Source: Anaerocolumna aminovalerica
GTDB lineage: Bacteria; Bacillota; Clostridia; Lachnospirales; Lachnospiraceae
Reading direction: 5' to 3'
DNA: 60,045 nucleotides
Assembly: GCF_900115365.1 (NCBI RefSeq)
Contig: NZ_FOWD01000025.1
Span: forward strand, 1-60,045
Made by a program: the position numbers and the translations under genes. The notes under the pieces were generated by a model, which saw only the letters and a program-made list of their open reading frames with translations, did no database searches and was not told the DNA's origin. Positions 1-60,045 of the stretch are shown here, in pieces (positions within the stretch are counted from its first letter, which is position 1; every line of letters begins with the position of its first letter).

Positions 1-1
1 T

Positions 2-190
2 CTAAAATATAAATATGGGAACAGAAAATTTTGGTGTAGAGGATACTATGTTGACTCGGTTGGTAAGAACGCCAAAAAGATTCAAGAATATATCAGAAAT
101 CAATTAATGGATGATCAAGCATATGACCAACTGAGTCTCAAAGAATATATAAACCCGTTTACGGGTGAGTCAGTAATAAAAGGTAAATAA
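2..190 (+). CDS. tnpA: IS200/IS605-type transposase TnpA, C-terminal part (cut by window edge)
   Basis: The frame is open from the window edge to TAA at 188-190 and encodes 62 residues. The text RKFWCRGYYVDSVGKNAKKI followed by an EYI..QL stretch and a final KEYINPFTGE segment is the typical C-terminal end of the small Y1 (HUH) transposases of the IS200/IS605 group. These enzymes move single-stranded DNA by recognising hairpins at the element ends. The start and the HUH motif lie outside the window, so activity cannot be judged. Hairpins follow directly downstream (191-243 and 301-322), as expected for the right end of such an element. Confidence 0.8.
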   Translation, partial: LKYKYGNRKFWCRGYYVDSVGKNAKKIQEYIRNQLMDDQAYDQLSLKEYINPFTGESVIKGK

Positions 191-243
191 TAAAAGCCCT
201 TGTTAGGGCTAAACCAGAGAAAAAGGTGCGGTTAGGGCTTTTA
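191..243. repeat. Nested inverted repeats after tnpA
   Basis: TAAAAGCCCT (191-200) is complementary to AGGGCTTTTA (234-243), and AGCCCT (195-200) can also pair with AGGGCT (205-210). The outer pair may act as the tnpA terminator, because a short T-rich tail follows. The shared left arm means that only one of the two hairpins can form at a time. Confidence 0.55.
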
Positions 244-300
244 TTTTCGAAGGGCCTTTGAGGCCTATGCCGGTAATAGTCCCTTACAGGGACAGAACAA

Positions 301-322
301 ACCACCAGTTCTCACTGGTGGT
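301..322. repeat. Perfect hairpin, probable IS200/IS605 right-end structure
   Basis: ACCACCAGT (301-309) and ACTGGTGGT (314-322) form a perfect 9-bp stem around TCTC. A subterminal hairpin of this kind near the 3' end of tnpA is what IS200/IS605 transposases bind. The exact element end was not determined. I see nothing recognisable between 323 and 465. Confidence 0.5.
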
Positions 323-477
323 CATGATTATAGTGAACTTTTTAGCCTGGTTTATGTTAGTCGAAGGTATAACATGAGGATTTCAAAAATATGGTAAGGA
401 TAGCGGCTTCCGGGCCAATTGATAGGCTTTATATTAATATCCGCTTCCTAGTTTGATTTAAATATGGGAGGATGCAT

Positions 478-966
478 ATGATACGGCTTGCAAAATACGA
501 AGAACTAGATATAATCTTAAATATATACGCAATGGCCAGAAAGTATATGGCAGACAACGGCAATGCAACTCAATGGCGGGATTCTTATCCTAATCGTGAA
601 TTACTACGAAAGGATATTCAAAGTAAACAGTTATTTGTATATGTTGAAAATAATAAAATACATGGGGTTTTTGCCTTTATAATCGGGCCGGAAGTGACAT
701 ATTCGTATATGGAAAGTGGCTCATGGAAAAATGACGACCCTTACGGGACGATACACCGTGTTGCCAGCGATGGAGTAGTGAAGGGTGTGTTTAGCCGATG
801 CTTGGATTTCTGTAAACAAAGAATATCCAACTTGCGAATAGATACCCATAGTGATAACCATACAATGCAGCATTTGATAGAAAAAAACGGGTTTGAAAAA
901 TGCGGAATTATTTATGTTCAAGATGGAAGTCCTAGAATTGCGTATCAATATACCCATTCGTACTGA
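478..966 (+). CDS. GNAT family N-acetyltransferase
   Basis: This is a 162-residue protein of the GNAT fold, which transfers an acetyl group from acetyl-CoA to an amine. The N-terminal IRLAKYEELDIILNIYAMAR resembles the first strand and helix of the family. The C-terminal third (IDTHSDNHTMQHLIEKNGF, then a G-I-Y strand) matches the usual end, where the last helix precedes the paired strands. The start is taken at 478 because GGGAGG (466-471) then lies six bases upstream; the in-frame ATG at 472 would touch the ribosome binding site. It stands alone, ends at a strong terminator, and its substrate cannot be told from sequence. Confidence 0.8.
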   Translation: MIRLAKYEELDIILNIYAMARKYMADNGNATQWRDSYPNRELLRKDIQSKQLFVYVENNKIHGVFAFIIGPEVTYSYMESGSWKNDDPYGTIHRVASDGVVKGVFSRCLDFCKQRISNLRIDTHSDNHTMQHLIEKNGFEKCGIIYVQDGSPRIAYQYTHSY

Positions 967-991
967 TGAGATAAAGAAAAAGAACTTTGAA

Positions 992-1028
992 TACAATAAA
1001 AGCCACCTGTATGGTGGCTTTCATTGTA
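992..1028. terminator. Bidirectional rho-independent terminator
   Basis: AGCCACC (1001-1007) pairs with GGTGGCT (1013-1019) around TGTAT, extended by flanking AAA/TTT and TACAAT/ATTGTA. It lies between the convergent acetyltransferase and tetR genes and can serve both. Confidence 0.8.
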
Positions 1029-1066
1029 TCTAGCGGGAAAGTTTCATAAGTAGATTAACTGTTAAG

Positions 1067-1630
1067 TTATCTAATATGAATTGTCAGCTCATATATAGTT
1101 TCAGCCATTTCTTTTGCCGATTTTTTAAAACCATTTTTTAACCAATGCTGTATGAGGCCAACGCTTCCATTTACAGCGAATATAAAAGCATCTTCATTTA
1201 TCCCCAACCATATATTTGTCGGGGATGGAGGGGAAATACCACATTGCTGATATATTAGTGTAAATATTTCCTTTTGAAAATCAATATCTCCTTGCTCGCT
1301 CATTAAAACTTGCAGATGTTTGCTGTTTTCAACAAAGTATTCACAAATACCCTCCAGAACCTGCATTGTACCGGATTTATCCGTTATCTTTCCAAGAAGG
1401 GTGATAATAGCCTCCTTTAGCCATAAGAGTACTTCATCCTCGATTTTACGAAGAAGGTCATATTGGTCGGTATAATGAGCATAAAAGGTGGTTCGGTTAA
1501 CATCTGCCTTTTCGCATAACTCTTTAATCGTTATTTTTGAAATTGATTTCTCTTTCATCAGCTCAATCAAGCTGTCCTGCAATACCATTCGGGTATACTG
1601 TGTTCTTCTGCTCACTTTTAATTCTTTCAC
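1067..1630 (-). CDS. TetR/AcrR family transcriptional regulator
   Basis: This 187-residue protein has an N-terminal TetR-type DNA-binding domain. The helix-turn-helix is at residues 33-52 (ITIKELCEKADVNRTTFYAHY), followed by a helical ligand-binding and dimerisation region. The start is GTG at 1630, nine bases after AAGGAGG (1640-1646 on the plus strand). The gene is divergent from the ABC exporter genes at 1858-6475, and the space between holds a near-perfect palindrome, so it most likely represses the exporter and possibly itself. The ligand is unknown; exporters regulated this way often respond to a toxic compound, but that is family knowledge, not evidence from this sequence. Confidence 0.88.
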   Translation of the reverse strand: MKELKVSRRTQYTRMVLQDSLIELMKEKSISKITIKELCEKADVNRTTFYAHYTDQYDLLRKIEDEVLLWLKEAIITLLGKITDKSGTMQVLEGICEYFVENSKHLQVLMSEQGDIDFQKEIFTLIYQQCGISPPSPTNIWLGINEDAFIFAVNGSVGLIQHWLKNGFKKSAKEMAETIYELTIHIR

Positions 1631-1664
1631 AAAAATTGACCTCCTTACAGAATATTTCTTTTAT

Positions 1665-1683
1665 TGTTGTTTTTAAAACAACA
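1665..1683. promoter_or_regulatory. 19-bp palindrome, candidate TetR operator
   Basis: TGTTGTTTTTAAAACAACA is a perfect 9-bp inverted repeat around one base. It lies 35 bp upstream of the tetR start and is directly followed by a related imperfect repeat (AACAC at 1680-1684, GTGTT at 1692-1696, then TTGTTGT). Position, symmetry and length fit a TetR-family operator. Confidence 0.55.
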
Positions 1684-1811
1684 CTTACAAGGTGTTTTGT
1701 TGTGAATACATCGTTATATAAACATCTGACGGTTGCGAAGACAACATCGTGTATTTATAATAATCTTCAGGTAGGCATAAGTCAAGGGGCTGTATTTTTT
1801 TGCAGTTTTTT

Positions 1812-1829
1812 AGACAAATCATGTTGTCT
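1812..1829. promoter_or_regulatory. Inverted repeat just before the ABC exporter operon
   Basis: AGACAA (1812-1817) and TTGTCT (1824-1829) flank a 6-base spacer 29 bp before the exporter start. It contains the same TTGT core as the palindrome at 1665 and could be a second regulator site. No good -35/-10 pair was found here. Confidence 0.3.
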
Positions 1830-1857
1830 CCTAGTATAACTAAAAGGAGAGGATATA

Positions 1858-2559
1858 GTGGCATATATTGAATTCAATCACATTGTAAAGGAATACCCTT
1901 CTGATGGGGTGGCAATCCGTGCCCTGGATGACGCAAGTTTTTCAGTAGAAAAAGGCGAGTTGGCCGTTATTTTAGGTGCTTCCGGTGCAGGTAAGACCAC
2001 AGCACTGAATATATTGGGAGGTATGGATACTGTCACATCAGGAGATGTAATTGTAGATGGTGAATATATCTCCAAATATAGCCATAAGCAGTTGATAGGC
2101 TATCGTCGTATGGAGATTGGCTTTGTGTTCCAGTTCTATAACTTGGTACCGAATTTAACAGCGCTGGAAAACGTGGAACTGGCTGCCCAGATTTGCCAAA
2201 ACTCTCTAAGCCCATCCGAAACGCTGGACAAAGCAGGGCTTTCGGAACGTAAAAATAATTTTCCCGCCCAGCTTTCCGGTGGAGAACAACAGCGTGTATC
2301 TATTGCCCGTGCCATTGCCAAGAATCCCAAATTGCTTTTGTGTGATGAACCCACAGGAGCGTTGGATTACAATACCGGTAAACAGATTTTACAGCTTTTG
2401 CAGGATACTTGCCGCAGGGATAATATAACGGTGCTCATAATAACCCACAACTCAGCCATTGCACCTATGGCAGACAGGGTTATACACTTTAAAAGCGGTA
2501 AGGTAATTAAAACTGTACAAAATGAGCAGCCTACGCCTATTGCGCAGATTGAGTGGTGA
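1858..2559 (+). CDS. ABC transporter ATP-binding protein (MacB/LolD type)
   Basis: This 233-residue ATPase has all expected motifs: Walker A GASGAGKT (40-47), Q-loop Q92, signature LSGGEQQ (139-145), Walker B with CDE (162-164) and the H-loop ITH near 195. The [15 protein letters not shown] and DEPTGALD texts are characteristic of the MacB/LolD/FtsE-like group, which partners FtsX-type permeases and drives mechanotransmission rather than classical transport. The GTG start at 1858 follows AAGGAGAGG. The permease starts five bases after its stop, so the two are translated together. Confidence 0.93.
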
Positions 2560-2563
2560 TGGT

Positions 2564-5500
2564 ATGAGCAAAGCTTTTCATAAGGATATTTGGCGTTCCA
2601 TTAAAAAAGGCTGGAAACGCTTTTTATCCATTCTTATTATAACGGCGCTGGGAGTTGGAATGATGACAGGGTTGTACGCAGCCTGTCTGGATATGTATTA
2701 CTCGGCGGATAAATTTTTTGACAAACAAAACCTATTTGATATTCGAATCCTGTCCACGCTGGGGTTAACACAAGAAGATGTAGATGCTCTCAGGGGAGTG
2801 GACGAAGTGGAAGCTGTTGAAGGAGAATATAGTGAGACCGTTCACACCTATGTAAATGGCATGAACAAAAGCGCGGATATGACCGTGCTGAATGGTAAAG
2901 GTCTGAACATGCCACAATTACTGGCTGGTGCAATGCCAACTAAGGCAGGGGAAATGGCAGTTACCCAAAAATATTTGGATGAAAGCGGTAATTCAATTGG
3001 CGGCTCAGTTACCATAGAGGAAGACATTGAGAAAAGTGATAAGGAGGACACCAAAGATACGCTGAATGACAGGGATACTGATGCCAACCTGAATAAGGAA
3101 GGTGATTCTAATATGGATATGAATTTGGATATGGAGTTAGAAGAAGAAACAGAAGCTCCCACCTTCGCCAATACTACCTATACTATTACAGGTCTGGTAT
3201 TGGACCCCAAGGACATTCAGGGTAGTGACGGAAATGGAAGTATTTTTCGTTCAACCGCTACAGCCGATTATAGGTTTTTTGTTACTGAGGCAGACGTTAA
3301 CAGCGATATTTTTACCGCGGTCTATATTACATTGTCTGGAATGAAAGAGATGGACACTTATTCCCATGAATATGAAAACAAGGTACAATCCGTTATCAGT
3401 AATATTGAAAGCAGTGTAAAAGTACAACGGGAACAGGCACGTTACGACGCCGTCTTGATTGAAGCGAAAAGAAAAATCGCAGATGCCGAGAGCACCATGA
3501 ATGAGAAGTTTGCGGAGGCAGATAAGAAGTTTACCGATGCCTGGAGGGATATAGCCAAGGCCAGACAAGAGCTCACCGATGGCGAGGCCACCCTTGTTAA
3601 TGAGCAAAAAGATGGGGAGAAAAAGATTTCTAAAGCCCGCTTGAAGCTAGAGAATGCAAAAGGAGAGCTGGCGGAAGCCGAAGTGCAACTGTCAGAGGGT
3701 GAAGAACAGCTTAAGCAAGGCAAAGCAGAATTGATAGAAAGTGAAAAGAAGCTGTTAGATGGAGAAAAAGAACTGAAAGAGAATGAAAAGCAGTTGGCGG
3801 ATGGTGAAAAAAAACTCTTGGAAGGTGAAAAGAAGCTGGCAGAAGGTGAAAAACAGCTTGTGCAAGGTGAAGCCCAGTTGAAGGAAAAGGCTGAAAAAAT
3901 AGAAGAGGGTAAACAACAGTTGGAAGAAGAACGGAAAAGCGCGGAAGAACAATTTACCGCCGCCGAGGAACAGCTAAATAATGTCCAGAACCAGTTGGAC
4001 ACAGCCCGCGGGCAGCTAGAGCCAGGGATTGTGCAGCTCAAAAATGCTTTTGGGGATGCATGGCCCGCAAATGAATGGAACTCGCTGGTAAATGCTACTG
4101 CTGCTCTGGCGGCAGCCGGAGCTGATGACAGTGCTATTGCAGCAGGTACTATCACTGAAAGTACTACCCTTGTTAACGCCATTAGGCAAATAAAAGCACA
4201 GGATGCACAATTGGATGTTTTGCCTGAATCTGCTGTCATTCAGTTGGCATTGGGAATTGGTAAAGTAAACGGCAGCCAAAAGGCACTGGATGCTCAAAAA
4301 GACATCTTTGCAGAACAAAAGGCGGCTGCTTTGCAAAAACTGGCCGAAGGGGAAGCAGAGCTGGCAATTGGACAGACGAAGCTAGAGGAAGCGCGGAAAA
4401 CCATTGAATCCAAGAAGGCAGAATTGGAAGCTGGAAAAGCAAAACTGCCCAAGGAAAGGGCCAAACTGAAAGCCGGAAAAGCGGAACTGGCAAAAGGGTG
4501 GGCTGAATGGAAAGCTGGCAAGGCGGAACTGGCCGAAGGGTGGGCACAGTGGGAAGATGCAAGATTGAAATTGCTTGAAGGACGTACCCAGCTGAAAGAT
4601 GGAAAAGTTGAGACAGCTGATGGGGAAGCGAAACTAAAGGAAGAAGAGGCTGATGCTAAAGTAAAAATTGCGGATGCATGGGACCACATTGCCGAGGGGA
4701 AACAAGAACTGGCTGATGGGGAAGCGGAGCTAATGGAACAAGAACAGGAATATGCCAGTAAAAAGGAAGAGGCACAGCAAAAACTTGCTGATGGGTATGC
4801 TAAGCTGAACGACATTGATATGACAAGATGGTATATTCAAGACCGCACTGCCCTTGACAGTTATTTCAGCCTAAACCGGGATTTATCCTCCATCGAGGGT
4901 GTAGGAAAATTGTTTCCTGTTATATTTCTATTGGTGGCTGTTCTCATGAGCCTCACCACGATGACCCGGATGGTGGAAGAAGAGCGTGGTCTGATTGGCA
5001 CATATAAGGCTTTAGGATTTGGGAATGCAGAAATCTATGGAAAATATCTTCTGTTTGCTTTAATAGCCTGCGTGCTAGGGGGGATTTTGGGTGATATATT
5101 TGGTTTCATTTTCATGCCTCGTTTTGTATCGGTTATTTTAAAGGAGCTTTACAGCCTTCCACAGCTTTACTTGCGTTTCGATATCCTTTATGGGGTAGGT
5201 GGCGTCCTGTTGTTTATAGCTGCCATAGTAGGAGCAACCGTTCTTGCCTGCCGCAGCGAACTGACTCAAATGCCGGCAACCCTCTTGCGTCCCAAAGCAC
5301 CCCGCTCCGGAACCCGTGTATGGCTTGAGCGTATCCCAATTGTCTGGAATCGTCTGAAATTCCTGAATAAGGTTACCATCCGCAACCTGTTCCGGTATAA
5401 AAAACGCATGTTTATGACTATTGGTGGTATTATGGGTTGCACTGCCCTGATAATCTGCGGTTTTGCAATCAAAGATTCCGTAATGGAATTGGCGCCTAGC

Positions 5501-6475
5501 CAGTATGATTATATATATCAATACGATCTGATGGCTGTTTTTGATGAAAAAGAAAACGATAATTTGGTTCGGCAGTTGGCAAAGGACGTTAGTATCGACG
5601 ATTATCTGAATTTGCGTATTGAGAGCGTAAAGCTGCTCAATAAGGACGGAGAGTCGAGTTCCGTGCAGCTGATGGTAATTCCCAGTGGAAGTGTCATAGA
5701 GGACTATATTCGTATTGAGGATCTGGACGGAACCACAACTCATCTGGATGATGAGGGTATCTTTATTACACAAAATGCAGCCCGGATTCTCGGACTTAAA
5801 ATTGGTGACACTGTTTCTATGCAAAATATGGAGCTTGAGCAGCACGAAGCTGCCGTATCCGGTATTGTACGGAACTATTTGGGTAACAACGTATATATGA
5901 CACAAAAGTTATATGAATCGTTATTCGGCATGTATGTACCAAACGGCATGCTTGCACATCTGTCTGCTGCCTGCAGCGATCAGACAGCATATGCCGAAAC
6001 ACTGCTTGACAATGATTCTGTGCTTTCCACTGTCAGTATAGCCGCACTGCGGAAGGATTTCGGCTTTGATCTGATAAATGAGGTAGTTCTGCTGCTTATA
6101 GTTATGGCCGGAGGTCTCGCATTTGTGGTGCTGTTTACCTTGTCCAACACCAATATATCTGAACGTGTCAGGGAACTGGCCACTATCAAGGTGCTGGGAT
6201 TCTATGACAATGAGGTTTATCAATATGTTAATAAAGAGACATTGATTCTGACAGGGGTAGGTATCCTGATCGGTTTGCCGGTAGGCCGGGTCATAAGCGG
6301 TTTACTTACCACCGTTCTCAACATGCCTTCCATTCATTTTGCAGTGCATATAGAGCCTGTCAGCTATTTATTTTCAGCGGCGATTACGTTCCTCTTTGCC
6401 ATAATCGTTAACTGGATAACAAATCGCACCCTTAACCGTATTAACATGGTGGAAGCACTAAAAAGTGTGGAATAA
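2564..6475 (+). CDS. FtsX-like ABC permease with a giant periplasm-side coiled coil
   Basis: The protein is 1303 residues long. One membrane segment is near residues 20-42. A large external part follows, then three segments at about 779-895, one near 949 and three near 1172, 1225 and 1269. This gives two FtsX-type modules. Between about 292 and 759 lies a very long heptad-like region rich in repeated L..GE..L units (for example EKKLLEGEKKLAEGEKQL), interrupted once by an Ala-rich block. This architecture matches large MacB-like exporters of Firmicutes but gives no substrate. The start at 2564 was chosen because an earlier in-frame ATG (2522) lies inside the ATPase gene. It shares the TetR-controlled operon and ends at a terminator. 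Confidence 0.88.
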   Translation: MSKAFHKDIWRSIKKGWKRFLSILIITALGVGMMTGLYAACLDMYYSADKFFDKQNLFDIRILSTLGLTQEDVDALRGVDEVEAVEGEYSETVHTYVNGMNKSADMTVLNGKGLNMPQLLAGAMPTKAGEMAVTQKYLDESGNSIGGSVTIEEDIEKSDKEDTKDTLNDRDTDANLNKEGDSNMDMNLDMELEEETEAPTFANTTYTITGLVLDPKDIQGSDGNGSIFRSTATADYRFFVTEADVNSDIFTAVYITLSGMKEMDTYSHEYENKVQSVISNIESSVKVQREQARYDAVLIEAKRKIADAESTMNEKFAEADKKFTDAWRDIAKARQELTDGEATLVNEQKDGEKKISKARLKLENAKGELAEAEVQLSEGEEQLKQGKAELIESEKKLLDGEKELKENEKQLADGEKKLLEGEKKLAEGEKQLVQGEAQLKEKAEKIEEGKQQLEEERKSAEEQFTAAEEQLNNVQNQLDTARGQLEPGIVQLKNAFGDAWPANEWNSLVNATAALAAAGADDSAIAAGTITESTTLVNAIRQIKAQDAQLDVLPESAVIQLALGIGKVNGSQKALDAQKDIFAEQKAAALQKLAEGEAELAIGQTKLEEARKTIESKKAELEAGKAKLPKERAKLKAGKAELAKGWAEWKAGKAELAEGWAQWEDARLKLLEGRTQLKDGKVETADGEAKLKEEEADAKVKIADAWDHIAEGKQELADGEAELMEQEQEYASKKEEAQQKLADGYAKLNDIDMTRWYIQDRTALDSYFSLNRDLSSIEGVGKLFPVIFLLVAVLMSLTTMTRMVEEERGLIGTYKALGFGNAEIYGKYLLFALIACVLGGILGDIFGFIFMPRFVSVILKELYSLPQLYLRFDILYGVGGVLLFIAAIVGATVLACRSELTQMPATLLRPKAPRSGTRVWLERIPIVWNRLKFLNKVTIRNLFRYKKRMFMTIGGIMGCTALIICGFAIKDSVMELAPSQYDYIYQYDLMAVFDEKENDNLVRQLAKDVSIDDYLNLRIESVKLLNKDGESSSVQLMVIPSGSVIEDYIRIEDLDGTTTHLDDEGIFITQNAARILGLKIGDTVSMQNMELEQHEAAVSGIVRNYLGNNVYMTQKLYESLFGMYVPNGMLAHLSAACSDQTAYAETLLDNDSVLSTVSIAALRKDFGFDLINEVVLLLIVMAGGLAFVVLFTLSNTNISERVRELATIKVLGFYDNEVYQYVNKETLILTGVGILIGLPVGRVISGLLTTVLNMPSIHFAVHIEPVSYLFSAAITFLFAIIVNWITNRTLNRINMVEALKSVE

Positions 6476-6555
6476 TAAGCAGTTGAAATATCCCCCGGGC
6501 CAATTTTTTTATATAAAAAGCTATAGATGGAATGCCAGTTTTAAATATTTTACTG

Positions 6556-6590
6556 AAAAGCCCCCGTAAATATTGCGGAGGCTTTTTCTT
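6556..6590 (+). terminator. Rho-independent terminator after the ABC exporter
   Basis: AAAAGCCCCCG pairs with CGGAGGCTTTT with one mismatch around TAAATATTG, and CTTTTTCTTTTT follows. It closes the exporter operon. Confidence 0.85.
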
Positions 6591-6715
6591 TTTGATACAA
6601 TGCAATTAATTTGTAGGTGTTAGGTTAAAAAACAAGTTTTCAACTGCAGTTTGTGCTGATGCATCAAGTTTGCTGTGGTTATTAAGGCAACCAAAATGCC
6701 AGAATCGAGGTTAAT

Positions 6716-7786
6716 TTGGAGAAGGATATTTCAAAAATTGATAAAAATCTTAAAGTTTCTTCATCCTTTGATGAAAACGATATTCTATTCTTTGATGTTC
6801 GTAATGATCCATTTAAAATTTATGGATTATATAACTACAAGAAAGAAACAGTATTCAAACGTATGCCTGATGATATTGCCAAAGCTGCAAGTGAAGGTGT
6901 GGGTATTTTAAATTATAATACAACCGGCGGAAGAGTAAGGTTAAAAACAACCTCCCGATATATTGCTATAAAAGCAAAAATGCCATCGGTTACTGTTTTA
7001 CCTCATATGACTCTTGCAGGGACTTCCGGTTTTGATTTATATATTAATAATGATGGGAAAAGTACGTATTATAAAACATTTATGCCTCCGGTAGGAATGG
7101 AGGATGGATATGAATCTATCATATATTTTAATGATAACAGGGAGAGGGATTTGACTATAAATTTTCCTCTTTATAATGATGTTTCTGATTTGTATATAGG
7201 ATTGCAGGAGACCGCCATTCTAAAAAAGGGTGATAGCTATAAATATAAAAACCCTGTACTATATTATGGATCTTCCATAACCCAAGGTGGGTGTGCATCA
7301 AGACCGGGCAATAGCTACCAGGCGATAATATCAAGAATGCTTGATTGTGATTATATAAATTTTGGATTCTCCGGAAATGCAAAAGGAGAGGATGAAATTG
7401 TGGATTATATGTCTGAGCTGAATATGAGTGTGTTTGTATGCGATTATGACCATAATGCCCCAAGTGTTGAACATTTAATCCATACCCATGGAAGCATATA
7501 TAAAAGATTCAGAGAAAAGAATCCGGAATTACCAATTATTTTTATATCAAAACCTGACTTTAATCCATATGAGTTTTGCGATATACAAAGACGGAATGTG
7601 ATTTACTCCACATACATAAATGCCATAAATGAAGGAGACAAAAATGTATACTACATCGATGGGCAAAGTCTGTTTAAGGATGATGGCAGAGACAGCTGTA
7701 CGGTAGATGGCTGTCATCCAAATGATCTTGGATTTATGCGAATGGCAGAAACAATAGGGTATATAATTAAAAAAGTAATTAAGTAA
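6716..7786 (+). CDS. SGNH-hydrolase family esterase with GxDLY N-terminal domain
   Basis: This 356-residue protein has the layout of the two-part GxDLY / GDSL-like esterases. The N-terminal beta domain carries GFDLY (105-109). The SGNH domain begins with YYGSSITQGG; Ser187 is the likely nucleophile. The C-terminal DGCHPND motif supplies Asp331 and His334. Such enzymes remove acyl, often acetyl, groups from carbohydrates; the substrate here is not known. No signal peptide is visible, so it is probably cytoplasmic. The start is TTG at 6716: an in-frame stop at 6683 and no ATG or GTG in between leave little choice, and GAGG precedes it. It stands alone after the exporter terminator. Confidence 0.8.
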   Translation: MEKDISKIDKNLKVSSSFDENDILFFDVRNDPFKIYGLYNYKKETVFKRMPDDIAKAASEGVGILNYNTTGGRVRLKTTSRYIAIKAKMPSVTVLPHMTLAGTSGFDLYINNDGKSTYYKTFMPPVGMEDGYESIIYFNDNRERDLTINFPLYNDVSDLYIGLQETAILKKGDSYKYKNPVLYYGSSITQGGCASRPGNSYQAIISRMLDCDYINFGFSGNAKGEDEIVDYMSELNMSVFVCDYDHNAPSVEHLIHTHGSIYKRFREKNPELPIIFISKPDFNPYEFCDIQRRNVIYSTYINAINEGDKNVYYIDGQSLFKDDGRDSCTVDGCHPNDLGFMRMAETIGYIIKKVIK

Positions 7787-7913
7787 TAATAGTGATTTTG
7801 TATGCATTAGATAGATTTCATTAATACTGATCACAGTAAAATAACATATTATTATAAGAAAAAACTTTGGACTTTATATAAGTTGTTACCTGATACGTAA
7901 AGCAGTATCTATA

Positions 7914-7948
7914 ATAAAAAGGCAGAACCTGGTAACTGACTCTGCCTT
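7914..7948 (-). terminator. Rho-independent terminator for the minus-strand DUF6323 gene
   Basis: AAGGCAGA (7919-7926) pairs with TCTGCCTT (7941-7948). Read on the minus strand the stem is followed by TTTTTATTATAG, so it terminates the gene at 8035-8595. It has no T-tail on the plus strand. Confidence 0.7.
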
Positions 7949-8034
7949 AAGTAATTAATGTAAAATAATAGTTCAGATTCTTAGTTTACATAAAACTTAA
8001 AACATTTTAGTTGAAGAAACGGATTTATTGCCTC

Positions 8035-8595
8035 TTAATACATATCCTCTAGTCTCTGCTTATATACTTCATAATCCCATCTGGTTTCTTCTGATAGTTT
8101 ATCATATTCGTTTTCTACATCTCTCAATGTATATTCGTCTCTTAATCTGGATTGCATTTGGGATTGATAACCTGAACGAACAGCTTTTGCAAATCTTTCT
8201 AAACATGTGCTTTTTAAATACTCTAAATCCCCAAAGCAAATTTCTTCAAACTGTTTTTTCATAAAAGCAAGTAATTCATCATCAGTTAGTTCATCCTGTG
8301 TTTCATTTTTATATAAATAAAATATTTCCTGTAGTTCTGATAATGTACTTGCGTAGTTATCTTGATTAACATACTGGGAATCACAAAATAAATATATAAT
8401 TTTAGGTAAAATACCTTCGCCAAATTCAATCCGCTGGCTATCACTTAATGAATTCATTCGGCTTATGATCAATTCCTTAGCTTCTTCTTCTGACAATGCC
8501 AATCCGAATTGTTTTGTTTTATTATTACAATCTAATATTTTACCCACTTCTTGTTTTTGTTGTTCTGCAACCATCAGCTCAAATAAATTATCCAA
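8035..8595 (-). CDS. DUF6323 family protein
   Basis: This 186-residue, mostly helical, acidic protein has no signal peptide or membrane segment. The stretches QFGLALSEEEAKELI, RIEFGEGILPKIIYLFCDS and LQEIFYLYKNETQDELTDDE match what I remember of DUF6323, a family of Clostridia with unknown function. Family members are often found next to a DUF6179 gene; none is visible here. The start is TTG at 8595, seven bases after AGGAAGG. It is monocistronic with its own terminator. I assign no function. Confidence 0.65.
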   Translation of the reverse strand: MDNLFELMVAEQQKQEVGKILDCNNKTKQFGLALSEEEAKELIISRMNSLSDSQRIEFGEGILPKIIYLFCDSQYVNQDNYASTLSELQEIFYLYKNETQDELTDDELLAFMKKQFEEICFGDLEYLKSTCLERFAKAVRSGYQSQMQSRLRDEYTLRDVENEYDKLSEETRWDYEVYKQRLEDMY

Positions 8596-8805
8596 ATATT
8601 CACCTTCCTATAAAATACAAAGAGTATTATTATTTCATTATTGTTGTTAAAGACCAGCTGTTAATCCGCTGTTAAAATATATTAATCATTCCCATTGTTT
8701 TTATAAATATCCCAAGCAGATTCACTCTCCTTTATTTAAAGAATTGGCTCTTATTTTACAATTTTATCAATTTTATTACAAGTCTGTTACTTAATTGAAT
8801 TTTAT

Positions 8806-9075
8806 GATATAATAAAAACGGAATGAAGAAAATACAAGCTTGCTTGGATTTTCTGAGTGGAGTGCCAAGATCATGAACAGCTTTATGTTCATGATATAAT
8901 AAAAACGGAATGAAGCAAATGCAAGCTCGCTTGGATTTACTGAGTGGAGTGCCAAGATCATGAACAACTTTATGTTCATGGTATAATAAAAACGGAATGA
9001 AGCAAATACAAGCTTGCTTGGATTTTCTGAGTGGAGTGCCAAGATCATGAACAAGATTTATGTTAATTATATAAT
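8806..9075. repeat. Array of three 87-bp units with covarying hairpins (array 1)
   Basis: TATAAT boxes at 8808, 8895, 8982 and 9070 mark a period of 87-88 bp. Each unit reads: TATAAT, an AAAACGGAATGAAG segment, an internal hairpin, the conserved TGAGTGGAGTGCCAAG, then ATGAACA and TGTTCAT arms that form a second hairpin leading into the next TATAAT. Internal stems are 8828-8838/8843-8853, 8917-8925/8930-8938 and 9004-9012/9017-9025, each with one mismatch and CTTG or CTCG loops. The third copy decays at its end. A related array lies at 24477-24743. 8596-8800 shows nothing further except the tail of the neighbouring gene's promoter region. Confidence 0.85.
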
Positions 9076-9230
9076 GCTAAATTCTTTTTTATAAAATTCG
9101 AAACATGATTTTATTATATAAGTTTAAAAAATAACGAATAATTTAGATTAAATTAAACATAATAGGTAATGGATACTGAAACAGATTCCATAAGGATTTT
9201 TCCTTGTGAATTTAAGTAAGTATTCCTTAA

Positions 9231-9396
9231 ATATGAATGTGTCTCGAAAAGTAATGTAGCATGAAATTATGATCCCGAGTTAGGAGAGATGGTAAATGGA
9301 GGCTTTAGGAGGCAACGAAGTTAACTATTGAAATAATTCAGGTAAAAGATCTTAACGATCTTAATAATGGAAGCTAAATATTATTAGTGAGACATT
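9231..9396 (+). ncRNA. Candidate structured RNA, class not assigned
   Basis: The segment is closed by GTGTCTC (9239-9245) pairing with GAGACAT (9389-9395, one G-U pair). Inside are a purine-rich stretch (GAGTTAGGAGAGATGG, then GGAGGCTTTAGGAGGCAACG) and a small hairpin AAGATC/GATCTT (9346-9351/9357-9362). A strong terminator starts three bases later. The non-coding stretch 9076-9632 has no credible reading frame. Some words recall the glycine riboswitch (GGAGAG, TTCAGGTAAAAG), but the CTCTC partner of GGAGAG is missing and no glycine gene follows. The raiA-type stand-alone RNA of Firmicutes is another option that I could not verify from memory. Confidence 0.45.
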
Positions 9397-9398
9397 AA

Positions 9399-9442
9399 AA
9401 AGACAGAGCAAGGGTTGTATAATCCTTGCTTTGTCTTTGTTG
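9399..9442 (+). terminator. Strong rho-independent terminator after the candidate RNA
   Basis: A 15-bp stem, 9399-9413 with 9424-9438 (one G-U pair, loop of ten bases), is followed by TTTGTTG. It lies 190 bp before the next gene, so it ends a transcript from upstream. That supports an independent RNA or a premature stop in a leader. Confidence 0.85.
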
Positions 9443-9559
9443 CGTCAAAAGAATAAACACAGGTGGGTTCCTTATTATCAGCTACCTATTAAAATCACAT
9501 AAACACATCAATATTATTAGCCCAATATACCCTTATTACCTGTATTAATAAATTCTGTG

Positions 9560-9588
9560 TTGAAACATTATCTAAAAAAGGGTAAAAT
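9560..9588 (+). promoter_or_regulatory. Sigma-A-type promoter for the zinc-finger gene
   Basis: TTGAAA (9560-9565), a 17-base spacer and TAAAAT (9583-9588) lie 45 bp upstream of the gene at 9633. Confidence 0.6.
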
Positions 9589-9632
9589 GAATTAATAATA
9601 GACATTTCCAGCTTGTCAATGGAGGAAGAGAC

Positions 9633-10169
9633 ATGACTTGTATTGACGCACAACGGTTGATTATGCCGTTTATCAATAAAAAATTAGATATCAACCAAAT
9701 GGAAGATTTTATAGATCACATTCATTCCTGCCCTAACTGTATGGAGGAATTGGAGGTGTATTATGTCCTTCTTTCAGGTATGAAACAATTAGATGAAGAT
9801 AAAGAGTTATCTGTGAATTTTCATCAGGATTTGCTACAATTAATAAAACGTTCGGAAGATAGAATTTTTCATGATAAGATATTACATATTAGGAAAAAAA
9901 TTATTTTAATCATTGTAATAACTTTGACTGCATTTATTTCCAGCTTTCGAATTGGAGAGTTTGTAGTAGAAGATGTGCTTCATAAGGAGCTTTTCAAAAG
10001 TAATTTTTATATAGAAGGGCTGTTCCCTGAGGATGGGGATGGTATACTTTCTGGAAAGATTTCCGGACATTTAAATGAAATTCATAATTTTTTAATGGAA
10101 GAAGATCCGGAATCCGCTATTCGGTTAGAAAAAACCTATCCGGAATATGAGTGGGACACCAAAAAGTGA
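9633..10169 (+). CDS. Membrane-anchored zinc-finger (zf-HC2 / anti-sigma-like) protein
   Basis: This 178-residue protein starts with a short zinc-finger region: Cys3, then His29-x3-Cys33-x2-Cys36 (HIHSCPNC), the pattern of the anti-sigma-factor zinc finger. A cytoplasmic linker leads to one membrane segment at about 89-105, followed by an outside domain of about 70 residues. Family members usually bind and inhibit an ECF sigma factor encoded next to them; no sigma factor gene is present here, so the partner is unknown. GGAGGAAG (9621-9628) precedes the ATG. It lies just upstream of polA, with its own promoter. Confidence 0.65.
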   Translation: MTCIDAQRLIMPFINKKLDINQMEDFIDHIHSCPNCMEELEVYYVLLSGMKQLDEDKELSVNFHQDLLQLIKRSEDRIFHDKILHIRKKIILIIVITLTAFISSFRIGEFVVEDVLHKELFKSNFYIEGLFPEDGDGILSGKISGHLNEIHNFLMEEDPESAIRLEKTYPEYEWDTKK

Positions 10170-10283
10170 TTTTTTCAAAGGTTGAAAGAAAATTATATTA
10201 GAAAGAGTTACAACAAAACCATTTTTCAACCTGATTTTTAGAGTAGTATAACATCTGTAAGTAGATGATGAAATAGGTGTATA

Positions 10284-10320
10284 GTTGAAGGAATTTTATT
10301 CTTTCAACCTGTGAAAGGAG
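10284..10320 (+). promoter_or_regulatory. polA leader hairpin next to the ribosome binding site
   Basis: GTTGAAGGAAT (10284-10294) pairs with ATTCTTTCAAC (10298-10308, one G-U pair). Alternatively CTTTCA (10301-10306) pairs with TGAAAG (10312-10317), which covers part of the AAAGGAG ribosome binding site. The two stems share CTTTCA and exclude each other. Close copies precede the LCP gene and hisB. Confidence 0.5.
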
Positions 10321-10332
10321 CATGTTAAAAAC

Positions 10333-12990
10333 ATGGAGAAAAAGATTGTATTAATAGATGGACACAGTATATTAAATAGAGCATTTTACGGATTACCGGA
10401 TTTAACCAATTCAGAAGGGCTTCACACCAATGCGGTGTTAGGTTTTTTAAATATTATGTTTAAAATTCTGGACGAAGAAAAACCAGAATATCTTACCGTT
10501 GCTTTCGACTTGAATAAGCCCACCTTCCGTCACGAAATGTTTCAGGAATATAAGGGAACAAGAAAATCCATGCCAGAGGAATTAAGAGAACAGGTGCCTA
10601 TTATGAAAGAGGTATTAAAGGCGATGGGTGTAAATATAGTTGAAAAAGCTGGATTTGAGGCGGATGATGTATTAGGTACCATAGCAAAGACCTGTGAAAA
10701 AGAAGGGTATGAAGTGTCCCTTGTATCAGGGGACCGGGATTTGTTACAGTTGGCTACGGATAAGATTAAAATTCGGATTCCCAAAACTAAAATGAGCGGT
10801 ACAGAAGTAGAAAATTATAACACAGCAGATGTAATTGAGAAATACGGTGTTACTCCAAAGCAGTTTATTGATTTAAAAGGGCTTATGGGCGATACCTCAG
10901 ATAATATTCCTGGAGTTCCGGGAATTGGTGAGAAAACGGCAACAAAAATCATATCACAATACGATTCTATCGAAAATGCATATGAACACGTCGAAGAAAT
11001 CACTCCTAATAAAGCAAGGGAAGCGTTAAAGAATCATTATGATCTGGCAGTATTAAGTAAAACTTTAGCTACCATTAAAACAGATTGCCATATTGATTTT
11101 CATATTTCTCAGGCAGAAATAAAGAATCTTACCAATGAAGAAGCTTTTGTTTACTTTAAGAAACTAGAATTTAAAAATTTAATCAGCCGTTTTCAGGTAG
11201 ATGTAAGCCATAATGAAGGGGTAGAAAAATTATTTAAAATAATTACAGATTTTGTAGAAGCGGAGAATGTATTTAACAAACTTTTATCACAAAAGACCGA
11301 TGACCAATCCGTGGTTGTAGGATTACAGTTAATTCGTGAGAATAGTACCATACTTGGTATCAGTCTTACTTTTAGTGAGAAGGATATTTATTTTATTAAA
11401 GTGGAAGGATTAATTTCGGCCGCTTATTTACAAGATAAAGTGAAAAATATAGTTGATCATAACTATTTAATTGCAACTAATGATTTGAAATCCCAATTGG
11501 ATTTTATTTTAGCCACCGAAAAAGATCCGATAGCAGACCTTGGTATTGGTGCTTATTTGTTAAATCCTTTAAAGAGTACTTATCACTATGACGATATAGC
11601 AAGAGATTTCTTAAATCTTATTATACCTAATGAATCCGAACTTTTTGGAAAAATATCTTTAATTAAAGCTATGGATGGCAGTCCGGAAGAATTTAAGAAT
11701 TTCTGCTGTTACCAGGGATATGTGAATTATCTGGGTTATGATAAGCTAATGAAGGCATTAAAAGATACGAATATGGAACAATTATTCAGAGAAATTGAAA
11801 TGCCCTTGGTATTTGCCCTTTTTGATATGGAGCAGCGGGGTATCGGAGTAAATGAGGGAGAATTAAAGGCTTACAGTGAACGACTTGGTGTTAAAATAGC
11901 TCAACTGGAAAAAGAGATATATGAACTTGCAGGTGAAGAATTTAATATCAGTTCTCCAAAACAATTAGGTGTTATTTTATTCGAAAAATTAAGACTTCCA
12001 TTTGGAAAGAAAACAAAAACCGGCTATTCTACTTCTGCTGATATACTGGAGAAATTAGTAATTGAACATCCAATCGTTTCTTTTATATTAGAATACAGAC
12101 AGTTAACTAAGTTAAAATCCACCTACGCAGATGGGTTAACTGCTTTTATCAGTGAGGATAAAAGAATTCATGGGAAGTTCCATCAAACCATTGCGGCAAC
12201 CGGAAGAATATCCAGTACTGATCCGAACTTGCAGAACATTCCTATTCGTATGGAACTAGGAAGAGCAATTCGTAAGGCATTTATACCAAAAGAAGGCTAC
12301 ATCTTTGTGGATGCGGATTATTCACAGATTGAACTAAGAGTACTTGCCCATATGTCAGGAGATGAGAAATTAATTGCTGCATATAAAGAAGCACAGGACA
12401 TCCATAGGATTACAGCTTCTCAGGTATTTCATACTCCATTGGAAGAAGTTACCCCTTTACAGAGAAGCAACGCAAAAGCAGTTAATTTCGGTATTGTATA
12501 TGGCATCAGTTCTTTTGGACTGGGTCAGGACTTAAATATATCAAGGAAAGAAGCAGAGAGTTATATTAATAAATACTTTGAGACCTACCCAAGTGTTAAG
12601 AATTTTTTAGATGAGCTGGTGGCGCAAGGTAAAAAGGATGGATATGTTACCACAATCTTTGGCAGAAGAAGACCCATTCCGGAATTAACATCTTCTAACT
12701 TTATGCAACGTTCTTTTGGGGAAAGAGTGGCTATGAATTCTCCTATTCAAGGAACAGCAGCAGATATTATAAAAATTGCTATGATACGTGTAAATAGAAA
12801 ATTAAAGGAGCTTAATTATCGTTCCAGACTGATTCTTCAAATTCACGATGAATTATTAATTGAAGCACATGAGGAAGAAAAAGAGCAGGTTATGGCAATC
12901 TTAAAAGAAGAAATGCAAAACGCTGCTATATTAAGTATACCTTTAGAAGTGGACGTGAATATAGGTTCCAACTGGTATGAAGCAAAATAA
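10333..12990 (+). CDS. polA: DNA polymerase I
   Basis: The protein is 885 residues long, the usual size. It has a 5'-3' exonuclease domain (about 1-290, with LKGLMGDTSDNIPGVPGIGEK), a middle domain (about 300-480) and the polymerase domain (about 500-885). Visible polymerase motifs are A (DADYSQIELRVLAH, near 659), B (RSNAKAVNFGIVYG, near 711) and C (IHDELLIEA, near 836). The middle domain keeps the shape of the 3'-5' proofreading domain but lacks the DxE metal-binding motif at its start, as in other Firmicutes enzymes, so proofreading is probably absent. It fills gaps and removes primers during replication and repair. A J-domain gene and coaE follow closely. Confidence 0.97.
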   Translation: MEKKIVLIDGHSILNRAFYGLPDLTNSEGLHTNAVLGFLNIMFKILDEEKPEYLTVAFDLNKPTFRHEMFQEYKGTRKSMPEELREQVPIMKEVLKAMGVNIVEKAGFEADDVLGTIAKTCEKEGYEVSLVSGDRDLLQLATDKIKIRIPKTKMSGTEVENYNTADVIEKYGVTPKQFIDLKGLMGDTSDNIPGVPGIGEKTATKIISQYDSIENAYEHVEEITPNKAREALKNHYDLAVLSKTLATIKTDCHIDFHISQAEIKNLTNEEAFVYFKKLEFKNLISRFQVDVSHNEGVEKLFKIITDFVEAENVFNKLLSQKTDDQSVVVGLQLIRENSTILGISLTFSEKDIYFIKVEGLISAAYLQDKVKNIVDHNYLIATNDLKSQLDFILATEKDPIADLGIGAYLLNPLKSTYHYDDIARDFLNLIIPNESELFGKISLIKAMDGSPEEFKNFCCYQGYVNYLGYDKLMKALKDTNMEQLFREIEMPLVFALFDMEQRGIGVNEGELKAYSERLGVKIAQLEKEIYELAGEEFNISSPKQLGVILFEKLRLPFGKKTKTGYSTSADILEKLVIEHPIVSFILEYRQLTKLKSTYADGLTAFISEDKRIHGKFHQTIAATGRISSTDPNLQNIPIRMELGRAIRKAFIPKEGYIFVDADYSQIELRVLAHMSGDEKLIAAYKEAQDIHRITASQVFHTPLEEVTPLQRSNAKAVNFGIVYGISSFGLGQDLNISRKEAESYINKYFETYPSVKNFLDELVAQGKKDGYVTTIFGRRRPIPELTSSNFMQRSFGERVAMNSPIQGTAADIIKIAMIRVNRKLKELNYRSRLILQIHDELLIEAHEEEKEQVMAILKEEMQNAAILSIPLEVDVNIGSNWYEAK

Positions 12991-13006
12991 TTCAGGAAGT
13001 GTTTCT

Positions 13007-13477
13007 ATGAAAAATAATATTAAGCGCACCATTCGAGAACTAAAAGTAATGGAATTAGTGAATCGTTATGGTTATTCCTATGATTTTATTAAGAAGAATC
13101 CTTTAGCGGTACAGAGTAAATGCAATTCACTTGTATGGAATACGTTCTTTGATTTAAAGGAGAATAACCTGCAAAAATCAAAAGCCCGTTATTCCATCTG
13201 TGATTTGGAAAGAATGGATAAAGACGCCATAAAAGATGTCATAGAAGAATATTGGTTTCATGTATACTATGAAATATACAAGGGGAAAGGTATTTCCGTT
13301 TATGAAGCACAAGACCCTAAGCTGTTAGCCTATCTGGGATTACCATATAATGCTGACAGCATTTGTGTGAAAAAGCGTTTTCGGGAGTTAATTAAGAAAT
13401 ACCATCCAGATGCCGGAGGAGATACGGAAAAATTCTTAGAATTGATGGATATGGCAGAGAATATCAAGAACATATAA
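13007..13477 (+). CDS. Small C-terminal J-domain protein
   Basis: This 156-residue protein has a novel helical N-terminal part. A J-domain sits at its C-terminal end, with the HPD motif at 133-135 (KKYHPDAGGDTEKF). J-domains stimulate DnaK-type ATPases, so this is a co-chaperone candidate with an atypical C-terminal location. The start at 13007 was chosen because AGGAAGT lies seven bases upstream; an in-frame ATG at 12977 would overlap polA without a clear ribosome binding site. It starts 16 bases after polA and is probably co-transcribed with it. The client is unknown. Confidence 0.75.
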   Translation: MKNNIKRTIRELKVMELVNRYGYSYDFIKKNPLAVQSKCNSLVWNTFFDLKENNLQKSKARYSICDLERMDKDAIKDVIEEYWFHVYYEIYKGKGISVYEAQDPKLLAYLGLPYNADSICVKKRFRELIKKYHPDAGGDTEKFLELMDMAENIKNI

Positions 13478-13535
13478 GGAAATTTTTATGCAAGAATTAC
13501 CTTGTATGACTTCTAAAAAGGAGGATATTACATAG

Positions 13536-14135
13536 ATGAAAGTCATAGGCATTACAGGAGGAATAGGCAGCGGTAAATCTACTATTTTAAACATATTGAA
13601 AGATACCTATAATGCTTTCGTTATAAGTACAGACCATATTGCTCATATATTAATGGAAAAGGGTAACATATCTTATAACCTGATTGTAGAAAACTTTGGC
13701 TCTGGTATTCTGGATCAAGAGGGAAATATAAACAGGAAGAAGCTAGGTGCAATTGTTTATAATAACCCAGAAAAATTATTATTATTAAATAGCTTATCCC
13801 ACCCCTATGTAATGAAGCATGTGATAGATATAATTGAAGAAAAGCGGAAAGAAAAGGTGGCACTTATATGTGTGGAAACAGCACTTCCTAAAGAAGCAGG
13901 GCTTAGTAACTTCTGTGATGAGATTTGGTATATTCATGCATCAGAAAATATTAGAAGGGAAAGACTGCAAAAATCCAGAAATTATACTAACGAAAAAATT
14001 GATACTATTTTTTATAATCAAATTAAAGAAAATGAGTATAGAAAGATCAGTACCCATATAATTGATAACAATCTTTCCAGAGAAAAAGTTGCTGAGCAGA
14101 TTGCACAAATTCTAAAAAATATACCAGGCAAATAA
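13536..14135 (+). CDS. coaE: Dephospho-CoA kinase
   Basis: This 199-residue P-loop kinase has GGIGSGKS at residues 8-15. It carries the family text STDHIAHILMEKG, LLNSLSHPYV and LICVETALPKEAG. It phosphorylates dephospho-CoA at the 3' hydroxyl of ribose, the last step of coenzyme A synthesis. AAAGGAGG lies upstream of the ATG. The place after polA is common in Firmicutes. Confidence 0.94.
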   Translation: MKVIGITGGIGSGKSTILNILKDTYNAFVISTDHIAHILMEKGNISYNLIVENFGSGILDQEGNINRKKLGAIVYNNPEKLLLLNSLSHPYVMKHVIDIIEEKRKEKVALICVETALPKEAGLSNFCDEIWYIHASENIRRERLQKSRNYTNEKIDTIFYNQIKENEYRKISTHIIDNNLSREKVAEQIAQILKNIPGK

Positions 14136-14204
14136 ACTAATGCTAGTGAAATAAGTCATATTATGGTACAATAGACGCAATATGAATGATATGGGGGCTT
14201 CCGT

Positions 14205-16307
14205 ATGGAATACAAAAGATATCCGGAGCATTTAGTATTTGGTTTAGATATCGGTACTAGAAGCGTGGTAGGAACAGTTGGATATAGAGAGAATAATAAT
14301 AACTTTGTAGTTGTTGCACAATATATGAAAGAACATGAGACAAGAGCCATGATTGACGGTCAGATTCATGACATTACTAAGGTGGCTGATGTTATCAGAG
14401 CAGTTAAAATACAGTTAGAACAACAGGTAGGCAGAAAATTAACGGATGTATGCATTGCAGCTGCAGGCAGAATTCTAAAAACCGTGGCTGTTAAGGCAGA
14501 TTATGAATTCCCAAGTGAAACAGTTGTAAATGAAGAGCATATTCATTCTTTGGATTTAATTGGTGTGGAAAAAGCATATGATACCATTCGTGCTGAATTA
14601 GAATCCGATCATATACATTATTACTGTGTTGGCTATTCTGTAATACGTTATTATTTGAATGATTACACCATTCTGAAACTAGAAGGGCATAAAGCCAATA
14701 AAATATCAACGGAATTAATTGCAACTTTCCTGCCGGATGAAGTGGTGGATGGATTATATGCTGCAGTTGAGAAGGCAGATTTACAGGTGGCCAATTTAAC
14801 TTTAGAGCCCATCGCAGCAATTAATATTGCGATTCCTGATAAATTCCGGTTATTAAATATTGCTTTAGTGGATGTAGGTGCAGGAACCTCTGATATTTCT
14901 ATTACAAAGGATGGAAGTATTACTGCATATGGCATGATTCCTTATGCAGGAGATGAAATAACCGAAGCAATTGTTCAGAAATACTTAGTGGTATTTAATG
15001 AAGCAGAGGCTATGAAAACAGCGTGTCTTAGAAAAAAGAATATTACCTTTAAGGATATTATGGGAATTAAGCATAAGATCACTTCTCAGGAGGTTTTAGA
15101 ATCCATTGATGATACCATTCGTAAAATCACTAAATCCATTGCAGATAAAATCATTGAATTAAATGGCGGAAAACCTGTAAGTGCTGTATTTGTAGTTGGA
15201 GGCGGCGGTAAAATAACGGGTTTTGCCGGCAGTTTGGCAGAGTACCTAGGACTGTCTTATGAACGAGTGGCATTACGGGGAGAAGAAGTATTGCAGGAAA
15301 TTACTTTCCTACAAGAAAAGATTAAGAAAGATCCATTATTGGTAACGCCTATTGGTATTTGCTTGAATTTCTATGACCAAAAGAATAATTTTATCTTTGT
15401 AAATGTCAATGGTGAACGTATTAAATTATACGATAACAATAAATTAACCATTGTAGATGCGGCTTTACAAGTAGGTTTTCCTAATGAAAAGCTATTCCCA
15501 CGGAGAGGAAAAACCATTCACTATACCATCAATGGAACAAAACGTATGGTACGTGGGGAACTGGGAGAGGCATCTGTAGTTAAACGAAATGGTGAAGTCG
15601 TAGGTCTTAGCCATCCAATTGAATTAAACGATAGAATCGAAATTATTGAATCTACCAAAGGCAGTGATGCTGTTTATATGGTAAGCCAGCTTCCGGAGTA
15701 CAGCGGAACTATTTCCATTATATTTAACGGGAAAACCATTCAATGCCCTAAATTTGTGTTGGCCAACAAGAAGCTGGTATCTGGTTTTTATAACATTCAG
15801 GACAATGATGAGATTGAAATATTGAATTATTATACCTTGGAGCAAATCCTTGAATTTATGGATTTAGAATATAAGGAAACGATTCTTGTAAATAACATGA
15901 CTGCTTCTTTAGAGGATAAAATATATGAGAATTTTTCTATAGAATATGAATTGCCGGAGGATGCCTTCGAAGAAGAATACGCTTCTTCTCAGGAAGAAAT
16001 GAATCCTGCTGCCCAGTGTATAAAAGATATTCCGGCAGAGTCAATGGGAAATAGTAACAATAATATACATAATCTACAAACAGAACCCAGCTCAGGAATC
16101 AGAGACATGTATATAATAGTCAATGGGGAAAGTGTAAAATTATCTAAAAAGAAAAATTACATATTTGTTGACATATTTGATTTTTATCCTTTTAATTTAT
16201 CTACTTTAGGAGGTTCTAAACTAATTACAACCATTAATGGAGAACCGGCAGAGTTTACTTCACCCTTAAAGGATGGAGATGTAGTTGAATTATATTGGAA
16301 ATCTTAG
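14205..16307 (+). CDS. FtsA-like ATPase with C-terminal beta-grasp-like repeats
   Basis: This 700-residue protein starts with an actin-fold ATPase of the FtsA/PilM group (about 1-390). Phosphate 1 is FGLDIGTRSVVG, phosphate 2 NIALVDVGAGTSDISITKDG, and the adenosine motif VFVVGGGGKITGFAGSLAEYLG. Ordinary FtsA is about 420 residues. Here about 310 more contain several short segments of the form N-G-x-x-hydrophobic with a later D-x-I/V-E-I/L (near 395-425, 440-490, 500-545 and 634-700) that look like ubiquitin/ThiS-type folds. It lacks the terminal amphipathic helix of FtsA. It may be a division or envelope protein of Lachnospiraceae; no ftsZ is near. GGGGG lies upstream of the ATG at 14205. Confidence 0.75.
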   Translation: MEYKRYPEHLVFGLDIGTRSVVGTVGYRENNNNFVVVAQYMKEHETRAMIDGQIHDITKVADVIRAVKIQLEQQVGRKLTDVCIAAAGRILKTVAVKADYEFPSETVVNEEHIHSLDLIGVEKAYDTIRAELESDHIHYYCVGYSVIRYYLNDYTILKLEGHKANKISTELIATFLPDEVVDGLYAAVEKADLQVANLTLEPIAAINIAIPDKFRLLNIALVDVGAGTSDISITKDGSITAYGMIPYAGDEITEAIVQKYLVVFNEAEAMKTACLRKKNITFKDIMGIKHKITSQEVLESIDDTIRKITKSIADKIIELNGGKPVSAVFVVGGGGKITGFAGSLAEYLGLSYERVALRGEEVLQEITFLQEKIKKDPLLVTPIGICLNFYDQKNNFIFVNVNGERIKLYDNNKLTIVDAALQVGFPNEKLFPRRGKTIHYTINGTKRMVRGELGEASVVKRNGEVVGLSHPIELNDRIEIIESTKGSDAVYMVSQLPEYSGTISIIFNGKTIQCPKFVLANKKLVSGFYNIQDNDEIEILNYYTLEQILEFMDLEYKETILVNNMTASLEDKIYENFSIEYELPEDAFEEEYASSQEEMNPAAQCIKDIPAESMGNSNNNIHNLQTEPSSGIRDMYIIVNGESVKLSKKKNYIFVDIFDFYPFNLSTLGGSKLITTINGEPAEFTSPLKDGDVVELYWKS

Positions 16308-16352
16308 AATATAGCTGCTTTTGCAGTTTCTAAGAAATATTAAGGAAAAGTA

Positions 16353-16381
16353 TTGACAAAATCTTTGGAATGGGTAATACT
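16353..16381 (+). promoter_or_regulatory. Sigma-A-type promoter upstream of yycJ
   Basis: TTGACA (16353-16358), a 17-base spacer and AATACT (16376-16381) lie about 30 bp before the yycJ start. Confidence 0.6.
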
Positions 16382-16411
16382 TTGAAATTATAAAATGCTT
16401 AGGAGGTACTT

Positions 16412-17209
16412 ATGAATTTATGCAGTATATCTAGCGGCAGCAGTGGGAATTGTACCTTTGTTGGCAGTAAAAATACAAAATTACTGGTAGATGCAGGTAT
16501 TAGCGGCAAAAAGATAGAGAATGGACTAAATAGCATTGATGTTCATCCGGAGGATATTCAAGGAATCTTAATAACTCATGAACATGCAGATCATATTATG
16601 GGTATAGGGGTTCTTGCCAGAAGGTATAATACACCTATATATGGAACTGCAGAAACTATTAACGCAATACTGCGAATGAAGAGCATAGGACGTATAGCAG
16701 AGGATTTATTACATTATGTGGTTCCCGATGAGTCGTTTCAGATTAACGATATTACAGTAGAACCTTTTTCTACATCCCATGATGCTTCCAATCCCGTATG
16801 CTATACATTTCAATCAGATGGCCATAAGGTAGGAATGGCAACGGATTTAGGAAAATACGATGATTATATTATTTCTAAATTATCCGGCTCTGAGATTCTT
16901 TTATTAGAAGCAAATCATGATATAAATATGTTAATGGTAGGGGGATATCCATACTATTTAAAGCAAAGAATATTAGGAGACAGAGGTCATTTGTCCAATG
17001 ACTATTCTGCAAAATTACTTTGCAAACTCTTACATGATAAACTAAAACATATTACACTAGCTCATTTAAGTAAAGAAAACAATTATGAAGAATTGGCTTA
17101 TGAAACTGTCAGGGTGGAATTAAATCAACATATGGATGACAGAACTTCTGGAAAAATACTTAGTGTAGCAAAAAGAGATACAGCCTCTGAGATGTTATCC
17201 ACTACTTAA
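16412..17209 (+). CDS. yycJ: YycJ/WalJ-type metallo-beta-lactamase-fold hydrolase
   Basis: This 265-residue MBL-fold protein has the metal-binding THEHADH motif (His56, His58, Asp60, His61), a later TSHDAS histidine, MATDLG and HLSKEN. SISSGSSGNC at its start is the signature of the YycJ (WalJ) group. In Bacillus-like organisms this is a nuclease-type enzyme linked to DNA end processing or the WalKR system; here no walKR genes are adjacent. AGGAGGT precedes the ATG. Confidence 0.85.
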   Translation: MNLCSISSGSSGNCTFVGSKNTKLLVDAGISGKKIENGLNSIDVHPEDIQGILITHEHADHIMGIGVLARRYNTPIYGTAETINAILRMKSIGRIAEDLLHYVVPDESFQINDITVEPFSTSHDASNPVCYTFQSDGHKVGMATDLGKYDDYIISKLSGSEILLLEANHDINMLMVGGYPYYLKQRILGDRGHLSNDYSAKLLCKLLHDKLKHITLAHLSKENNYEELAYETVRVELNQHMDDRTSGKILSVAKRDTASEMLSTT

Positions 17210-17343
17210 AAAGATAATATTCGTTAAAGAATTGTATGAAAAATCGGGGCAAAAGCTTTGATAATGCGTTCTACATTTCTACGAAAATTAGTATTAAACA
17301 TATGAGTATTAAGCAGACATATTGTATGCAGAATGGAGTCAGA

Positions 17344-17616
17344 ATGAAAAAGACAATAATAACCGTAGTAGGAAAAGACAAAGTTGGTATCATTGCAAAT
17401 ATCTGTACTTATTTAGCAAATAACAGGGTTAATATTCTGGATATTTCACAGACCATAGTACAAGGATATTTTAATATGATGATGATTGTGGACAGTAACA
17501 ATTCACCTAAGAATTTTGAACAGCTTGCGACAGAATTAGAACAAATCGGTGAAGAAATTGGTGTCATTATTAAGACACAGCATGAGGATATCTTTAATAA
17601 AATGCACCGCCTATAA
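17344..17616 (+). CDS. ACT domain protein, UPF0237 family
   Basis: This 90-residue protein consists of two ACT-like halves and begins KKTIITVVGKDKVGIIANIC, the typical amino-acid-sensing ACT start. The start at 17344 fits the family length of about 90 residues and has TGGAG five bases upstream. An earlier in-frame start (17236) would add a 36-residue leader with no family match. The partner UPF0210 gene follows 56 bases later, as in many Firmicutes, which suggests a shared but still undefined role. Confidence 0.85.
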   Translation: MKKTIITVVGKDKVGIIANICTYLANNRVNILDISQTIVQGYFNMMMIVDSNNSPKNFEQLATELEQIGEEIGVIIKTQHEDIFNKMHRL

Positions 17617-17672
17617 GAAGTGGTGCTTTTTTGTAATATAAAAGATTGAATAGTTGAAAGGTGCGTATTAGG

Positions 17673-19037
17673 ATGATCAATATTAATGAAGTCTATGAAA
17701 CCAATAAAATGATTGAACAGGAGAATCTGGACGTTAGAACCATTACTTTGGGTATAAGTCTGCTAGACTGTGCGGATAATAATCTGGACGAATTAAATAG
17801 AAAAATTTATGATAAGATTACAACGGTTGCAAAAAATTTGGTTGCAACAGGTAAATCCATTGAAAGAGAGTACGGTATTCCCATTGTAAATAAAAGAATT
17901 TCTGTGACCCCCATTGCTTTGATTGGGGCTTCTTCCTGCAAATGCCCGGAAGATTACGTTAAAATAGCGGAAACTTTAGACAGAGCGGCACAAACCGTAG
18001 GTGTTAATTTTATCGGCGGCTATTCTGCTCTTGTATCCAAAGGAATGACAGAAAGTGATGAAAATTTAATTCGTTCCATTCCCCAGGCTTTAGCAATTAC
18101 TGAGAGAGTTTGCAGTTCTGTTAACGTAGGCTCAACAAAAACGGGTATTAACATGGATGCAGTAAAATTACTTGGTGAAATTATATTAGAAACGGCAGAA
18201 AGAACAAAGGAGAGAGATTCCTTAGGCTGTGCCAAATTAGTAGTATTTTGCAACGCTCCTGATGATAATCCCTTTATGGCCGGTGCCTTTCATGGTGTAA
18301 CAGAAGCGGATGCTATAATTAATGTTGGTGTCAGCGGACCAGGAGTTGTAAAGACTGCTTTACAAGAAATTCGAGGTGCTGATTTTGAAACTCTTTGTGA
18401 AACCATAAAGAAAACTGCATTCAAAATAACCAGAGTGGGACAACTGGTGGCACAGGAAGCATCTAAAAGAATGAATATACCATTTGGTATTATTGATTTA
18501 TCCTTGGCACCTACTCCTGCAGTTGGAGACAGTATTGCTGAGATCTTTGAAGAAATGGGCTTAGAATATGCAGGAGCTCCGGGAACTACGGCAGCATTGG
18601 CATTATTAAATGACCAGGTTAAAAAAGGCGGTGTTATGGCTTCTTCTTATGTTGGCGGCTTAAGCGGTGCATTTATACCTGTCAGTGAAGATCAGGGTAT
18701 GATCAATGCTGTAAGTGCAGGAGCCCTTACTCTCGAAAAATTAGAAGCAATGACCTGTGTATGTTCCGTTGGACTTGATATGATAGCCATACCGGGAGAT
18801 ACCAAAGCAACTACCATATCCGGAATTATCGCTGATGAAATGGCCATTGGTATGGTAAATCAAAAGACTACAGCAGCAAGGCTAATACCTGTAATAGGAA
18901 AAACAGTAGGAGATAGAGCGGAATTCGGCGGATTATTGGGATATGCCCCAGTTATGCCGGTAAATCAGTTTAGCTGTGATGCATTCATTAACCGGGGAGG
19001 AAGAATTCCTGCACCTATTCACAGCTTTAAAAATTAG
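17673..19037 (+). CDS. PFL family protein, UPF0210 (DUF711)
   Basis: This 454-residue protein is of the UPF0210 family, recognisable by [42 protein letters not shown] and the C-terminal [15 protein letters not shown]. The family resembles pyruvate formate-lyase in fold, but the radical glycine and cysteine machinery is not established and no reaction is known. The ATG at 17673 follows AAAGGTG; a GTG at 17661 is possible but lies on that site. It pairs with the upstream ACT protein. Confidence 0.88.
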
Positions 19038-19076
19038 TTATAGATTAGAAATTTAATAAAAAGCGAGGTAAAATTT

Positions 19077-20528
19077 ATGAATCAAAAATTAAAGGAACTG
19101 GATTATAAAAAAATATTTCACTATTTTAGTGAAATATCAGCAATACCAAGAGGTTCTAAAAATAATACTGCTATAAGTAATTATCTGGCTGAGTTTGCAA
19201 AGGAAAGAGGCCTGGAATACATTCAGGATGAATATGAAAATGTGGTGATTATTAAAGAAGCTTCTAAAGGTTATGAGAATGCTCCTGTTGTTATGATTCA
19301 AGGACATATGGATATGGTATGTGAGAAGACCAATGACAGTACCCATGATTTCTTAACAGAAGGAATTGAACTACTGGTAGATAATGACTATATTCATGCA
19401 GACCGTACCACATTAGGTGCGGACAATGGAATTGCCCTTGCTTATTCTCTTGCATTTTTAGATGATGAAACATTACAGCATCCAAGAATAGAAGCAATCT
19501 TTACAACTGACGAAGAAGTAGGAATGGAAGGTGCAATTGGTTTAGACGTTACACCTTTAAAAGGTAAATATTTAATTAATGTTGACTCAGAGGATGAAGG
19601 TTCTTTACTTATCAGTTCCTCTGGTGGATTAACCGGTACTTGTGAATTGCCGATCAACCGTGTATCCAATAAAGGATTAAAAGTAAAGATTATGATCAGT
19701 GACCTGCAAGGTGGACATTCCGGTGCCGAAATCCATAAGAATAGAACCAATGCCACTAAACTTATGGGAAGGTTACTCTTTGAACTAAGAGAGTATGTAG
19801 GATACGGTTTAATAGAAATGAAGGGCGGACAAAAAGATAATGCCATTCCAAGAGACAGCTTTGCTGAGATTTGCATTAACCCGGAAGATTTAGAGGACTT
19901 TACAAAGGCAATAGAGGATATTTCATTTAAATATAAGAATGAATTAAAGTCCAGCGAACCTTATTTAGCAATTCATGTTCAGAATCTTTCTGAAGGAACT
20001 TTTGAATGCCTTCATCCTACTTCCTTTGAAAAAGTGCTGTTTATGCTTGTGCATACCCCAAATGGAGTACAGGTTATGAGTTCTAACATTCCAGGCTTAG
20101 TAGAAAGTTCTTTGAATTTAGGAATTTTCCATGTGGATGCAGATAAGGCTGTATTCTGCTTCTCTGTTCGTAGTTCTGTAAATAGTTATAAGCAGTATTT
20201 AGCCAGCAGGCTTAATTACATGGCTGGATTCTTAGGGGGAGAGTTCTATGTAAGAGGACAATATCCAGCTTGGGAATATAAGAAAGATTCCAAATTAAGA
20301 GACCATTTATTTAAAGTCTTTGTAGAACAGTATGGATATGAACCAAAGTTAGAAGCCATTCATGCTGGCTTAGAGTGCAGTTTCTTTGCCGAAAAAATTC
20401 AGGATATCGATATTGTTTCCTTGGGACCGGATATGTATGACATCCATACGCCAAAGGAAAAACTAAGTATATCTTCTGCTGTTCGTGTTTATAAATACCT
20501 GGAAAAGGTCATTGAAGGATTAAAATAG
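19077..20528 (+). CDS. pepD: Aminoacyl-histidine dipeptidase (M20 family)
   Basis: This 483-residue metallopeptidase of the PepD type hydrolyses Xaa-His and other dipeptides in the cytoplasm. Metal ligands are visible as GHMDMV (His77, Asp79), TLGADNG (Asp116) and TTDEEVGM (Glu146, Glu147, one of them catalytic). Near the C-terminus HAGLECSFF supplies Glu and YDIHTPKE the last histidine. Length and motif order match the family. The CapA-like gene follows after one base, so they form an operon. Confidence 0.93.
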   Translation: MNQKLKELDYKKIFHYFSEISAIPRGSKNNTAISNYLAEFAKERGLEYIQDEYENVVIIKEASKGYENAPVVMIQGHMDMVCEKTNDSTHDFLTEGIELLVDNDYIHADRTTLGADNGIALAYSLAFLDDETLQHPRIEAIFTTDEEVGMEGAIGLDVTPLKGKYLINVDSEDEGSLLISSSGGLTGTCELPINRVSNKGLKVKIMISDLQGGHSGAEIHKNRTNATKLMGRLLFELREYVGYGLIEMKGGQKDNAIPRDSFAEICINPEDLEDFTKAIEDISFKYKNELKSSEPYLAIHVQNLSEGTFECLHPTSFEKVLFMLVHTPNGVQVMSSNIPGLVESSLNLGIFHVDADKAVFCFSVRSSVNSYKQYLASRLNYMAGFLGGEFYVRGQYPAWEYKKDSKLRDHLFKVFVEQYGYEPKLEAIHAGLECSFFAEKIQDIDIVSLGPDMYDIHTPKEKLSISSAVRVYKYLEKVIEGLK

Positions 20529-20529
20529 T

Positions 20530-21771
20530 ATGAGTAAAAAGAAATTCCACGCTAGGTTACGAACCATAGTGATTATTATTTGCATATTAACAGTAGGCAT
20601 TATTGGTGAATTAATCGCTTATTCTTATGTTAAGATTTCGGATAAAGCCAGGGAAGACTCTTATGTGGAAAAGGACTTGAACAATAGTGATAATAAGGAA
20701 ACCGCAATTAAAGACCCAGACAAGGATACCAATACTGCATCTGAAGAGAATAATAGTGATGAGACGAAAGAGGAAGGCAGGGATTCTGTAAAGGAGAATC
20801 CCTATGAAGATGATAATAATTCCGGTGATAAAAATACAGATGAAATCGTAATGCTGTTTACGGGAGATATCTATTTTTCTGATTTTATTTTAAATCAATA
20901 TAACAAGAAGGGCTTGGATGGAATTCTTTCAGAAAATATTCAGGAAGAATTTCATAATGCCCATATTGTAATGGCAAATGAAGAATTTCCGTTCAGTAAA
21001 AGGGGTTCAAAGGCTAAGGATAAGCAGTTTACTTTCCGGATTGATCCACAATATGTGCAGATTTTTTCGGATATGATGATTAATGTGGTAACTTTAGGCA
21101 ATAATCATGTATTAGATTATGGTACTGAAGCTTTGCTGGATACCTTTAGCACGTTACAAGATGCTAAGATACCATATGTTGGTGCAGGAAACAATTTAAA
21201 AGAAGCACGGGAGACCAAATATTTTGATGTTGGTGAAAAAACCGTTGCCATATTAGGGGCTTCACGGGTGATTCCGGTTACTGAATGGAATGCAGGAGAG
21301 AACAAACCTGGGTTATTTACTACTTATGATCCCACTGCACTGATAGCAGAAATTGAAACTGCCAAATTACAAAGCGATTATGTTATTGTATATGTCCATT
21401 GGGGTATTGAAAAGAAGAATCACCCGGAAGAATATCAGCGTAAAATGGCGAAACAATACATAGATGCAGGTGCAGATCTGGTTGTGGGAAGCCATCCACA
21501 TGTACTGCAAGGCATGGAATATTATAAAGGCAAGCCAATTATTTATAGTTTAGGCAACTTTATGTTTTACAGTAATATTCCACAAACGGCTTTGCTTAAG
21601 GTGACTTTACAAAAAGGGGATTCTGTTAAAACAGAACTTTTACCTGCAAAAGCAGAGAACGGAACCACTTTCATAATAGAAGATACAAAAGAAATTCAAC
21701 AATTTTATAAGTATATGACAGACATATCATATGGCGTAACTTTTGATAAATCAGGTGCCATATCCTATTAG
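20530..21771 (+). CDS. CapA family protein, membrane-anchored
   Basis: The 413-residue protein has an N-terminal membrane anchor (about 9-31) and an acidic, Asn/Asp/Glu-rich linker (about 40-105). A CapA-type metallophosphatase-like domain follows: LFTGDIYFSDF, MANEEFPFS, LGNNHVLDYG, VHWGIEKKNHP, GSHPHVLQGMEYYKGKPI and SLGNF. CapA proteins were named for poly-gamma-glutamate export, but most stand-alone homologues are outside enzymes of unknown substrate. No capBC genes are nearby, so a capsule role is not supported. It starts one base after pepD. Confidence 0.85.
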   Translation: MSKKKFHARLRTIVIIICILTVGIIGELIAYSYVKISDKAREDSYVEKDLNNSDNKETAIKDPDKDTNTASEENNSDETKEEGRDSVKENPYEDDNNSGDKNTDEIVMLFTGDIYFSDFILNQYNKKGLDGILSENIQEEFHNAHIVMANEEFPFSKRGSKAKDKQFTFRIDPQYVQIFSDMMINVVTLGNNHVLDYGTEALLDTFSTLQDAKIPYVGAGNNLKEARETKYFDVGEKTVAILGASRVIPVTEWNAGENKPGLFTTYDPTALIAEIETAKLQSDYVIVYVHWGIEKKNHPEEYQRKMAKQYIDAGADLVVGSHPHVLQGMEYYKGKPIIYSLGNFMFYSNIPQTALLKVTLQKGDSVKTELLPAKAENGTTFIIEDTKEIQQFYKYMTDISYGVTFDKSGAISY

Positions 21772-21791
21772 TCTGTTATTAGCATAATATT

Positions 21792-21822
21792 TTAGGAATT
21801 CCATGGATTTCGGAGTTCCTAA
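21792..21822. terminator. Inverted repeat after the CapA-like gene
   Basis: TTAGGAATTCC (21792-21802) pairs with GGAGTTCCTAA (21812-21822) with one G-U pair. There is no T-run on the plus strand, so it may be a weak terminator or an mRNA 3' end protector. Confidence 0.45.
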
Positions 21823-21849
21823 AAAGTATGAAAAGAATTTTAAAATTAT

Positions 21850-21878
21850 TTTACACAAAGTTAATATTATGCTATAAT
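21850..21878 (+). promoter_or_regulatory. Strong sigma-A promoter with extended -10
   Basis: TTTACA (21850-21855), a 17-base spacer and TGCTATAAT (TG at 21870, TATAAT at 21873-21878) lie about 115 bp before the LCP protein. Confidence 0.8.
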
Positions 21879-21942
21879 ATTTCATGCCAGTATTTGGAAT
21901 ACCTTATAAATACTGAATTATATCAAATCATGGGAGCTAAGT

Positions 21943-21979
21943 TTGAAAGAATTTCATTCTTTCAATGGCTTTGGAAGGA
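21943..21979 (+). promoter_or_regulatory. LCP gene leader hairpin plus ribosome binding site
   Basis: TTGAAAGAAT (21943-21952) pairs perfectly with ATTCTTTCAA (21956-21965), followed by GGAAGGAGCATGGTTAT and the start. Sequence and layout copy the polA and hisB leaders. The long gap (about 14 bases) between GGAG and the ATG at 21994 is common to this leader type. Confidence 0.5.
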
Positions 21980-21993
21980 GCATGGTTATTAGA

Positions 21994-23325
21994 ATGAATA
22001 AAAATGAATGCTGCAGTGAACAAGAAGATAGTTGTGGTAAATGTAAAGAGGATGATGTTAATACAGAAGAGTCAAATATAGAGGAAGATTTTGATTTAAC
22101 TAAGTGGATAGATGAAGCAGTAGATGAGAATGTACCCTTAGACGAAGAACTTGCTTTAGCCCAGGAAGAAGAACAAATCTTAAGTGATATAAGTGCATCC
22201 ATTGGTGAGCAGGTACAGAAAGAAATGGGTGACACAAGAGATGATGTGAAACAAAAGCGAAAGATACCCTTATGGGCTAAAATAGCGGGAGGAACCCTTG
22301 GAACTTTTCTGCTTATTTTTATTTTACTAATTGTTACCCCTGGTGGTAGAAATTTTCTGTGGAATACAGCAGTAGGTATTGCATATAGTCGTATGAAATA
22401 TGATAATGGGGCTGAAACCATACAGCAAACCGTGATAGATGATGTGGAAGAGGATGCACTAAAGAATCAGATTACGGATACACCGGTTTCATGGGATACA
22501 AGACATATTGAGGATGGCCCGAGGCAGGAAGAGGGTGTCATTAATGTATTATTATTAGGGGAAGAAGCCATTGATTCAGGAGGTAGTCGCGGACGTACTG
22601 ACATGGTGATTATTGCGACCATGAATACCAAGGATAAGAAATTAAAATTAACTTCTTTAATGAGAGATTTATTGGTTCAGATTCCTGGCAATAAAGATAA
22701 TAAATTGAATGCAGCCTATGCAATAGGAGGAATCCCTCTATTATATGAAACAATAGAAATAAACTTTGATATAAAACTGGATGGCTATGTAAGAGTAGGA
22801 TTTGATGATTTTGAATCCCTTATAGATAAACTTGGTGGGGTTGACATCACATTAACAGAGGCAGAGGCACGTTATTTAAATACCACTAACTATATTTCAA
22901 AACCCCAATTTCGAAAAGTAGTACCGGGATTACAAACATTAAACGGTAACCAGGCTTTGGGATATTGCCGTGTGCGTTATGTATCAACAAAAGATCATCA
23001 AAGGGATGATTATGGAAGAACTTCAAGACAACGTGTTTTACTAAATGCAATATTTGATAAATATAAATCAAAAAGTTTACCGGAATTATCCTTAATGCTT
23101 TATGATATATTGCCGTTGATATCAACAGATATAACATTGAAAGAATTTGATACTTATTTGAAAGCAGCTGTAAACATGGGCTTAACAGAAATTGAGGATA
23201 TTCGTATACCGGCGGATAATACATTTGAGGAAGGTTATGCCAGAAAGATGGCTGTTTTAATACCAGATTTGGATGCAAATATAAAAGTACTTCATGAATT
23301 TATATTCGGCAGTGTAGAAGAATAA
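21994..23325 (+). CDS. LytR-CpsA-Psr (LCP) family protein
   Basis: A 443-residue type II membrane protein. The N-terminus is acidic and Cys-containing (CCSEQEDSCGKC), a membrane segment lies near 95-116, and the LCP domain follows (NVLLLGEEAID, GRTDMVIIATMNTKDKKLKLTS starts, LMRDLLVQIP, DDFESLIDKLGGVDI, GNQALGYCRVRY, RTSRQRVLLNAI). LCP enzymes attach teichoic acid or capsule polymers to peptidoglycan outside the cell, using conserved Arg and Asp for lipid pyrophosphate. The start at 21994 was chosen by comparison with hisZ and hisB, where the same leader precedes the ATG. A terminator follows. Confidence 0.87.
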   Translation: MNKNECCSEQEDSCGKCKEDDVNTEESNIEEDFDLTKWIDEAVDENVPLDEELALAQEEEQILSDISASIGEQVQKEMGDTRDDVKQKRKIPLWAKIAGGTLGTFLLIFILLIVTPGGRNFLWNTAVGIAYSRMKYDNGAETIQQTVIDDVEEDALKNQITDTPVSWDTRHIEDGPRQEEGVINVLLLGEEAIDSGGSRGRTDMVIIATMNTKDKKLKLTSLMRDLLVQIPGNKDNKLNAAYAIGGIPLLYETIEINFDIKLDGYVRVGFDDFESLIDKLGGVDITLTEAEARYLNTTNYISKPQFRKVVPGLQTLNGNQALGYCRVRYVSTKDHQRDDYGRTSRQRVLLNAIFDKYKSKSLPELSLMLYDILPLISTDITLKEFDTYLKAAVNMGLTEIEDIRIPADNTFEEGYARKMAVLIPDLDANIKVLHEFIFGSVEE

Positions 23326-23330
23326 AACCT

Positions 23331-23370
23331 AGGACTTGCTATACAAACATTATAAGCAAGTCCTTTTTTC
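23331..23370 (+). terminator. Rho-independent terminator after the LCP gene
   Basis: AGGACTTGCT (23331-23340) pairs with AGCAAGTCCT (23355-23364), followed by TTTTTT. Confidence 0.9.
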
Positions 23371-23552
23371 ATGCCGTTTTAATTCAAATATTAAATTAGT
23401 ATACATTCATAACGCTGATCTCTTTTAAAAACTTACTAAAAAGCTTTTTTGATATGTTTTTTCAGAGGTTTTATAATCGGAACAAGTATAAGGTCATATC
23501 TAATTACTATGCACATATAATAAAAAGAAAGCCAATTTTGAAGAAGGTGCAT

Positions 23553-24389
23553 ATGAGAAAATTTAATATACCGGAAGAAAAGAAATACTTTTATTTCTTT
23601 AGTTTTCTTTTATTTATTACTATGCTATATGTTGGTCATTTGCTGAATCAAATTGGCTTGCATATGTATGTCAACCGTATAAATAGTACAAGTATTCAAT
23701 ATGAAGAATTTCGTAAAATGAAGCTGCCTGCTTCCCGGATAAAAAAAGTGAAAAAAGACACTGATAAATTAGAGGACTTAACTATATCTATGTTAATAAA
23801 TGACTATGAGCTATCGGGAAAAAAGAATATGAAAAAAAGGGATATAAAGAAACTGGTTCTTCAAGTAAGCGAAAATAAGACCTATCAGGAGCTAAAGAAA
23901 TATTATTATGAAATACTTAATGATATAAAGTATTTCCCTGTTCCTTTAAAAGAAAACGGTGAACCTTATGTAACCTTTGAGGATTCCTGGTATGCTGACA
24001 GGAATTATGGAGGAGCCAGAAAACACGAAGGTACGGATTTGATTCCAGAATATAATGTTACCGGTCTATATCCCATAATCAGTATAACGGATGGAGTAGT
24101 AGAAAAAATAGGGTGGCTGGAAAAGGGCGGTTATCGGATAGGGATACGTTCTTCTTCAGGTGCTTACTTTTATTATGCCCATCTGGATTCCTATGCTGAG
24201 GGGATAGAAGAAGGAGATGAAATAAAAGCAGGCCAATTACTTGGATTAATGGGGGACAGCGGTTATGGTCCAGAGGGAACAACGGGTATGTTTGCAGTAC
24301 ACCTGCATTTGGGAATATACATAGATACCCCAGCTGGAGAACTCAGTGTAAATCCTTACTATATTCTTTTATATTTACAGTCACAATAA
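23553..24389 (+). CDS. M23 family peptidase, membrane-anchored
   Basis: The 278-residue protein has an N-terminal membrane segment (about 11-31), a Lys-rich helical middle part and a C-terminal LytM/M23 domain. Zinc ligands are His158 and Asp162 (HEGTD) and His252 (HLHLG), with His250 nearby; AHLDSYAEG and GDSGYGPEGTTG are also typical. M23 enzymes cut peptidoglycan cross-bridges. The start at 23553 follows AAGAAGGTG; an upstream in-frame ATG at 23454 lacks a ribosome binding site. It stands between the LCP gene and the second hairpin array. Confidence 0.82.
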   Translation: MRKFNIPEEKKYFYFFSFLLFITMLYVGHLLNQIGLHMYVNRINSTSIQYEEFRKMKLPASRIKKVKKDTDKLEDLTISMLINDYELSGKKNMKKRDIKKLVLQVSENKTYQELKKYYYEILNDIKYFPVPLKENGEPYVTFEDSWYADRNYGGARKHEGTDLIPEYNVTGLYPIISITDGVVEKIGWLEKGGYRIGIRSSSGAYFYYAHLDSYAEGIEEGDEIKAGQLLGLMGDSGYGPEGTTGMFAVHLHLGIYIDTPAGELSVNPYYILLYLQSQ

Positions 24390-24476
24390 AAGAAATTGTA
24401 ATAGTTTCTTAAAATCATTCTGATAATAGTAAGAAAGCATTTGTAAAAAAATTTCCACAAAATAATAGTAATATGA

Positions 24477-24743
24477 TATAATACAAACGGAGTGAGATAA
24501 TTACAAGTTTACTTGTAATTATCGATTGGAGTGCCAAGATCATGAACAGCTTTTATGTTCATGATATAATACAAACGGAGTGAGATAATTACAAGTTTAC
24601 TTGTAATTATCGATTGGAGTGCCAAGATCATGAACAGCTTTATGTTCATGATATAATACAAACGGAGTGAAGAATTTGCAAGCAAGCTTGCAAATTCTGA
24701 GCGTAGTACAAAGATCATGAACACGTTATGCTCATGATATAAT
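24477..24743. repeat. Array of three 87-88-bp units with covarying hairpins (array 2)
   Basis: TATAAT boxes at 24477, 24565, 24652 and 24738 mark the period. Units share ACAAACGGAGTGA, GATTGGAGTGCCAAG and ATGAACA...TGTTCAT flanks with array 1. The internal stems are perfect and differ from array 1: GATAATTACAAG with CTTGTAATTATC in units 1 (24496-24507/24512-24523) and 2 (24584-24595/24600-24611), and GAATTTGCAAG with CTTGCAAATTC in unit 3 (24672-24682/24687-24697). The third unit has drifted (GAGCGTAGTACAAAG). The array lies between the M23 gene and relQ. Confidence 0.88.
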
Positions 24744-24858
24744 AAACAGGGTAATGGATTCTTAATTTATATAGCAGAATTCATTCATAAGATTTTGTAC
24801 GAAGAAAAAGACAGAAAACTTCGGCAGAAAAAATAAATGGGGACAGGAGAGAAATTGT

Positions 24859-25662
24859 ATGGAAATTCAGTTATGGAGAGAAATATTAGATCCCTATGTT
24901 TTAGCAGTTGATGAATTGGTAGTTAAGTTCAATCACATTATTGATGAATATCGGAAAATGGGTGATTATTCACCAATTGAACAAGTAAATGGAAGAGTGA
25001 AAACCATATCAAGTATTTTAGAAAAAGCACAGAAAAAAAATATTGCCTTAGACAATATGGAAGAAGAAATTGAAGATATCGCAGGAATTCGAATTATCTG
25101 CCAATTTGTAGAAGATATAAACAAAGTAGTGGAAATCATTAAAAAAAGAACGGATATGACTGTAAAAAGTGAAAAAGACTACATTGCCCATATGAAATCC
25201 AGTGGATACAGAAGTTATCATTTGATAATCTATTACAATGTTCAAACTCTAACAGGTACCAAGCAAATTCAAGCAGAGATTCAGATCCGCACCTTAGCCA
25301 TGAACTTTTGGGCAACCATTGAACATTCCCTTCAGTATAAATACAAACATAATATGCCGGAACATATCCGAAACAGACTTTCACGTGCAGCAGATGCCAT
25401 AATCGCATTGGATGCCGAAATGTCACAGATCCGCGGTGAAATTATGGATGCGCAAAATTCATTTAAGATAAAAGCAAATACCGTTTCGGATATATTGACC
25501 AATATACAAAATCTATATAAAGTAGCAAATAAGAGGGAAGTTCTTAAGATTCAAGATGAATTTTATAAAATTTATGAGACCGGGGATTTAGAACAACTGG
25601 AACGTTTTAGTAAGGAACTGGACGTGATATCAGAAGGATACCGGGCTCAGAGTTTAAGATAA
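24859..25662 (+). CDS. relQ: Small alarmone synthetase, RelQ/YjbM type
   Basis: This 267-residue protein has a single RelA/SpoT synthetase domain. Motifs are GRVKTISSILEK, IEDIAGIRIIC, DYIAHMKSSGYRSYHLII and EIQIRTLAMNFWATIEHSLQYK. The HD hydrolase and C-terminal regulatory domains of long Rel are absent, so it makes (p)ppGpp-type alarmones without degrading them. Helices fill the C-terminus, where RelQ proteins form tetramers. GGAGAG precedes the ATG. The second hairpin array lies directly upstream and may affect its expression. Confidence 0.88.
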   Translation: MEIQLWREILDPYVLAVDELVVKFNHIIDEYRKMGDYSPIEQVNGRVKTISSILEKAQKKNIALDNMEEEIEDIAGIRIICQFVEDINKVVEIIKKRTDMTVKSEKDYIAHMKSSGYRSYHLIIYYNVQTLTGTKQIQAEIQIRTLAMNFWATIEHSLQYKYKHNMPEHIRNRLSRAADAIIALDAEMSQIRGEIMDAQNSFKIKANTVSDILTNIQNLYKVANKREVLKIQDEFYKIYETGDLEQLERFSKELDVISEGYRAQSLR

Positions 25663-25682
25663 ATGTAATACAGGTTATCATT

Positions 25683-25719
25683 CTTAACGCAATTTCAGCT
25701 TTGCTGAATTTGTGTTAAG
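25683..25719. repeat. 16-bp hairpin between relQ and the RNA methyltransferase
   Basis: The arms 25683-25698 and 25704-25719 pair over 16 positions with one mismatch and one G-U pair around CTTTG. The descending arm CTGAATTTGTG resembles arms of the leader hairpins before hisG and hisIE. No T-run follows, so it is not a standard terminator. Confidence 0.5.
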
Positions 25720-25756
25720 GATAGTAAAAAACAGCTAACAGAATTAAGGAGACTTT

Positions 25757-27145
25757 ATGATATTACCTAAGCTTTTTGAAGAGCGTATGAAGAACCTGCT
25801 AAAGGATGAATATACATATTTTCTTCATTCTTATGATCAGAAACATTACAGCGGACTTCGTGTGAATACATTAAAAATAACACCAGAAGAATTTGAAAAT
25901 ATTTGTCCTTTTAAAATCACAAGGATACCTTGGATTGAGAACGGTTATTATTATAGCGGAAATGAGCAACCAGCAAGACATCCCTATTATCATGCTGGCT
26001 TATATTATATTCAGGAACCCAGCGCTATGACACCGGCCAATTTACTTCCTATAGAACCGGGTGATAAAGTATTGGACTTATGCGCTGCCCCGGGAGGGAA
26101 AAGTACGGAACTAGCTGCAAAACTAAAAGGAGAAGGCCTTTTGGTAGCCAATGATATCAGTAATTCAAGGGCGAAAGCTTTGCTTAAGAATATTGAATTA
26201 TTTGGTGTCCCTAATGCAGTCATTGTCAGTGAAACACCTGCCAAATTAGCTAATTATTTTGAAGGTTACTTTGATAAAATATTAGTAGATGCACCTTGTT
26301 CCGGAGAAGGGATGTTCCGGAAGAGTCCTTCCATTATGAAAAACTGGGAACAGTACGGCGTAGATTATTACAATAAATTACAAAAAGAGATTATACTTTT
26401 TGCAGCAAAAATGTTAAGACCCGGCGGAAAGATGCTTTACTCCACCTGTACCTTTTCACCAGAGGAGAACGAAGGAACTATTAAGTATTTATTAGAAAAT
26501 TGTCCCGAATTTCATGTTTTGAATCCAATAGAACATAAGACGAATAAAGAAAAAGTATCCTACGAAGGGTTTTCATATGGAAAGCCAGAATGGGTGGATG
26601 GCACTGAAGAATTAAAGAACTGTATACGTTTATGGCCTCATAAGATTCATGGAGAAGGGCATTTTATTACTCTTCTAGAAAAGTATTCTTCACAGGAAAA
26701 AGATTCTTCCATCGGTAAAATAAATCATGGAAGCTTATCAGGGGAAGCAGATGAATTTATGAGCCATTTAAATATAGAATGGGATCCCAAGCAAATTGAC
26801 ATCCGTGAGGACAAGTTGTATTTATATCCAAAAGAACTTCCTGCAATAAAAGGTTTAAGAATTATGAGGCCTGGGTTATTCCTTGGTGAGATGAAGAAGA
26901 ACCGTTTTGAGCCAAGTCAGGCTTTGGCAAGTTCACTTAAAATCAGTGAGTATAATCAAACCATTAACTTATCGGCAGAGGATCCTGACACCATAAAATA
27001 TTTAAAATGTGAAACTATAGAAGTGTCCGGAGATTATAAAGATGGTTGGCAGCTTATATGTGTTGATGGATATCCTCTCGGATGGGGTAAACTTACCGGA
27101 CAAACTTTGAAAAATAAATATCTTCCTGGTTGGAGATGGATGTAA
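25757..27145 (+). CDS. RsmB/NOP-family RNA m5C methyltransferase (RsmF-like)
   Basis: The 462-residue protein has an N-terminal RNA-binding part and a SAM-dependent methyltransferase core with VLDLCAAPGGKSTELA. The two family cysteines are present: Cys181 in DAPCSGEGMFRK and Cys231 in YSTCTFSPEENE. A C-terminal PUA-like tail follows, with LRIMRPGLFLGEMKKNRFEPS as in RsmF. These enzymes make 5-methylcytosine in rRNA; the target base is not predictable here. A pseudouridine synthase follows within 30 bases, so it is an RNA-modification operon. Confidence 0.87.
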   Translation: MILPKLFEERMKNLLKDEYTYFLHSYDQKHYSGLRVNTLKITPEEFENICPFKITRIPWIENGYYYSGNEQPARHPYYHAGLYYIQEPSAMTPANLLPIEPGDKVLDLCAAPGGKSTELAAKLKGEGLLVANDISNSRAKALLKNIELFGVPNAVIVSETPAKLANYFEGYFDKILVDAPCSGEGMFRKSPSIMKNWEQYGVDYYNKLQKEIILFAAKMLRPGGKMLYSTCTFSPEENEGTIKYLLENCPEFHVLNPIEHKTNKEKVSYEGFSYGKPEWVDGTEELKNCIRLWPHKIHGEGHFITLLEKYSSQEKDSSIGKINHGSLSGEADEFMSHLNIEWDPKQIDIREDKLYLYPKELPAIKGLRIMRPGLFLGEMKKNRFEPSQALASSLKISEYNQTINLSAEDPDTIKYLKCETIEVSGDYKDGWQLICVDGYPLGWGKLTGQTLKNKYLPGWRWM

Positions 27146-27172
27146 TGAAGTAAATTGAAAGGATACAGGTGA

Positions 27173-27892
27173 ATGGGCAATACAGTTCGTTTGGATAAAT
27201 ATCTTACAGATATGGGTGTTGGATCAAGAAGTGAAGTAAAAACTTATATCAGAAAAGGGCGTGTTCAAGTAGATGGACAAGTTGTAAAAGAACCGGATCT
27301 AAAAATAAGCACTACCGATACACAAGTACTATTTGACAATAGTATATTGCAGTATGAAGAGTTCGTCTATTATATGTTAAATAAACCGGCGGGAGTAGTA
27401 TCCGCAACTACGGACAACCTGTGTACTACAGTTGTAGAATTGATTAAAGAAGCTGATAATAAAGATATTTTTCCTGTGGGTCGCCTGGATAAAGATACGG
27501 AAGGTTTATTACTCATTACAAATGATGGAGAACTATCCCACCAACTTCTTTCTCCCAGAAAGCACGTTGCAAAAGTATATTATGCCAAAGTAAAAGGCTA
27601 CGTGACCGAGGAGGATGTTCAGTTATTTGAAAAGGGAATAAAAATCAATGATGAATTTACAACTTTACCTTCAACTTTGAATATTATAAAGTCAGATGAA
27701 ATATCAGATATTGAATTAACTATCTACGAAGGTAAATTTCATCAGGTAAAACGAATGTTTCTTGCTATAGGAAAAGAAGTTATATACCTAAAACGTCTAA
27801 GCATGGGTAGTTTGAAATTAGATGAAACCCTTGTTCCGGGAGAATATAGAAAACTTACACAGGAAGAAGTTAATTCCCTTAAGAACAGCTGA
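27173..27892 (+). CDS. RsuA-family pseudouridine synthase
   Basis: This 239-residue protein has an N-terminal S4 RNA-binding domain (RLDKYLTDMGVGSRSEVKTYI). The RsuA-type catalytic domain follows, with the catalytic aspartate in GRLDKDTEGLLL (Asp106). It converts one uridine in rRNA to pseudouridine, most probably 16S or 23S rRNA. GAAAGGA lies ten bases before the ATG. It is likely co-transcribed with the methyltransferase upstream. Confidence 0.9.
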   Translation: MGNTVRLDKYLTDMGVGSRSEVKTYIRKGRVQVDGQVVKEPDLKISTTDTQVLFDNSILQYEEFVYYMLNKPAGVVSATTDNLCTTVVELIKEADNKDIFPVGRLDKDTEGLLLITNDGELSHQLLSPRKHVAKVYYAKVKGYVTEEDVQLFEKGIKINDEFTTLPSTLNIIKSDEISDIELTIYEGKFHQVKRMFLAIGKEVIYLKRLSMGSLKLDETLVPGEYRKLTQEEVNSLKNS

Positions 27893-27990
27893 CTATGGCA
27901 GATGAAGCAAAAGTTTCCCGGTTTGTAAGCCGGATACAATATGATAAATTTATGGTAACATAATAAAATAAAAATAGAAAAGGTGTATAA

Positions 27991-28641
27991 ATGTTTAATA
28001 ATATTAAAGCAGTTTTATTTGATTTAGATGGCACTTTGGTAGATTCTATGTGGATGTGGAAAGATATTGATATTCAATTCTTAAATAAATATGGAATTGA
28101 ATATCCAGAGGGCTTACAAGAAAGTATTGAAGGAATGAGTTTTTCAGAAACAGCAGAATATTTTAAAAGCCGCTTTCAGCTAATGGAATCCTTAGAACAA
28201 ATTAAAGAAGAATGGAATAAAATGGCCTGGCATAGATATACTAATCAAGTTCCATTGAAAGAGGGAGCCTTAGAACTATTACAGTATTTAAAAGAGAATA
28301 ATATAAAGGCAGGTATTGCAACCAGTAACTCCAGAGAACTTGTTAATTTAATTGTTCAGCAATTAGGATTAGAATCTTACTTTGGGTCCATTCGGACTTC
28401 CTGTGAAGTAGAAAAAGGTAAACCTTCACCGGATATTTATTTATTGGTTGCAAAAGACTTAGGTGTCAAACCGGAACAATGTCTGGTATTTGAAGATGTA
28501 CTACCGGGAGTTATGGCTGGAAAGAATGCCGGGGCAAAAGTATGTGCAGTTTATGATGCATATTCTGCAAAAGATACTGATGTTAAGAAAGAAGCGGCAG
28601 ACTATTATATTAATTCTTTTTTTGAACTTCCGGTATTTTAG
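27991..28641 (+). CDS. HAD-superfamily hydrolase, beta-phosphoglucomutase-like
   Basis: This 216-residue HAD protein has DLDGTLVDS with the nucleophile Asp11 and acid Asp13, the second motif IATSNSREL, the lysine region GKPSPD and the last motif CLVFEDVLPGVMAGKNAGA. A helical cap sits between motifs one and two. It is a phosphatase or mutase of small phosphorylated sugars; the substrate is unknown. AAAGGTG precedes the ATG. A long hairpin follows the gene. Confidence 0.88.
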   Translation: MFNNIKAVLFDLDGTLVDSMWMWKDIDIQFLNKYGIEYPEGLQESIEGMSFSETAEYFKSRFQLMESLEQIKEEWNKMAWHRYTNQVPLKEGALELLQYLKENNIKAGIATSNSRELVNLIVQQLGLESYFGSIRTSCEVEKGKPSPDIYLLVAKDLGVKPEQCLVFEDVLPGVMAGKNAGAKVCAVYDAYSAKDTDVKKEAADYYINSFFELPVF

Positions 28642-28653
28642 CAATACTGACTT

Positions 28654-28732
28654 CCAATAAGAAACCTTATAAAAACTTTGGAAATGCCATATAAGAAAGC
28701 TTTTCCGAAGTTTTTTAGAAGGTTTCTAATGG
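28654..28732. repeat. Long imperfect 34-bp hairpin
   Basis: 28654-28687 is nearly the reverse complement of 28699-28732, with a few mismatches around a loop of 11 bases. No clean T-tail follows, although the right arm contains GTTTTTTAG. It may be a bidirectional terminator or a small palindromic insertion. Confidence 0.6.
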
Positions 28733-28830
28733 AGATTAGTGTAAAGGAGAATCAAGTTTATAAATTTAATTTGGAATTAGATAATTAGTATGTTGTGGGA
28801 TAAGAGACAGAAATGGTGAAAGGTTAACCT

Positions 28831-29796
28831 ATGAAGATATTAAAAGTAGAGAGAAATGAAGCCGGACAGCGCTTAGATAAGCTTTTAATGAAGCAGCTGA
28901 ATAAAGCACCAAAAAGTTTTATTTATAAAATGCTTCGTAAGAAAAACATAACGCTAAACGGTAAAAAAGCGGAAGGCTCAGAAATAACCCAGATTAATGA
29001 TGAAATAAAATTCTTTTTATCCGATGAAACTATAGAAAAGTTTAGTGAACAGACTGCAACTACAGTAGTAGAACGTGAATTTGACATAGTTTATGAAGAT
29101 AGCAATATATTAGTGGTAAATAAACCGGCTGGATTATTATCACAAAAATCAGTGCCGGAGGATATTTCTTTGGTGGAACAGGTAATTTCTTATTTGTTAA
29201 CTTCCGGCCAAATTACCAATGAAGAGTTACAAACCTTTAAGCCTTCAATCTGTAACCGATTAGACCGTAATACCAGCGGGTTAGTGGTTACTGGAAAAAG
29301 TTTAATTGGACTTCAAACCATGTCCAGGTTATTCAGAGACCGGTCTCTTCATAAATATTATTTGTGTATTGTAAAAGGAAAGATGGAAAGAACAGGACAG
29401 GTATCGGGATACCTGAAAAAAGATGTTAAAACTAATCAGGTTACGGTAAGTAAAGAGAAGACGGAAGATAGCGACTTCATTCAAACGGAATATGAACCTC
29501 TTAAATACAACCAGGATTATACCCTATTAAGAGTAAAATTAATAACAGGGAAAACCCATCAGATACGTGCTCATCTAAGCAGTATGGGACATCCTGTTAT
29601 AGGCGATTCCAAGTATGGTAGCGGGAACGTGAATAAATGGTTTAGAAAAGAATTTGGATTAGGACATCAGCTTTTACATTCTTACCAAATTATTTTCCCA
29701 AAAATGACTGAGGAATTTCAGCATTTAAGCCATATGGAATTAACTGCTAGAGAACCGGAGTTATTTCAAAAAATAGAAAAACAATTGTTTACCTAG
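28831..29796 (+). CDS. RluA-family pseudouridine synthase
   Basis: This 321-residue protein has an N-terminal S4 domain (AGQRLDKLLMKQLNKAPKSFIYKMLRKK). The RluA catalytic domain has Asp145 in CNRLDRNTSGLV and the later motif LITGKTHQIRAHLSSMGHPVIGDSKYG, split here into recognisable pieces. It makes pseudouridine in rRNA, of the RluC/RluD type. It is the second pseudouridine synthase within 2 kb, but separated from the first by the HAD gene and a hairpin. Confidence 0.9.
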   Translation: MKILKVERNEAGQRLDKLLMKQLNKAPKSFIYKMLRKKNITLNGKKAEGSEITQINDEIKFFLSDETIEKFSEQTATTVVEREFDIVYEDSNILVVNKPAGLLSQKSVPEDISLVEQVISYLLTSGQITNEELQTFKPSICNRLDRNTSGLVVTGKSLIGLQTMSRLFRDRSLHKYYLCIVKGKMERTGQVSGYLKKDVKTNQVTVSKEKTEDSDFIQTEYEPLKYNQDYTLLRVKLITGKTHQIRAHLSSMGHPVIGDSKYGSGNVNKWFRKEFGLGHQLLHSYQIIFPKMTEEFQHLSHMELTAREPELFQKIEKQLFT

Positions 29797-29862
29797 GGTG
29801 CGTAAAACAATTTGTTCTAGATGTTTACTACACTTTGTGTGAGAGTTATTTCAATTAGAAGC

Positions 29863-29945
29863 GGTGTGGTTATGGCAACTGAAGCTGAAGCAAATATACT
29901 GTAAAGTGGAGCCTTCAGACTAGGGCAATGAGTTTCAGACACACC
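29863..29945 (+). promoter_or_regulatory. Structured leader upstream of recU
   Basis: GGTGTG (29863-29868) pairs with CACACC (29940-29945). Inside, CTGAAG can pair with CTTCAG. The region ends 21 bases before the recU start. It does not fit a riboswitch class that I can name. Confidence 0.35.
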
Positions 29946-29965
29946 CTGATAAAGGAGGATTAAGT

Positions 29966-30499
29966 ATGCCGTTATGGAACTCCAGAGGCCTTAGGGGGTC
30001 ATCACTGGAAGAATTAATCAATCTAACTAATGTAAAATACAGAGAAAAGAAATTAGCATTGATTCAAAAGATTCCTACGCCTATTACTCCAATTAATATA
30101 GATAAAGAGAACAGGCATATTACTTTAGCATATTTTGAAGAAAAAAGTACGGTAGATTATATTGGAGCCGTTCAGGGAGTTCCTGTCTGTTTTGATGCAA
30201 AAGAGTGTGCCGTAGATACATTTGCATTACAGAACATTCATGAACATCAAGTGAATTTTATGAAAGAATTTGAAGAACAGGGAGGCATTGCTTTCCTGTT
30301 GATTTATTATTCGAAGAAAGATTATTATTATTATCTGCCCTTTAAAAATCTTTTGGAATTTTGGCAAAGGGCTGAACAGGGAGGGAGAAAAAGTTTCCGT
30401 TTTGATGAACTAAATCCGGAGAATCAAATAGAATGTATCAATCATGTATTTGTCCACTACCTTGAGAATTTAGCAAAAGACATAGAAAACCGTGAATAA
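29966..30499 (+). CDS. recU: Holliday junction resolvase RecU
   Basis: This 177-residue nuclease is of the RecU family, the Firmicutes counterpart of RuvC. Family text is clear: RGSSLEELINLTNVKY, then an IPTPITPINI segment, KSTVDYIGAVQGVPVCFDAKE with the metal-binding acidic residues and lysine, NIHEHQVNFM, GGIAFLLIYY, and the C-terminal GGRKSFRFDEL. It cuts four-way DNA junctions during recombination repair. AAAGGAGG precedes the ATG. A penicillin-binding protein gene often follows recU in Bacillus; here the histidine operon follows instead. Confidence 0.9.
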   Translation: MPLWNSRGLRGSSLEELINLTNVKYREKKLALIQKIPTPITPINIDKENRHITLAYFEEKSTVDYIGAVQGVPVCFDAKECAVDTFALQNIHEHQVNFMKEFEEQGGIAFLLIYYSKKDYYYYLPFKNLLEFWQRAEQGGRKSFRFDELNPENQIECINHVFVHYLENLAKDIENRE

Positions 30500-30545
30500 T
30501 TTAGGAGAAAATTATACATAACCGTAATTATATGAATTTGATTAG

Positions 30546-30574
30546 TTGACATACCTAAGACTCTATACTATAAT
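30546..30574 (+). promoter_or_regulatory. Consensus sigma-A promoter of the histidine operon
   Basis: TTGACA (30546-30551), exactly 17 bases, then TATAAT (30569-30574): a perfect match to the consensus at both boxes. Confidence 0.9.
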
Positions 30575-30584
30575 AATTTAAATT

Positions 30585-30835
30585 GTCATGGTAGCGAATT
30601 ATCACGTTACTATAATGAAGTAAAAAAGAAGTGAGTTAACAAAATGCTTTTGTTAATTATGGGATGATTAATCTCATCTTTCAACTTCAAAAGTTTTGTA
30701 TCTGCTAATCATCGATACAAAACTTCGGATGTACTAATAGTAGTGAGGTAATGAGGCAAGGTTAAAAGAAGTTTATTTACAACAGGAGATTTGTGTTACC
30801 TGCAAAGTCTCCAGACTTTGAAAGGAGTATGGTTA
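30585..30835 (+). promoter_or_regulatory. Long structured leader of the histidine operon
   Basis: About 260 bases separate the promoter from hisZ. Stems seen: TTAACAAAA with TTTTGTTAA, GATGA with TCATC, and a perfect 12-bp stem AAGTTTTGTATC (30691-30702) with GATACAAAACTT (30714-30725). The last piece, AAAGTCTCCAGACTTT followed by GAAAGGAG, is another hairpin touching the hisZ ribosome binding site. The T-box sequence AGGGTGG is absent, and I see no leader peptide with a run of His codons. Confidence 0.5.
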
Positions 30836-30840
30836 TAAAT

Positions 30841-32100
30841 ATGATAAATAAATTATTGCATACACCAGAAGGTGTAAGAGATATATACAATGGAGAATGT
30901 GAAAATAAATTACATCTTCAGAACCAGCTCCATCAGGTTATGAAACTCCATGGATTTAAGGACATTCAAACCCCTACCTTTGAGTTTTTTGATATATTTA
31001 ATAAAGAACGGGGTACGGTAGCAGATAAGGATATGTATAAGTTCTTTGATAAAGAGGGAAATACTTTGGTTTTGCGTCCGGATATTACTCCTTCCATAGC
31101 CAGATGTGCAGCAAAATATTATAAGAATGAAGAGCTGCCAATACGTTTATGTTATATGGGAAGTACTTTTATTAATAACAGCAGTTATCAGGGAAAGTTA
31201 AAGGAATTTACCCAGTTAGGTGCGGAATTAATCAATGATAGTTCTATTGATGCAGATGCACAGATGCTTGCACTGACAATTGAGTGTTTATTGCAGGCAG
31301 GTCTTAAAGAATTTCAAGTTGAAATAGGAGATGCTGACTTCTTCAGGGGCTTAGTTGAAGAGGCAGGGTTTGATGAAGAAGAAGAGAACCAGTTTAGAAT
31401 ACTTATTGAGAATAAGAATCTGTTTGGTGTGGAAGAAATTATATCAAATAAGGAAATATCCTCTGATTTAAAAACTATTTTCTTAAATCTTCCGGAATTA
31501 TTCGGAAGTTTAGATAAATTCACCTATGTAAAATCTCTAACTCAAAATGAAAGGGCATTACAAGCAATTAAACGTTTGGAAGATTTATATTCCATATTGG
31601 CCATTTATAAATTAGAAAAATACGTATCCTTTGATTTGGGAATGTTAAGTAAATACAATTACTATACCGGCATTATATTCAGGGCTTATACTTATGGTAC
31701 CGGTGAACCAATAGCCGCTGGAGGACGTTATGATAATCTGGTTGGACAGTTTGGAAAACAAGCACCTGCAATTGGTCTGGCATTTTATGTGGATCAGTTA
31801 ATGCTTGCACTATCCAGACAAAAGAAAGGTTTGGAAAAGTCTATTGAAAATACTTTAATTCTTTATAAAACAATAGTACGTGAACATGCCATTGTACTTG
31901 CCAGCCATTTTAGAAATGAAGGTATGAATATTGAATTGTTACGTGAAAGAACAGATTATACATTAGAGGATTATATTGCTTATGCAAAAAGAAACGGAAT
32001 AGGCGGTATTTTGTATTTTGAAACAGGGTCGATAATTAAAGTAATTAACTCTTACAGCGGAGAAATTCAAGAGGCAAAATTTGAAGATTTTTTAAAATAG
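30841..32100 (+). CDS. hisZ: ATP phosphoribosyltransferase regulatory subunit
   Basis: This 419-residue paralogue of histidyl-tRNA synthetase begins LLHTPEGVRDIYNGEC. It has the class II motifs (RPDITPSIARCAAKYY, IRLCYMGSTF) and the His-binding strand AAGGRYDNLVGQFG, but it lacks the anticodon-binding domain. It binds the short form of HisG and gives histidine feedback control of the first step of the pathway. The start is 30841, not an in-frame ATG at 30793, because the leader GAAAGGAGTATGGTTATAAAT repeats before hisB. It is the first gene of the operon. Confidence 0.93.
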   Translation: MINKLLHTPEGVRDIYNGECENKLHLQNQLHQVMKLHGFKDIQTPTFEFFDIFNKERGTVADKDMYKFFDKEGNTLVLRPDITPSIARCAAKYYKNEELPIRLCYMGSTFINNSSYQGKLKEFTQLGAELINDSSIDADAQMLALTIECLLQAGLKEFQVEIGDADFFRGLVEEAGFDEEEENQFRILIENKNLFGVEEIISNKEISSDLKTIFLNLPELFGSLDKFTYVKSLTQNERALQAIKRLEDLYSILAIYKLEKYVSFDLGMLSKYNYYTGIIFRAYTYGTGEPIAAGGRYDNLVGQFGKQAPAIGLAFYVDQLMLALSRQKKGLEKSIENTLILYKTIVREHAIVLASHFRNEGMNIELLRERTDYTLEDYIAYAKRNGIGGILYFETGSIIKVINSYSGEIQEAKFEDFLK

Positions 32101-32145
32101 TAATGCAGCTATAAATAAAAAAACTTACTATGTAGTATATTGTTG

Positions 32146-32171
32146 ATGAATTTGTCTGCGGACAAATTCAT
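32146..32171 (+). repeat. Perfect 11-bp hairpin upstream of hisG
   Basis: ATGAATTTGTC (32146-32156) and GACAAATTCAT (32161-32171) enclose TGCG, a UNCG-type loop closed by C-G, which makes it very stable in RNA. Its ACAAATTC arm recurs in leaders of hisIE and ribF, with CCAAATTC in the response regulator leader. Confidence 0.65.
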
Positions 32172-32258
32172 TGCCATAACTTATTAATAAGACCCAAATA
32201 TTTTTATTAGACAGAAAAAAGATAAGAATATCATAGTAGGAGATTGGAGAACCCCCAT

Positions 32259-32909
32259 ATGAGATATTTAACCTTTGCACTTGCAAAAGGCAGGATGGCA
32301 AATAAAACTTTGGAAATATTAGAGAAAATAGGCTATACCTGTGAAGAAATGAAGGACCCGAAATCCCGAAAGCTTATTTTTACAAATGAAGAACAAAAAA
32401 TTAAAATATTCCTGTCCAAAGCCAATGATGTACCCACCTATGTGGAATATGGAGCCGCTGATATTGGTGTTGTAGGTAAAGATACCATATTGGAGGAAGG
32501 AAGAAAATTATACGAGGTAATTGATTTAGGAATCGGAAAATGCAGAATGTGTGTGGCGGGTCCTAAAGAAGCAAAAAAATTACTTGAGAATGGAGAAATA
32601 ATCCGTGTTGCAACTAAATATCCTAATATTGCAAAGGATTATTTTTATAATAAAAAACATCAGACGGTGGAAATTATTAAGTTAAACGGTTCTATAGAAT
32701 TGGCTCCTATTGTGGGGCTTGCTGAGGTTATTGTAGATATTGTAGAAACCGGTTCTACTTTACGGGAGAATGGATTGGAAGTACTTGAGGAAATATGTCC
32801 ATTATCAGCCAGAATGGTAGTTAACCAAGTAAGCATGAAGATGGAAAATGAGCGTATTACTAAGTTGATCAATGATTTGAGAGAGGTTCTTGCTCATAAC
32901 AAAGAATAA
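32259..32909 (+). CDS. hisG: ATP phosphoribosyltransferase, short form
   Basis: The 216-residue catalytic subunit condenses ATP with PRPP, the first step of histidine synthesis. It has [16 protein letters not shown] at the start, the PRPP motif [18 protein letters not shown], and it ends without the ACT-like regulatory domain of long HisG. That absence explains the need for HisZ. The start 32259 follows TTGGAGA; a TTG at 32244 lies on that site. A stable hairpin lies upstream and a 128-bp repeat element follows the gene. Confidence 0.94.
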
Positions 32910-32914
32910 TCAAT

Positions 32915-33042
32915 AGTCAAAGCGGATATTCCACTTGCCCATAGGCAAGTTTATCCCCTTATGCTACGGCCTCTAACCTCATTGCCGCTACGTGGCATTT
33001 CAGCAGGAGTTGAACTCCTGCTGAAACAGGCAAGTCCTTACC
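32915..33042. repeat. 128-bp dispersed structured element, copy A
   Basis: This sequence between hisG and hisD is the reverse complement of 44468-44595 with few differences. It contains CTTGCC/GGCAAG, GCCGC/GTGGC, and a long palindrome TTTCAGCAGGAGTT (32998-33011) with AACTCCTGCTGAAA (33013-33026). It starts six bases after the hisG stop and has no reading frame of note. Confidence 0.85.
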
Positions 33043-33111
33043 TATGAGGTTAAAATATAAGTTTTACGCCAACCATTAAACAATACACAGGTATAAAGAA
33101 AGGAGCCTCCT

Positions 33112-34404
33112 ATGAGAACCATAAGATTAGATTCCGAATCCAAGAAGAACATATTAGAAAGCCTTTTAAAAAGAAGTCCCAACCAATATGAAGAATATAC
33201 CAATACAGTGAATAATATAATAGAAGAAGTTAAATCCAGGCAAGACGAAGCAATATTTGAATACACCAAAGAATTTGATAAAGCGGATATTAATGCAGGT
33301 AATATAAAAGTAACAGAGGAAGAGATAGAGGAAGCTTATTCCTTATTAGATCCCTCTATAGTAGAAGTTATACGTAAAGCTGCAAATAATATTGATGTTT
33401 ACCACAGAAAGCAAAAACAATACAGTTGGTTTGACAGTGAACCGGATGGCAGTTTATTAGGCCAGAAGGTTACTGCTATAGGCGCAGTTGGTGTTTATGT
33501 TCCGGGAGGTAAAGCAGCTTATCCCTCATCCGTATTAATGAATGTCATTCCTGCAAAGGTAGCCGGTGTTGAAAGAATAGCAATGGTGACACCACCGGGA
33601 AGGAACGGTAAAATATATGAAGGAACTTTGGTAGCAGCAAAAGAAGCCGGTGTTACAGAAATATATAAAGTAGGGGGAGCTCAGGCTATAGCAGCACTTA
33701 GCTTTGGAACAGAAAGTATTAAGAAAGTGGATAAAATAGTGGGCCCCGGTAATATATATGTGGCTCTTGCCAAAAAAGCGGTCTATGGTCATGTAAGCAT
33801 TGACTCCATAGCAGGTCCAAGTGAAATCTTAGTTCTTGCAGATGAAAGTGCCAATCCAAGATTTGTGGCGGCAGATTTACTGTCCCAGGCAGAGCATGAT
33901 GAACTGGCATCTTCCATTCTAATTACAACAAGTAAAGAATTGGCAGAAAAGGTATCGGAAGAGGTGGATAAATTTGTTGCACAGTTATCCAGAAAAGAAA
34001 TCATTCAAAAGTCTTTGGACAATTACGGTTATATTTTATTAACAGACACATTGGAAGAAGCCATTGAAACAGCTAATGAAATCGCTTCCGAACATCTGGA
34101 AATTGTAACGAAAGATCCATTTCATGTTATGACAAAAATTAAAAATGCAGGGGCTATTTTCTTAGGAGAATACAGCAGCGAACCATTGGGAGATTATTTT
34201 GCAGGGCCTAATCATGTACTGCCTACCAACGGAACCGCTAAATTCTTTTCACCACTTAGTGTGGATGATTTTATTAAAAAATCCAGTATTATAGCTTATT
34301 CAAAAGAAGCATTAGAGCCAATATACAAAGATATTGTTAAGTTTGCCAATGCAGAAGGATTAACTGCACATGCCAATTCCATATCTATAAGATTCGAAGA
34401 ATAG
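33112..34404 (+). CDS. hisD: Histidinol dehydrogenase
   Basis: This 430-residue zinc enzyme oxidises L-histidinol in two NAD-dependent steps to histidine. It has VGVYVPGGKAAYPSSVLMNV, KVGGAQAIAALSFGTES, KIVGPGNIYVALAKK, SIAGPSEILVLAD, the LSQAEHDELASS motif with zinc and catalytic residues, and GPNHVLPT. Length is normal. AAAGGAG precedes the ATG. It is third in the operon. Confidence 0.96.
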   Translation: MRTIRLDSESKKNILESLLKRSPNQYEEYTNTVNNIIEEVKSRQDEAIFEYTKEFDKADINAGNIKVTEEEIEEAYSLLDPSIVEVIRKAANNIDVYHRKQKQYSWFDSEPDGSLLGQKVTAIGAVGVYVPGGKAAYPSSVLMNVIPAKVAGVERIAMVTPPGRNGKIYEGTLVAAKEAGVTEIYKVGGAQAIAALSFGTESIKKVDKIVGPGNIYVALAKKAVYGHVSIDSIAGPSEILVLADESANPRFVAADLLSQAEHDELASSILITTSKELAEKVSEEVDKFVAQLSRKEIIQKSLDNYGYILLTDTLEEAIETANEIASEHLEIVTKDPFHVMTKIKNAGAIFLGEYSSEPLGDYFAGPNHVLPTNGTAKFFSPLSVDDFIKKSSIIAYSKEALEPIYKDIVKFANAEGLTAHANSISIRFEE

Positions 34405-34413
34405 ATAGGAGGA

Positions 34414-34445
34414 AAGTGTGAAGAAAAATAGATATCTTCACACTT
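34414..34445. repeat. 11-bp hairpin after hisD
   Basis: AAGTGTGAAGA (34414-34424) pairs with TCTTCACACTT (34435-34445). The T-poor 3' side argues against a terminator. Similar GTGTG...CACAC hairpins precede hisIE (35176) and rimP (50081). Confidence 0.55.
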
Positions 34446-34526
34446 GGAAGAAAAAGCACCTTCACTTGAAGAAAAAGCATTTTCAAACATTATTTAAGAT
34501 GCCGAAAAGGGGTATCATGTTTGGAA

Positions 34527-34565
34527 GGTTGAAGAAATGCCATTCTTTCAACCTTTGAAAGGAGC
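34527..34565 (+). promoter_or_regulatory. hisB leader with two mutually exclusive hairpins
   Basis: GGTTGAAGAA (34527-34536) pairs with TTCTTTCAACC (34543-34553) with a one-base bulge. Alternatively CTTTCAA (34545-34551) pairs with TTGAAAG (34555-34561), which takes the 5' part of the AAAGGAG ribosome binding site. This is the clearest copy of the leader shared with polA and the LCP gene. Confidence 0.55.
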
Positions 34566-34577
34566 ATAGTTATAAAA

Positions 34578-35168
34578 ATGAGTAGAAATGCAAAAGTAGA
34601 ACGAAAAACAAAAGAGACAGATATTATTCTGGAATTGAATTTAGATGGAACAGGTAAGGGGATTATTGAAACAGGAGTCGGTTTCTTTAATCATATGTTA
34701 GATAACTTTGCAAGACATGGATTTTTTGATTTGAATTTAATTACAAATGGCGACTTACATGTAGACTCTCACCATACAGTAGAAGATACCGGCATTGTTT
34801 TAGGCCAGGCAATTCGTAATGCATTAGGAGACAAAAAGGGAATTAAACGGTATGGAAATGCAATGATTCCAATGGATGAAACCTTGGTAATATGTGCTCT
34901 TGATTTATCCGGCAGGCCTTATCTGGTATTTGACCTTCCTTTAACTGCAGAAAAAGTAGGTTATATGGAAACGGAATTGGTAAAAGAATTCTTTTATGCT
35001 GTTTCTTACTCAGCAGGGATGAATCTTCACATAAAACTAATTCATGGTTCTAACAATCATCATATTATTGAAGCTGCATTTAAAGCTTTTGCAAAAGCTT
35101 TGGATCAGGCAGTTCAATATGATGAAAGAATTGAAGATGTGCTATCCACAAAAGGAACGGTGGACTAA
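34578..35168 (+). CDS. hisB: Imidazoleglycerol-phosphate dehydratase
   Basis: This 196-residue stand-alone dehydratase has GVGFFNHMLDNFARHG, the metal-binding VDSHHTVEDTG and the second motif GSNNHHIIEAAFKAFAKAL. It converts imidazoleglycerol phosphate to imidazoleacetol phosphate. It lacks the N-terminal phosphatase half found in enterobacteria. The start at 34578 follows the conserved leader GAAAGGAGCATAGTTAT. Confidence 0.96.
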   Translation: MSRNAKVERKTKETDIILELNLDGTGKGIIETGVGFFNHMLDNFARHGFFDLNLITNGDLHVDSHHTVEDTGIVLGQAIRNALGDKKGIKRYGNAMIPMDETLVICALDLSGRPYLVFDLPLTAEKVGYMETELVKEFFYAVSYSAGMNLHIKLIHGSNNHHIIEAAFKAFAKALDQAVQYDERIEDVLSTKGTVD

Positions 35169-35175
35169 GGAGGTA

Positions 35176-35251
35176 GTGTGGAAAATAAAGATTTTCCACA
35201 CGGCAAATTTGTGCTGACGCCCAAATTCGCGGTGTTTCAGCAGAATGGAGG
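35176..35251 (+). promoter_or_regulatory. hisIE leader with hairpins and displaced ribosome binding site
   Basis: A perfect 11-bp hairpin (35176-35186/35191-35201) is followed by AATTTGTGC (35206-35214) pairing with GCCCAAATT (35219-35227, one mismatch). Alternatively TGCTGA (35212-35217) pairs with TCAGCA (35237-35242). CAGAATGGAGGAT ends the leader. The ribF leader has the same sequence plan with changed but still pairing stems. Confidence 0.55.
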
Positions 35252-35256
35252 ATTTT

Positions 35257-36516
35257 TTGTATAAAAAAATTATACCTTATATAAATTGTGAAAATGAAAT
35301 AGCAGCCAATATAATAAATGAGGCCGCCAAATATGATTACAGCGGTGCTGATGCAATATTTTTATATAATTATTCCATGGATGAAGTCTCGGAAGAGGAA
35401 TTCTTATGTGTTGTTAAGGAGATAGTTAAACAGGTGGATATTCCGGTATATGTGGGCTGTTACGTAAAACGTTTTGAAGATGTAAAGAAGGCTTTATATA
35501 CAGGGGCTGCCTATATAGTCATAAAGTATTCCATATTAAAAGACAAGAAGGTTTTAGAGGAAGCTTCCAAACGTTTTGGAAAAGATAAAATAGTGGTTGA
35601 ATTAGAAGATTATAAAGATATTCAAAAAGCTGCATTTATGTCAGAATTATATGACTCCGGTGTGTATGCTATTTTATTAAAACATGTTGAATTAACAGGG
35701 GATATGGTAGAAACAATTTTCTCTTTACAACTGCCGGTTATTATTAGAGACAGTCTTACCAAAAATGATATTGCCAGCCTTTTAGAGCCTGCTAATGTAC
35801 TTGGTGTGTCCACCAATCATTATAAGGATAAAGACTTAGCTAAAGTCAAGTTTTCTCTAAAAGCTCAGGATATTCAAGTCAACACCTTTGAAAGCTCCAT
35901 GGATTTTCGAGAATTTAAGTTAAATGATGCCGGATTAATTCCCGTTGTTGTACAGGATTATAAGACAAGTGAAGTGCTAATGGTTGCTTATATGAATGAA
36001 GAAGCCTTTCAAAAGACCCTGGAGACAGGGAAAATGACCTATTATAGCAGAAGTCGTCAATCTCTATGGATCAAAGGAGAGACTTCCGGACATTACCAAT
36101 ATGTTAAATCCATGTTAATTGATTGTGATAAAGATACTATATTAGCGAAAGTACTTCAAATCGGTGCTGCATGTCATACGGGAAGCCAAAGTTGTTTCTT
36201 TACAAATCTGTACAAAAAGGAATATGATGATACCAACCCTTTCACTGTTTTAACCGATGTTTACAATATTATTAAAGATCGAAAGCAAAATCCCAAAGAA
36301 GGTTCTTATACCAATTACCTTTTTGATAAGGGAATTGATAAGATACTGAAAAAATGCGGAGAAGAAGCAACGGAAATCATTATTGCCGCGAAAAATCCGG
36401 ATTCAGAGGAATTAAAATACGAAATTTCTGATTATCTTTATCATTTGATGGTCTTAATGGCTCAATGTAATTTGGATTGGGATGATATTGTAAAAGAACT
36501 TGCACATCGTAGATAA
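35257..36516 (+). CDS. hisIE: HisIE bifunctional enzyme with a decayed HisA/HisF-like N-terminal domain
   Basis: The 419-residue protein has three parts. Residues about 1-205 look like a HisA/HisF TIM barrel ([54 protein letters not shown]). The first catalytic Asp is Asn, VGGG is VGCY, and the second catalytic Asp is not found, so it is probably inactive. About 215-320 is HisI ([20 protein letters not shown], zinc Cys in CHTGSQSC). About 325-419 is HisE ([30 protein letters not shown]). HisI and HisE perform the second and third pathway steps. The TTG at 35257 is preferred: GGAGG lies six bases upstream, and the ATG at 35245 is part of that site, as in the response regulator leader. Confidence 0.9.
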
Positions 36517-36530
36517 TGGTTCCTATAATT

Positions 36531-36626
36531 AATAAAAAATAAATCAATAAAAAATAAATCAACAAAGTATAAACTCAATTAGAATAACTCAATTAGAAAT
36601 AAATTAATTTATAGATAACTCAATTA
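36531..36626. repeat. AT-rich short repeats after hisIE
   Basis: AATAAAAAATAAATC occurs twice in tandem (36531 and 36546), then CTCAATTA occurs three times up to 36626. No coding signal is visible. Confidence 0.6.
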
Positions 36627-36674
36627 AAAAACTAATTAGTAGATCTAAGAATCCGGCCGTAAATGGAACTGTAA

Positions 36675-36696
36675 CCAGTACGACTGGATTTTTTTG
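36675..36696 (+). terminator. Rho-independent terminator of the histidine operon
   Basis: CCAGT (36675-36679) pairs with ACTGG (36683-36687), possibly extended by AATCC upstream with GGATT, followed by a run of T. Confidence 0.65.
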
Positions 36697-36762
36697 CTCT
36701 GTGTCAAGTGCTATGAGATTCCTAAGGAATCCTCCCAGATACTAGATGCAGAGCCTTTTTTA
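36696..36762 (+). terminator. Second hairpin with T-run after the histidine operon
   Basis: GCTCTG (36696-36701) pairs with CAGAGC (36749-36754), followed by CTTTTTTATT. Inside, GATTCC (36717-36722) pairs with GGAATC (36726-36731). It could be a back-up terminator or the end of a small leader RNA. Confidence 0.5.
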
Positions 36763-36799
36763 TTGGATAGGTTGAAAAAGCAAGTTTTTTAAAATTGAA

Positions 36800-36895
36800 A
36801 TTTCTCTCCACAGAAAGTGCTGTCATTATTATGAGATGATAAATTGCCGGAACCGATACTCCAATGACAAAGACAGATCTGGTTCGGAGAGAAAT
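36800..36895 (+). other. Closed 96-bp structure with interleaved pairings
   Basis: ATTTCTCTCC (36800-36809) and GGAGAGAAAT (36886-36895) form a perfect outer stem. Inside, GTCATT (36822-36827) pairs with AATGAC (36863-36868), and GAACC (36850-36854) with GGTTC (36881-36885). The order is interleaved and allows a pseudoknot. It lies 154 bp upstream of the sensor kinase. No known class was recognised. Confidence 0.4.
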
Positions 36896-37048
36896 ATAGG
36901 TGATTTTGTCGAATGGCAATTGATTTTAACATATAAATAAAATATACTTATTTAATAATATACAAAAAAATATATAAATATTAGAAAGGTAAGGCAATGT
37001 GCATAAAAACTAACGGGCTATTAAATGCAAAAACGGAGGAATAATTTT

Positions 37049-38814
37049 ATGAAAAAAAAGTGGTTTATTAAAAGTTTTATTTCTTTTGCATTTCCAATAT
37101 TTATTGTAATCTTGTTATTCGGAGGATTCACCATATATTTTGTTAATAATTCTGTATTAAAAGAATTAAATAAAAATAATGAAAATCTATTAATCCAAAT
37201 CCGTACTAATGTGGAAACCATTCTTAGTGAAGTTAACTCTTTAAGCTTGAATTTTGAATTTTATACAAAGACATCAGAATATACCGATTATGTGGATGCC
37301 AGTAACAGTACAGCTGAAAAACGTATGGTTGAGCAGGAAATGCTTAACTTCATTAATACCCTTGCAAATCAAGGATGTATGTACATTCAATCTATGTATA
37401 TATTAATAACTCGAAAAACAGTTTTATCGTAAGTAATGAGGGAATGGTGAAACCGGAACAGTTTTTGGATAAGAAATGGCTTGAGGATGCAAAGCAATTA
37501 GAACAAAAAGACAGCATGACATGGATAAAACATAGAGAAGTTTCACGTTATTCTTTTGAAGAGCCTACCAGTGTAATAACAGCCTATCGAAAACTGTATA
37601 TAGGGCTTAAGCAGGTTGGGACAGTTGCTCTTAATATAAATGCTTCCTATTTAGATGAGAGATTAAGTGCCCTAAAACTCTTACAGGGGCAGGAGATAAG
37701 TATCTATTCTGAAAATGGGGAGGAAATTTATACTTTTATATATGATAATGAATCCGGCAGTGGGAATAGCAATAATCCCGGTATCAGATATATTACAGTG
37801 AAATCCAACGATAATGGATACTCCTATATCTCCCGGGTACCTATGCGCCAGCTTTATGATTTTTCATACCGGGTCAGCCAGATCATTGCTATTATATTAT
37901 TCATCAGTATAATTATAATACTTATTGCTTCTTACATAATATCCAAACGAAACTATGAGAGAGTATTTGCCATTTACCGTATTATCGAAGCCGCAGATGC
38001 TTCCCATCCTTTACCGGAACTTCAATCAAAAGTTAAGGATGAGTATGGATACATTATACAGAACATGGTTAAAGTTTTTATCGAAAGCCGTTTCATAAAA
38101 GCACAGTTAAATGAGCGAAAGAGTAAATACGAGGCGATGGAACTTTTAGCTTTACAGTCACAAATAAACCCTCATTTTTTGTTTAATACACTGGAAACAA
38201 TTAATTGGGGAATTGTAAAACATCTGGGTATCACAAATCATGTCAGTGAAATGCTGGGGAATCTCTCCGATGTTTTAAAATATTCTTTGAGCAATCCAAA
38301 CGAAAAAGTTGCCATGAAAGAAGAGATAGCATATGCAAGAAGCTATCTTGCAATTCAGCTGGAACGCTATCAGGAACAATTCGAAGTAATATGGGATATT
38401 GACAAAGAACTTGAGAATTATTACATAATAAAACTAGTTATACAACCCCTTGTGGAAAATGCCATATATCATGGTATTAAAGAAAGTGAAGGTAAAAGTA
38501 AATTAAAAATTGCATTATATTCTAAAGGTGAGCAAATATGCCTTCAAATAACAGATACAGGCAAAGGAATTCCAAAAGAAAGGCTGAATGAAATCACTCA
38601 AACCTTGGACAGTGATCAAAATGAAACCCCAGGTTTACATATTGGTGTAAAAAATGTTTATAAACGGCTTAAATTAGTTTATGAGAATCAATGCAGCCTT
38701 ACTATAAAAAGTAAAGAGGGATGGGGAACCATTGTGACCATTCTTCTGCCTTGTGACAGCTCCAGTGAAATTGAGAATTTTATTCCCTTTCATCAAGGTG
38801 AAACAGATAAATAA
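37049..38814 (+). pseudogene. YesM-type sensor histidine kinase, interrupted by a frameshift
   Basis: Two overlapping frames (37049-37432 and 37375-38814) together give a normal kinase of about 588 residues. The first has a membrane segment near residues 11-32 and the start of a sensor domain. The second continues with HSIYVYINNSKNSFIVSNEG, a second membrane segment (codons near 37875-37945), a HAMP-like link, the His_kinase motif ALQSQINPHFLFNTLE and an HATPase domain ending in G-W-G-T-I. The switch must occur between 37357 and 37432 and equals the loss of one base. No slippery heptamer is visible. It would sense a sugar for the regulator at 43553. It may be a sequencing error, a true mutation or recoding. 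Confidence 0.85.
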
Positions 38815-38985
38815 TAGCTGCTGATAGGTGTTGAATTTGCACTAATGTCAAATAGGAAACACATAAAAGAGAAAAGAGTCAAATACAGTGTATATTTAAT
38901 GCAAAGTGCAATCTCACTAATAAAAAGCTGCTATGATACAATGAATTTGTCTAAAACCACAAAAAATTTTTGAAAGGGGATCTTT

Positions 38986-40323
38986 ATGAAAAAGAAAAAG
39001 GTATTTGTGTTATTATGTGTTGCTCTGCTTTCTATTACCGTTTTAGCCGGTTGCTCATCAGCCAATAAGAAAGAAGGAACAACAGAAACAACAAACAAAC
39101 AGGGTACTAAGACCAATAGTGATATTCGTTTTATGTGGTGGGGAGGTGAAACACGGCATAAAGCCACTGTAGATGCACTGGAACTATATAAGGGAATCAA
39201 TCCCGATATAACGGTAAAGACAGAATATTCCGGTTGGGACGGTTACTTTGACAAACTAACAACACAGCTTGCAGCAAGTACCGGACCTGATATTGTACAG
39301 CTGTCCTATACCAATGTCTCCGAATATGTAGCAAGAAAGCAGCTTGTCCCATTGGATGAGTACATTGAGAAAGGCATTATAGATGTAAGTAAACTTTCTG
39401 AGGCAACTTTAGACATGTACCGTATTGACGGAAAATTATATGCGATTCCTGCAGGTGTAAGTACTTCTTTACTATTCTATAATAAAGATTACTTTGATCA
39501 GGCGGGAGTGGAATATCCAACAGACAGCTGGACATGGGAAGATTACATGAAAGCAGCAAAGGAACTGACCATGGATACGGACGGCGATGGTAAAATCGAT
39601 GTTTGGGGCACTGCATATATGGAAGATCCGGCAGGAGCAGATCTGACATTTAAAAAGTATGTATATGAACGTGGCGGTAAACTGTGGAGTGATGATTTAA
39701 AATCAGTAAAATTTAACTCTCCAGAAGGTCTTGCAGCAGTAGAATTCATAAAGAAACCTCTAGATGAAAGCATTATGCCACCTATGGAAATAACTGCTTC
39801 CAATCCTCAAAATGTTGATGACTTTCAAACAAAAAGAGTTGCAATGATTATCCATTATTCACCTATTACCCAGGCATATATGAGTGCAGGACTTAATTTT
39901 GGTATAGAGCGTACTCCAAAGGGCATGGAAAAAGAGGCATTTTGGATTAATCCTTCTATGGTATATAGCATTACAAAAGATTCCAAGTCTCCGGAAGCTT
40001 CTGCCGAATTAATTAATTTCCTTGTTAATAATGAAGAAGCAGGTGATATTTTGGCACTTGAGCGTGGTGTGCCAAGTAATGGCCTCATTCGCAGCCGCTT
40101 AGTAAATACCCTTAGCGATGCAGAAATAAAAATGTTTGAATGTATTGAAAAATCTACTTCAGATGATATTTCAAATGAACCATTTCCAGCAGGTTATATG
40201 GAAATCCATGCTTTATTTAAACGTGAATTTGAGAATATGATGTATGGAAAATATACTCCTCAAGAATTCTTAGATGTAGTTGAAGCGGAATGTAATAAGA
40301 TTCTTCAGAAGTTTTATGAGTAA
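38986..40323 (+). CDS. Sugar ABC transporter substrate-binding lipoprotein
   Basis: This 445-residue family 1 solute-binding protein has a lipoprotein signal: a Lys-rich start, a hydrophobic stretch and LAGC with Cys23 as the lipid anchor. The mature part has the typical TEYSGWDGYFDKLTTQLAA and PAGVSTSLLFYNKDYF text. It sits outside the membrane and delivers a sugar to the permeases that follow. TGAAAGGGG precedes the ATG. A strong hairpin separates it from the permeases, which usually raises its dose relative to them. No ATPase gene is in the locus, so a shared MsiK-like ATPase is expected. Confidence 0.92.
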   Translation: MKKKKVFVLLCVALLSITVLAGCSSANKKEGTTETTNKQGTKTNSDIRFMWWGGETRHKATVDALELYKGINPDITVKTEYSGWDGYFDKLTTQLAASTGPDIVQLSYTNVSEYVARKQLVPLDEYIEKGIIDVSKLSEATLDMYRIDGKLYAIPAGVSTSLLFYNKDYFDQAGVEYPTDSWTWEDYMKAAKELTMDTDGDGKIDVWGTAYMEDPAGADLTFKKYVYERGGKLWSDDLKSVKFNSPEGLAAVEFIKKPLDESIMPPMEITASNPQNVDDFQTKRVAMIIHYSPITQAYMSAGLNFGIERTPKGMEKEAFWINPSMVYSITKDSKSPEASAELINFLVNNEEAGDILALERGVPSNGLIRSRLVNTLSDAEIKMFECIEKSTSDDISNEPFPAGYMEIHALFKREFENMMYGKYTPQEFLDVVEAECNKILQKFYE

Positions 40324-40339
40324 TAAGTAGGACTTATTA

Positions 40340-40392
40340 TAATTAAAATGGCAAGACAGAAGATGTCATTCTTCCCCTTGCTATTTTAATTA
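40340..40392 (+). terminator. Intercistronic hairpin between binding protein and permeases
   Basis: A 16-bp stem (40340-40355 with 40377-40392, one G-U pair) holds an inner GAAGA/TCTTC. It has no T-run. Such hairpins often protect the upstream mRNA or partly stop transcription, giving more binding protein than permease. Confidence 0.65.
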
Positions 40393-40426
40393 TAGGTTCT
40401 GATTATCCGAAAGAAAGGAGCTTATT

Positions 40427-41329
40427 GTGTTCGGAGTAAAAACAAAACAAATAAGTAACGCAAAATACAATAATAAAGAAGCATTTTTATTTCTTTTACC
40501 CTGGCTTATTGGAGTAGCAGCATTCACGATCTGGCCTATGATACAATCTTTAGGGCTGTCCTTTACGGACTATTCCATATATGGTAATACAAAATTTATA
40601 GGACTTGATAATTATAAAGAAATGTTTTTTGATGACAGAATGTTCAAAACCAGCTTGGTTACTACGTTTCTATATGTACTTATGTTTGTCCCCGTAAAAA
40701 CCGTAGCTGCATTACTAGTTGCTAAACTACTAAATAAGAAAATAAAAGGTATGGCAATCTATCGTACTATTTACTATATTCCATCAATTATCGGTGCCGG
40801 TGTGGCTATGGCAGTAACGTGGAAAATCGTTCTTTCAAGAGATGGTTTTGTAAACCAGCTTTTAAGTCATATAGGATTAGGGCCATTCGATTTTCTCACA
40901 AGTCCTGATATGGCGTTAGGAACACTTGCTATGATGGGTGCATGGCAGTTTGGTTCCGCTATGGTAGTGTTTCTGGCAGCACTAAAACAAGTGCCAAAAG
41001 ATTTATATGAAGCTGCTGATATTGATGGTGCCAATAAAGTAAGACAATTTTTCAGCGTAACTCTTCCTATGATATCTTCCACGATTTTATTTAACTTGAT
41101 TATGGGTATAATTAATGCGTTTCAGGTATTTACTCAGGTTTCCGTTATTACCAACGGCGGCCCGGCTGATTCTACATACGTATATATGCTGCATCTTTAC
41201 AGGACTGCTTTTGAATCTCATAGAATGGGCTATTCTTCCGCATTGGCATGGATATTAACATTGATTATATTAGGTGTTACATTGTTAATATTCGGGTCGT
41301 CTAAAAGGTGGGTGTATTATGAAAATTAG
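40427..41329 (+). CDS. Sugar ABC transporter permease (MalF type)
   Basis: A 300-residue membrane protein with six expected membrane segments. It carries the permease loop AADIDGANKVRQFFSVTLPM, which docks to the ATPase (EAA motif). The start is GTG at 40427, seven bases after AAAGGAG. It forms the membrane channel with the next gene. Confidence 0.92.
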   Translation: MFGVKTKQISNAKYNNKEAFLFLLPWLIGVAAFTIWPMIQSLGLSFTDYSIYGNTKFIGLDNYKEMFFDDRMFKTSLVTTFLYVLMFVPVKTVAALLVAKLLNKKIKGMAIYRTIYYIPSIIGAGVAMAVTWKIVLSRDGFVNQLLSHIGLGPFDFLTSPDMALGTLAMMGAWQFGSAMVVFLAALKQVPKDLYEAADIDGANKVRQFFSVTLPMISSTILFNLIMGIINAFQVFTQVSVITNGGPADSTYVYMLHLYRTAFESHRMGYSSALAWILTLIILGVTLLIFGSSKRWVYYEN

Positions 41330-41350
41330 TAAAAAGGCAGGTGCTTTTCA

Positions 41351-42190
41351 ATGAATGAGAAAGGGAAAAAAATAGTAAACCATTTAATTTTAATTGCAGG
41401 CAGCTTCATAATGCTATTCCCTATGGTATGGCTCATCAGCAGTGCATTTAAACCGGGTACAGAGATATTTGGCAGTGACTTTAAATTAATTAGTGAAAAT
41501 TTTACTTTACAAAATTTTATTGATGGCTGGTTTATAAATCCTACTCATAGCTTTGGTTATTTTTTAAAAAATACTTTTATTTTGGTAGGTGTGGTAATAG
41601 TAGGAACTGTTATATCCAGTGCTTTAACAGCATTTGCATTTGCAAGATTACATTTTAAAGGGAAAGGGATACTGTTTATATTTATGCTGGCAACTATGAT
41701 GCTTCCTGCACAGGTAACCTTAATACCCAAATATATTATGTTTAGTAACATAGGTTGGATTGATAGTTACCTGCCATTTATTGTTCCTGCTTTTTGTGCG
41801 GTAAATGGATTCCATATATTTTTAATGGTTCAATTTATCAGAGGTATTCCCAAAGACCTTGATGAAGCAGCATATATTGATGGTTGCAGCACATTCGGCA
41901 TATTTTTAAAAATCATAATGCCATTATGTAAACCAGTATTATTCTCTATAGCAATATTTACATTTATTTGGACATGGGACGATTATATTAATCAATTAAT
42001 ATATATAAGTTCCGTAGATAAATTTACAGTATCCTTGTTTTTGAGAAGTTTGATTGACAGTACATCCAGTGTTGCATGGGGACCTCTCCTTGCCAATACA
42101 TTAATCAGTTTGTTACCAAGTATAATTTTATTCTTCATAGCGCAGCCCTATTTTGTAGAGGGTATTGCGACTTCGGGATTAAAAGGGTAA
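41351..42190 (+). CDS. Sugar ABC transporter permease (MalG type)
   Basis: A 279-residue partner permease with six membrane segments and the EAA motif DEAAYIDGCSTFGIFLKIIMP. Its N-terminus GSFIMLFPMVWLISSAFKPG is typical of MalG/AraQ proteins. It starts 21 bases after the first permease. Confidence 0.92.
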   Translation: MNEKGKKIVNHLILIAGSFIMLFPMVWLISSAFKPGTEIFGSDFKLISENFTLQNFIDGWFINPTHSFGYFLKNTFILVGVVIVGTVISSALTAFAFARLHFKGKGILFIFMLATMMLPAQVTLIPKYIMFSNIGWIDSYLPFIVPAFCAVNGFHIFLMVQFIRGIPKDLDEAAYIDGCSTFGIFLKIIMPLCKPVLFSIAIFTFIWTWDDYINQLIYISSVDKFTVSLFLRSLIDSTSSVAWGPLLANTLISLLPSIILFFIAQPYFVEGIATSGLKG

Positions 42191-42206
42191 GAAGGAGCGT
42201 GTTAAA

Positions 42207-43478
42207 TTGAAAAAGAATGATATAATAAAGTTGGCGGTTATAGGTTGTGGATTCAGAGGCTCGGCTTACTCGGATTATACACTGAGTCATCCGGATGAAG
42301 CAGAAGTAGTATGTGCATGTGATATTAATCCTAAGAGATTAGAACAGTTTGGAGACAAATATCATGTTCCCAGTGAAAGAAGATTTCTCAATGCAAAAGC
42401 AATGTTAGAGAATGTAAGTGACATTGACTTGGTAATTGTAGCAAATCTGGACGCAGGGCATTTTGAAGTGGCAAAAATGGTATTGGAAATAGGATATAAT
42501 TGTTTATTAGAAAAACCAATGTCTCCTGATCCATGGGAAAGTCTAGAGCTTGTACGTCTTGCTAAGGAAAACAACTGCCAGTTACTGGTGTGCCATGTTT
42601 TAAGATACACTCCTTTATTCAGTACAATAAAACAACTTCTTGAAAAAGATGAGATTGGTAGAATTATATCCGTACATCATGCAGAAAATGTTTCTTATAC
42701 ACATATTGCTCATAGTTATGTACGTGGTAATTTTAGAAATTTAAGTCCTATTATACTGGCAAAATCCTGTCATGACCTTGATATTTTAAATTGGTTAATC
42801 GGTAAGAAGTGTAAAAAAATAAGTTCTTTTGGCTCCTTAACATATTTTAAAGAGGAAAATGCTCCGGTAGGTTCTGCAAAAAGATGTATGGACTGCTCCA
42901 TCGAAAAGGATTGCCCATTCTCTGCATGTAAGCAATATTTAACAGATGATACCTCCTGGCCTACAAGTATGATAAGCGTAGATACATCACTGGAAGCAAG
43001 AATAAAAGCAGTTAGGGAAACTGATTACGGTCGTTGTGTATACCATTGTGACAATACAGTCTGCGATCATCAGGTTGTTAATATGCTTTATGAGGATGAT
43101 ATAACGGCTTCTTTTAACTTAAATGGTTTTAATACAACAGAAACCCGTGAAATACGTATATTAGGAACGAAAGGTGATCTTCGTGCTAATTTGGAAAAGA
43201 ACTATATTACGGTAAGAAGATTTGGTGAAACTTCTGAAACAACCATACGACCTAAAGTGTATGCAGGTGCCCATAGCGGCGGGGATGCCATGTTAATGAA
43301 GGATATAGTGGATATCCTAAAGAAAGGAAATTGGAAGAGTGCAAGGACAAGTGCTGTTCTATCCGTTGAAAGTCACATTATGGCCTTTGCAGCGGAAGTT
43401 TCCAGAAAAGAGGGTACCATTGTAGATATTGATTCATTCAAAGAGAAAATATTGCAAAAAGGCAGACAGGATGAATAG
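42207..43478 (+). CDS. Gfo/Idh/MocA family oxidoreductase with cysteine-rich insert
   Basis: This 423-residue protein has an N-terminal Rossmann fold (LAVIGCGFRGSAYSDY) and the EKPMSPDPWES lysine motif of the family. The C-terminal domain includes SCHDLDILNWLIG with the active-site His and Asp. A cysteine cluster (RCMDCSIEKDCPFSACKQY, later CVYHCDNTVCDHQ) is shared with one family branch and could bind metal. Members oxidise a sugar with NAD(P), and some (GH109-type) use NAD for redox-assisted glycoside cleavage. The start is TTG at 42207, nine bases after AAGGAG. Its place after the importer suggests it is the first enzyme on the imported sugar. Confidence 0.85.
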   Translation: MKKNDIIKLAVIGCGFRGSAYSDYTLSHPDEAEVVCACDINPKRLEQFGDKYHVPSERRFLNAKAMLENVSDIDLVIVANLDAGHFEVAKMVLEIGYNCLLEKPMSPDPWESLELVRLAKENNCQLLVCHVLRYTPLFSTIKQLLEKDEIGRIISVHHAENVSYTHIAHSYVRGNFRNLSPIILAKSCHDLDILNWLIGKKCKKISSFGSLTYFKEENAPVGSAKRCMDCSIEKDCPFSACKQYLTDDTSWPTSMISVDTSLEARIKAVRETDYGRCVYHCDNTVCDHQVVNMLYEDDITASFNLNGFNTTETREIRILGTKGDLRANLEKNYITVRRFGETSETTIRPKVYAGAHSGGDAMLMKDIVDILKKGNWKSARTSAVLSVESHIMAFAAEVSRKEGTIVDIDSFKEKILQKGRQDE

Positions 43479-43506
43479 ATAAAAGCAGAAGTATGATAGG
43501 AGAATA

Positions 43507-43546
43507 GTGCTTGCACCCAAATTCGCGGGCATTGGAAATATGGAGG
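43507..43546 (+). promoter_or_regulatory. Response regulator leader, AAATTCGC type
   Basis: GTGC (43507-43510) pairs with GCAC (43513-43516), or CCC (43516-43518) pairs with GGG (43527-43529) around AAATTCGC. ATGGAGGATTACC and the ATG follow, as in the hisIE and ribF leaders. Confidence 0.4.
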
Positions 43547-43552
43547 ATTACC

Positions 43553-44296
43553 ATGTATAAATTACTCATTGTTGATGATGAAGTTACCATTCGTACAAGC
43601 TTAGCAAATTTTATTCCATGGGAGCAAGAAGGTTTTGAAGTGGCAGGTGTCTGTGCAGATGGAAAGGAAGCCATTGACTTCTTTAGTGAGAATAAAATAG
43701 ATGCACTTTTAATTGATATTATGATGCCTCGTGTTACTGGAATCGAGGTTGCAAAGTATATATTTGAAAATAATTTAAATATAAAAATAGTATTGTTAAG
43801 TGCACATGGGGAATTTGACTATGCAAGGTCAAGTATGCGTTATGGGGTAAGATACTATATTCTTAAGCCAACAAAATATGAAGAACTAAAACAGGTTTTC
43901 TCTGAACTCCGCATGGAACTTGACAAAGAGAATATGGAAGATGTAGAGGAAAATGAAGAATACTTAGGGAGCATTGAACAGATTAAAAAATATATTGATG
44001 ATAATTATGAAGATGCAAGTTTGGAAGCAATTTCAGAAATGTTTCATCTAAATCTCCATTATATCAGCCGTTTATTTAAAAAGAAAACAAATATGAATTT
44101 TTCTGATTATTTAACTCAGGTTAGAATGGAAAAGGCCCGTTTGATGCTAAGAAATCCGGAAAGTTTAATTTCTGAAATTTGTTGCCGTGTAGGTTATACG
44201 GACCCAAGAAGCTTTTCCAAAGCATTTAAAAAATATTTTGGTGTTTCTCCCCGGGAATATAAAATAAGTGTGATGGAAGGAAAGAATAACGATTAG
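43553..44296 (+). CDS. YesN-type response regulator with AraC DNA-binding domain
   Basis: This 247-residue protein has a receiver domain (acidic pair Asp8-Asp9, phosphoacceptor Asp55 in LLIDIMMPRVTG, Lys in LKPTKYEE). A C-terminal AraC-type double helix-turn-helix follows (LEAISEMFHLNLHYISRLFK, then CCRVGYTDPRSFSKAFKKYF). It is unusually short between the domains, unlike the roughly 500-residue YesN proteins. It would activate the transporter locus when phosphorylated by the kinase at 37049. The ATG 43553 follows GGAGG by six bases. Confidence 0.9.
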   Translation: MYKLLIVDDEVTIRTSLANFIPWEQEGFEVAGVCADGKEAIDFFSENKIDALLIDIMMPRVTGIEVAKYIFENNLNIKIVLLSAHGEFDYARSSMRYGVRYYILKPTKYEELKQVFSELRMELDKENMEDVEENEEYLGSIEQIKKYIDDNYEDASLEAISEMFHLNLHYISRLFKKKTNMNFSDYLTQVRMEKARLMLRNPESLISEICCRVGYTDPRSFSKAFKKYFGVSPREYKISVMEGKNND

Positions 44297-44360
44297 AGAG
44301 AATCAACATTTGAGAATTTATATTAGTAAATTTATTCCTATTTCAAAAAGGTAATGAATG

Positions 44361-44400
44361 AATCTCATGTTTTTAAAAATAAAGATAAAAACATGGGATT
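44361..44400 (+). terminator. 15-bp hairpin after the response regulator
   Basis: AATCTCATGTTTTTA (44361-44375) pairs with TAAAAACATGGGATT (44386-44400) with one G-U pair. The tail TATTCTAAAA is poor in T, so termination would be weak. Confidence 0.5.
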
Positions 44401-44467
44401 TATTCTAAAAAAGAAATACTTAATTAGTTTAACCTTATCAGGTAAGTCTCCCGCTTTTGTAAGCGGG

Positions 44468-44595
44468 GGTAAGGACTTGCCTGTTTCAGCAGGAGTTAGG
44501 GCTCCTGCTGAAATGCCACGTAGTGGTAATGAGGTTAGAGCCGTAGCGTAAGCGGATAAACTTGCCTATGGGCAAGTGGAATATCTGCTTTGACT
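44468..44595. repeat. 128-bp dispersed structured element, copy B (inverted)
   Basis: This is the reverse complement of copy A at 32915-33042, with the same length and compensating changes in the small CCAC/GTGG stem. Just outside it an extra hairpin CCCGCTT/AAGCGGG (44450-44467) is present, which copy A lacks. It lies 45 bp upstream of the nagB-like gene. Confidence 0.85.
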
Positions 44596-44640
44596 TAATA
44601 AATTGTAAAAAAATAATGACTACATAATCAGGAGGTTTCT

Positions 44641-45411
44641 ATGTATAAATATGTCTATACTGAAAAGATCGATCAATTACAACTAAGGGTATTTTCAACA
44701 AGAGAGCAGATGGGAAAAACTGCAGCTTATGATGTGGCTAATGCTATGAAAGATTTATTGCAGAAAAAAGATAAAATACGTATGGTATTTGCAGCAGCAC
44801 CTTCTCAAAGTGAGTTTTTAAAAACATTAACTGAAATAAAAGATATTCCATGGGAGAAAGTAGAGGCTTTCCATATGGATGAATATATAGGTCTTGATTT
44901 AGATGCGCCCCAAAGATTCAGTGGTTTTCTAAGAAAATATTTATTTGATATTATAAAACCCGGTAAGGTACAGCTAATCATGCCGGATAAAGCTGATCCT
45001 GATAAAGAGTGTGAGAGATACGCTGCATTATTGGATGAACAAGGGATTGATATTGTATGTTTAGGCATTGGTGAAAATGGACATATTGCATTTAATGATC
45101 CGCCGGTAGCCGATTTTAATGATCCAAAGAAAGTTAAGATAGTAGAATTAGACCACATGTGCAGACAACAGCAAGTAAATGACGGCTGTTTTAACAGTAT
45201 TGATGAAGTCCCTACCCATGCAGTAACTCTTACTATTCCGGCACTCCTATCAGCAGGATATTTATTTAGTATGGTTCCCGGAGTTAATAAAAAAGAAGCA
45301 GTATATAACTCCTTAAGAGGGCCAGTTACAACCGGCTGTCCTGCATCTATTCTTCGTAACCACTCAAACTGCATTTTATATGTAGACAGAGATTCCTTCC
45401 CAATAGAATAA
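44641..45411 (+). CDS. Glucosamine-6-phosphate deaminase-like protein
   Basis: This 256-residue protein is of the NagB / 6-phosphogluconolactonase fold. It has AFHMDEYIGLDLDAPQRFSGFL and CLGIGENGHIAFNDPP, matching the deaminase active site (base Asp, catalytic His). The glutamate of the usual FNEP motif is Asp here (FNDP), and the sugar-binding start reads AAAPSQSEFL instead of the usual TGSTP. It belongs to a divergent branch, so the substrate may be another amino-sugar phosphate. AGGAGG precedes the ATG. It is followed by nagA. Confidence 0.8.
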   Translation: MYKYVYTEKIDQLQLRVFSTREQMGKTAAYDVANAMKDLLQKKDKIRMVFAAAPSQSEFLKTLTEIKDIPWEKVEAFHMDEYIGLDLDAPQRFSGFLRKYLFDIIKPGKVQLIMPDKADPDKECERYAALLDEQGIDIVCLGIGENGHIAFNDPPVADFNDPKKVKIVELDHMCRQQQVNDGCFNSIDEVPTHAVTLTIPALLSAGYLFSMVPGVNKKEAVYNSLRGPVTTGCPASILRNHSNCILYVDRDSFPIE

Positions 45412-45448
45412 ATATAATAGCTTGCAAGCAAAATAAAGGGGGAAGCGG

Positions 45449-46648
45449 ATGAGAAAAATTTTAAAAAACGGTAAAGTTATAACACCTCTTCGAGTAATTG
45501 AAAATGCAGGAGTTATTGTAGAAAATGGAGTCATTGAACAAATTATTGAAGGTGGATATACAGAGTTTCAGGATACGGACTTGGTAATCGATGTAAAAGG
45601 ACAATATATTTCTCCAGGATTTATTGATATTCATACTCATGGCGGGGGCGGTCACGATTTTATGGATGGCACAGTTGAGTCTATTATAGAAGCTGCCAGG
45701 GCTCATATGAGGTATGGTACTACTTCCATCGTACCTACAACACTTACCAGTAACATGGATGATTTATTCCGTACATTGGATTATGTAAAAGAATGTAAAA
45801 AAGTAAAGGGTATTCCTAATATTTTAGGTATTCACTTGGAAGGTCCATACTTCTCCATGGAACAGAGAGGTGCTCAAGACCCTAGGCATATTACGGATCC
45901 TAAAAAAGAAGCCTATACACAAATTATTGATTATAGTAATGATATTGTTCGTTGGACTATCGCGCCGGAACTGCCAGGAGCATTGGAGATGGGAAGAGAA
46001 CTGGCCAAAAAAGGAATTGTGTGTTCTATCGGCCATAGTAATGCAATTTATGAAGACGTAGTCAGGGCTTACGAAAATGGATTTCATTTATTGACCCATT
46101 TTTATTCCGGTATGTCCATGGTAAAGAGAATTAATTCATTCCGCTACGCCGGTGTTGTAGAAAGCGGATATTTAATTGATGATATGTTTGTGGAAGTGAT
46201 TGCTGATGGAATGCATTTGCCGGAAAGCTTATTAAAGTTAATTTATAAGGTGAAAGGTCCGGATAAGATCTGTCTTGTAACAGATTCCATGAGGGCAGCA
46301 GGCTGTCCGGAAGGAGAATATGTACTGGGCAATCAGTCAACCGGCCAGAAAGTTATTGTAGAAGATGGTGTGGCAAAATTACCGGACAGAAGGGCATTTG
46401 CAGGTAGTGTAGCTACTGCTGACCGTTTGGTGCGCACTATGGTTAATGTAGCTCAGGTACCTTTGACAGAGGCTGTTAAAATGATAACTCTTTCACCGGC
46501 CAGAGTAATGAGAATTGACCAGGCAAAAGGCAGTATTACTCCGGGCAAAGATGCAGATATTATTGTGTTTGACGAAGATATTCATGTTCAATTTACTATG
46601 ATTCGAGGTGAAATAACCATGAATCAAATGGAAGAAAATTTAAGCTAA
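45449..46648 (+). CDS. nagA: N-acetylglucosamine-6-phosphate deacetylase
   Basis: This 399-residue amidohydrolase has the metal-binding DIHTHGGGGHDFMDG, the HLEGPYF motif, CSIGHSNAIYED, the catalytic Asp in CLVTDSMRAAG and LTEAVKMITLSPARVMRI. It removes the acetyl group from GlcNAc-6-phosphate, giving the substrate of NagB. GGGGGAAG precedes the ATG. A kinase for the sugar is not in this locus. Confidence 0.92.
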   Translation: MRKILKNGKVITPLRVIENAGVIVENGVIEQIIEGGYTEFQDTDLVIDVKGQYISPGFIDIHTHGGGGHDFMDGTVESIIEAARAHMRYGTTSIVPTTLTSNMDDLFRTLDYVKECKKVKGIPNILGIHLEGPYFSMEQRGAQDPRHITDPKKEAYTQIIDYSNDIVRWTIAPELPGALEMGRELAKKGIVCSIGHSNAIYEDVVRAYENGFHLLTHFYSGMSMVKRINSFRYAGVVESGYLIDDMFVEVIADGMHLPESLLKLIYKVKGPDKICLVTDSMRAAGCPEGEYVLGNQSTGQKVIVEDGVAKLPDRRAFAGSVATADRLVRTMVNVAQVPLTEAVKMITLSPARVMRIDQAKGSITPGKDADIIVFDEDIHVQFTMIRGEITMNQMEENLS

Positions 46649-46678
46649 ATACCATATAAAATACAGGAGGCTATAAAG

Positions 46679-47836
46679 ATGAGAAAAGCATTTATCTGTC
46701 CTACAAAATATGTTCAAGGGGAAAATGAATTATTAAATTTGGGATATTTTGTTTCTACTTTTGGAAAAACTGCATTACTTATTGCCCATAAAGATGATGT
46801 TGCACGTGTAAAGGAACAATTACAGCAAACTGCAGAACAATATGGAATCTCATTTGTAGAAAGCGGTTTTAGCGGTGAATGTTCCCGTAAGGAAGTAGCA
46901 CGTTTACAACAAGTTGCAAAGGATAATAATTGTGACTGTACAATTGGCCTTGGGGGCGGTAAGGCAATTGATACCTCAAAATGTGTTGCTGAAGGAGAAG
47001 CGTTGATTATTGTTCCTACCATAGCGGCAACGGATGCTCCAACCAGCCATTCAGCAGTGCTTTATACGGAAGAGGGTTCCTTTGACGATTATGCTTATTT
47101 TAAACAAAGTCCAAGTGTTGTATTAATTGATACAACTATTATATCAAAGGCACCTACCCGTTTTCTTGTTTCCGGTATGGGGGATGCATTATCCACTTAT
47201 TTTGAAGCACGTGCTACCAGTGCAGCATATGCCAATGTAAATGCAGGATTACCATGTGGTTTTCGTGAGAAAAAATGCGGTGAGGCAAAATCAACAAAGA
47301 CAGCTTTAGCTCTTGCAAAACTCTGCTACCATACATTACTTGAAGATGGCGTGAGTGCTAAACATGCCTGTGATAAAAATCAGGTTACCAAAGCTCTTGA
47401 AAATATTATAGAGGCAAATATTTTACTCTCCGGTCTTGGCTTTGAAAGCGGTGGGTTGGCTGCTGCTCATGCAATTCACGACGGTTTGACACTTTTTGAA
47501 GGAACTCATAAATACTACCATGGAGAGAAGGTGGCTTTTGGAACGATTGTTCAATTAGTACTGGAAAATGCTCCAAAAACAGAATTGGACGAGGTTTTAA
47601 ATTTTTGTTTATCAGTAGGATTGCCAGTTTGTCTTAATGATATTGGTATAGATTCTTATACTGAAGATGAATTAAAACTTGCAGCAGAAAAAGCATGTAT
47701 TCCAGAAGAGTCCATTCATTCCATGCCATTTCCTGTTACAACGGAAGCAGTGGTAGCTGCAATTGTTACTGCGGACAGTATAGGTAAAGACTTTAAGAAA
47801 AAAATGGAGAGAAATCATGAAAAAACTAATCAATAA
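46679..47836 (+). CDS. gldA: Glycerol dehydrogenase family protein
   Basis: This 385-residue iron-type alcohol dehydrogenase is of the GldA group. NAD binding is at IGLGGGKAIDTSK. Metal ligands lie in the VSGMGDALSTYFEAR, AAAHAIHDGLT and HKYYHGEKVAFG stretches. The classical enzyme oxidises glycerol to dihydroxyacetone. Its gene overlaps the dihydroxyacetone kinase by 20 bases, which strongly supports that reaction or a close relative. Confidence 0.87.
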   Translation: MRKAFICPTKYVQGENELLNLGYFVSTFGKTALLIAHKDDVARVKEQLQQTAEQYGISFVESGFSGECSRKEVARLQQVAKDNNCDCTIGLGGGKAIDTSKCVAEGEALIIVPTIAATDAPTSHSAVLYTEEGSFDDYAYFKQSPSVVLIDTTIISKAPTRFLVSGMGDALSTYFEARATSAAYANVNAGLPCGFREKKCGEAKSTKTALALAKLCYHTLLEDGVSAKHACDKNQVTKALENIIEANILLSGLGFESGGLAAAHAIHDGLTLFEGTHKYYHGEKVAFGTIVQLVLENAPKTELDEVLNFCLSVGLPVCLNDIGIDSYTEDELKLAAEKACIPEESIHSMPFPVTTEAVVAAIVTADSIGKDFKKKMERNHEKTNQ

Positions 47837-49583
47837 ACCGGAAACTGTTGTAAGAGAAATGTGTCATGGGATTGCACTTGCCCATCCGGAATTGGAATTA
47901 ATAGCAAAGCATAAAATAATACGCAGAAAAGTGAAAAATTTAAATAAAGTCAGTCTTATCAGCGGCGGCGGAAGCGGACATGAACCTGCACATGCAGGAT
48001 TTGTAGGGGAAGGTATGCTGGATGCAGCTGTTTGCGGAGATGTCTTTGCTTCGCCTTCTCAGATTCAAGTGTATCATGCTATTCGTGAGACAGCAACAAA
48101 GCAGGGAGTTCTCCTTATTGTTAAAAACTATAGCGGTGATATTATGAACTTTAAAAATGCTGCATATATGGCCCAGGAAGACGGCATTCTTGTGGATTAC
48201 GTAAAAGTTGATGATGACATTGCAGTACAAGATAGCTTATATACCGTAGGACGCAGGGGCGTAGCCGGTACAGTTTTGGTGCATAAAATTGCCGGCGGGG
48301 CAGCAGAGCAAGGAAAATCTCTTGCAGAAGTAAAAAGGCTGGCAGAAAAAGCAATTGATAACGTTAAAAGTCTTGGTTTTGCATTAAGTTCATGTACTGT
48401 TCCGGCTAAAGGTACTCCGACTTTTGTATTGGAAGAGGATGAAATGGAATATGGTGTAGGAATTCACGGTGAACCGGGAATTCAGAGAAGCAATGTAATG
48501 CATGCAGATGAACTGGCAAATAAAATGATAGACTCCCTGTGTAAAGAGTTAACATTGAATACCTCCTTAGAAAAACAGCGTGTGGCGGTGCTGATTAACG
48601 GCTTTGGAGCAACACCACTGATGGAACTTTATCTGTTGAATGCATCAGTAGGCAGGGAATTGGCTGCCAGAGGAATTACTATTGCACGTACCTTCGTAGG
48701 AAATTATATGACAAGTATTGATATGGCCGGTGCATCCATTTCAATCATGAAACTGGATGAGGAATTAGAGGAACTTCTAAATCAACCATGTATAACTCCG
48801 GCTATAAAAATTGATGGACCTTGCCCTCCATCTGATTTTTTTGAACCTTATGAAGAACCAGAGATAAAGAATGACTTTTCCTATGAAGTGGAAACATCTG
48901 CTGAATATGCTGCCATAGGTGAAAAGATAACCCTTGAAAATATAATTTATATTATAGATGTGATGAGTGAATCCATTATAAGGAATGAAGTTCCTTTTTG
49001 TGAACTGGACGCACACGCTGGTGATGGAGACTTTGGTATGAGTGTAGCCAAAGGCTTCAAACAATTGAAAAAGGAATGGAATTCTATTATCAATACACCT
49101 GGTCTTACTATAGGATCATTTTTAAACGCCTGCTCATTAGTAATCATGGAATATTGTGGTGGTGCCTCTGGACCTATATGGGGTTCTGCATTCCGTGCCG
49201 CCGGCAGACATGTAATGGGAAAACAGGAAATGACTATTAAAGAATTCGCCTCTATGTTACAGGCTGTAGTTAAGGGCATTCAATCAACGGGGGAGCGTTC
49301 CTTTGGACGAGGTGCTGTAGTTGGAGACAAAACCCTTATGGACGCTTTAATTCCCTGTGCCGATTCATGGTCTGATATTGCAGAAAGAACAGATGATTTT
49401 ACAGAAGCATTTCGGATAGGTGCGGCTGCGGCTGTTGAAGGGGCTAAGAAAACAGAACAAATCATTGCCCGAATGGGAAGAGCAGGTACTGTGGGTGAAC
49501 GAAGTATTGGGTATCCCGATGCAGGAGCACATGCTCTGGGAGTTGTTTTTACTGAAATATCCCAATTATTAAAGGGAAAATAG
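47817..49583 (+). CDS. dhaK: Dihydroxyacetone kinase, fused DhaK-DhaL
   Basis: The 588-residue protein combines a DhaK half (about 1-330: SLISGGGSGHEPAHAGFVG, GVGIHGEPGIQR with His217, which binds the substrate covalently) with a DhaL ATP-binding half (about 375-588: LDAHAGDGDFGMSVAKG, SGPIWGSAFRAAG, GRAGTVGERSIGYPDAGA). The fusion is the ATP-dependent type rather than the PTS-dependent one. It phosphorylates dihydroxyacetone to DHAP, which enters glycolysis. It ends the operon before a terminator. Confidence 0.93.
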   Translation: MKKLINKPETVVREMCHGIALAHPELELIAKHKIIRRKVKNLNKVSLISGGGSGHEPAHAGFVGEGMLDAAVCGDVFASPSQIQVYHAIRETATKQGVLLIVKNYSGDIMNFKNAAYMAQEDGILVDYVKVDDDIAVQDSLYTVGRRGVAGTVLVHKIAGGAAEQGKSLAEVKRLAEKAIDNVKSLGFALSSCTVPAKGTPTFVLEEDEMEYGVGIHGEPGIQRSNVMHADELANKMIDSLCKELTLNTSLEKQRVAVLINGFGATPLMELYLLNASVGRELAARGITIARTFVGNYMTSIDMAGASISIMKLDEELEELLNQPCITPAIKIDGPCPPSDFFEPYEEPEIKNDFSYEVETSAEYAAIGEKITLENIIYIIDVMSESIIRNEVPFCELDAHAGDGDFGMSVAKGFKQLKKEWNSIINTPGLTIGSFLNACSLVIMEYCGGASGPIWGSAFRAAGRHVMGKQEMTIKEFASMLQAVVKGIQSTGERSFGRGAVVGDKTLMDALIPCADSWSDIAERTDDFTEAFRIGAAAAVEGAKKTEQIIARMGRAGTVGERSIGYPDAGAHALGVVFTEISQLLKGK

Positions 49584-49595
49584 ATATAAATAGGT

Positions 49596-49640
49596 AGAGG
49601 TAGTGGTCTTAATTTAAAACTAAGACACTGCCTCTATTTT
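49596..49640 (+). terminator. Rho-independent terminator of the sugar locus
   Basis: 49596-49611 pairs with 49621-49635 (one bulge, one G-U pair) and ATTTTATG follows. Confidence 0.8.
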
Positions 49641-49844
49641 ATGGGATACACAAAAGAGTCGGTAAAAGTCTGTAAAATTAGTATAAACTTAAGACTTCTT
49701 TGATAAAATATATAATTACAGGAGATTAAGAACTACACTCAGATAGCCTGGTTGATACTTTATTCTATATGATAAGGCTATTTGTATTAACGTTATTAAT
49801 TACTTTACACTCACTGCCTAGTTTGGAAAAATTTTAAATATGGC

Positions 49845-49873
49845 TTGCAATATAAAGTACATTGTGCTATAAT
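49845..49873 (+). promoter_or_regulatory. Promoter of the rimP-nusA-infB operon
   Basis: TTGCAA (49845-49850), 17 bases, then TATAAT (49868-49873) with an extended TGC in front. It is followed by a leader of about 390 bases. Confidence 0.75.
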
Positions 49874-49906
49874 TACCAAATGTAAGCATGATAAAGTAAC
49901 GGAAGG

Positions 49907-50140
49907 GAGTGGACTTAGGTCCACTCTTTGTATTATGTCAAGAAACAATTTACACTATGTGAAGATATTATTTTTTTTCTTCACACTTCCAGACATGATG
50001 TGGCTTTGCCACATCTCAAATAATAGATGAAGAAATTCGCCATGAGAATTCCAATGGATTCTCATGGTGGAGTTCTTCCTGTGTGAAACTTAGAAATACT
50101 TAGTCAGCGTGTTGTGCTGACTTAGAATTTCTTTTCACAC
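49907..50140 (+). promoter_or_regulatory. Long leader with serial hairpins upstream of rimP
   Basis: The stems in order are GAGTGGAC/GTCCACTC (49907-49914/49919-49926, then TTTGTATT), GTGAAGA/TCTTCAC (49959-49965/49978-49984), GATGTGGC/GCCACATC (49997-50004/50008-50015), GAAGAA/TTCTTC enclosing CCATGAGAAT/ATTCTCATGG (50029-50078), and GTGTGAAA/TTTCACAC (50081-50088/50133-50140) enclosing a TAGTCAGC/GCTGACTTA stem. The first could be an attenuator. No gene is visible in 49640-50268. Confidence 0.55.
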
Positions 50141-50268
50141 TTTTACCTGAATATTTTTGAAAATATGCAGTATAGCAGAATGGACTAATAAAGATAGGGA
50201 ATATATCTTATAAAATTTCAAGTCATCAATAAAGTCCTTTTATAAATCAACTGCAGGAAAGAGGAAAA

Positions 50269-50736
50269 ATGTCAAAGAAAGAAGAATACGAACAAAAAAC
50301 AGAACAGCTTTTGGAACCCATAATTCAAGAATATAATTTTGAACTAGTTGATGTGGAATATGTGAAAGAAGGCAGTAACTGGTATTTGCGGGCATTTATT
50401 GATAAAGAAGGCGGCATTACAGTTGATGATTGTGAAGCGGTCAGCAGGCAGCTTAGTGATTTATTGGACGAAAAGGATTTTATCCCAGATGCTTATATAC
50501 TGGAGGTAAGTTCTCCTGGACTTGGAAGACAGCTGAAAAAAGAAAAAGATTTTGCAAGAAGCATTGATAAGGAAGTAGAAATTAAATTATATAAAGCAAT
50601 CAATAAGCAGAAAGAATATATTGGTTTCTTAGTAGATTATGATAACGAAAAATTTACAATAGAATTGGAAGATGAAAGTACTATAGATATACCGAGAAGT
50701 AATGTTGCTTTGATACGTCTTGCTTTTGATTTTTAA
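50269..50736 (+). CDS. rimP: Ribosome maturation factor RimP
   Basis: The 155-residue protein has a two-domain RimP fold. It is recognised by FELVDVEYVKEGSNWYLRAFI, TVDDCEAVSRQLSDLLDE and LEVSSPGLGRQLKKEKDF. It helps assembly of the 30S subunit. AGGAAAGAGG precedes the ATG. It opens the conserved nusA-infB operon. Confidence 0.94.
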   Translation: MSKKEEYEQKTEQLLEPIIQEYNFELVDVEYVKEGSNWYLRAFIDKEGGITVDDCEAVSRQLSDLLDEKDFIPDAYILEVSSPGLGRQLKKEKDFARSIDKEVEIKLYKAINKQKEYIGFLVDYDNEKFTIELEDESTIDIPRSNVALIRLAFDF

Positions 50737-50777
50737 AAAACGGATAGGATATTATATAAAGGAGGATTAACAAAAAA

Positions 50778-51929
50778 ATGAATAATAGTAACAGCAATAA
50801 TAAAGAGCTAATTGAAGCTCTAAATCAAATCGAAAAGGAAAAAGACATAAGTAAAGATATTCTATTGGAAGCAATTGAGAATTCTTTGGTTGCAGCTTGT
50901 AAAAATCACTTTGGCAAAGCAGATAATATTCGTGTAAATATCAATAGAGAAAATGGTGCCGTTAATGTTTATGCAGAGCGTCAAATAGTTGAAACAGTAA
51001 CAGACCCTATTACACAAATAAGCGAAATAGAAGCAATTTTAAAATTCCCTAAGAACAGTGTGGGGGACGTTGTTCATGTGGAAGTAACTCCTCGTAATTT
51101 CGGAAGAATTGCAGCTCAAAAGGCAAAGCAGGTAGTAGTACAAAAAATCAGAGAAGAAGAAAGAAAAGTATTGTTTCATCAATACTACAGTAAGGAAAAA
51201 GATGTTGTTACTGGAATTGTGCAACGCTATGTAGGTGATAATATAAGTATTAATCTGGGTAAAGTAGATGCTGTACTAACAGAGAACGAGCAGGTGAAAG
51301 GTGAGCATTTCAGACCTACAGACCGTATTAAACTATACGTTCTGGAAGTAAAAGATACTACAAAAGGCCCGAGAATTACCGTATCCAGAACACATCCGGA
51401 ACTGGTAAAGAGATTATTCGAAGCAGAAGTTACCGAAGTAAGAGACGGAACGGTGGAAATTAAAAGTATAGCAAGAGAAGCCGGTTCCAGAACCAAGATG
51501 GCGGTAGCTACCAATAATCCTGATGTGGATCCGGTTGGAGCTTGTGTTGGTCTAAACGGCGCAAGAGTAAATGCTATTGTAAATGAATTGCGGGGAGAAA
51601 AAATAGATATTATTAACTGGAGCGATGATCCAGCTATATTAATAGAGAATGCTCTAAGTCCTGCAAAAGTAATCTCTGTTCATGTGGAAGAAGGAGAAAA
51701 AAGCGCAAAAGTAATTGTTCCGGATTATCAATTGTCACTAGCAATAGGAAAAGAAGGACAGAATGCGAGATTGGCTGCAAGACTGACCGGTTATAAGATT
51801 GATATTAAGAGCGAATCACAGGTTGCAAATTATGATTATAACTCATCCTATAATGAAGGATATGAAGATTCTGAATATAACGGCGAGTATGAAGATGATG
51901 AATATTCAGACAATTATGATAAGGAATAA
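50778..51929 (+). CDS. nusA: Transcription termination/antitermination factor NusA
   Basis: The 383-residue protein has the NusA N-terminal RNA-polymerase-binding part, an S1 domain (VTGIVQRYVGDNISINLGKVDAVL) and two KH domains (DPVGACVGLNGARVNAIV, IGKEGQNARLAARLTG). It lacks the acidic C-terminal repeats of the E. coli protein but has an Asp/Glu/Tyr-rich tail. It sets pausing and termination. AAAGGAGG precedes the ATG. Confidence 0.96.
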   Translation: MNNSNSNNKELIEALNQIEKEKDISKDILLEAIENSLVAACKNHFGKADNIRVNINRENGAVNVYAERQIVETVTDPITQISEIEAILKFPKNSVGDVVHVEVTPRNFGRIAAQKAKQVVVQKIREEERKVLFHQYYSKEKDVVTGIVQRYVGDNISINLGKVDAVLTENEQVKGEHFRPTDRIKLYVLEVKDTTKGPRITVSRTHPELVKRLFEAEVTEVRDGTVEIKSIAREAGSRTKMAVATNNPDVDPVGACVGLNGARVNAIVNELRGEKIDIINWSDDPAILIENALSPAKVISVHVEEGEKSAKVIVPDYQLSLAIGKEGQNARLAARLTGYKIDIKSESQVANYDYNSSYNEGYEDSEYNGEYEDDEYSDNYDKE

Positions 51930-52063
51930 GAAGCATTCTCTCATTCTGAAAGAAATTAAGTAGAGTGAAATGTTTCAAACCTCAAAATAGATAATTATAT
52001 TTTATGAATTTGAACGGAAAAATAGTTAATAAGGCTCATTGAAAGGTTAGGGTGATATAAATA

Positions 52064-52339
52064 ATGAGTGTTACAAAAAAAGTTCCTCAAAGACAATGTA
52101 CCGGCTGCGGGGAAATGAAAAATAAAAAGGAAATGATAAGAGTTATAAAAACACCGGAAGATGAAATCCTTATTGATAAAACAGGTAAAAAAAATGGTAG
52201 AGGTGCATACATATGCAATTCGCCTGAGTGTTTTAGAAAAGCAGAGAAAAATAGAGGATTAGAACGTTCTTTAAAGGTGAGTATTCCAAAAGAAGTCTAT
52301 GAGGAGTTAGAAAAGGAGTTGATTGGACTTGAATCATGA
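52064..52339 (+). CDS. ylxR: YlxR (RnpM) RNA-binding protein
   Basis: This 91-residue protein is of the DUF448 family. It has VPQRQCTGCGEMKNKKEMIR and GRGAYICNSPECFRKA with the family cysteines. It binds the RNase P RNA in Bacillus (RnpM). It lies in its conserved place between nusA and ylxQ. Confidence 0.93.
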   Translation: MSVTKKVPQRQCTGCGEMKNKKEMIRVIKTPEDEILIDKTGKKNGRGAYICNSPECFRKAEKNRGLERSLKVSIPKEVYEELEKELIGLES

Positions 52340-52748
52340 GCAGGAAAGTACCGGGCTCCAGCCTACTGCCACAAAAAAAGTATTATCTTATATTGGATTA
52401 GCGGCAAAAGCAGGGAAACTGACAAGCGGTGAATTCATGACAGAAAAGGCTGTTAAGGAAGGAAAAGCTATGTTAGTTATCGTTGCTGAGGATGCATCAA
52501 ATAATACAAAAAAAATGTTTACCAATATGTGTACTTACTATAAAGTGCCGATTTACTTTTTTGGTGAAAAAACAAACCTTGGCCATGCAATAGGGAAAGA
52601 ATTCAGAGCATCTTTAGTTCTTCTTGATAAAGGCTTGGCTAATGCGGTAGAAAAGCAACTGAACACAATTAACCTAGACGACGGTATGGATACAGATACC
52701 CAGTCTAACCTTGGAGGTAGTAAGTATGGCAAAAATGAAAGTATATGA
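52323..52748 (+). CDS. ylxQ: L7Ae/L30e-family ribosomal protein-like YlxQ
   Basis: This 141-residue protein has an L7Ae fold: [38 protein letters not shown] and [13 protein letters not shown]. It binds kink-turn RNA in the family. It overlaps ylxR by 17 bases. The start is TTG at 52323 after AAAGGAG, but a TTG at 52329 is equally possible. It overlaps infB by 23 bases. Confidence 0.88.
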
Positions 52749-55734
52749 ATTAGCAAAAGAAATAGATAAACAAAGTAGAGACATTATAAATTACTTAAAA
52801 GACAATGGCATTGATATTAAGAGCCACATGAGTAATATGGAAGAAAACCATGTGAATCTTGTTAAAAACCATTTTCTTGGAGCGGCAAAACCGGCAGGTA
52901 AAACTGCTGTTAATCAGATGTCTTCTAATCAGCAGGCTGTACAAAATAGTCAAAACAGAACAGCTTCCACTCAAGGAGGACAAAACAGCCAAGTCAGACC
53001 AACTTCCGCTCAAGGAGGACAAAACAACCAAGCCAGACCAGCTTCTGCTCAAGGAGGACAAAACAGCCAAGTCAGACCAACTTCCGCTCAAGGAGGACAA
53101 AACAGCCAAACCAGACCAGCTTCTGCTCAGGGAGGACAAAACAGACCAGGTAGTCAGTATGGACAAAGCGGCCAAAATAGGCATGGTAATACGGACAGAC
53201 AAAGCGGCCAGAATAGATATCATAATTCTGCCCAAAATGAGCAGAACAGACCGATGGGACAGTCAGGACAGAACAGACAGAGCTCTCAATACAGTCAAAA
53301 TAGACAAGGGAATCAGACAGGTTCCGGTAATCAATTCAGACGTAATAACCAAAACCAAAGTACCGACAGACAAAGCCAAGGAAGGCAAAATAACCAGTCC
53401 AGAAACAGTCAATATAATTCGGGTAATTATGGACAAAGACCGGCTGGGCAAAACAGGTCAATGAATCAAGGTCAATACAGACAGAATAAACCAATGGGAC
53501 AGGATGGACAAAATCAACAAATGAATAGTCAGCAAGGTAGAACGAACTCATATAATAATAGTGATAGATATAGCCAAAACCCAGGACATTCTTATAATTC
53601 TAACACTCAAGGCGGCAGACAGGGCGGATCAAATTATAATCAAAACAGATCCGGAGGCAATAACACCTATCAAAATAGAAACTATAATAATTCAGGCTTT
53701 AACTTTATGGATAAGGATAAAGATGATAATGTTAAGAATTATGGTAATAAAAAGGGAAGCGGTAGAAGCGACGCTAAAAAAACAGAGAAAAAGGTAGATG
53801 CTCCTTTAGGAATGTCCAGAAGTGATTCTGCGATTGCAAGAAATAACAGAACCAATAAAAACATTAAAAATAAGAATTACGGCCATAAAGATATAGAAGA
53901 AGATAATATTTTAGAGACAATTAAACCTTATAAAAAAGGTCAGTTTATTAAACCAAAGGTAGAAGAACCGAAAGAAGAAGAAATTAAAACAATTGTGATT
54001 CCAGAGGTTATTACAATTAAAGAATTAGCCGATAAGATGAAATTACCATCCGCAGCACTTGTTAAAAAATTATTTCTTGCTGGTAAAATGGTATCCATCA
54101 ATCAAGAAATCACATTTGAAGAGGCAGAAGAAATTGCTTTGGAATATGATATAATTGCTGAAGAAGAAGTAAAGATTGATGTTATCGAAGAATTATTAAA
54201 AGAAGACGAAGAAGATGAATCTACACTGGAAAAACGTCCTCCGGTAGTTTGCGTAATGGGACACGTAGATCATGGAAAGACCTCCCTTTTGGATGCAATC
54301 CGTAAGGCTAATGTAACTTCCCATGAGGCAGGAGGTATTACTCAGCATATTGGTGCCTATGTAGTAGAAGTAAATGGTGAAAAAGTTACATTCCTGGATA
54401 CCCCGGGACATGAAGCCTTTACATCCATGAGAATGAGAGGAGCTCAATCTACTGATATTGCAATCTTAGTAGTAGCTGCGGACGATGGTGTTATGCCCCA
54501 GACAATAGAAGCTATCAGCCATGCAAAAGCAGCAGGCATTCAAATTATTGTAGCAATTAATAAAATTGATAAGCCAAGTGCCAATATTGAAAGAGTAAAA
54601 CAAGAACTTACAGAATATGGATTAGTAGCAGAGGATTGGGGTGGAGACACTGTATTTGTACCGGTATCTGCTCATACTAAAGAAGGTATTCCACAACTGT
54701 TGGAAATGATAGTATTAACAGCAGAAATTGCTGAATTAAAGGCAAATCCAAATAGAAAAGCAAGAGGTGTGGTAATCGAAGCCGAGCTAGATAAAGGCAG
54801 AGGATCGGTAGCTACTATTTTAGTACAAAAAGGAACTTTAAATGTTGGTGATTCCATCGTTATAGGTTCTGCATTTGGTAAAGTAAGAGCAATGATGGAT
54901 GATAAGGGCAGACGTGTTAAGGAAGCTACTCCTTCTACACCTGTAGAGATCCTTGGTTTAAATGAAGTACCGGAAGCCGGTGAAATATTTATGGCTACTG
55001 AAACAGAAAAAGAAGCCCGTTCCATTGCAGAAACTTATATTTCCCAGGGAAGAGAAAAACTTCTGGCAGATACGAAAGCAAAATTATCTTTAGACGGCTT
55101 ATTCTCACAAATTAAAGCCGGTGAAATCAAAGAATTAAATATTATTGTAAAAGCAGACGTACAAGGTTCTGTAGAAGCTGTAAAACAAAGCTTAGAAAAA
55201 TTAAGTAATGAAGAAGTGGCTGTTCGAATTATTCATGGCGGTGTTGGTGCCGTAAACGAATCTGACGTAATCCTTGCAAGTGCATCCAATGCAATTGTAA
55301 TCGGATTTAATGTTCGTCCGGATAACGCTGCAAAAGAAACAGCAGACAGAGAAAAAGTTGATATAAGATTATACCGTGTTATTTATAATGCAATTGAAGA
55401 TGTGGAAGCTGCCATGAAAGGTATGTTAGATCCAATATTCCAGGAAAAAGTAATTGGTCATGCAGATGTAAGGCAGACATTTAAGGCTTCCGGATTAGGA
55501 ACAATTGCAGGTTCTTATGTAACAGACGGTAAGATTGTCAGAGGCTGTTCTGCAAGAATTATACGTGATGGAATTGTAATATTTGATGGTGCCCTTGCTT
55601 CTCTTAAGAGATTCAAAGATGATGTAAAAGAAGTTGCATCCGGATATGAATGTGGTCTTGTATTCGAGAAGTTTAATGATGTGAAAGAAGAAGATACAGT
55701 TGAACTATATATTATGGAAGAAATTCCAAGATAG
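52726..55734 (+). CDS. infB: Translation initiation factor IF-2
   Basis: The protein is 1002 residues, longer than the usual 700-900. The N-terminal helical domain ([20 protein letters not shown]) is followed by a roughly 280-residue low-complexity region (about 60-340) rich in Gln, Asn, Gly, Ser and Arg. An IF2 N2 domain comes next ([20 protein letters not shown]). The GTPase has GHVDHGKT (512-519), DTPGHEAFT and NKID, then the domains II, III and IV that bind fMet-tRNA. The start 52726 has GGAGGT seven bases upstream, within ylxQ. Confidence 0.97.
52963..53151 (+). repeat. infB: 39-bp tandem repeat in the IF-2 N-terminal region
   Basis: Four full copies at 52963, 53002, 53041 and 53080 plus a partial copy at 53119 encode 13 residues each, of the form [10 protein letters not shown]-x-R-P. 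Copies alternate between two variants (T-S-A/V-R-P and A-S-A/A-R-P), suggesting duplication of a 78-bp pair. Confidence 0.9.
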
Positions 55735-55758
55735 TTAACTGTTTAGAAACAATTTAGT

Positions 55759-55818
55759 GTGAAAGAAAATATAAAAGAAAGGTAACCACATATTTTATTC
55801 TTTCACGTTTTATGTGGT
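55759..55818 (+). promoter_or_regulatory. rbfA leader with two interleaved stems
   Basis: GTGAAAGAA (55759-55767) pairs with TTCTTTCAC (55798-55806). ACCACATA (55785-55792) pairs with TATGTGGT (55811-55818). The four arms are interleaved. With only four bases linking the third and fourth arm, the two stems more likely exclude each other than form a pseudoknot. Confidence 0.5.
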
Positions 55819-55856
55819 GGTATCCTAAGTATTTTGCGATACACTAGGGTGTAAAT

Positions 55857-56267
55857 ATGAGAAAGAATAGTATCAAAAACACTAGAATTAATGGTGAAGT
55901 TCAGCGAGAACTAAGTATGTTAATCAGCAGAGGAGAAATAAAAGATCCAAGAATTAATCCTATGACTTCTGTAGTGGCGGTGGAAGTGGCACCTGATTTA
56001 AAACATGCTAAAGTGTATATAAGCGTTCTTGGTGATGAAGAATCAAGAAAAGCTACTTTAGCCGGATTAAAAAGTGCAGCACCATTTATCAGAGGTCAAT
56101 TAGCGAGAACCATTAATCTGCGAAACACACCTGAATTAACATTTATTATGGATCAATCCATTGAATATGGTGTAAATATGTCAAAGTTAATAGATGAAGT
56201 AAATCATGTATCTGTTGAAGAGGCGGAAGAAGTAAATAATGATTTACAAGAAGATGCAGATAAATAA
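55857..56267 (+). CDS. rbfA: Ribosome-binding factor A
   Basis: The 136-residue KH-like protein begins RKNSIKNTRINGEVQRELSM. It has DPRINPMTSVVAVEVAPDLKHAKVYISVLGD and LRNTPELTFIMDQSIEYG, as the family does. It acts in late maturation of 16S rRNA. AGGGTG lies five bases before the ATG. The place after infB is conserved. Confidence 0.94.
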   Translation: MRKNSIKNTRINGEVQRELSMLISRGEIKDPRINPMTSVVAVEVAPDLKHAKVYISVLGDEESRKATLAGLKSAAPFIRGQLARTINLRNTPELTFIMDQSIEYGVNMSKLIDEVNHVSVEEAEEVNNDLQEDADK

Positions 56268-56373
56268 CTGAAAAAACGTAGATAAATTACAGAAAAAACG
56301 TACAATAACAGAAAAAGCACAGATAAATAAAAAAGAAGCAGATGAATAATAGAAAATAGAAGGCATCTATGGT

Positions 56374-56557
56374 TGGTTCATGTTGAAGGCAGGAAAAGAG
56401 TGTAGTATAACTATAAATAAGTTTATCCAGGGATATGATAATTAAGCCGAAGTTGCATAATTATCATATCTCCCTGAAATTTCATGAACCATTTACTGTT
56501 GCCCCGGCGTTAAGTTGCAAAATGAATGAATCTTCATATGTAAGGCAAGCCTTACAT
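56374..56557 (+). other. Structured non-coding segment between rbfA and nrnA
   Basis: TGGTTCATG (56374-56382) pairs with CATGAACCA (56483-56491) and encloses a big hairpin of 17 bp (56428-56444 with 56458-56476, two-base bulge). A second hairpin, ATGTAAGGC/GCCTTACAT (56538-56546/56549-56557), follows. I see no convincing gene in 56268-56706; a 71-codon frame at 56435 covers these hairpins and has no ribosome binding site. Confidence 0.45.
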
Positions 56558-56706
56558 TGGGAGGACTCCAAAATAAAATCAATTAAATGGAACTTCATTT
56601 TGAACTTCTCGTTGATTATTTGCTGTGCTGCTGGGGAAAATCATGTTTGAAAGGGCCGGTTCTATCTGTTATAAAAGAACGGTAATGCACCGGAATAGAG
56701 GATAAG

Positions 56707-57663
56707 ATGGAGAAAATATTAGAAAGATTGAAAGATGCGAAAACAATAGGTATAGTTGGCCATGTAAGACCGGACGGGGATTGTATTGGCTCTTGTATGG
56801 CACTTTCCCTTTATTTAAAACATAATCTCCCTGAAGATAGGATCATTGATGTATTTTTAGAACCAATTCCAAATAAATTTTTGCTTTGGAAAGAAGCTGC
56901 ATTAGTAAAACAAACCAATGATAGCCATATAATATACGATTATTTTATTGCTCTTGATGCCGGAAGTAAGGATCGGTTAGGATTTGCAGAAGTATATTTT
57001 AATGAAGCAAAAACCAAAATTAATATTGACCACCATATCAGCAACACCGGTTTTGGAGATATTAATCTTATTGTAGACAATGCCAGTTCTACCTGTGAAG
57101 TTTTATTTAATTTATTTGATGAAGATAAAATTGATCTGGAAGTTGCAAAGGCCCTCTATTTAGGGCTGATTCATGATACCGGTGTATTTAAGCATTCCAA
57201 TACCAGGGAAAAAACCATGAATATAGCAGGTAAATTAATAGCAAAAGGTGTTCCCTTTTCAAAAATGATTGATGAAACTTTTTATCAAAAAGATTATTTA
57301 CAAAACAGGATATTGGGAAAATGCCTGTTAGAAAGTAAATTATTTTTGGATGGTAAATGTATTGTATCTTCTCTAGAAAAAGATACTCTTTCTTCTTACG
57401 GAGTATCACCTGCTGATCTTGATGGAATTATTGATCAGCTGCGAATTACAAAGGGTGTAGAAGTAGCAGTCTTTTTATATGAAACAGGACATCAGGAATT
57501 TAAAGTAAGTTTGAGAGCCAATGGAGATGTAAATGTAAGTAAAATAGCAGTCTTGTTTGGAGGCGGGGGGCACGTGAAAGCTGCCGGTTGTACCATGGAA
57601 GGTTCTGTTTCTGATATAATCAATCATTTAACCAATTTAATAGAAGAGCAATTAATTAAATGA
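56707..57663 (+). CDS. nrnA: DHH-family phosphoesterase, NrnA type (nano-RNase / pAp phosphatase)
   Basis: This 318-residue DHH/DHHA1 protein has the metal motifs GHVRPDGDCIGS (His19, Asp23, Asp25), ALDAG, IDHHISN, HDTG and the DHHA1 motif GGGGHVKAAG. It degrades very short RNA and dephosphorylates pAp in Bacillus. It follows rbfA in the usual order. GAGG precedes the ATG. Confidence 0.92.
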   Translation: MEKILERLKDAKTIGIVGHVRPDGDCIGSCMALSLYLKHNLPEDRIIDVFLEPIPNKFLLWKEAALVKQTNDSHIIYDYFIALDAGSKDRLGFAEVYFNEAKTKINIDHHISNTGFGDINLIVDNASSTCEVLFNLFDEDKIDLEVAKALYLGLIHDTGVFKHSNTREKTMNIAGKLIAKGVPFSKMIDETFYQKDYLQNRILGKCLLESKLFLDGKCIVSSLEKDTLSSYGVSPADLDGIIDQLRITKGVEVAVFLYETGHQEFKVSLRANGDVNVSKIAVLFGGGGHVKAAGCTMEGSVSDIINHLTNLIEEQLIK

Positions 57664-57820
57664 TCAAATAAATAGCCAAGTTTTGTAGTTTAAAAATAAC
57701 AATATAAATATGTGTAAGTCACAGTTGAATACCTAATTTTTTAAATTCTTTAAAGCAAAAAAATCTAGTAGGATAAAAACTTTATAAAATACAACAGCTT
57801 GGAAAAAAGGAGTTAAAAAA

Positions 57821-58723
57821 TTGATTCATGGAATTATTAATGTATATAAAGAAAAAGGTTATACCTCTCATGATGTAGTGGCAAAATTGAGAGGTATATT
57901 AAAGCAGAAGAAGATTGGGCATACAGGTACGCTGGACCCGGATGCGGAAGGTGTTCTGCCGGTTTGTTTGGGAAATAGTACAAAACTATCTGACATGTTA
58001 ACAGATAAGAATAAAACTTATGAAGCAGTACTTTTATTAGGACAAACTACGGATACCCAGGATGTAACTGGAAAGATACTCTCCACCTGTGAAGTAAAGG
58101 CTGATAAAAAACAGATAGAAGAAGCCATATTAAGTTTTGAAGGTGAGTATGATCAACTGCCGCCTATGTATTCCGCTCTGAAAGTCAGCGGCAGGAAGTT
58201 ATACGAACTGGCCCGGGAAGGAAAAGAAGTCGAAAGAAAAACAAGAAAAGTATGGATATATAATATCCGTATACTGGAATTTGATGAAAAAAATCATGAA
58301 GTTAGAATCAGAGTGGAATGTTCCAAAGGAACCTACATTAGAACTCTGTGCCACGATATAGGAGCAAAACTTCAGTGCGGCGGCTGTATGAAAAGTTTGT
58401 TGAGAACGAAAGTCGGACAATTTTCCATTACAGATAGTTTAAAGTTATCAGAAATTAACGAAAAAGCAGCAGAGGGAAAATTATTAGCAACTTGTATCCC
58501 TGTGGATGATATGTTCCCCGATTATCCTAAAGTAACTGTGAAAGAAGAATATTGCAAATACATTTATAATGGAAATAGTTTTTATACTAAACATATAACA
58601 GAAACTAAGAATATAAACAACCAAGCCCAGGTTCGGGTTTACGATTGGAACAATCATTTCATTGGAATTTATGAATTCAATCAAAAAGATCAGATATTTA
58701 AGCCTATAAAGATGTTCTTATAA
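57821..58723 (+). CDS. truB: tRNA pseudouridine-55 synthase
   Basis: This 300-residue protein has GIINVYKEKGYTSHDVVAKL, the catalytic Asp39 in GHTGTLDPDAEGVLPVCLG, YEAVLLLGQTTDTQD, and the later GTYIRTLCHDIGAKL. It makes pseudouridine 55 in the T-loop of tRNA. The start is TTG at 57821 after AAAAGGAG. Confidence 0.95.
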   Translation: MIHGIINVYKEKGYTSHDVVAKLRGILKQKKIGHTGTLDPDAEGVLPVCLGNSTKLSDMLTDKNKTYEAVLLLGQTTDTQDVTGKILSTCEVKADKKQIEEAILSFEGEYDQLPPMYSALKVSGRKLYELAREGKEVERKTRKVWIYNIRILEFDEKNHEVRIRVECSKGTYIRTLCHDIGAKLQCGGCMKSLLRTKVGQFSITDSLKLSEINEKAAEGKLLATCIPVDDMFPDYPKVTVKEEYCKYIYNGNSFYTKHITETKNINNQAQVRVYDWNNHFIGIYEFNQKDQIFKPIKMFL

Positions 58724-58813
58724 TGCGTAATGAGGAAACATAGGTTGAACATTTGGCACCCTAATATAGTATCTGAGTGCAGATAAGTAGAAAAGGTTAG
58801 TGTGAAAATCAAG

Positions 58814-58896
58814 ATTGTTTCAAGTGAATTATGAAACAATTCACTTTGCAAATATTGTGCTGCCGCACAAATTCGCAGAGTGGCAGCAGAATGGAG
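58814..58896 (+). promoter_or_regulatory. ribF leader with alternative hairpins
   Basis: ATTGTTTCA (58814-58822) pairs with TGAAACAAT (58832-58840), or GTGAATT (58824-58830) pairs with AATTCAC (58838-58844); the right arms overlap. Downstream TTGTGC (58855-58860) pairs with GCACAA (58865-58870), or TGCTGCC (58858-58864) pairs with GGCAGCA (58882-58888). ATGGAG then forms the ribosome binding site. No FMN riboswitch sequence is present. Confidence 0.55.
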
Positions 58897-58902
58897 ATTA
58901 GT

Positions 58903-59820
58903 ATGAAATACATTGCTGGTGAAACAGATTTTAAAATTAAAAATAGTGCGGTATCTTTAGGTAAATTTGACGGAATACATCTTGGTCATCAGCTTTTGTT
59001 AAATAAAGTACTGGAATTAAAGAAAGATGGATTACAGGCTGTTATGTTTACCTTTCTATATAATCCCAGGAACCTTTTTTCCGATAAAGAGATTGAATTA
59101 ATCTATACCGAGGAAGAAAAAAGATATATACTGGAACAAAGTGGTTTTGATGTATTGGTTTCTTATCCCTTTACAAAAGAAACGGCATCTATGGAACCAG
59201 TGGACTTTATAAAAGAAGTTTTAATTGAGAAATTAGATGCCAAAGTTATTGTTGTGGGTGCTGATTATTGTTTTGGACATAATCGGAGAGGCAATGTAGA
59301 ATTGTTAAAAGAAAAATCCAAAGAATACGGTTATGAGCTTATTGTATTTGACAAAATTAAAGTCCAAGACCAGGTTATCAGCAGTTCCTATATCAGAAGC
59401 AAAATAGCGGAAGGAGATATAGAGCTGGTAACCAGACTTTTAGGAAGGCCATTTTCCATCATAGGAGAAGTAAAACATGGCAGAAAAATTGGGCGGACGA
59501 TAGGATTTCCTACCGTCAATTTAATTCCTCCTGCTTCTAAATTGCTACCCCCTGACGGAGTATATGCCTCCATGACTAGTATTAATGGTATCAAATATCC
59601 GGGTTTAACCAATATAGGCCATAACCCCACAGTAGGAGTTACTCCTGAGAAAAGGGTAGAAACCTACATATTTGATTTTGATTCAGATTTATATGGATCT
59701 ACCATTGAAGTGTCACTATATGCATACGAAAGACCGGAAATGTCCTTTCAATCAGTAGAAGATTTGAAGAATCAAATGAACCAAGATATAATTTATGGAC
59801 GTAAATACTTTTCGAAATAA
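58903..59820 (+). CDS. ribF: Bifunctional riboflavin kinase / FAD synthetase
   Basis: This 305-residue protein has an N-terminal nucleotidyl transferase part (SLGKFDGIHLGHQLLLNK, VGADYCFGHNRRGNVELL, SSSYIRSKIAEGDIE) and a C-terminal flavokinase part (GRKIGRTIGFPTVNLIPP, DGVYAS, NIGHNPTVG). It makes FMN and FAD from riboflavin and ATP. The ATG 58903 is preferred over an in-frame ATG at 58831 because the leader motif and GGAG lie between them. It ends the translation operon. Confidence 0.95.
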   Translation: MKYIAGETDFKIKNSAVSLGKFDGIHLGHQLLLNKVLELKKDGLQAVMFTFLYNPRNLFSDKEIELIYTEEEKRYILEQSGFDVLVSYPFTKETASMEPVDFIKEVLIEKLDAKVIVVGADYCFGHNRRGNVELLKEKSKEYGYELIVFDKIKVQDQVISSSYIRSKIAEGDIELVTRLLGRPFSIIGEVKHGRKIGRTIGFPTVNLIPPASKLLPPDGVYASMTSINGIKYPGLTNIGHNPTVGVTPEKRVETYIFDFDSDLYGSTIEVSLYAYERPEMSFQSVEDLKNQMNQDIIYGRKYFSK

Positions 59821-59984
59821 AAATTTGTTGCAGTAGGACGCTCAATGTCGTCAACTTAAGGACACTACCGTCATATTGTATATTTATTTATAGGTGTTTT
59901 GGTTAAAATGCGAATTGACAAACAAATGTTCCCTTCAAAATGTTATTAGATACATTTTATCTATTAAATTTTGGAGGGATTTTT

Positions 59985-60045
59985 ATGTCTATTCGTAATA
60001 ACTTAAAGGATTTTTTTCAAGAAATGAATACTCTTCTTACTTCTA
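59985..60045 (+). CDS. Start of an unidentified gene, possibly an IS transposase (cut by window edge)
   Basis: Only 20 residues are visible (MSIRNNLKDFFQEMNTLLTS), after GGAGGG at 59973-59978. The 165 bases upstream contain GGACGCTCAATGTCG and TCAACTTAAGGACACTACCG, words I associate with ends of Firmicutes insertion sequences, but without certainty. TTGACA (59915-59920) may be a -35 box. In related genomes rpsO and pnp often follow ribF, so an insertion here is plausible. Confidence 0.4.
   Translation, partial: MSIRNNLKDFFQEMNTLLTS

Follow-up and report, generated by a model that had tools for sequence, protein, structure and literature searches.

The window analysed here, the whole 60,045-nt stretch of Anaerocolumna aminovalerica contig NZ_FOWD01000025.1, contains two arrays of short tandem repeats. 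A periodicity of 87 nt in three copies was found at 8801-9061 (locus 1), and one of 88/87 nt, also in three copies, at 24473-24728 (locus 2). A sequence-only reading of this DNA had reported arrays of 87-bp units at these two loci, and they are real, with three units each at 8804-9075 and 24473-24743; the repeat is not a product of chance. The first array, which extends from its left box at 8808 to its right-hand TATAAT at 9070-9075, lies upstream of an ORF; the second separates a putative −35 element from a RelA_SpoT-domain gene. The features are as follows.

8804..9075, + strand: locus 1 array (units 8804-8890, 8891-8977 and 8978-9065, plus right-end box)
8808..8813, + strand: left-end TATAAT of locus 1, the presumed native −10 target, as suggested by comparisons at other sites
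8819..8862, + strand: hairpin 1 of locus 1 unit 1, including an outer C-G pair and tandem G.A/A.G pairs
8870..8895, + strand: hairpin 2 of locus 1 unit 1 (ATCATGAAC/GTTCATGAT), extending into the next TATAAT
8895-8900, 8982-8987 and 9070-9075, + strand: further TATAAT copies of locus 1
9633..10169, + strand: gene downstream of locus 1, with no Pfam match at E 1e-4
24453..24458, + strand: TTCCAC, 18 nt from TATAAT; presumed native −35 in the promoter of the RelA_SpoT-domain gene
24473..24743, + strand: locus 2 array (units 24473-24560, 24561-24647 and 24648-24733, plus right-end ATGATATAAT)
24488..24531, + strand: hairpin 1 of locus 2 unit 1
24539..24565, + strand: hairpin 2 of locus 2 unit 1
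24859..25662, + strand: gene for a RelA_SpoT-domain protein (PF04607, E 9e-36), downstream of locus 2

ATGATATAAT(A) borders the units on either side; each starts with ATGATATAATA and ends with GTTCATGATATAAT, which doubles as the start of the next unit. The sequence-only reading had assigned to every unit a TATAAT box, a conserved word and a hairpin ATGAACA/TGTTCAT. All six units do begin at TATAAT. The word GGAGTGCCAAG is carried by five of the six, the last locus 2 unit reading GCGTAGTACAAAG, and the hairpin is exact in four, its right arm being altered in the last unit of each locus (TGTTAAT, TGCTCAT). Between the locus 1 array and the ORF at 9633, a stretch of ~350 nt (9100-9450) closes with a terminator-like hairpin, GACAGAGCAAGG...CCTTGCTTTGTC, followed by T-rich sequence; it has no Rfam match at the gathering threshold and may be an unannotated RNA or a small ORF.

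Copies of the unit occur genome-wide, which bears out the earlier suggestion of a dispersed repeat. A DNA search gave 40 matches in the A. aminovalerica genome, and a profile run over 28 fetched loci (30 less two that overlap) found 63, of which 45 were of near full length. A covariance model, which the sequence-only reading had recommended building, was made from 43 hand-picked units (those 45 minus two near-duplicates and one decayed copy, plus one weak copy); it gave 59 matches at E 0.001 in this genome, with 150 of 3578 first-look candidates scored, and further copies in relatives. Identity is 0.91 within arrays (22 pairs) vs 0.80 between arrays (881 pairs), and the nearest match lies in the same array for 22 of the 29 units of multi-unit arrays; this is consistent with local amplification.

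The arrays are biased in orientation. With a dicodon-based gene caller the downstream gene was in sense for 23 of the 26 arrays that had one called (18/25 with a cruder ORF caller), and upstream genes were evenly divided (14 + and 13 − of 27, dicodon-based caller). No array lies entirely within a called gene, and one shares 32 nt with the end of a gene. Pfam domains of the downstream products, from which we take the gene names, include RelA_SpoT (locus 2), the ClpX zinc finger, GIY-YIG (UvrC-like), ribonucleotide reductase, the F420/NADP oxidoreductase fold (ProC-like), type III pantothenate kinase and a DNA polymerase III delta'-type subunit; two further genes are presumably metallo-beta-lactamase-like and aminopeptidase-like.

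The first TATAAT of the arrays has a promoter-like setting. In the 22 of 28 arrays with an exact left TATAAT (six were dropped), the upstream match to TTGACA at spacers 16-18 scored 3.14 of 6 vs 2.65 in shuffled sequence (19/2000), and spacers 16-17 scored highest among 10-32. For 33 of 37 arrays in other genomes (four dropped) the corresponding values were 3.12 vs 2.63 (3/2000), with the −35 score there being higher at spacer 8 (2.55) than at 16-17 (2.39, 2.42). The five positions immediately 5' of the box mostly spell TATGA (19-21 of 22 at each base in this genome, 28-31 of 33 in others), resembling an extended −10. Four empty sites, described next, deviate from TATGA before the box (clpX, the RelA_SpoT gene, L218 and L220); the element itself may therefore bring some of these bases.

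Further evidence comes from orthologous sites. We queried nine genes downstream of arrays in 15 genomes of the genus, and one Anaerocolumna relative, G013, had orthologues of seven. All seven G013 sites are syntenic and array-free, and five are legible up to the box, where a single −10-like box stands in place of the box-array-box arrangement of A. aminovalerica. This box is an exact TATAAT in three cases (RelA_SpoT gene, clpX, metallo-beta-lactamase-like gene) and non-exact in two (TATGAT at uvrC, TATATA at coaX). The array is likewise missing beside the proC-like and aminopeptidase-like genes, where the flank is too diverged to align to the box. The RelA_SpoT promoter reads TTCCAC-N18-TATAAT, one base, then AACCCAGTAAATAGATTC in G013; in A. 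aminovalerica the array is interposed and the last TATAATA leads into AACAGGGTAATGGATTC, such that native sequence picks up directly after the last box. The TTCCAC is identical or similar in most relatives, whether the array is present or absent. At clpX, TTGTTT-N17-TATAAT is common to both genomes. Right flanks were too diverged to place the right junction except at the RelA_SpoT and L220 sites.

The comparison also works in the opposite direction. Among seven G013 array loci examined, two (L218, L220) are missing from A. aminovalerica, which has a single TATAAT there, and three are occupied in both genomes: the ribonucleotide-reductase site (L223, paired by eye with L013 of A. aminovalerica), a site near holB (L217, whose A. 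aminovalerica side is inferred from two array-bearing contig ends) and L222, where the A. aminovalerica copy is decayed. The remaining two (L219, L221) gave no filled/empty call. At the RelA_SpoT promoter, inspection by eye of 13 genus genomes found units or relics in seven (A. aminovalerica, G005, G006, G007, G011, G012 and G014) and an empty site in six. The three shared sites and the occupancy of this promoter could reflect old inheritance or a kept function. Dispersed copies with both filled and empty orthologous sites are what a small non-autonomous mobile repeat leaves, and the comparison with G013 leads us to a mobile, non-autonomous element targeting −10 boxes. The TATAAT boxes appear to be the insertion target, the host's own −10, rather than simply the promoter of a small RNA.

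G013 also carries a unit variant of 117-118 nt (L218 1004-1121, L220, L222, L223), with an extra hairpin GTGGGAG...CTCCCAC or GTGCGAG...CTCGCAC that would make hairpin 1 a three-way junction. A. aminovalerica retains this long variant in truncated form near the right end of L006.

Each unit folds into two hairpins, with + strand RNA fold z-scores for the six window units of −3.96, −2.36, −0.47, −4.69, −5.30 and −4.52. Folding is good as RNA and as single-stranded DNA, and by energy alone the − strand does likewise. Hairpin 1 is missing from the best predicted fold of locus 1 units 2 and 3. The sequence-only reading had stated most strongly that the central stem at locus 1 varies at paired positions while keeping the hairpin; those differences are C.A, C.T, A.G and G.G mismatches, and the statement therefore holds between loci only, where compensatory change in hairpin 1 is real.

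In the alignment of the 43 units, 91.8% of 995 cells are paired. Changes on both sides of a pair were found in 79 cells vs 32.4 in shuffles (0/500 as high), and 11 of 24 pairs changed on both sides vs 7.6 (1/500 as high), with no excess of extra pair types (24 vs 25.3 in shuffles, 441/500). Structures slid along the alignment pair at 29-48%, a control that is biased in favour of the fold because the structure was drawn from the same sequences. An alignment lacking excess compensatory changes had been named in advance among the grounds for rejecting selection on a fold, and the excess is there in changes on both sides. In its outer section, hairpin 1 has a covarying purine-pyrimidine pair flanked by conserved G.A and A.G pairs, in this and other genomes (units of at most 104 nt, long variant left out): A-T 24, G-C 14 and G-T 4 of 42 in A. 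aminovalerica, and A-T 28, G-C 12 and others 7 of 47 elsewhere. Across the twelve hairpin-1 pairs, G.T outnumbers A.C by 19 to 7 in A. aminovalerica (p 0.03) and by 35 to 13 in other genomes (p 0.002), counts of non-independent events in both cases; this favours the + strand. Hairpin 2 shows no such preference (G.T 10, A.C 15). The proposed selection on a folded nucleic acid is supported for hairpin 1. Near the tip of hairpin 1, alignment columns 33 and 48 form a non-standard pair in 15 of 42 distinct units, which would fit a mismatch that is tolerated or preferred at this place. A pseudoknot of the hairpin-1 loop with CAAG, weighed by eye, was unsupported.

Two other explanations bear on these folds. 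The units might act in cis as regulatory leaders: the native promoter would transcribe them, and their fold in the 5' leader would control the downstream gene. The sense orientation upstream of core genes, the occupied RelA_SpoT promoter in seven of 13 genomes and the RNA-like covariation of hairpin 1 all fit this idea, but the functions of the downstream genes are unrelated, seven orthologous sites in G013 are array-free, and Rfam offers no match: at the gathering threshold the window gave none and ten related loci gave a tRNA only, the best sub-threshold match in 8750-9120 having E 0.84. We consider such leaders improbable. Alternatively, the palindromes might be double-stranded operators, each array binding protein. 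Hairpin 2 is suggestive in this respect, being nearly invariant, indifferent to strand and placed over the interval directly before the box; its loop length nevertheless differs among units, and hairpin 1 shows free covariation and, on the + strand, a preference for G.T above A.C. An operator array seems very improbable to us.

We return to a mobile element and to the question of what would move it. The sequence-only reading had pointed to a hairpin target of a REP/RAYT- or IS200-type transposase. On this explanation a Y1 HUH transposase would act in trans on both hairpins, cleaving TATAAT on the left and right. The plan of the unit is partly as expected: it has a pair of hairpins close to its ends, no visible terminal inverted repeats, the target beside the left end and oriented insertion, with the + strand favoured for hairpin 1 though not for hairpin 2. 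Furthermore, A. aminovalerica has IS200 copies of its own (17 PF01797 matches, many at contig ends and one at the window start), and a Y1 match is present in four of 11 genomes that carry the repeat. However, Y1 (PF01797) is absent from the other seven carriers (G005, G006, G007, G011, G128, G144 and G413), six of which are at least 94% complete. Looking for HUH transposases with the copies had been suggested as a check, and the converse also fails: G008 has four unbroken Y1 genes and zero repeats. The left ends of the five A. aminovalerica IS200 copies examined are unrelated to the unit, carrying a different hairpin, with T-runs shortly before four of the five. REP elements are marked by GTAG or GTGG 0-2 nt 5' of the hairpin foot according to PMC6006769; by inspection of the unit alignment, the foot here is RTGA or AAAC. 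By inspection only, the left 4-mer RTGA can pair with TAAT at three of four positions and CAAG, the 4-mer 5' of hairpin 2, cannot, which gave guide pairing no clear support. The Y1 gaps among carriers, the G008 genes without repeats, the unrelated IS200 ends and the missing REP foot tell against, though not conclusively, a Y1 enzyme that was lost or has diverged moving the unit in trans, and an element of the IS200/IS605 or REP/RAYT type is in our judgement unlikely.

IS200 copies of two or more subfamilies sit at contig ends (window 1-200; among others L086, L089, L092, L094 and L095 of the same genome), where they probably break the assembly. We also considered the unit ends as flanks of a coding element and rejected this: 20/20 exact right ends fall in covariance-model matches, and although left-end matches with at most 2 mismatches numbered 63 (control 3), the five off-array ones that were read (stretches of 0.4-1.8 kb) were by eye truncated copies or chance-like. 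The Y1 search of carriers and the IS200 end comparison identified no mobilising enzyme, which counts against the mobile-element reading.

The repeat reaches beyond this genome. Including A. aminovalerica in each count, matches by DNA and model were found in 10 of 15 genomes of the genus, covariance-model matches at E 1e-5 with stricter filters in 3 of 397 genomes of the family, and the exact right-end pattern in 6 of the 397, with zero reversed patterns among the matches listed. The five other genomes with the right-end pattern show the same plan, with hairpin-1 sequences that are mostly different, usually at TATGATATAAT; judged from sequence, same-plan relatives are sporadic in other Lachnospiraceae. 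In a class sample, the 195 remaining genomes lacked the pattern, and viral contigs lacked its exact form; phages and plasmids gave no match with one unit as query. An exact 18-mer scan of an 84,980-species collection returned 21 stretches, of which 15 were in Lachnospiraceae, Anaerocolumna or Clostridiales records and the other six were about the chance expectation. In G128, of another Lachnospiraceae genus, very similar units of ~70 nt with a GAA-loop hairpin 1 stand at TATGATATAAT-like boxes (L192, L198, L204, L206), with the right half of a unit only at L202. This genome has no Y1 match, and its units look like a young, separate burst.

Taking these observations together, we think it probable that the unit is a non-autonomous mobile element of ~87 nt, with a 117-118 nt variant, that inserts in sense orientation at the TATAAT (−10) of sigma-A promoters. 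The asymmetric TATAAT target would impose the orientation. The host box would stay on the element's left and the element would bring an extended −10 (TGATATAAT) on its right, where the new box may act as promoter. New units might enter at either box, or arise by unequal exchange, to produce tandem arrays. A trans-acting enzyme would presumably recognise the + strand in its folded state, most likely as single-stranded DNA, and join it at TATAAT, perhaps aided by the melted −10 of an open promoter. Weighing against this reading are the sites occupied in both genomes, the two non-exact boxes among the five legible empty sites, the higher spacer-8 score in other genomes and the indifference of hairpin 2 to strand.

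More tentatively, since here the odds seem to us somewhat adverse, these units may represent a class of promoter-parasitic elements that target the −10 itself (possibly its melted non-template strand), regenerate a working −10, are transcribed by the host, form arrays and use an enzyme unlike known hairpin transposases; on such a proposal, tandem arrays would grow because each end is a fresh target. Insertion into a −10 should destroy the promoter, and the element appears to escape this by carrying a box at its end. If this is true, the leaders of core genes (RelA_SpoT, clpX, uvrC, ribonucleotide reductase) are altered without silencing, and the arrays offer a testable case of integration aimed at a site melted by RNA polymerase. 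In the literature searched, subscription papers aside, we found no element that inserts into a −10 box and no mention of the present repeat; as far as our searches reach, the −10 box is undescribed as an integration target.

The nearest precedents for promoter targeting are the Mutator-like DDE elements TnGBS, ISLre2 and ISKra4, which, according to PMC3942029, insert beside sigma-A promoters, several in fixed orientation, and spare genes. The unit might accordingly be a MITE moved by a transposase of this kind. Yet the same source describes full elements with transposase and terminal inverted repeats, inserting 15-17 bases upstream of the −35 rather than at the −10. Our unit has unlike ends, ATAMAAACG and ATTATATCATGAAC, which by inspection are not inverted repeats, and the flanking copies are a TATAAT-type box where a DDE-type MITE would show a varying target duplication. 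We give a DDE origin scarcely any credence.

Other bacterial MITEs, such as bcr1 of Bacillus cereus and Correia/NEMIS, resemble the unit as dispersed intergenic hairpin repeats near genes, and their targets differ from the −10 box. Unlike the unit, bcr1 and NEMIS are described with terminal inverted repeats in PMC3733652, and so is Correia, whose promoters are treated in PMC10969869. IS200/IS605 ends and REP elements share hairpins near the ends and a left-flank target with the unit, and differ from it by the Y1 enzyme, absent in seven of 11 carriers here, and the GT[AG]G foot. Pneumococcal BOX elements (PMC3049150) are likewise small and dispersed, with modules repeated in tandem inside them and folds predicted for their RNA; in BOX, boxA and boxC cap the boxB modules, whereas here whole units repeat, with the target box bounding each.
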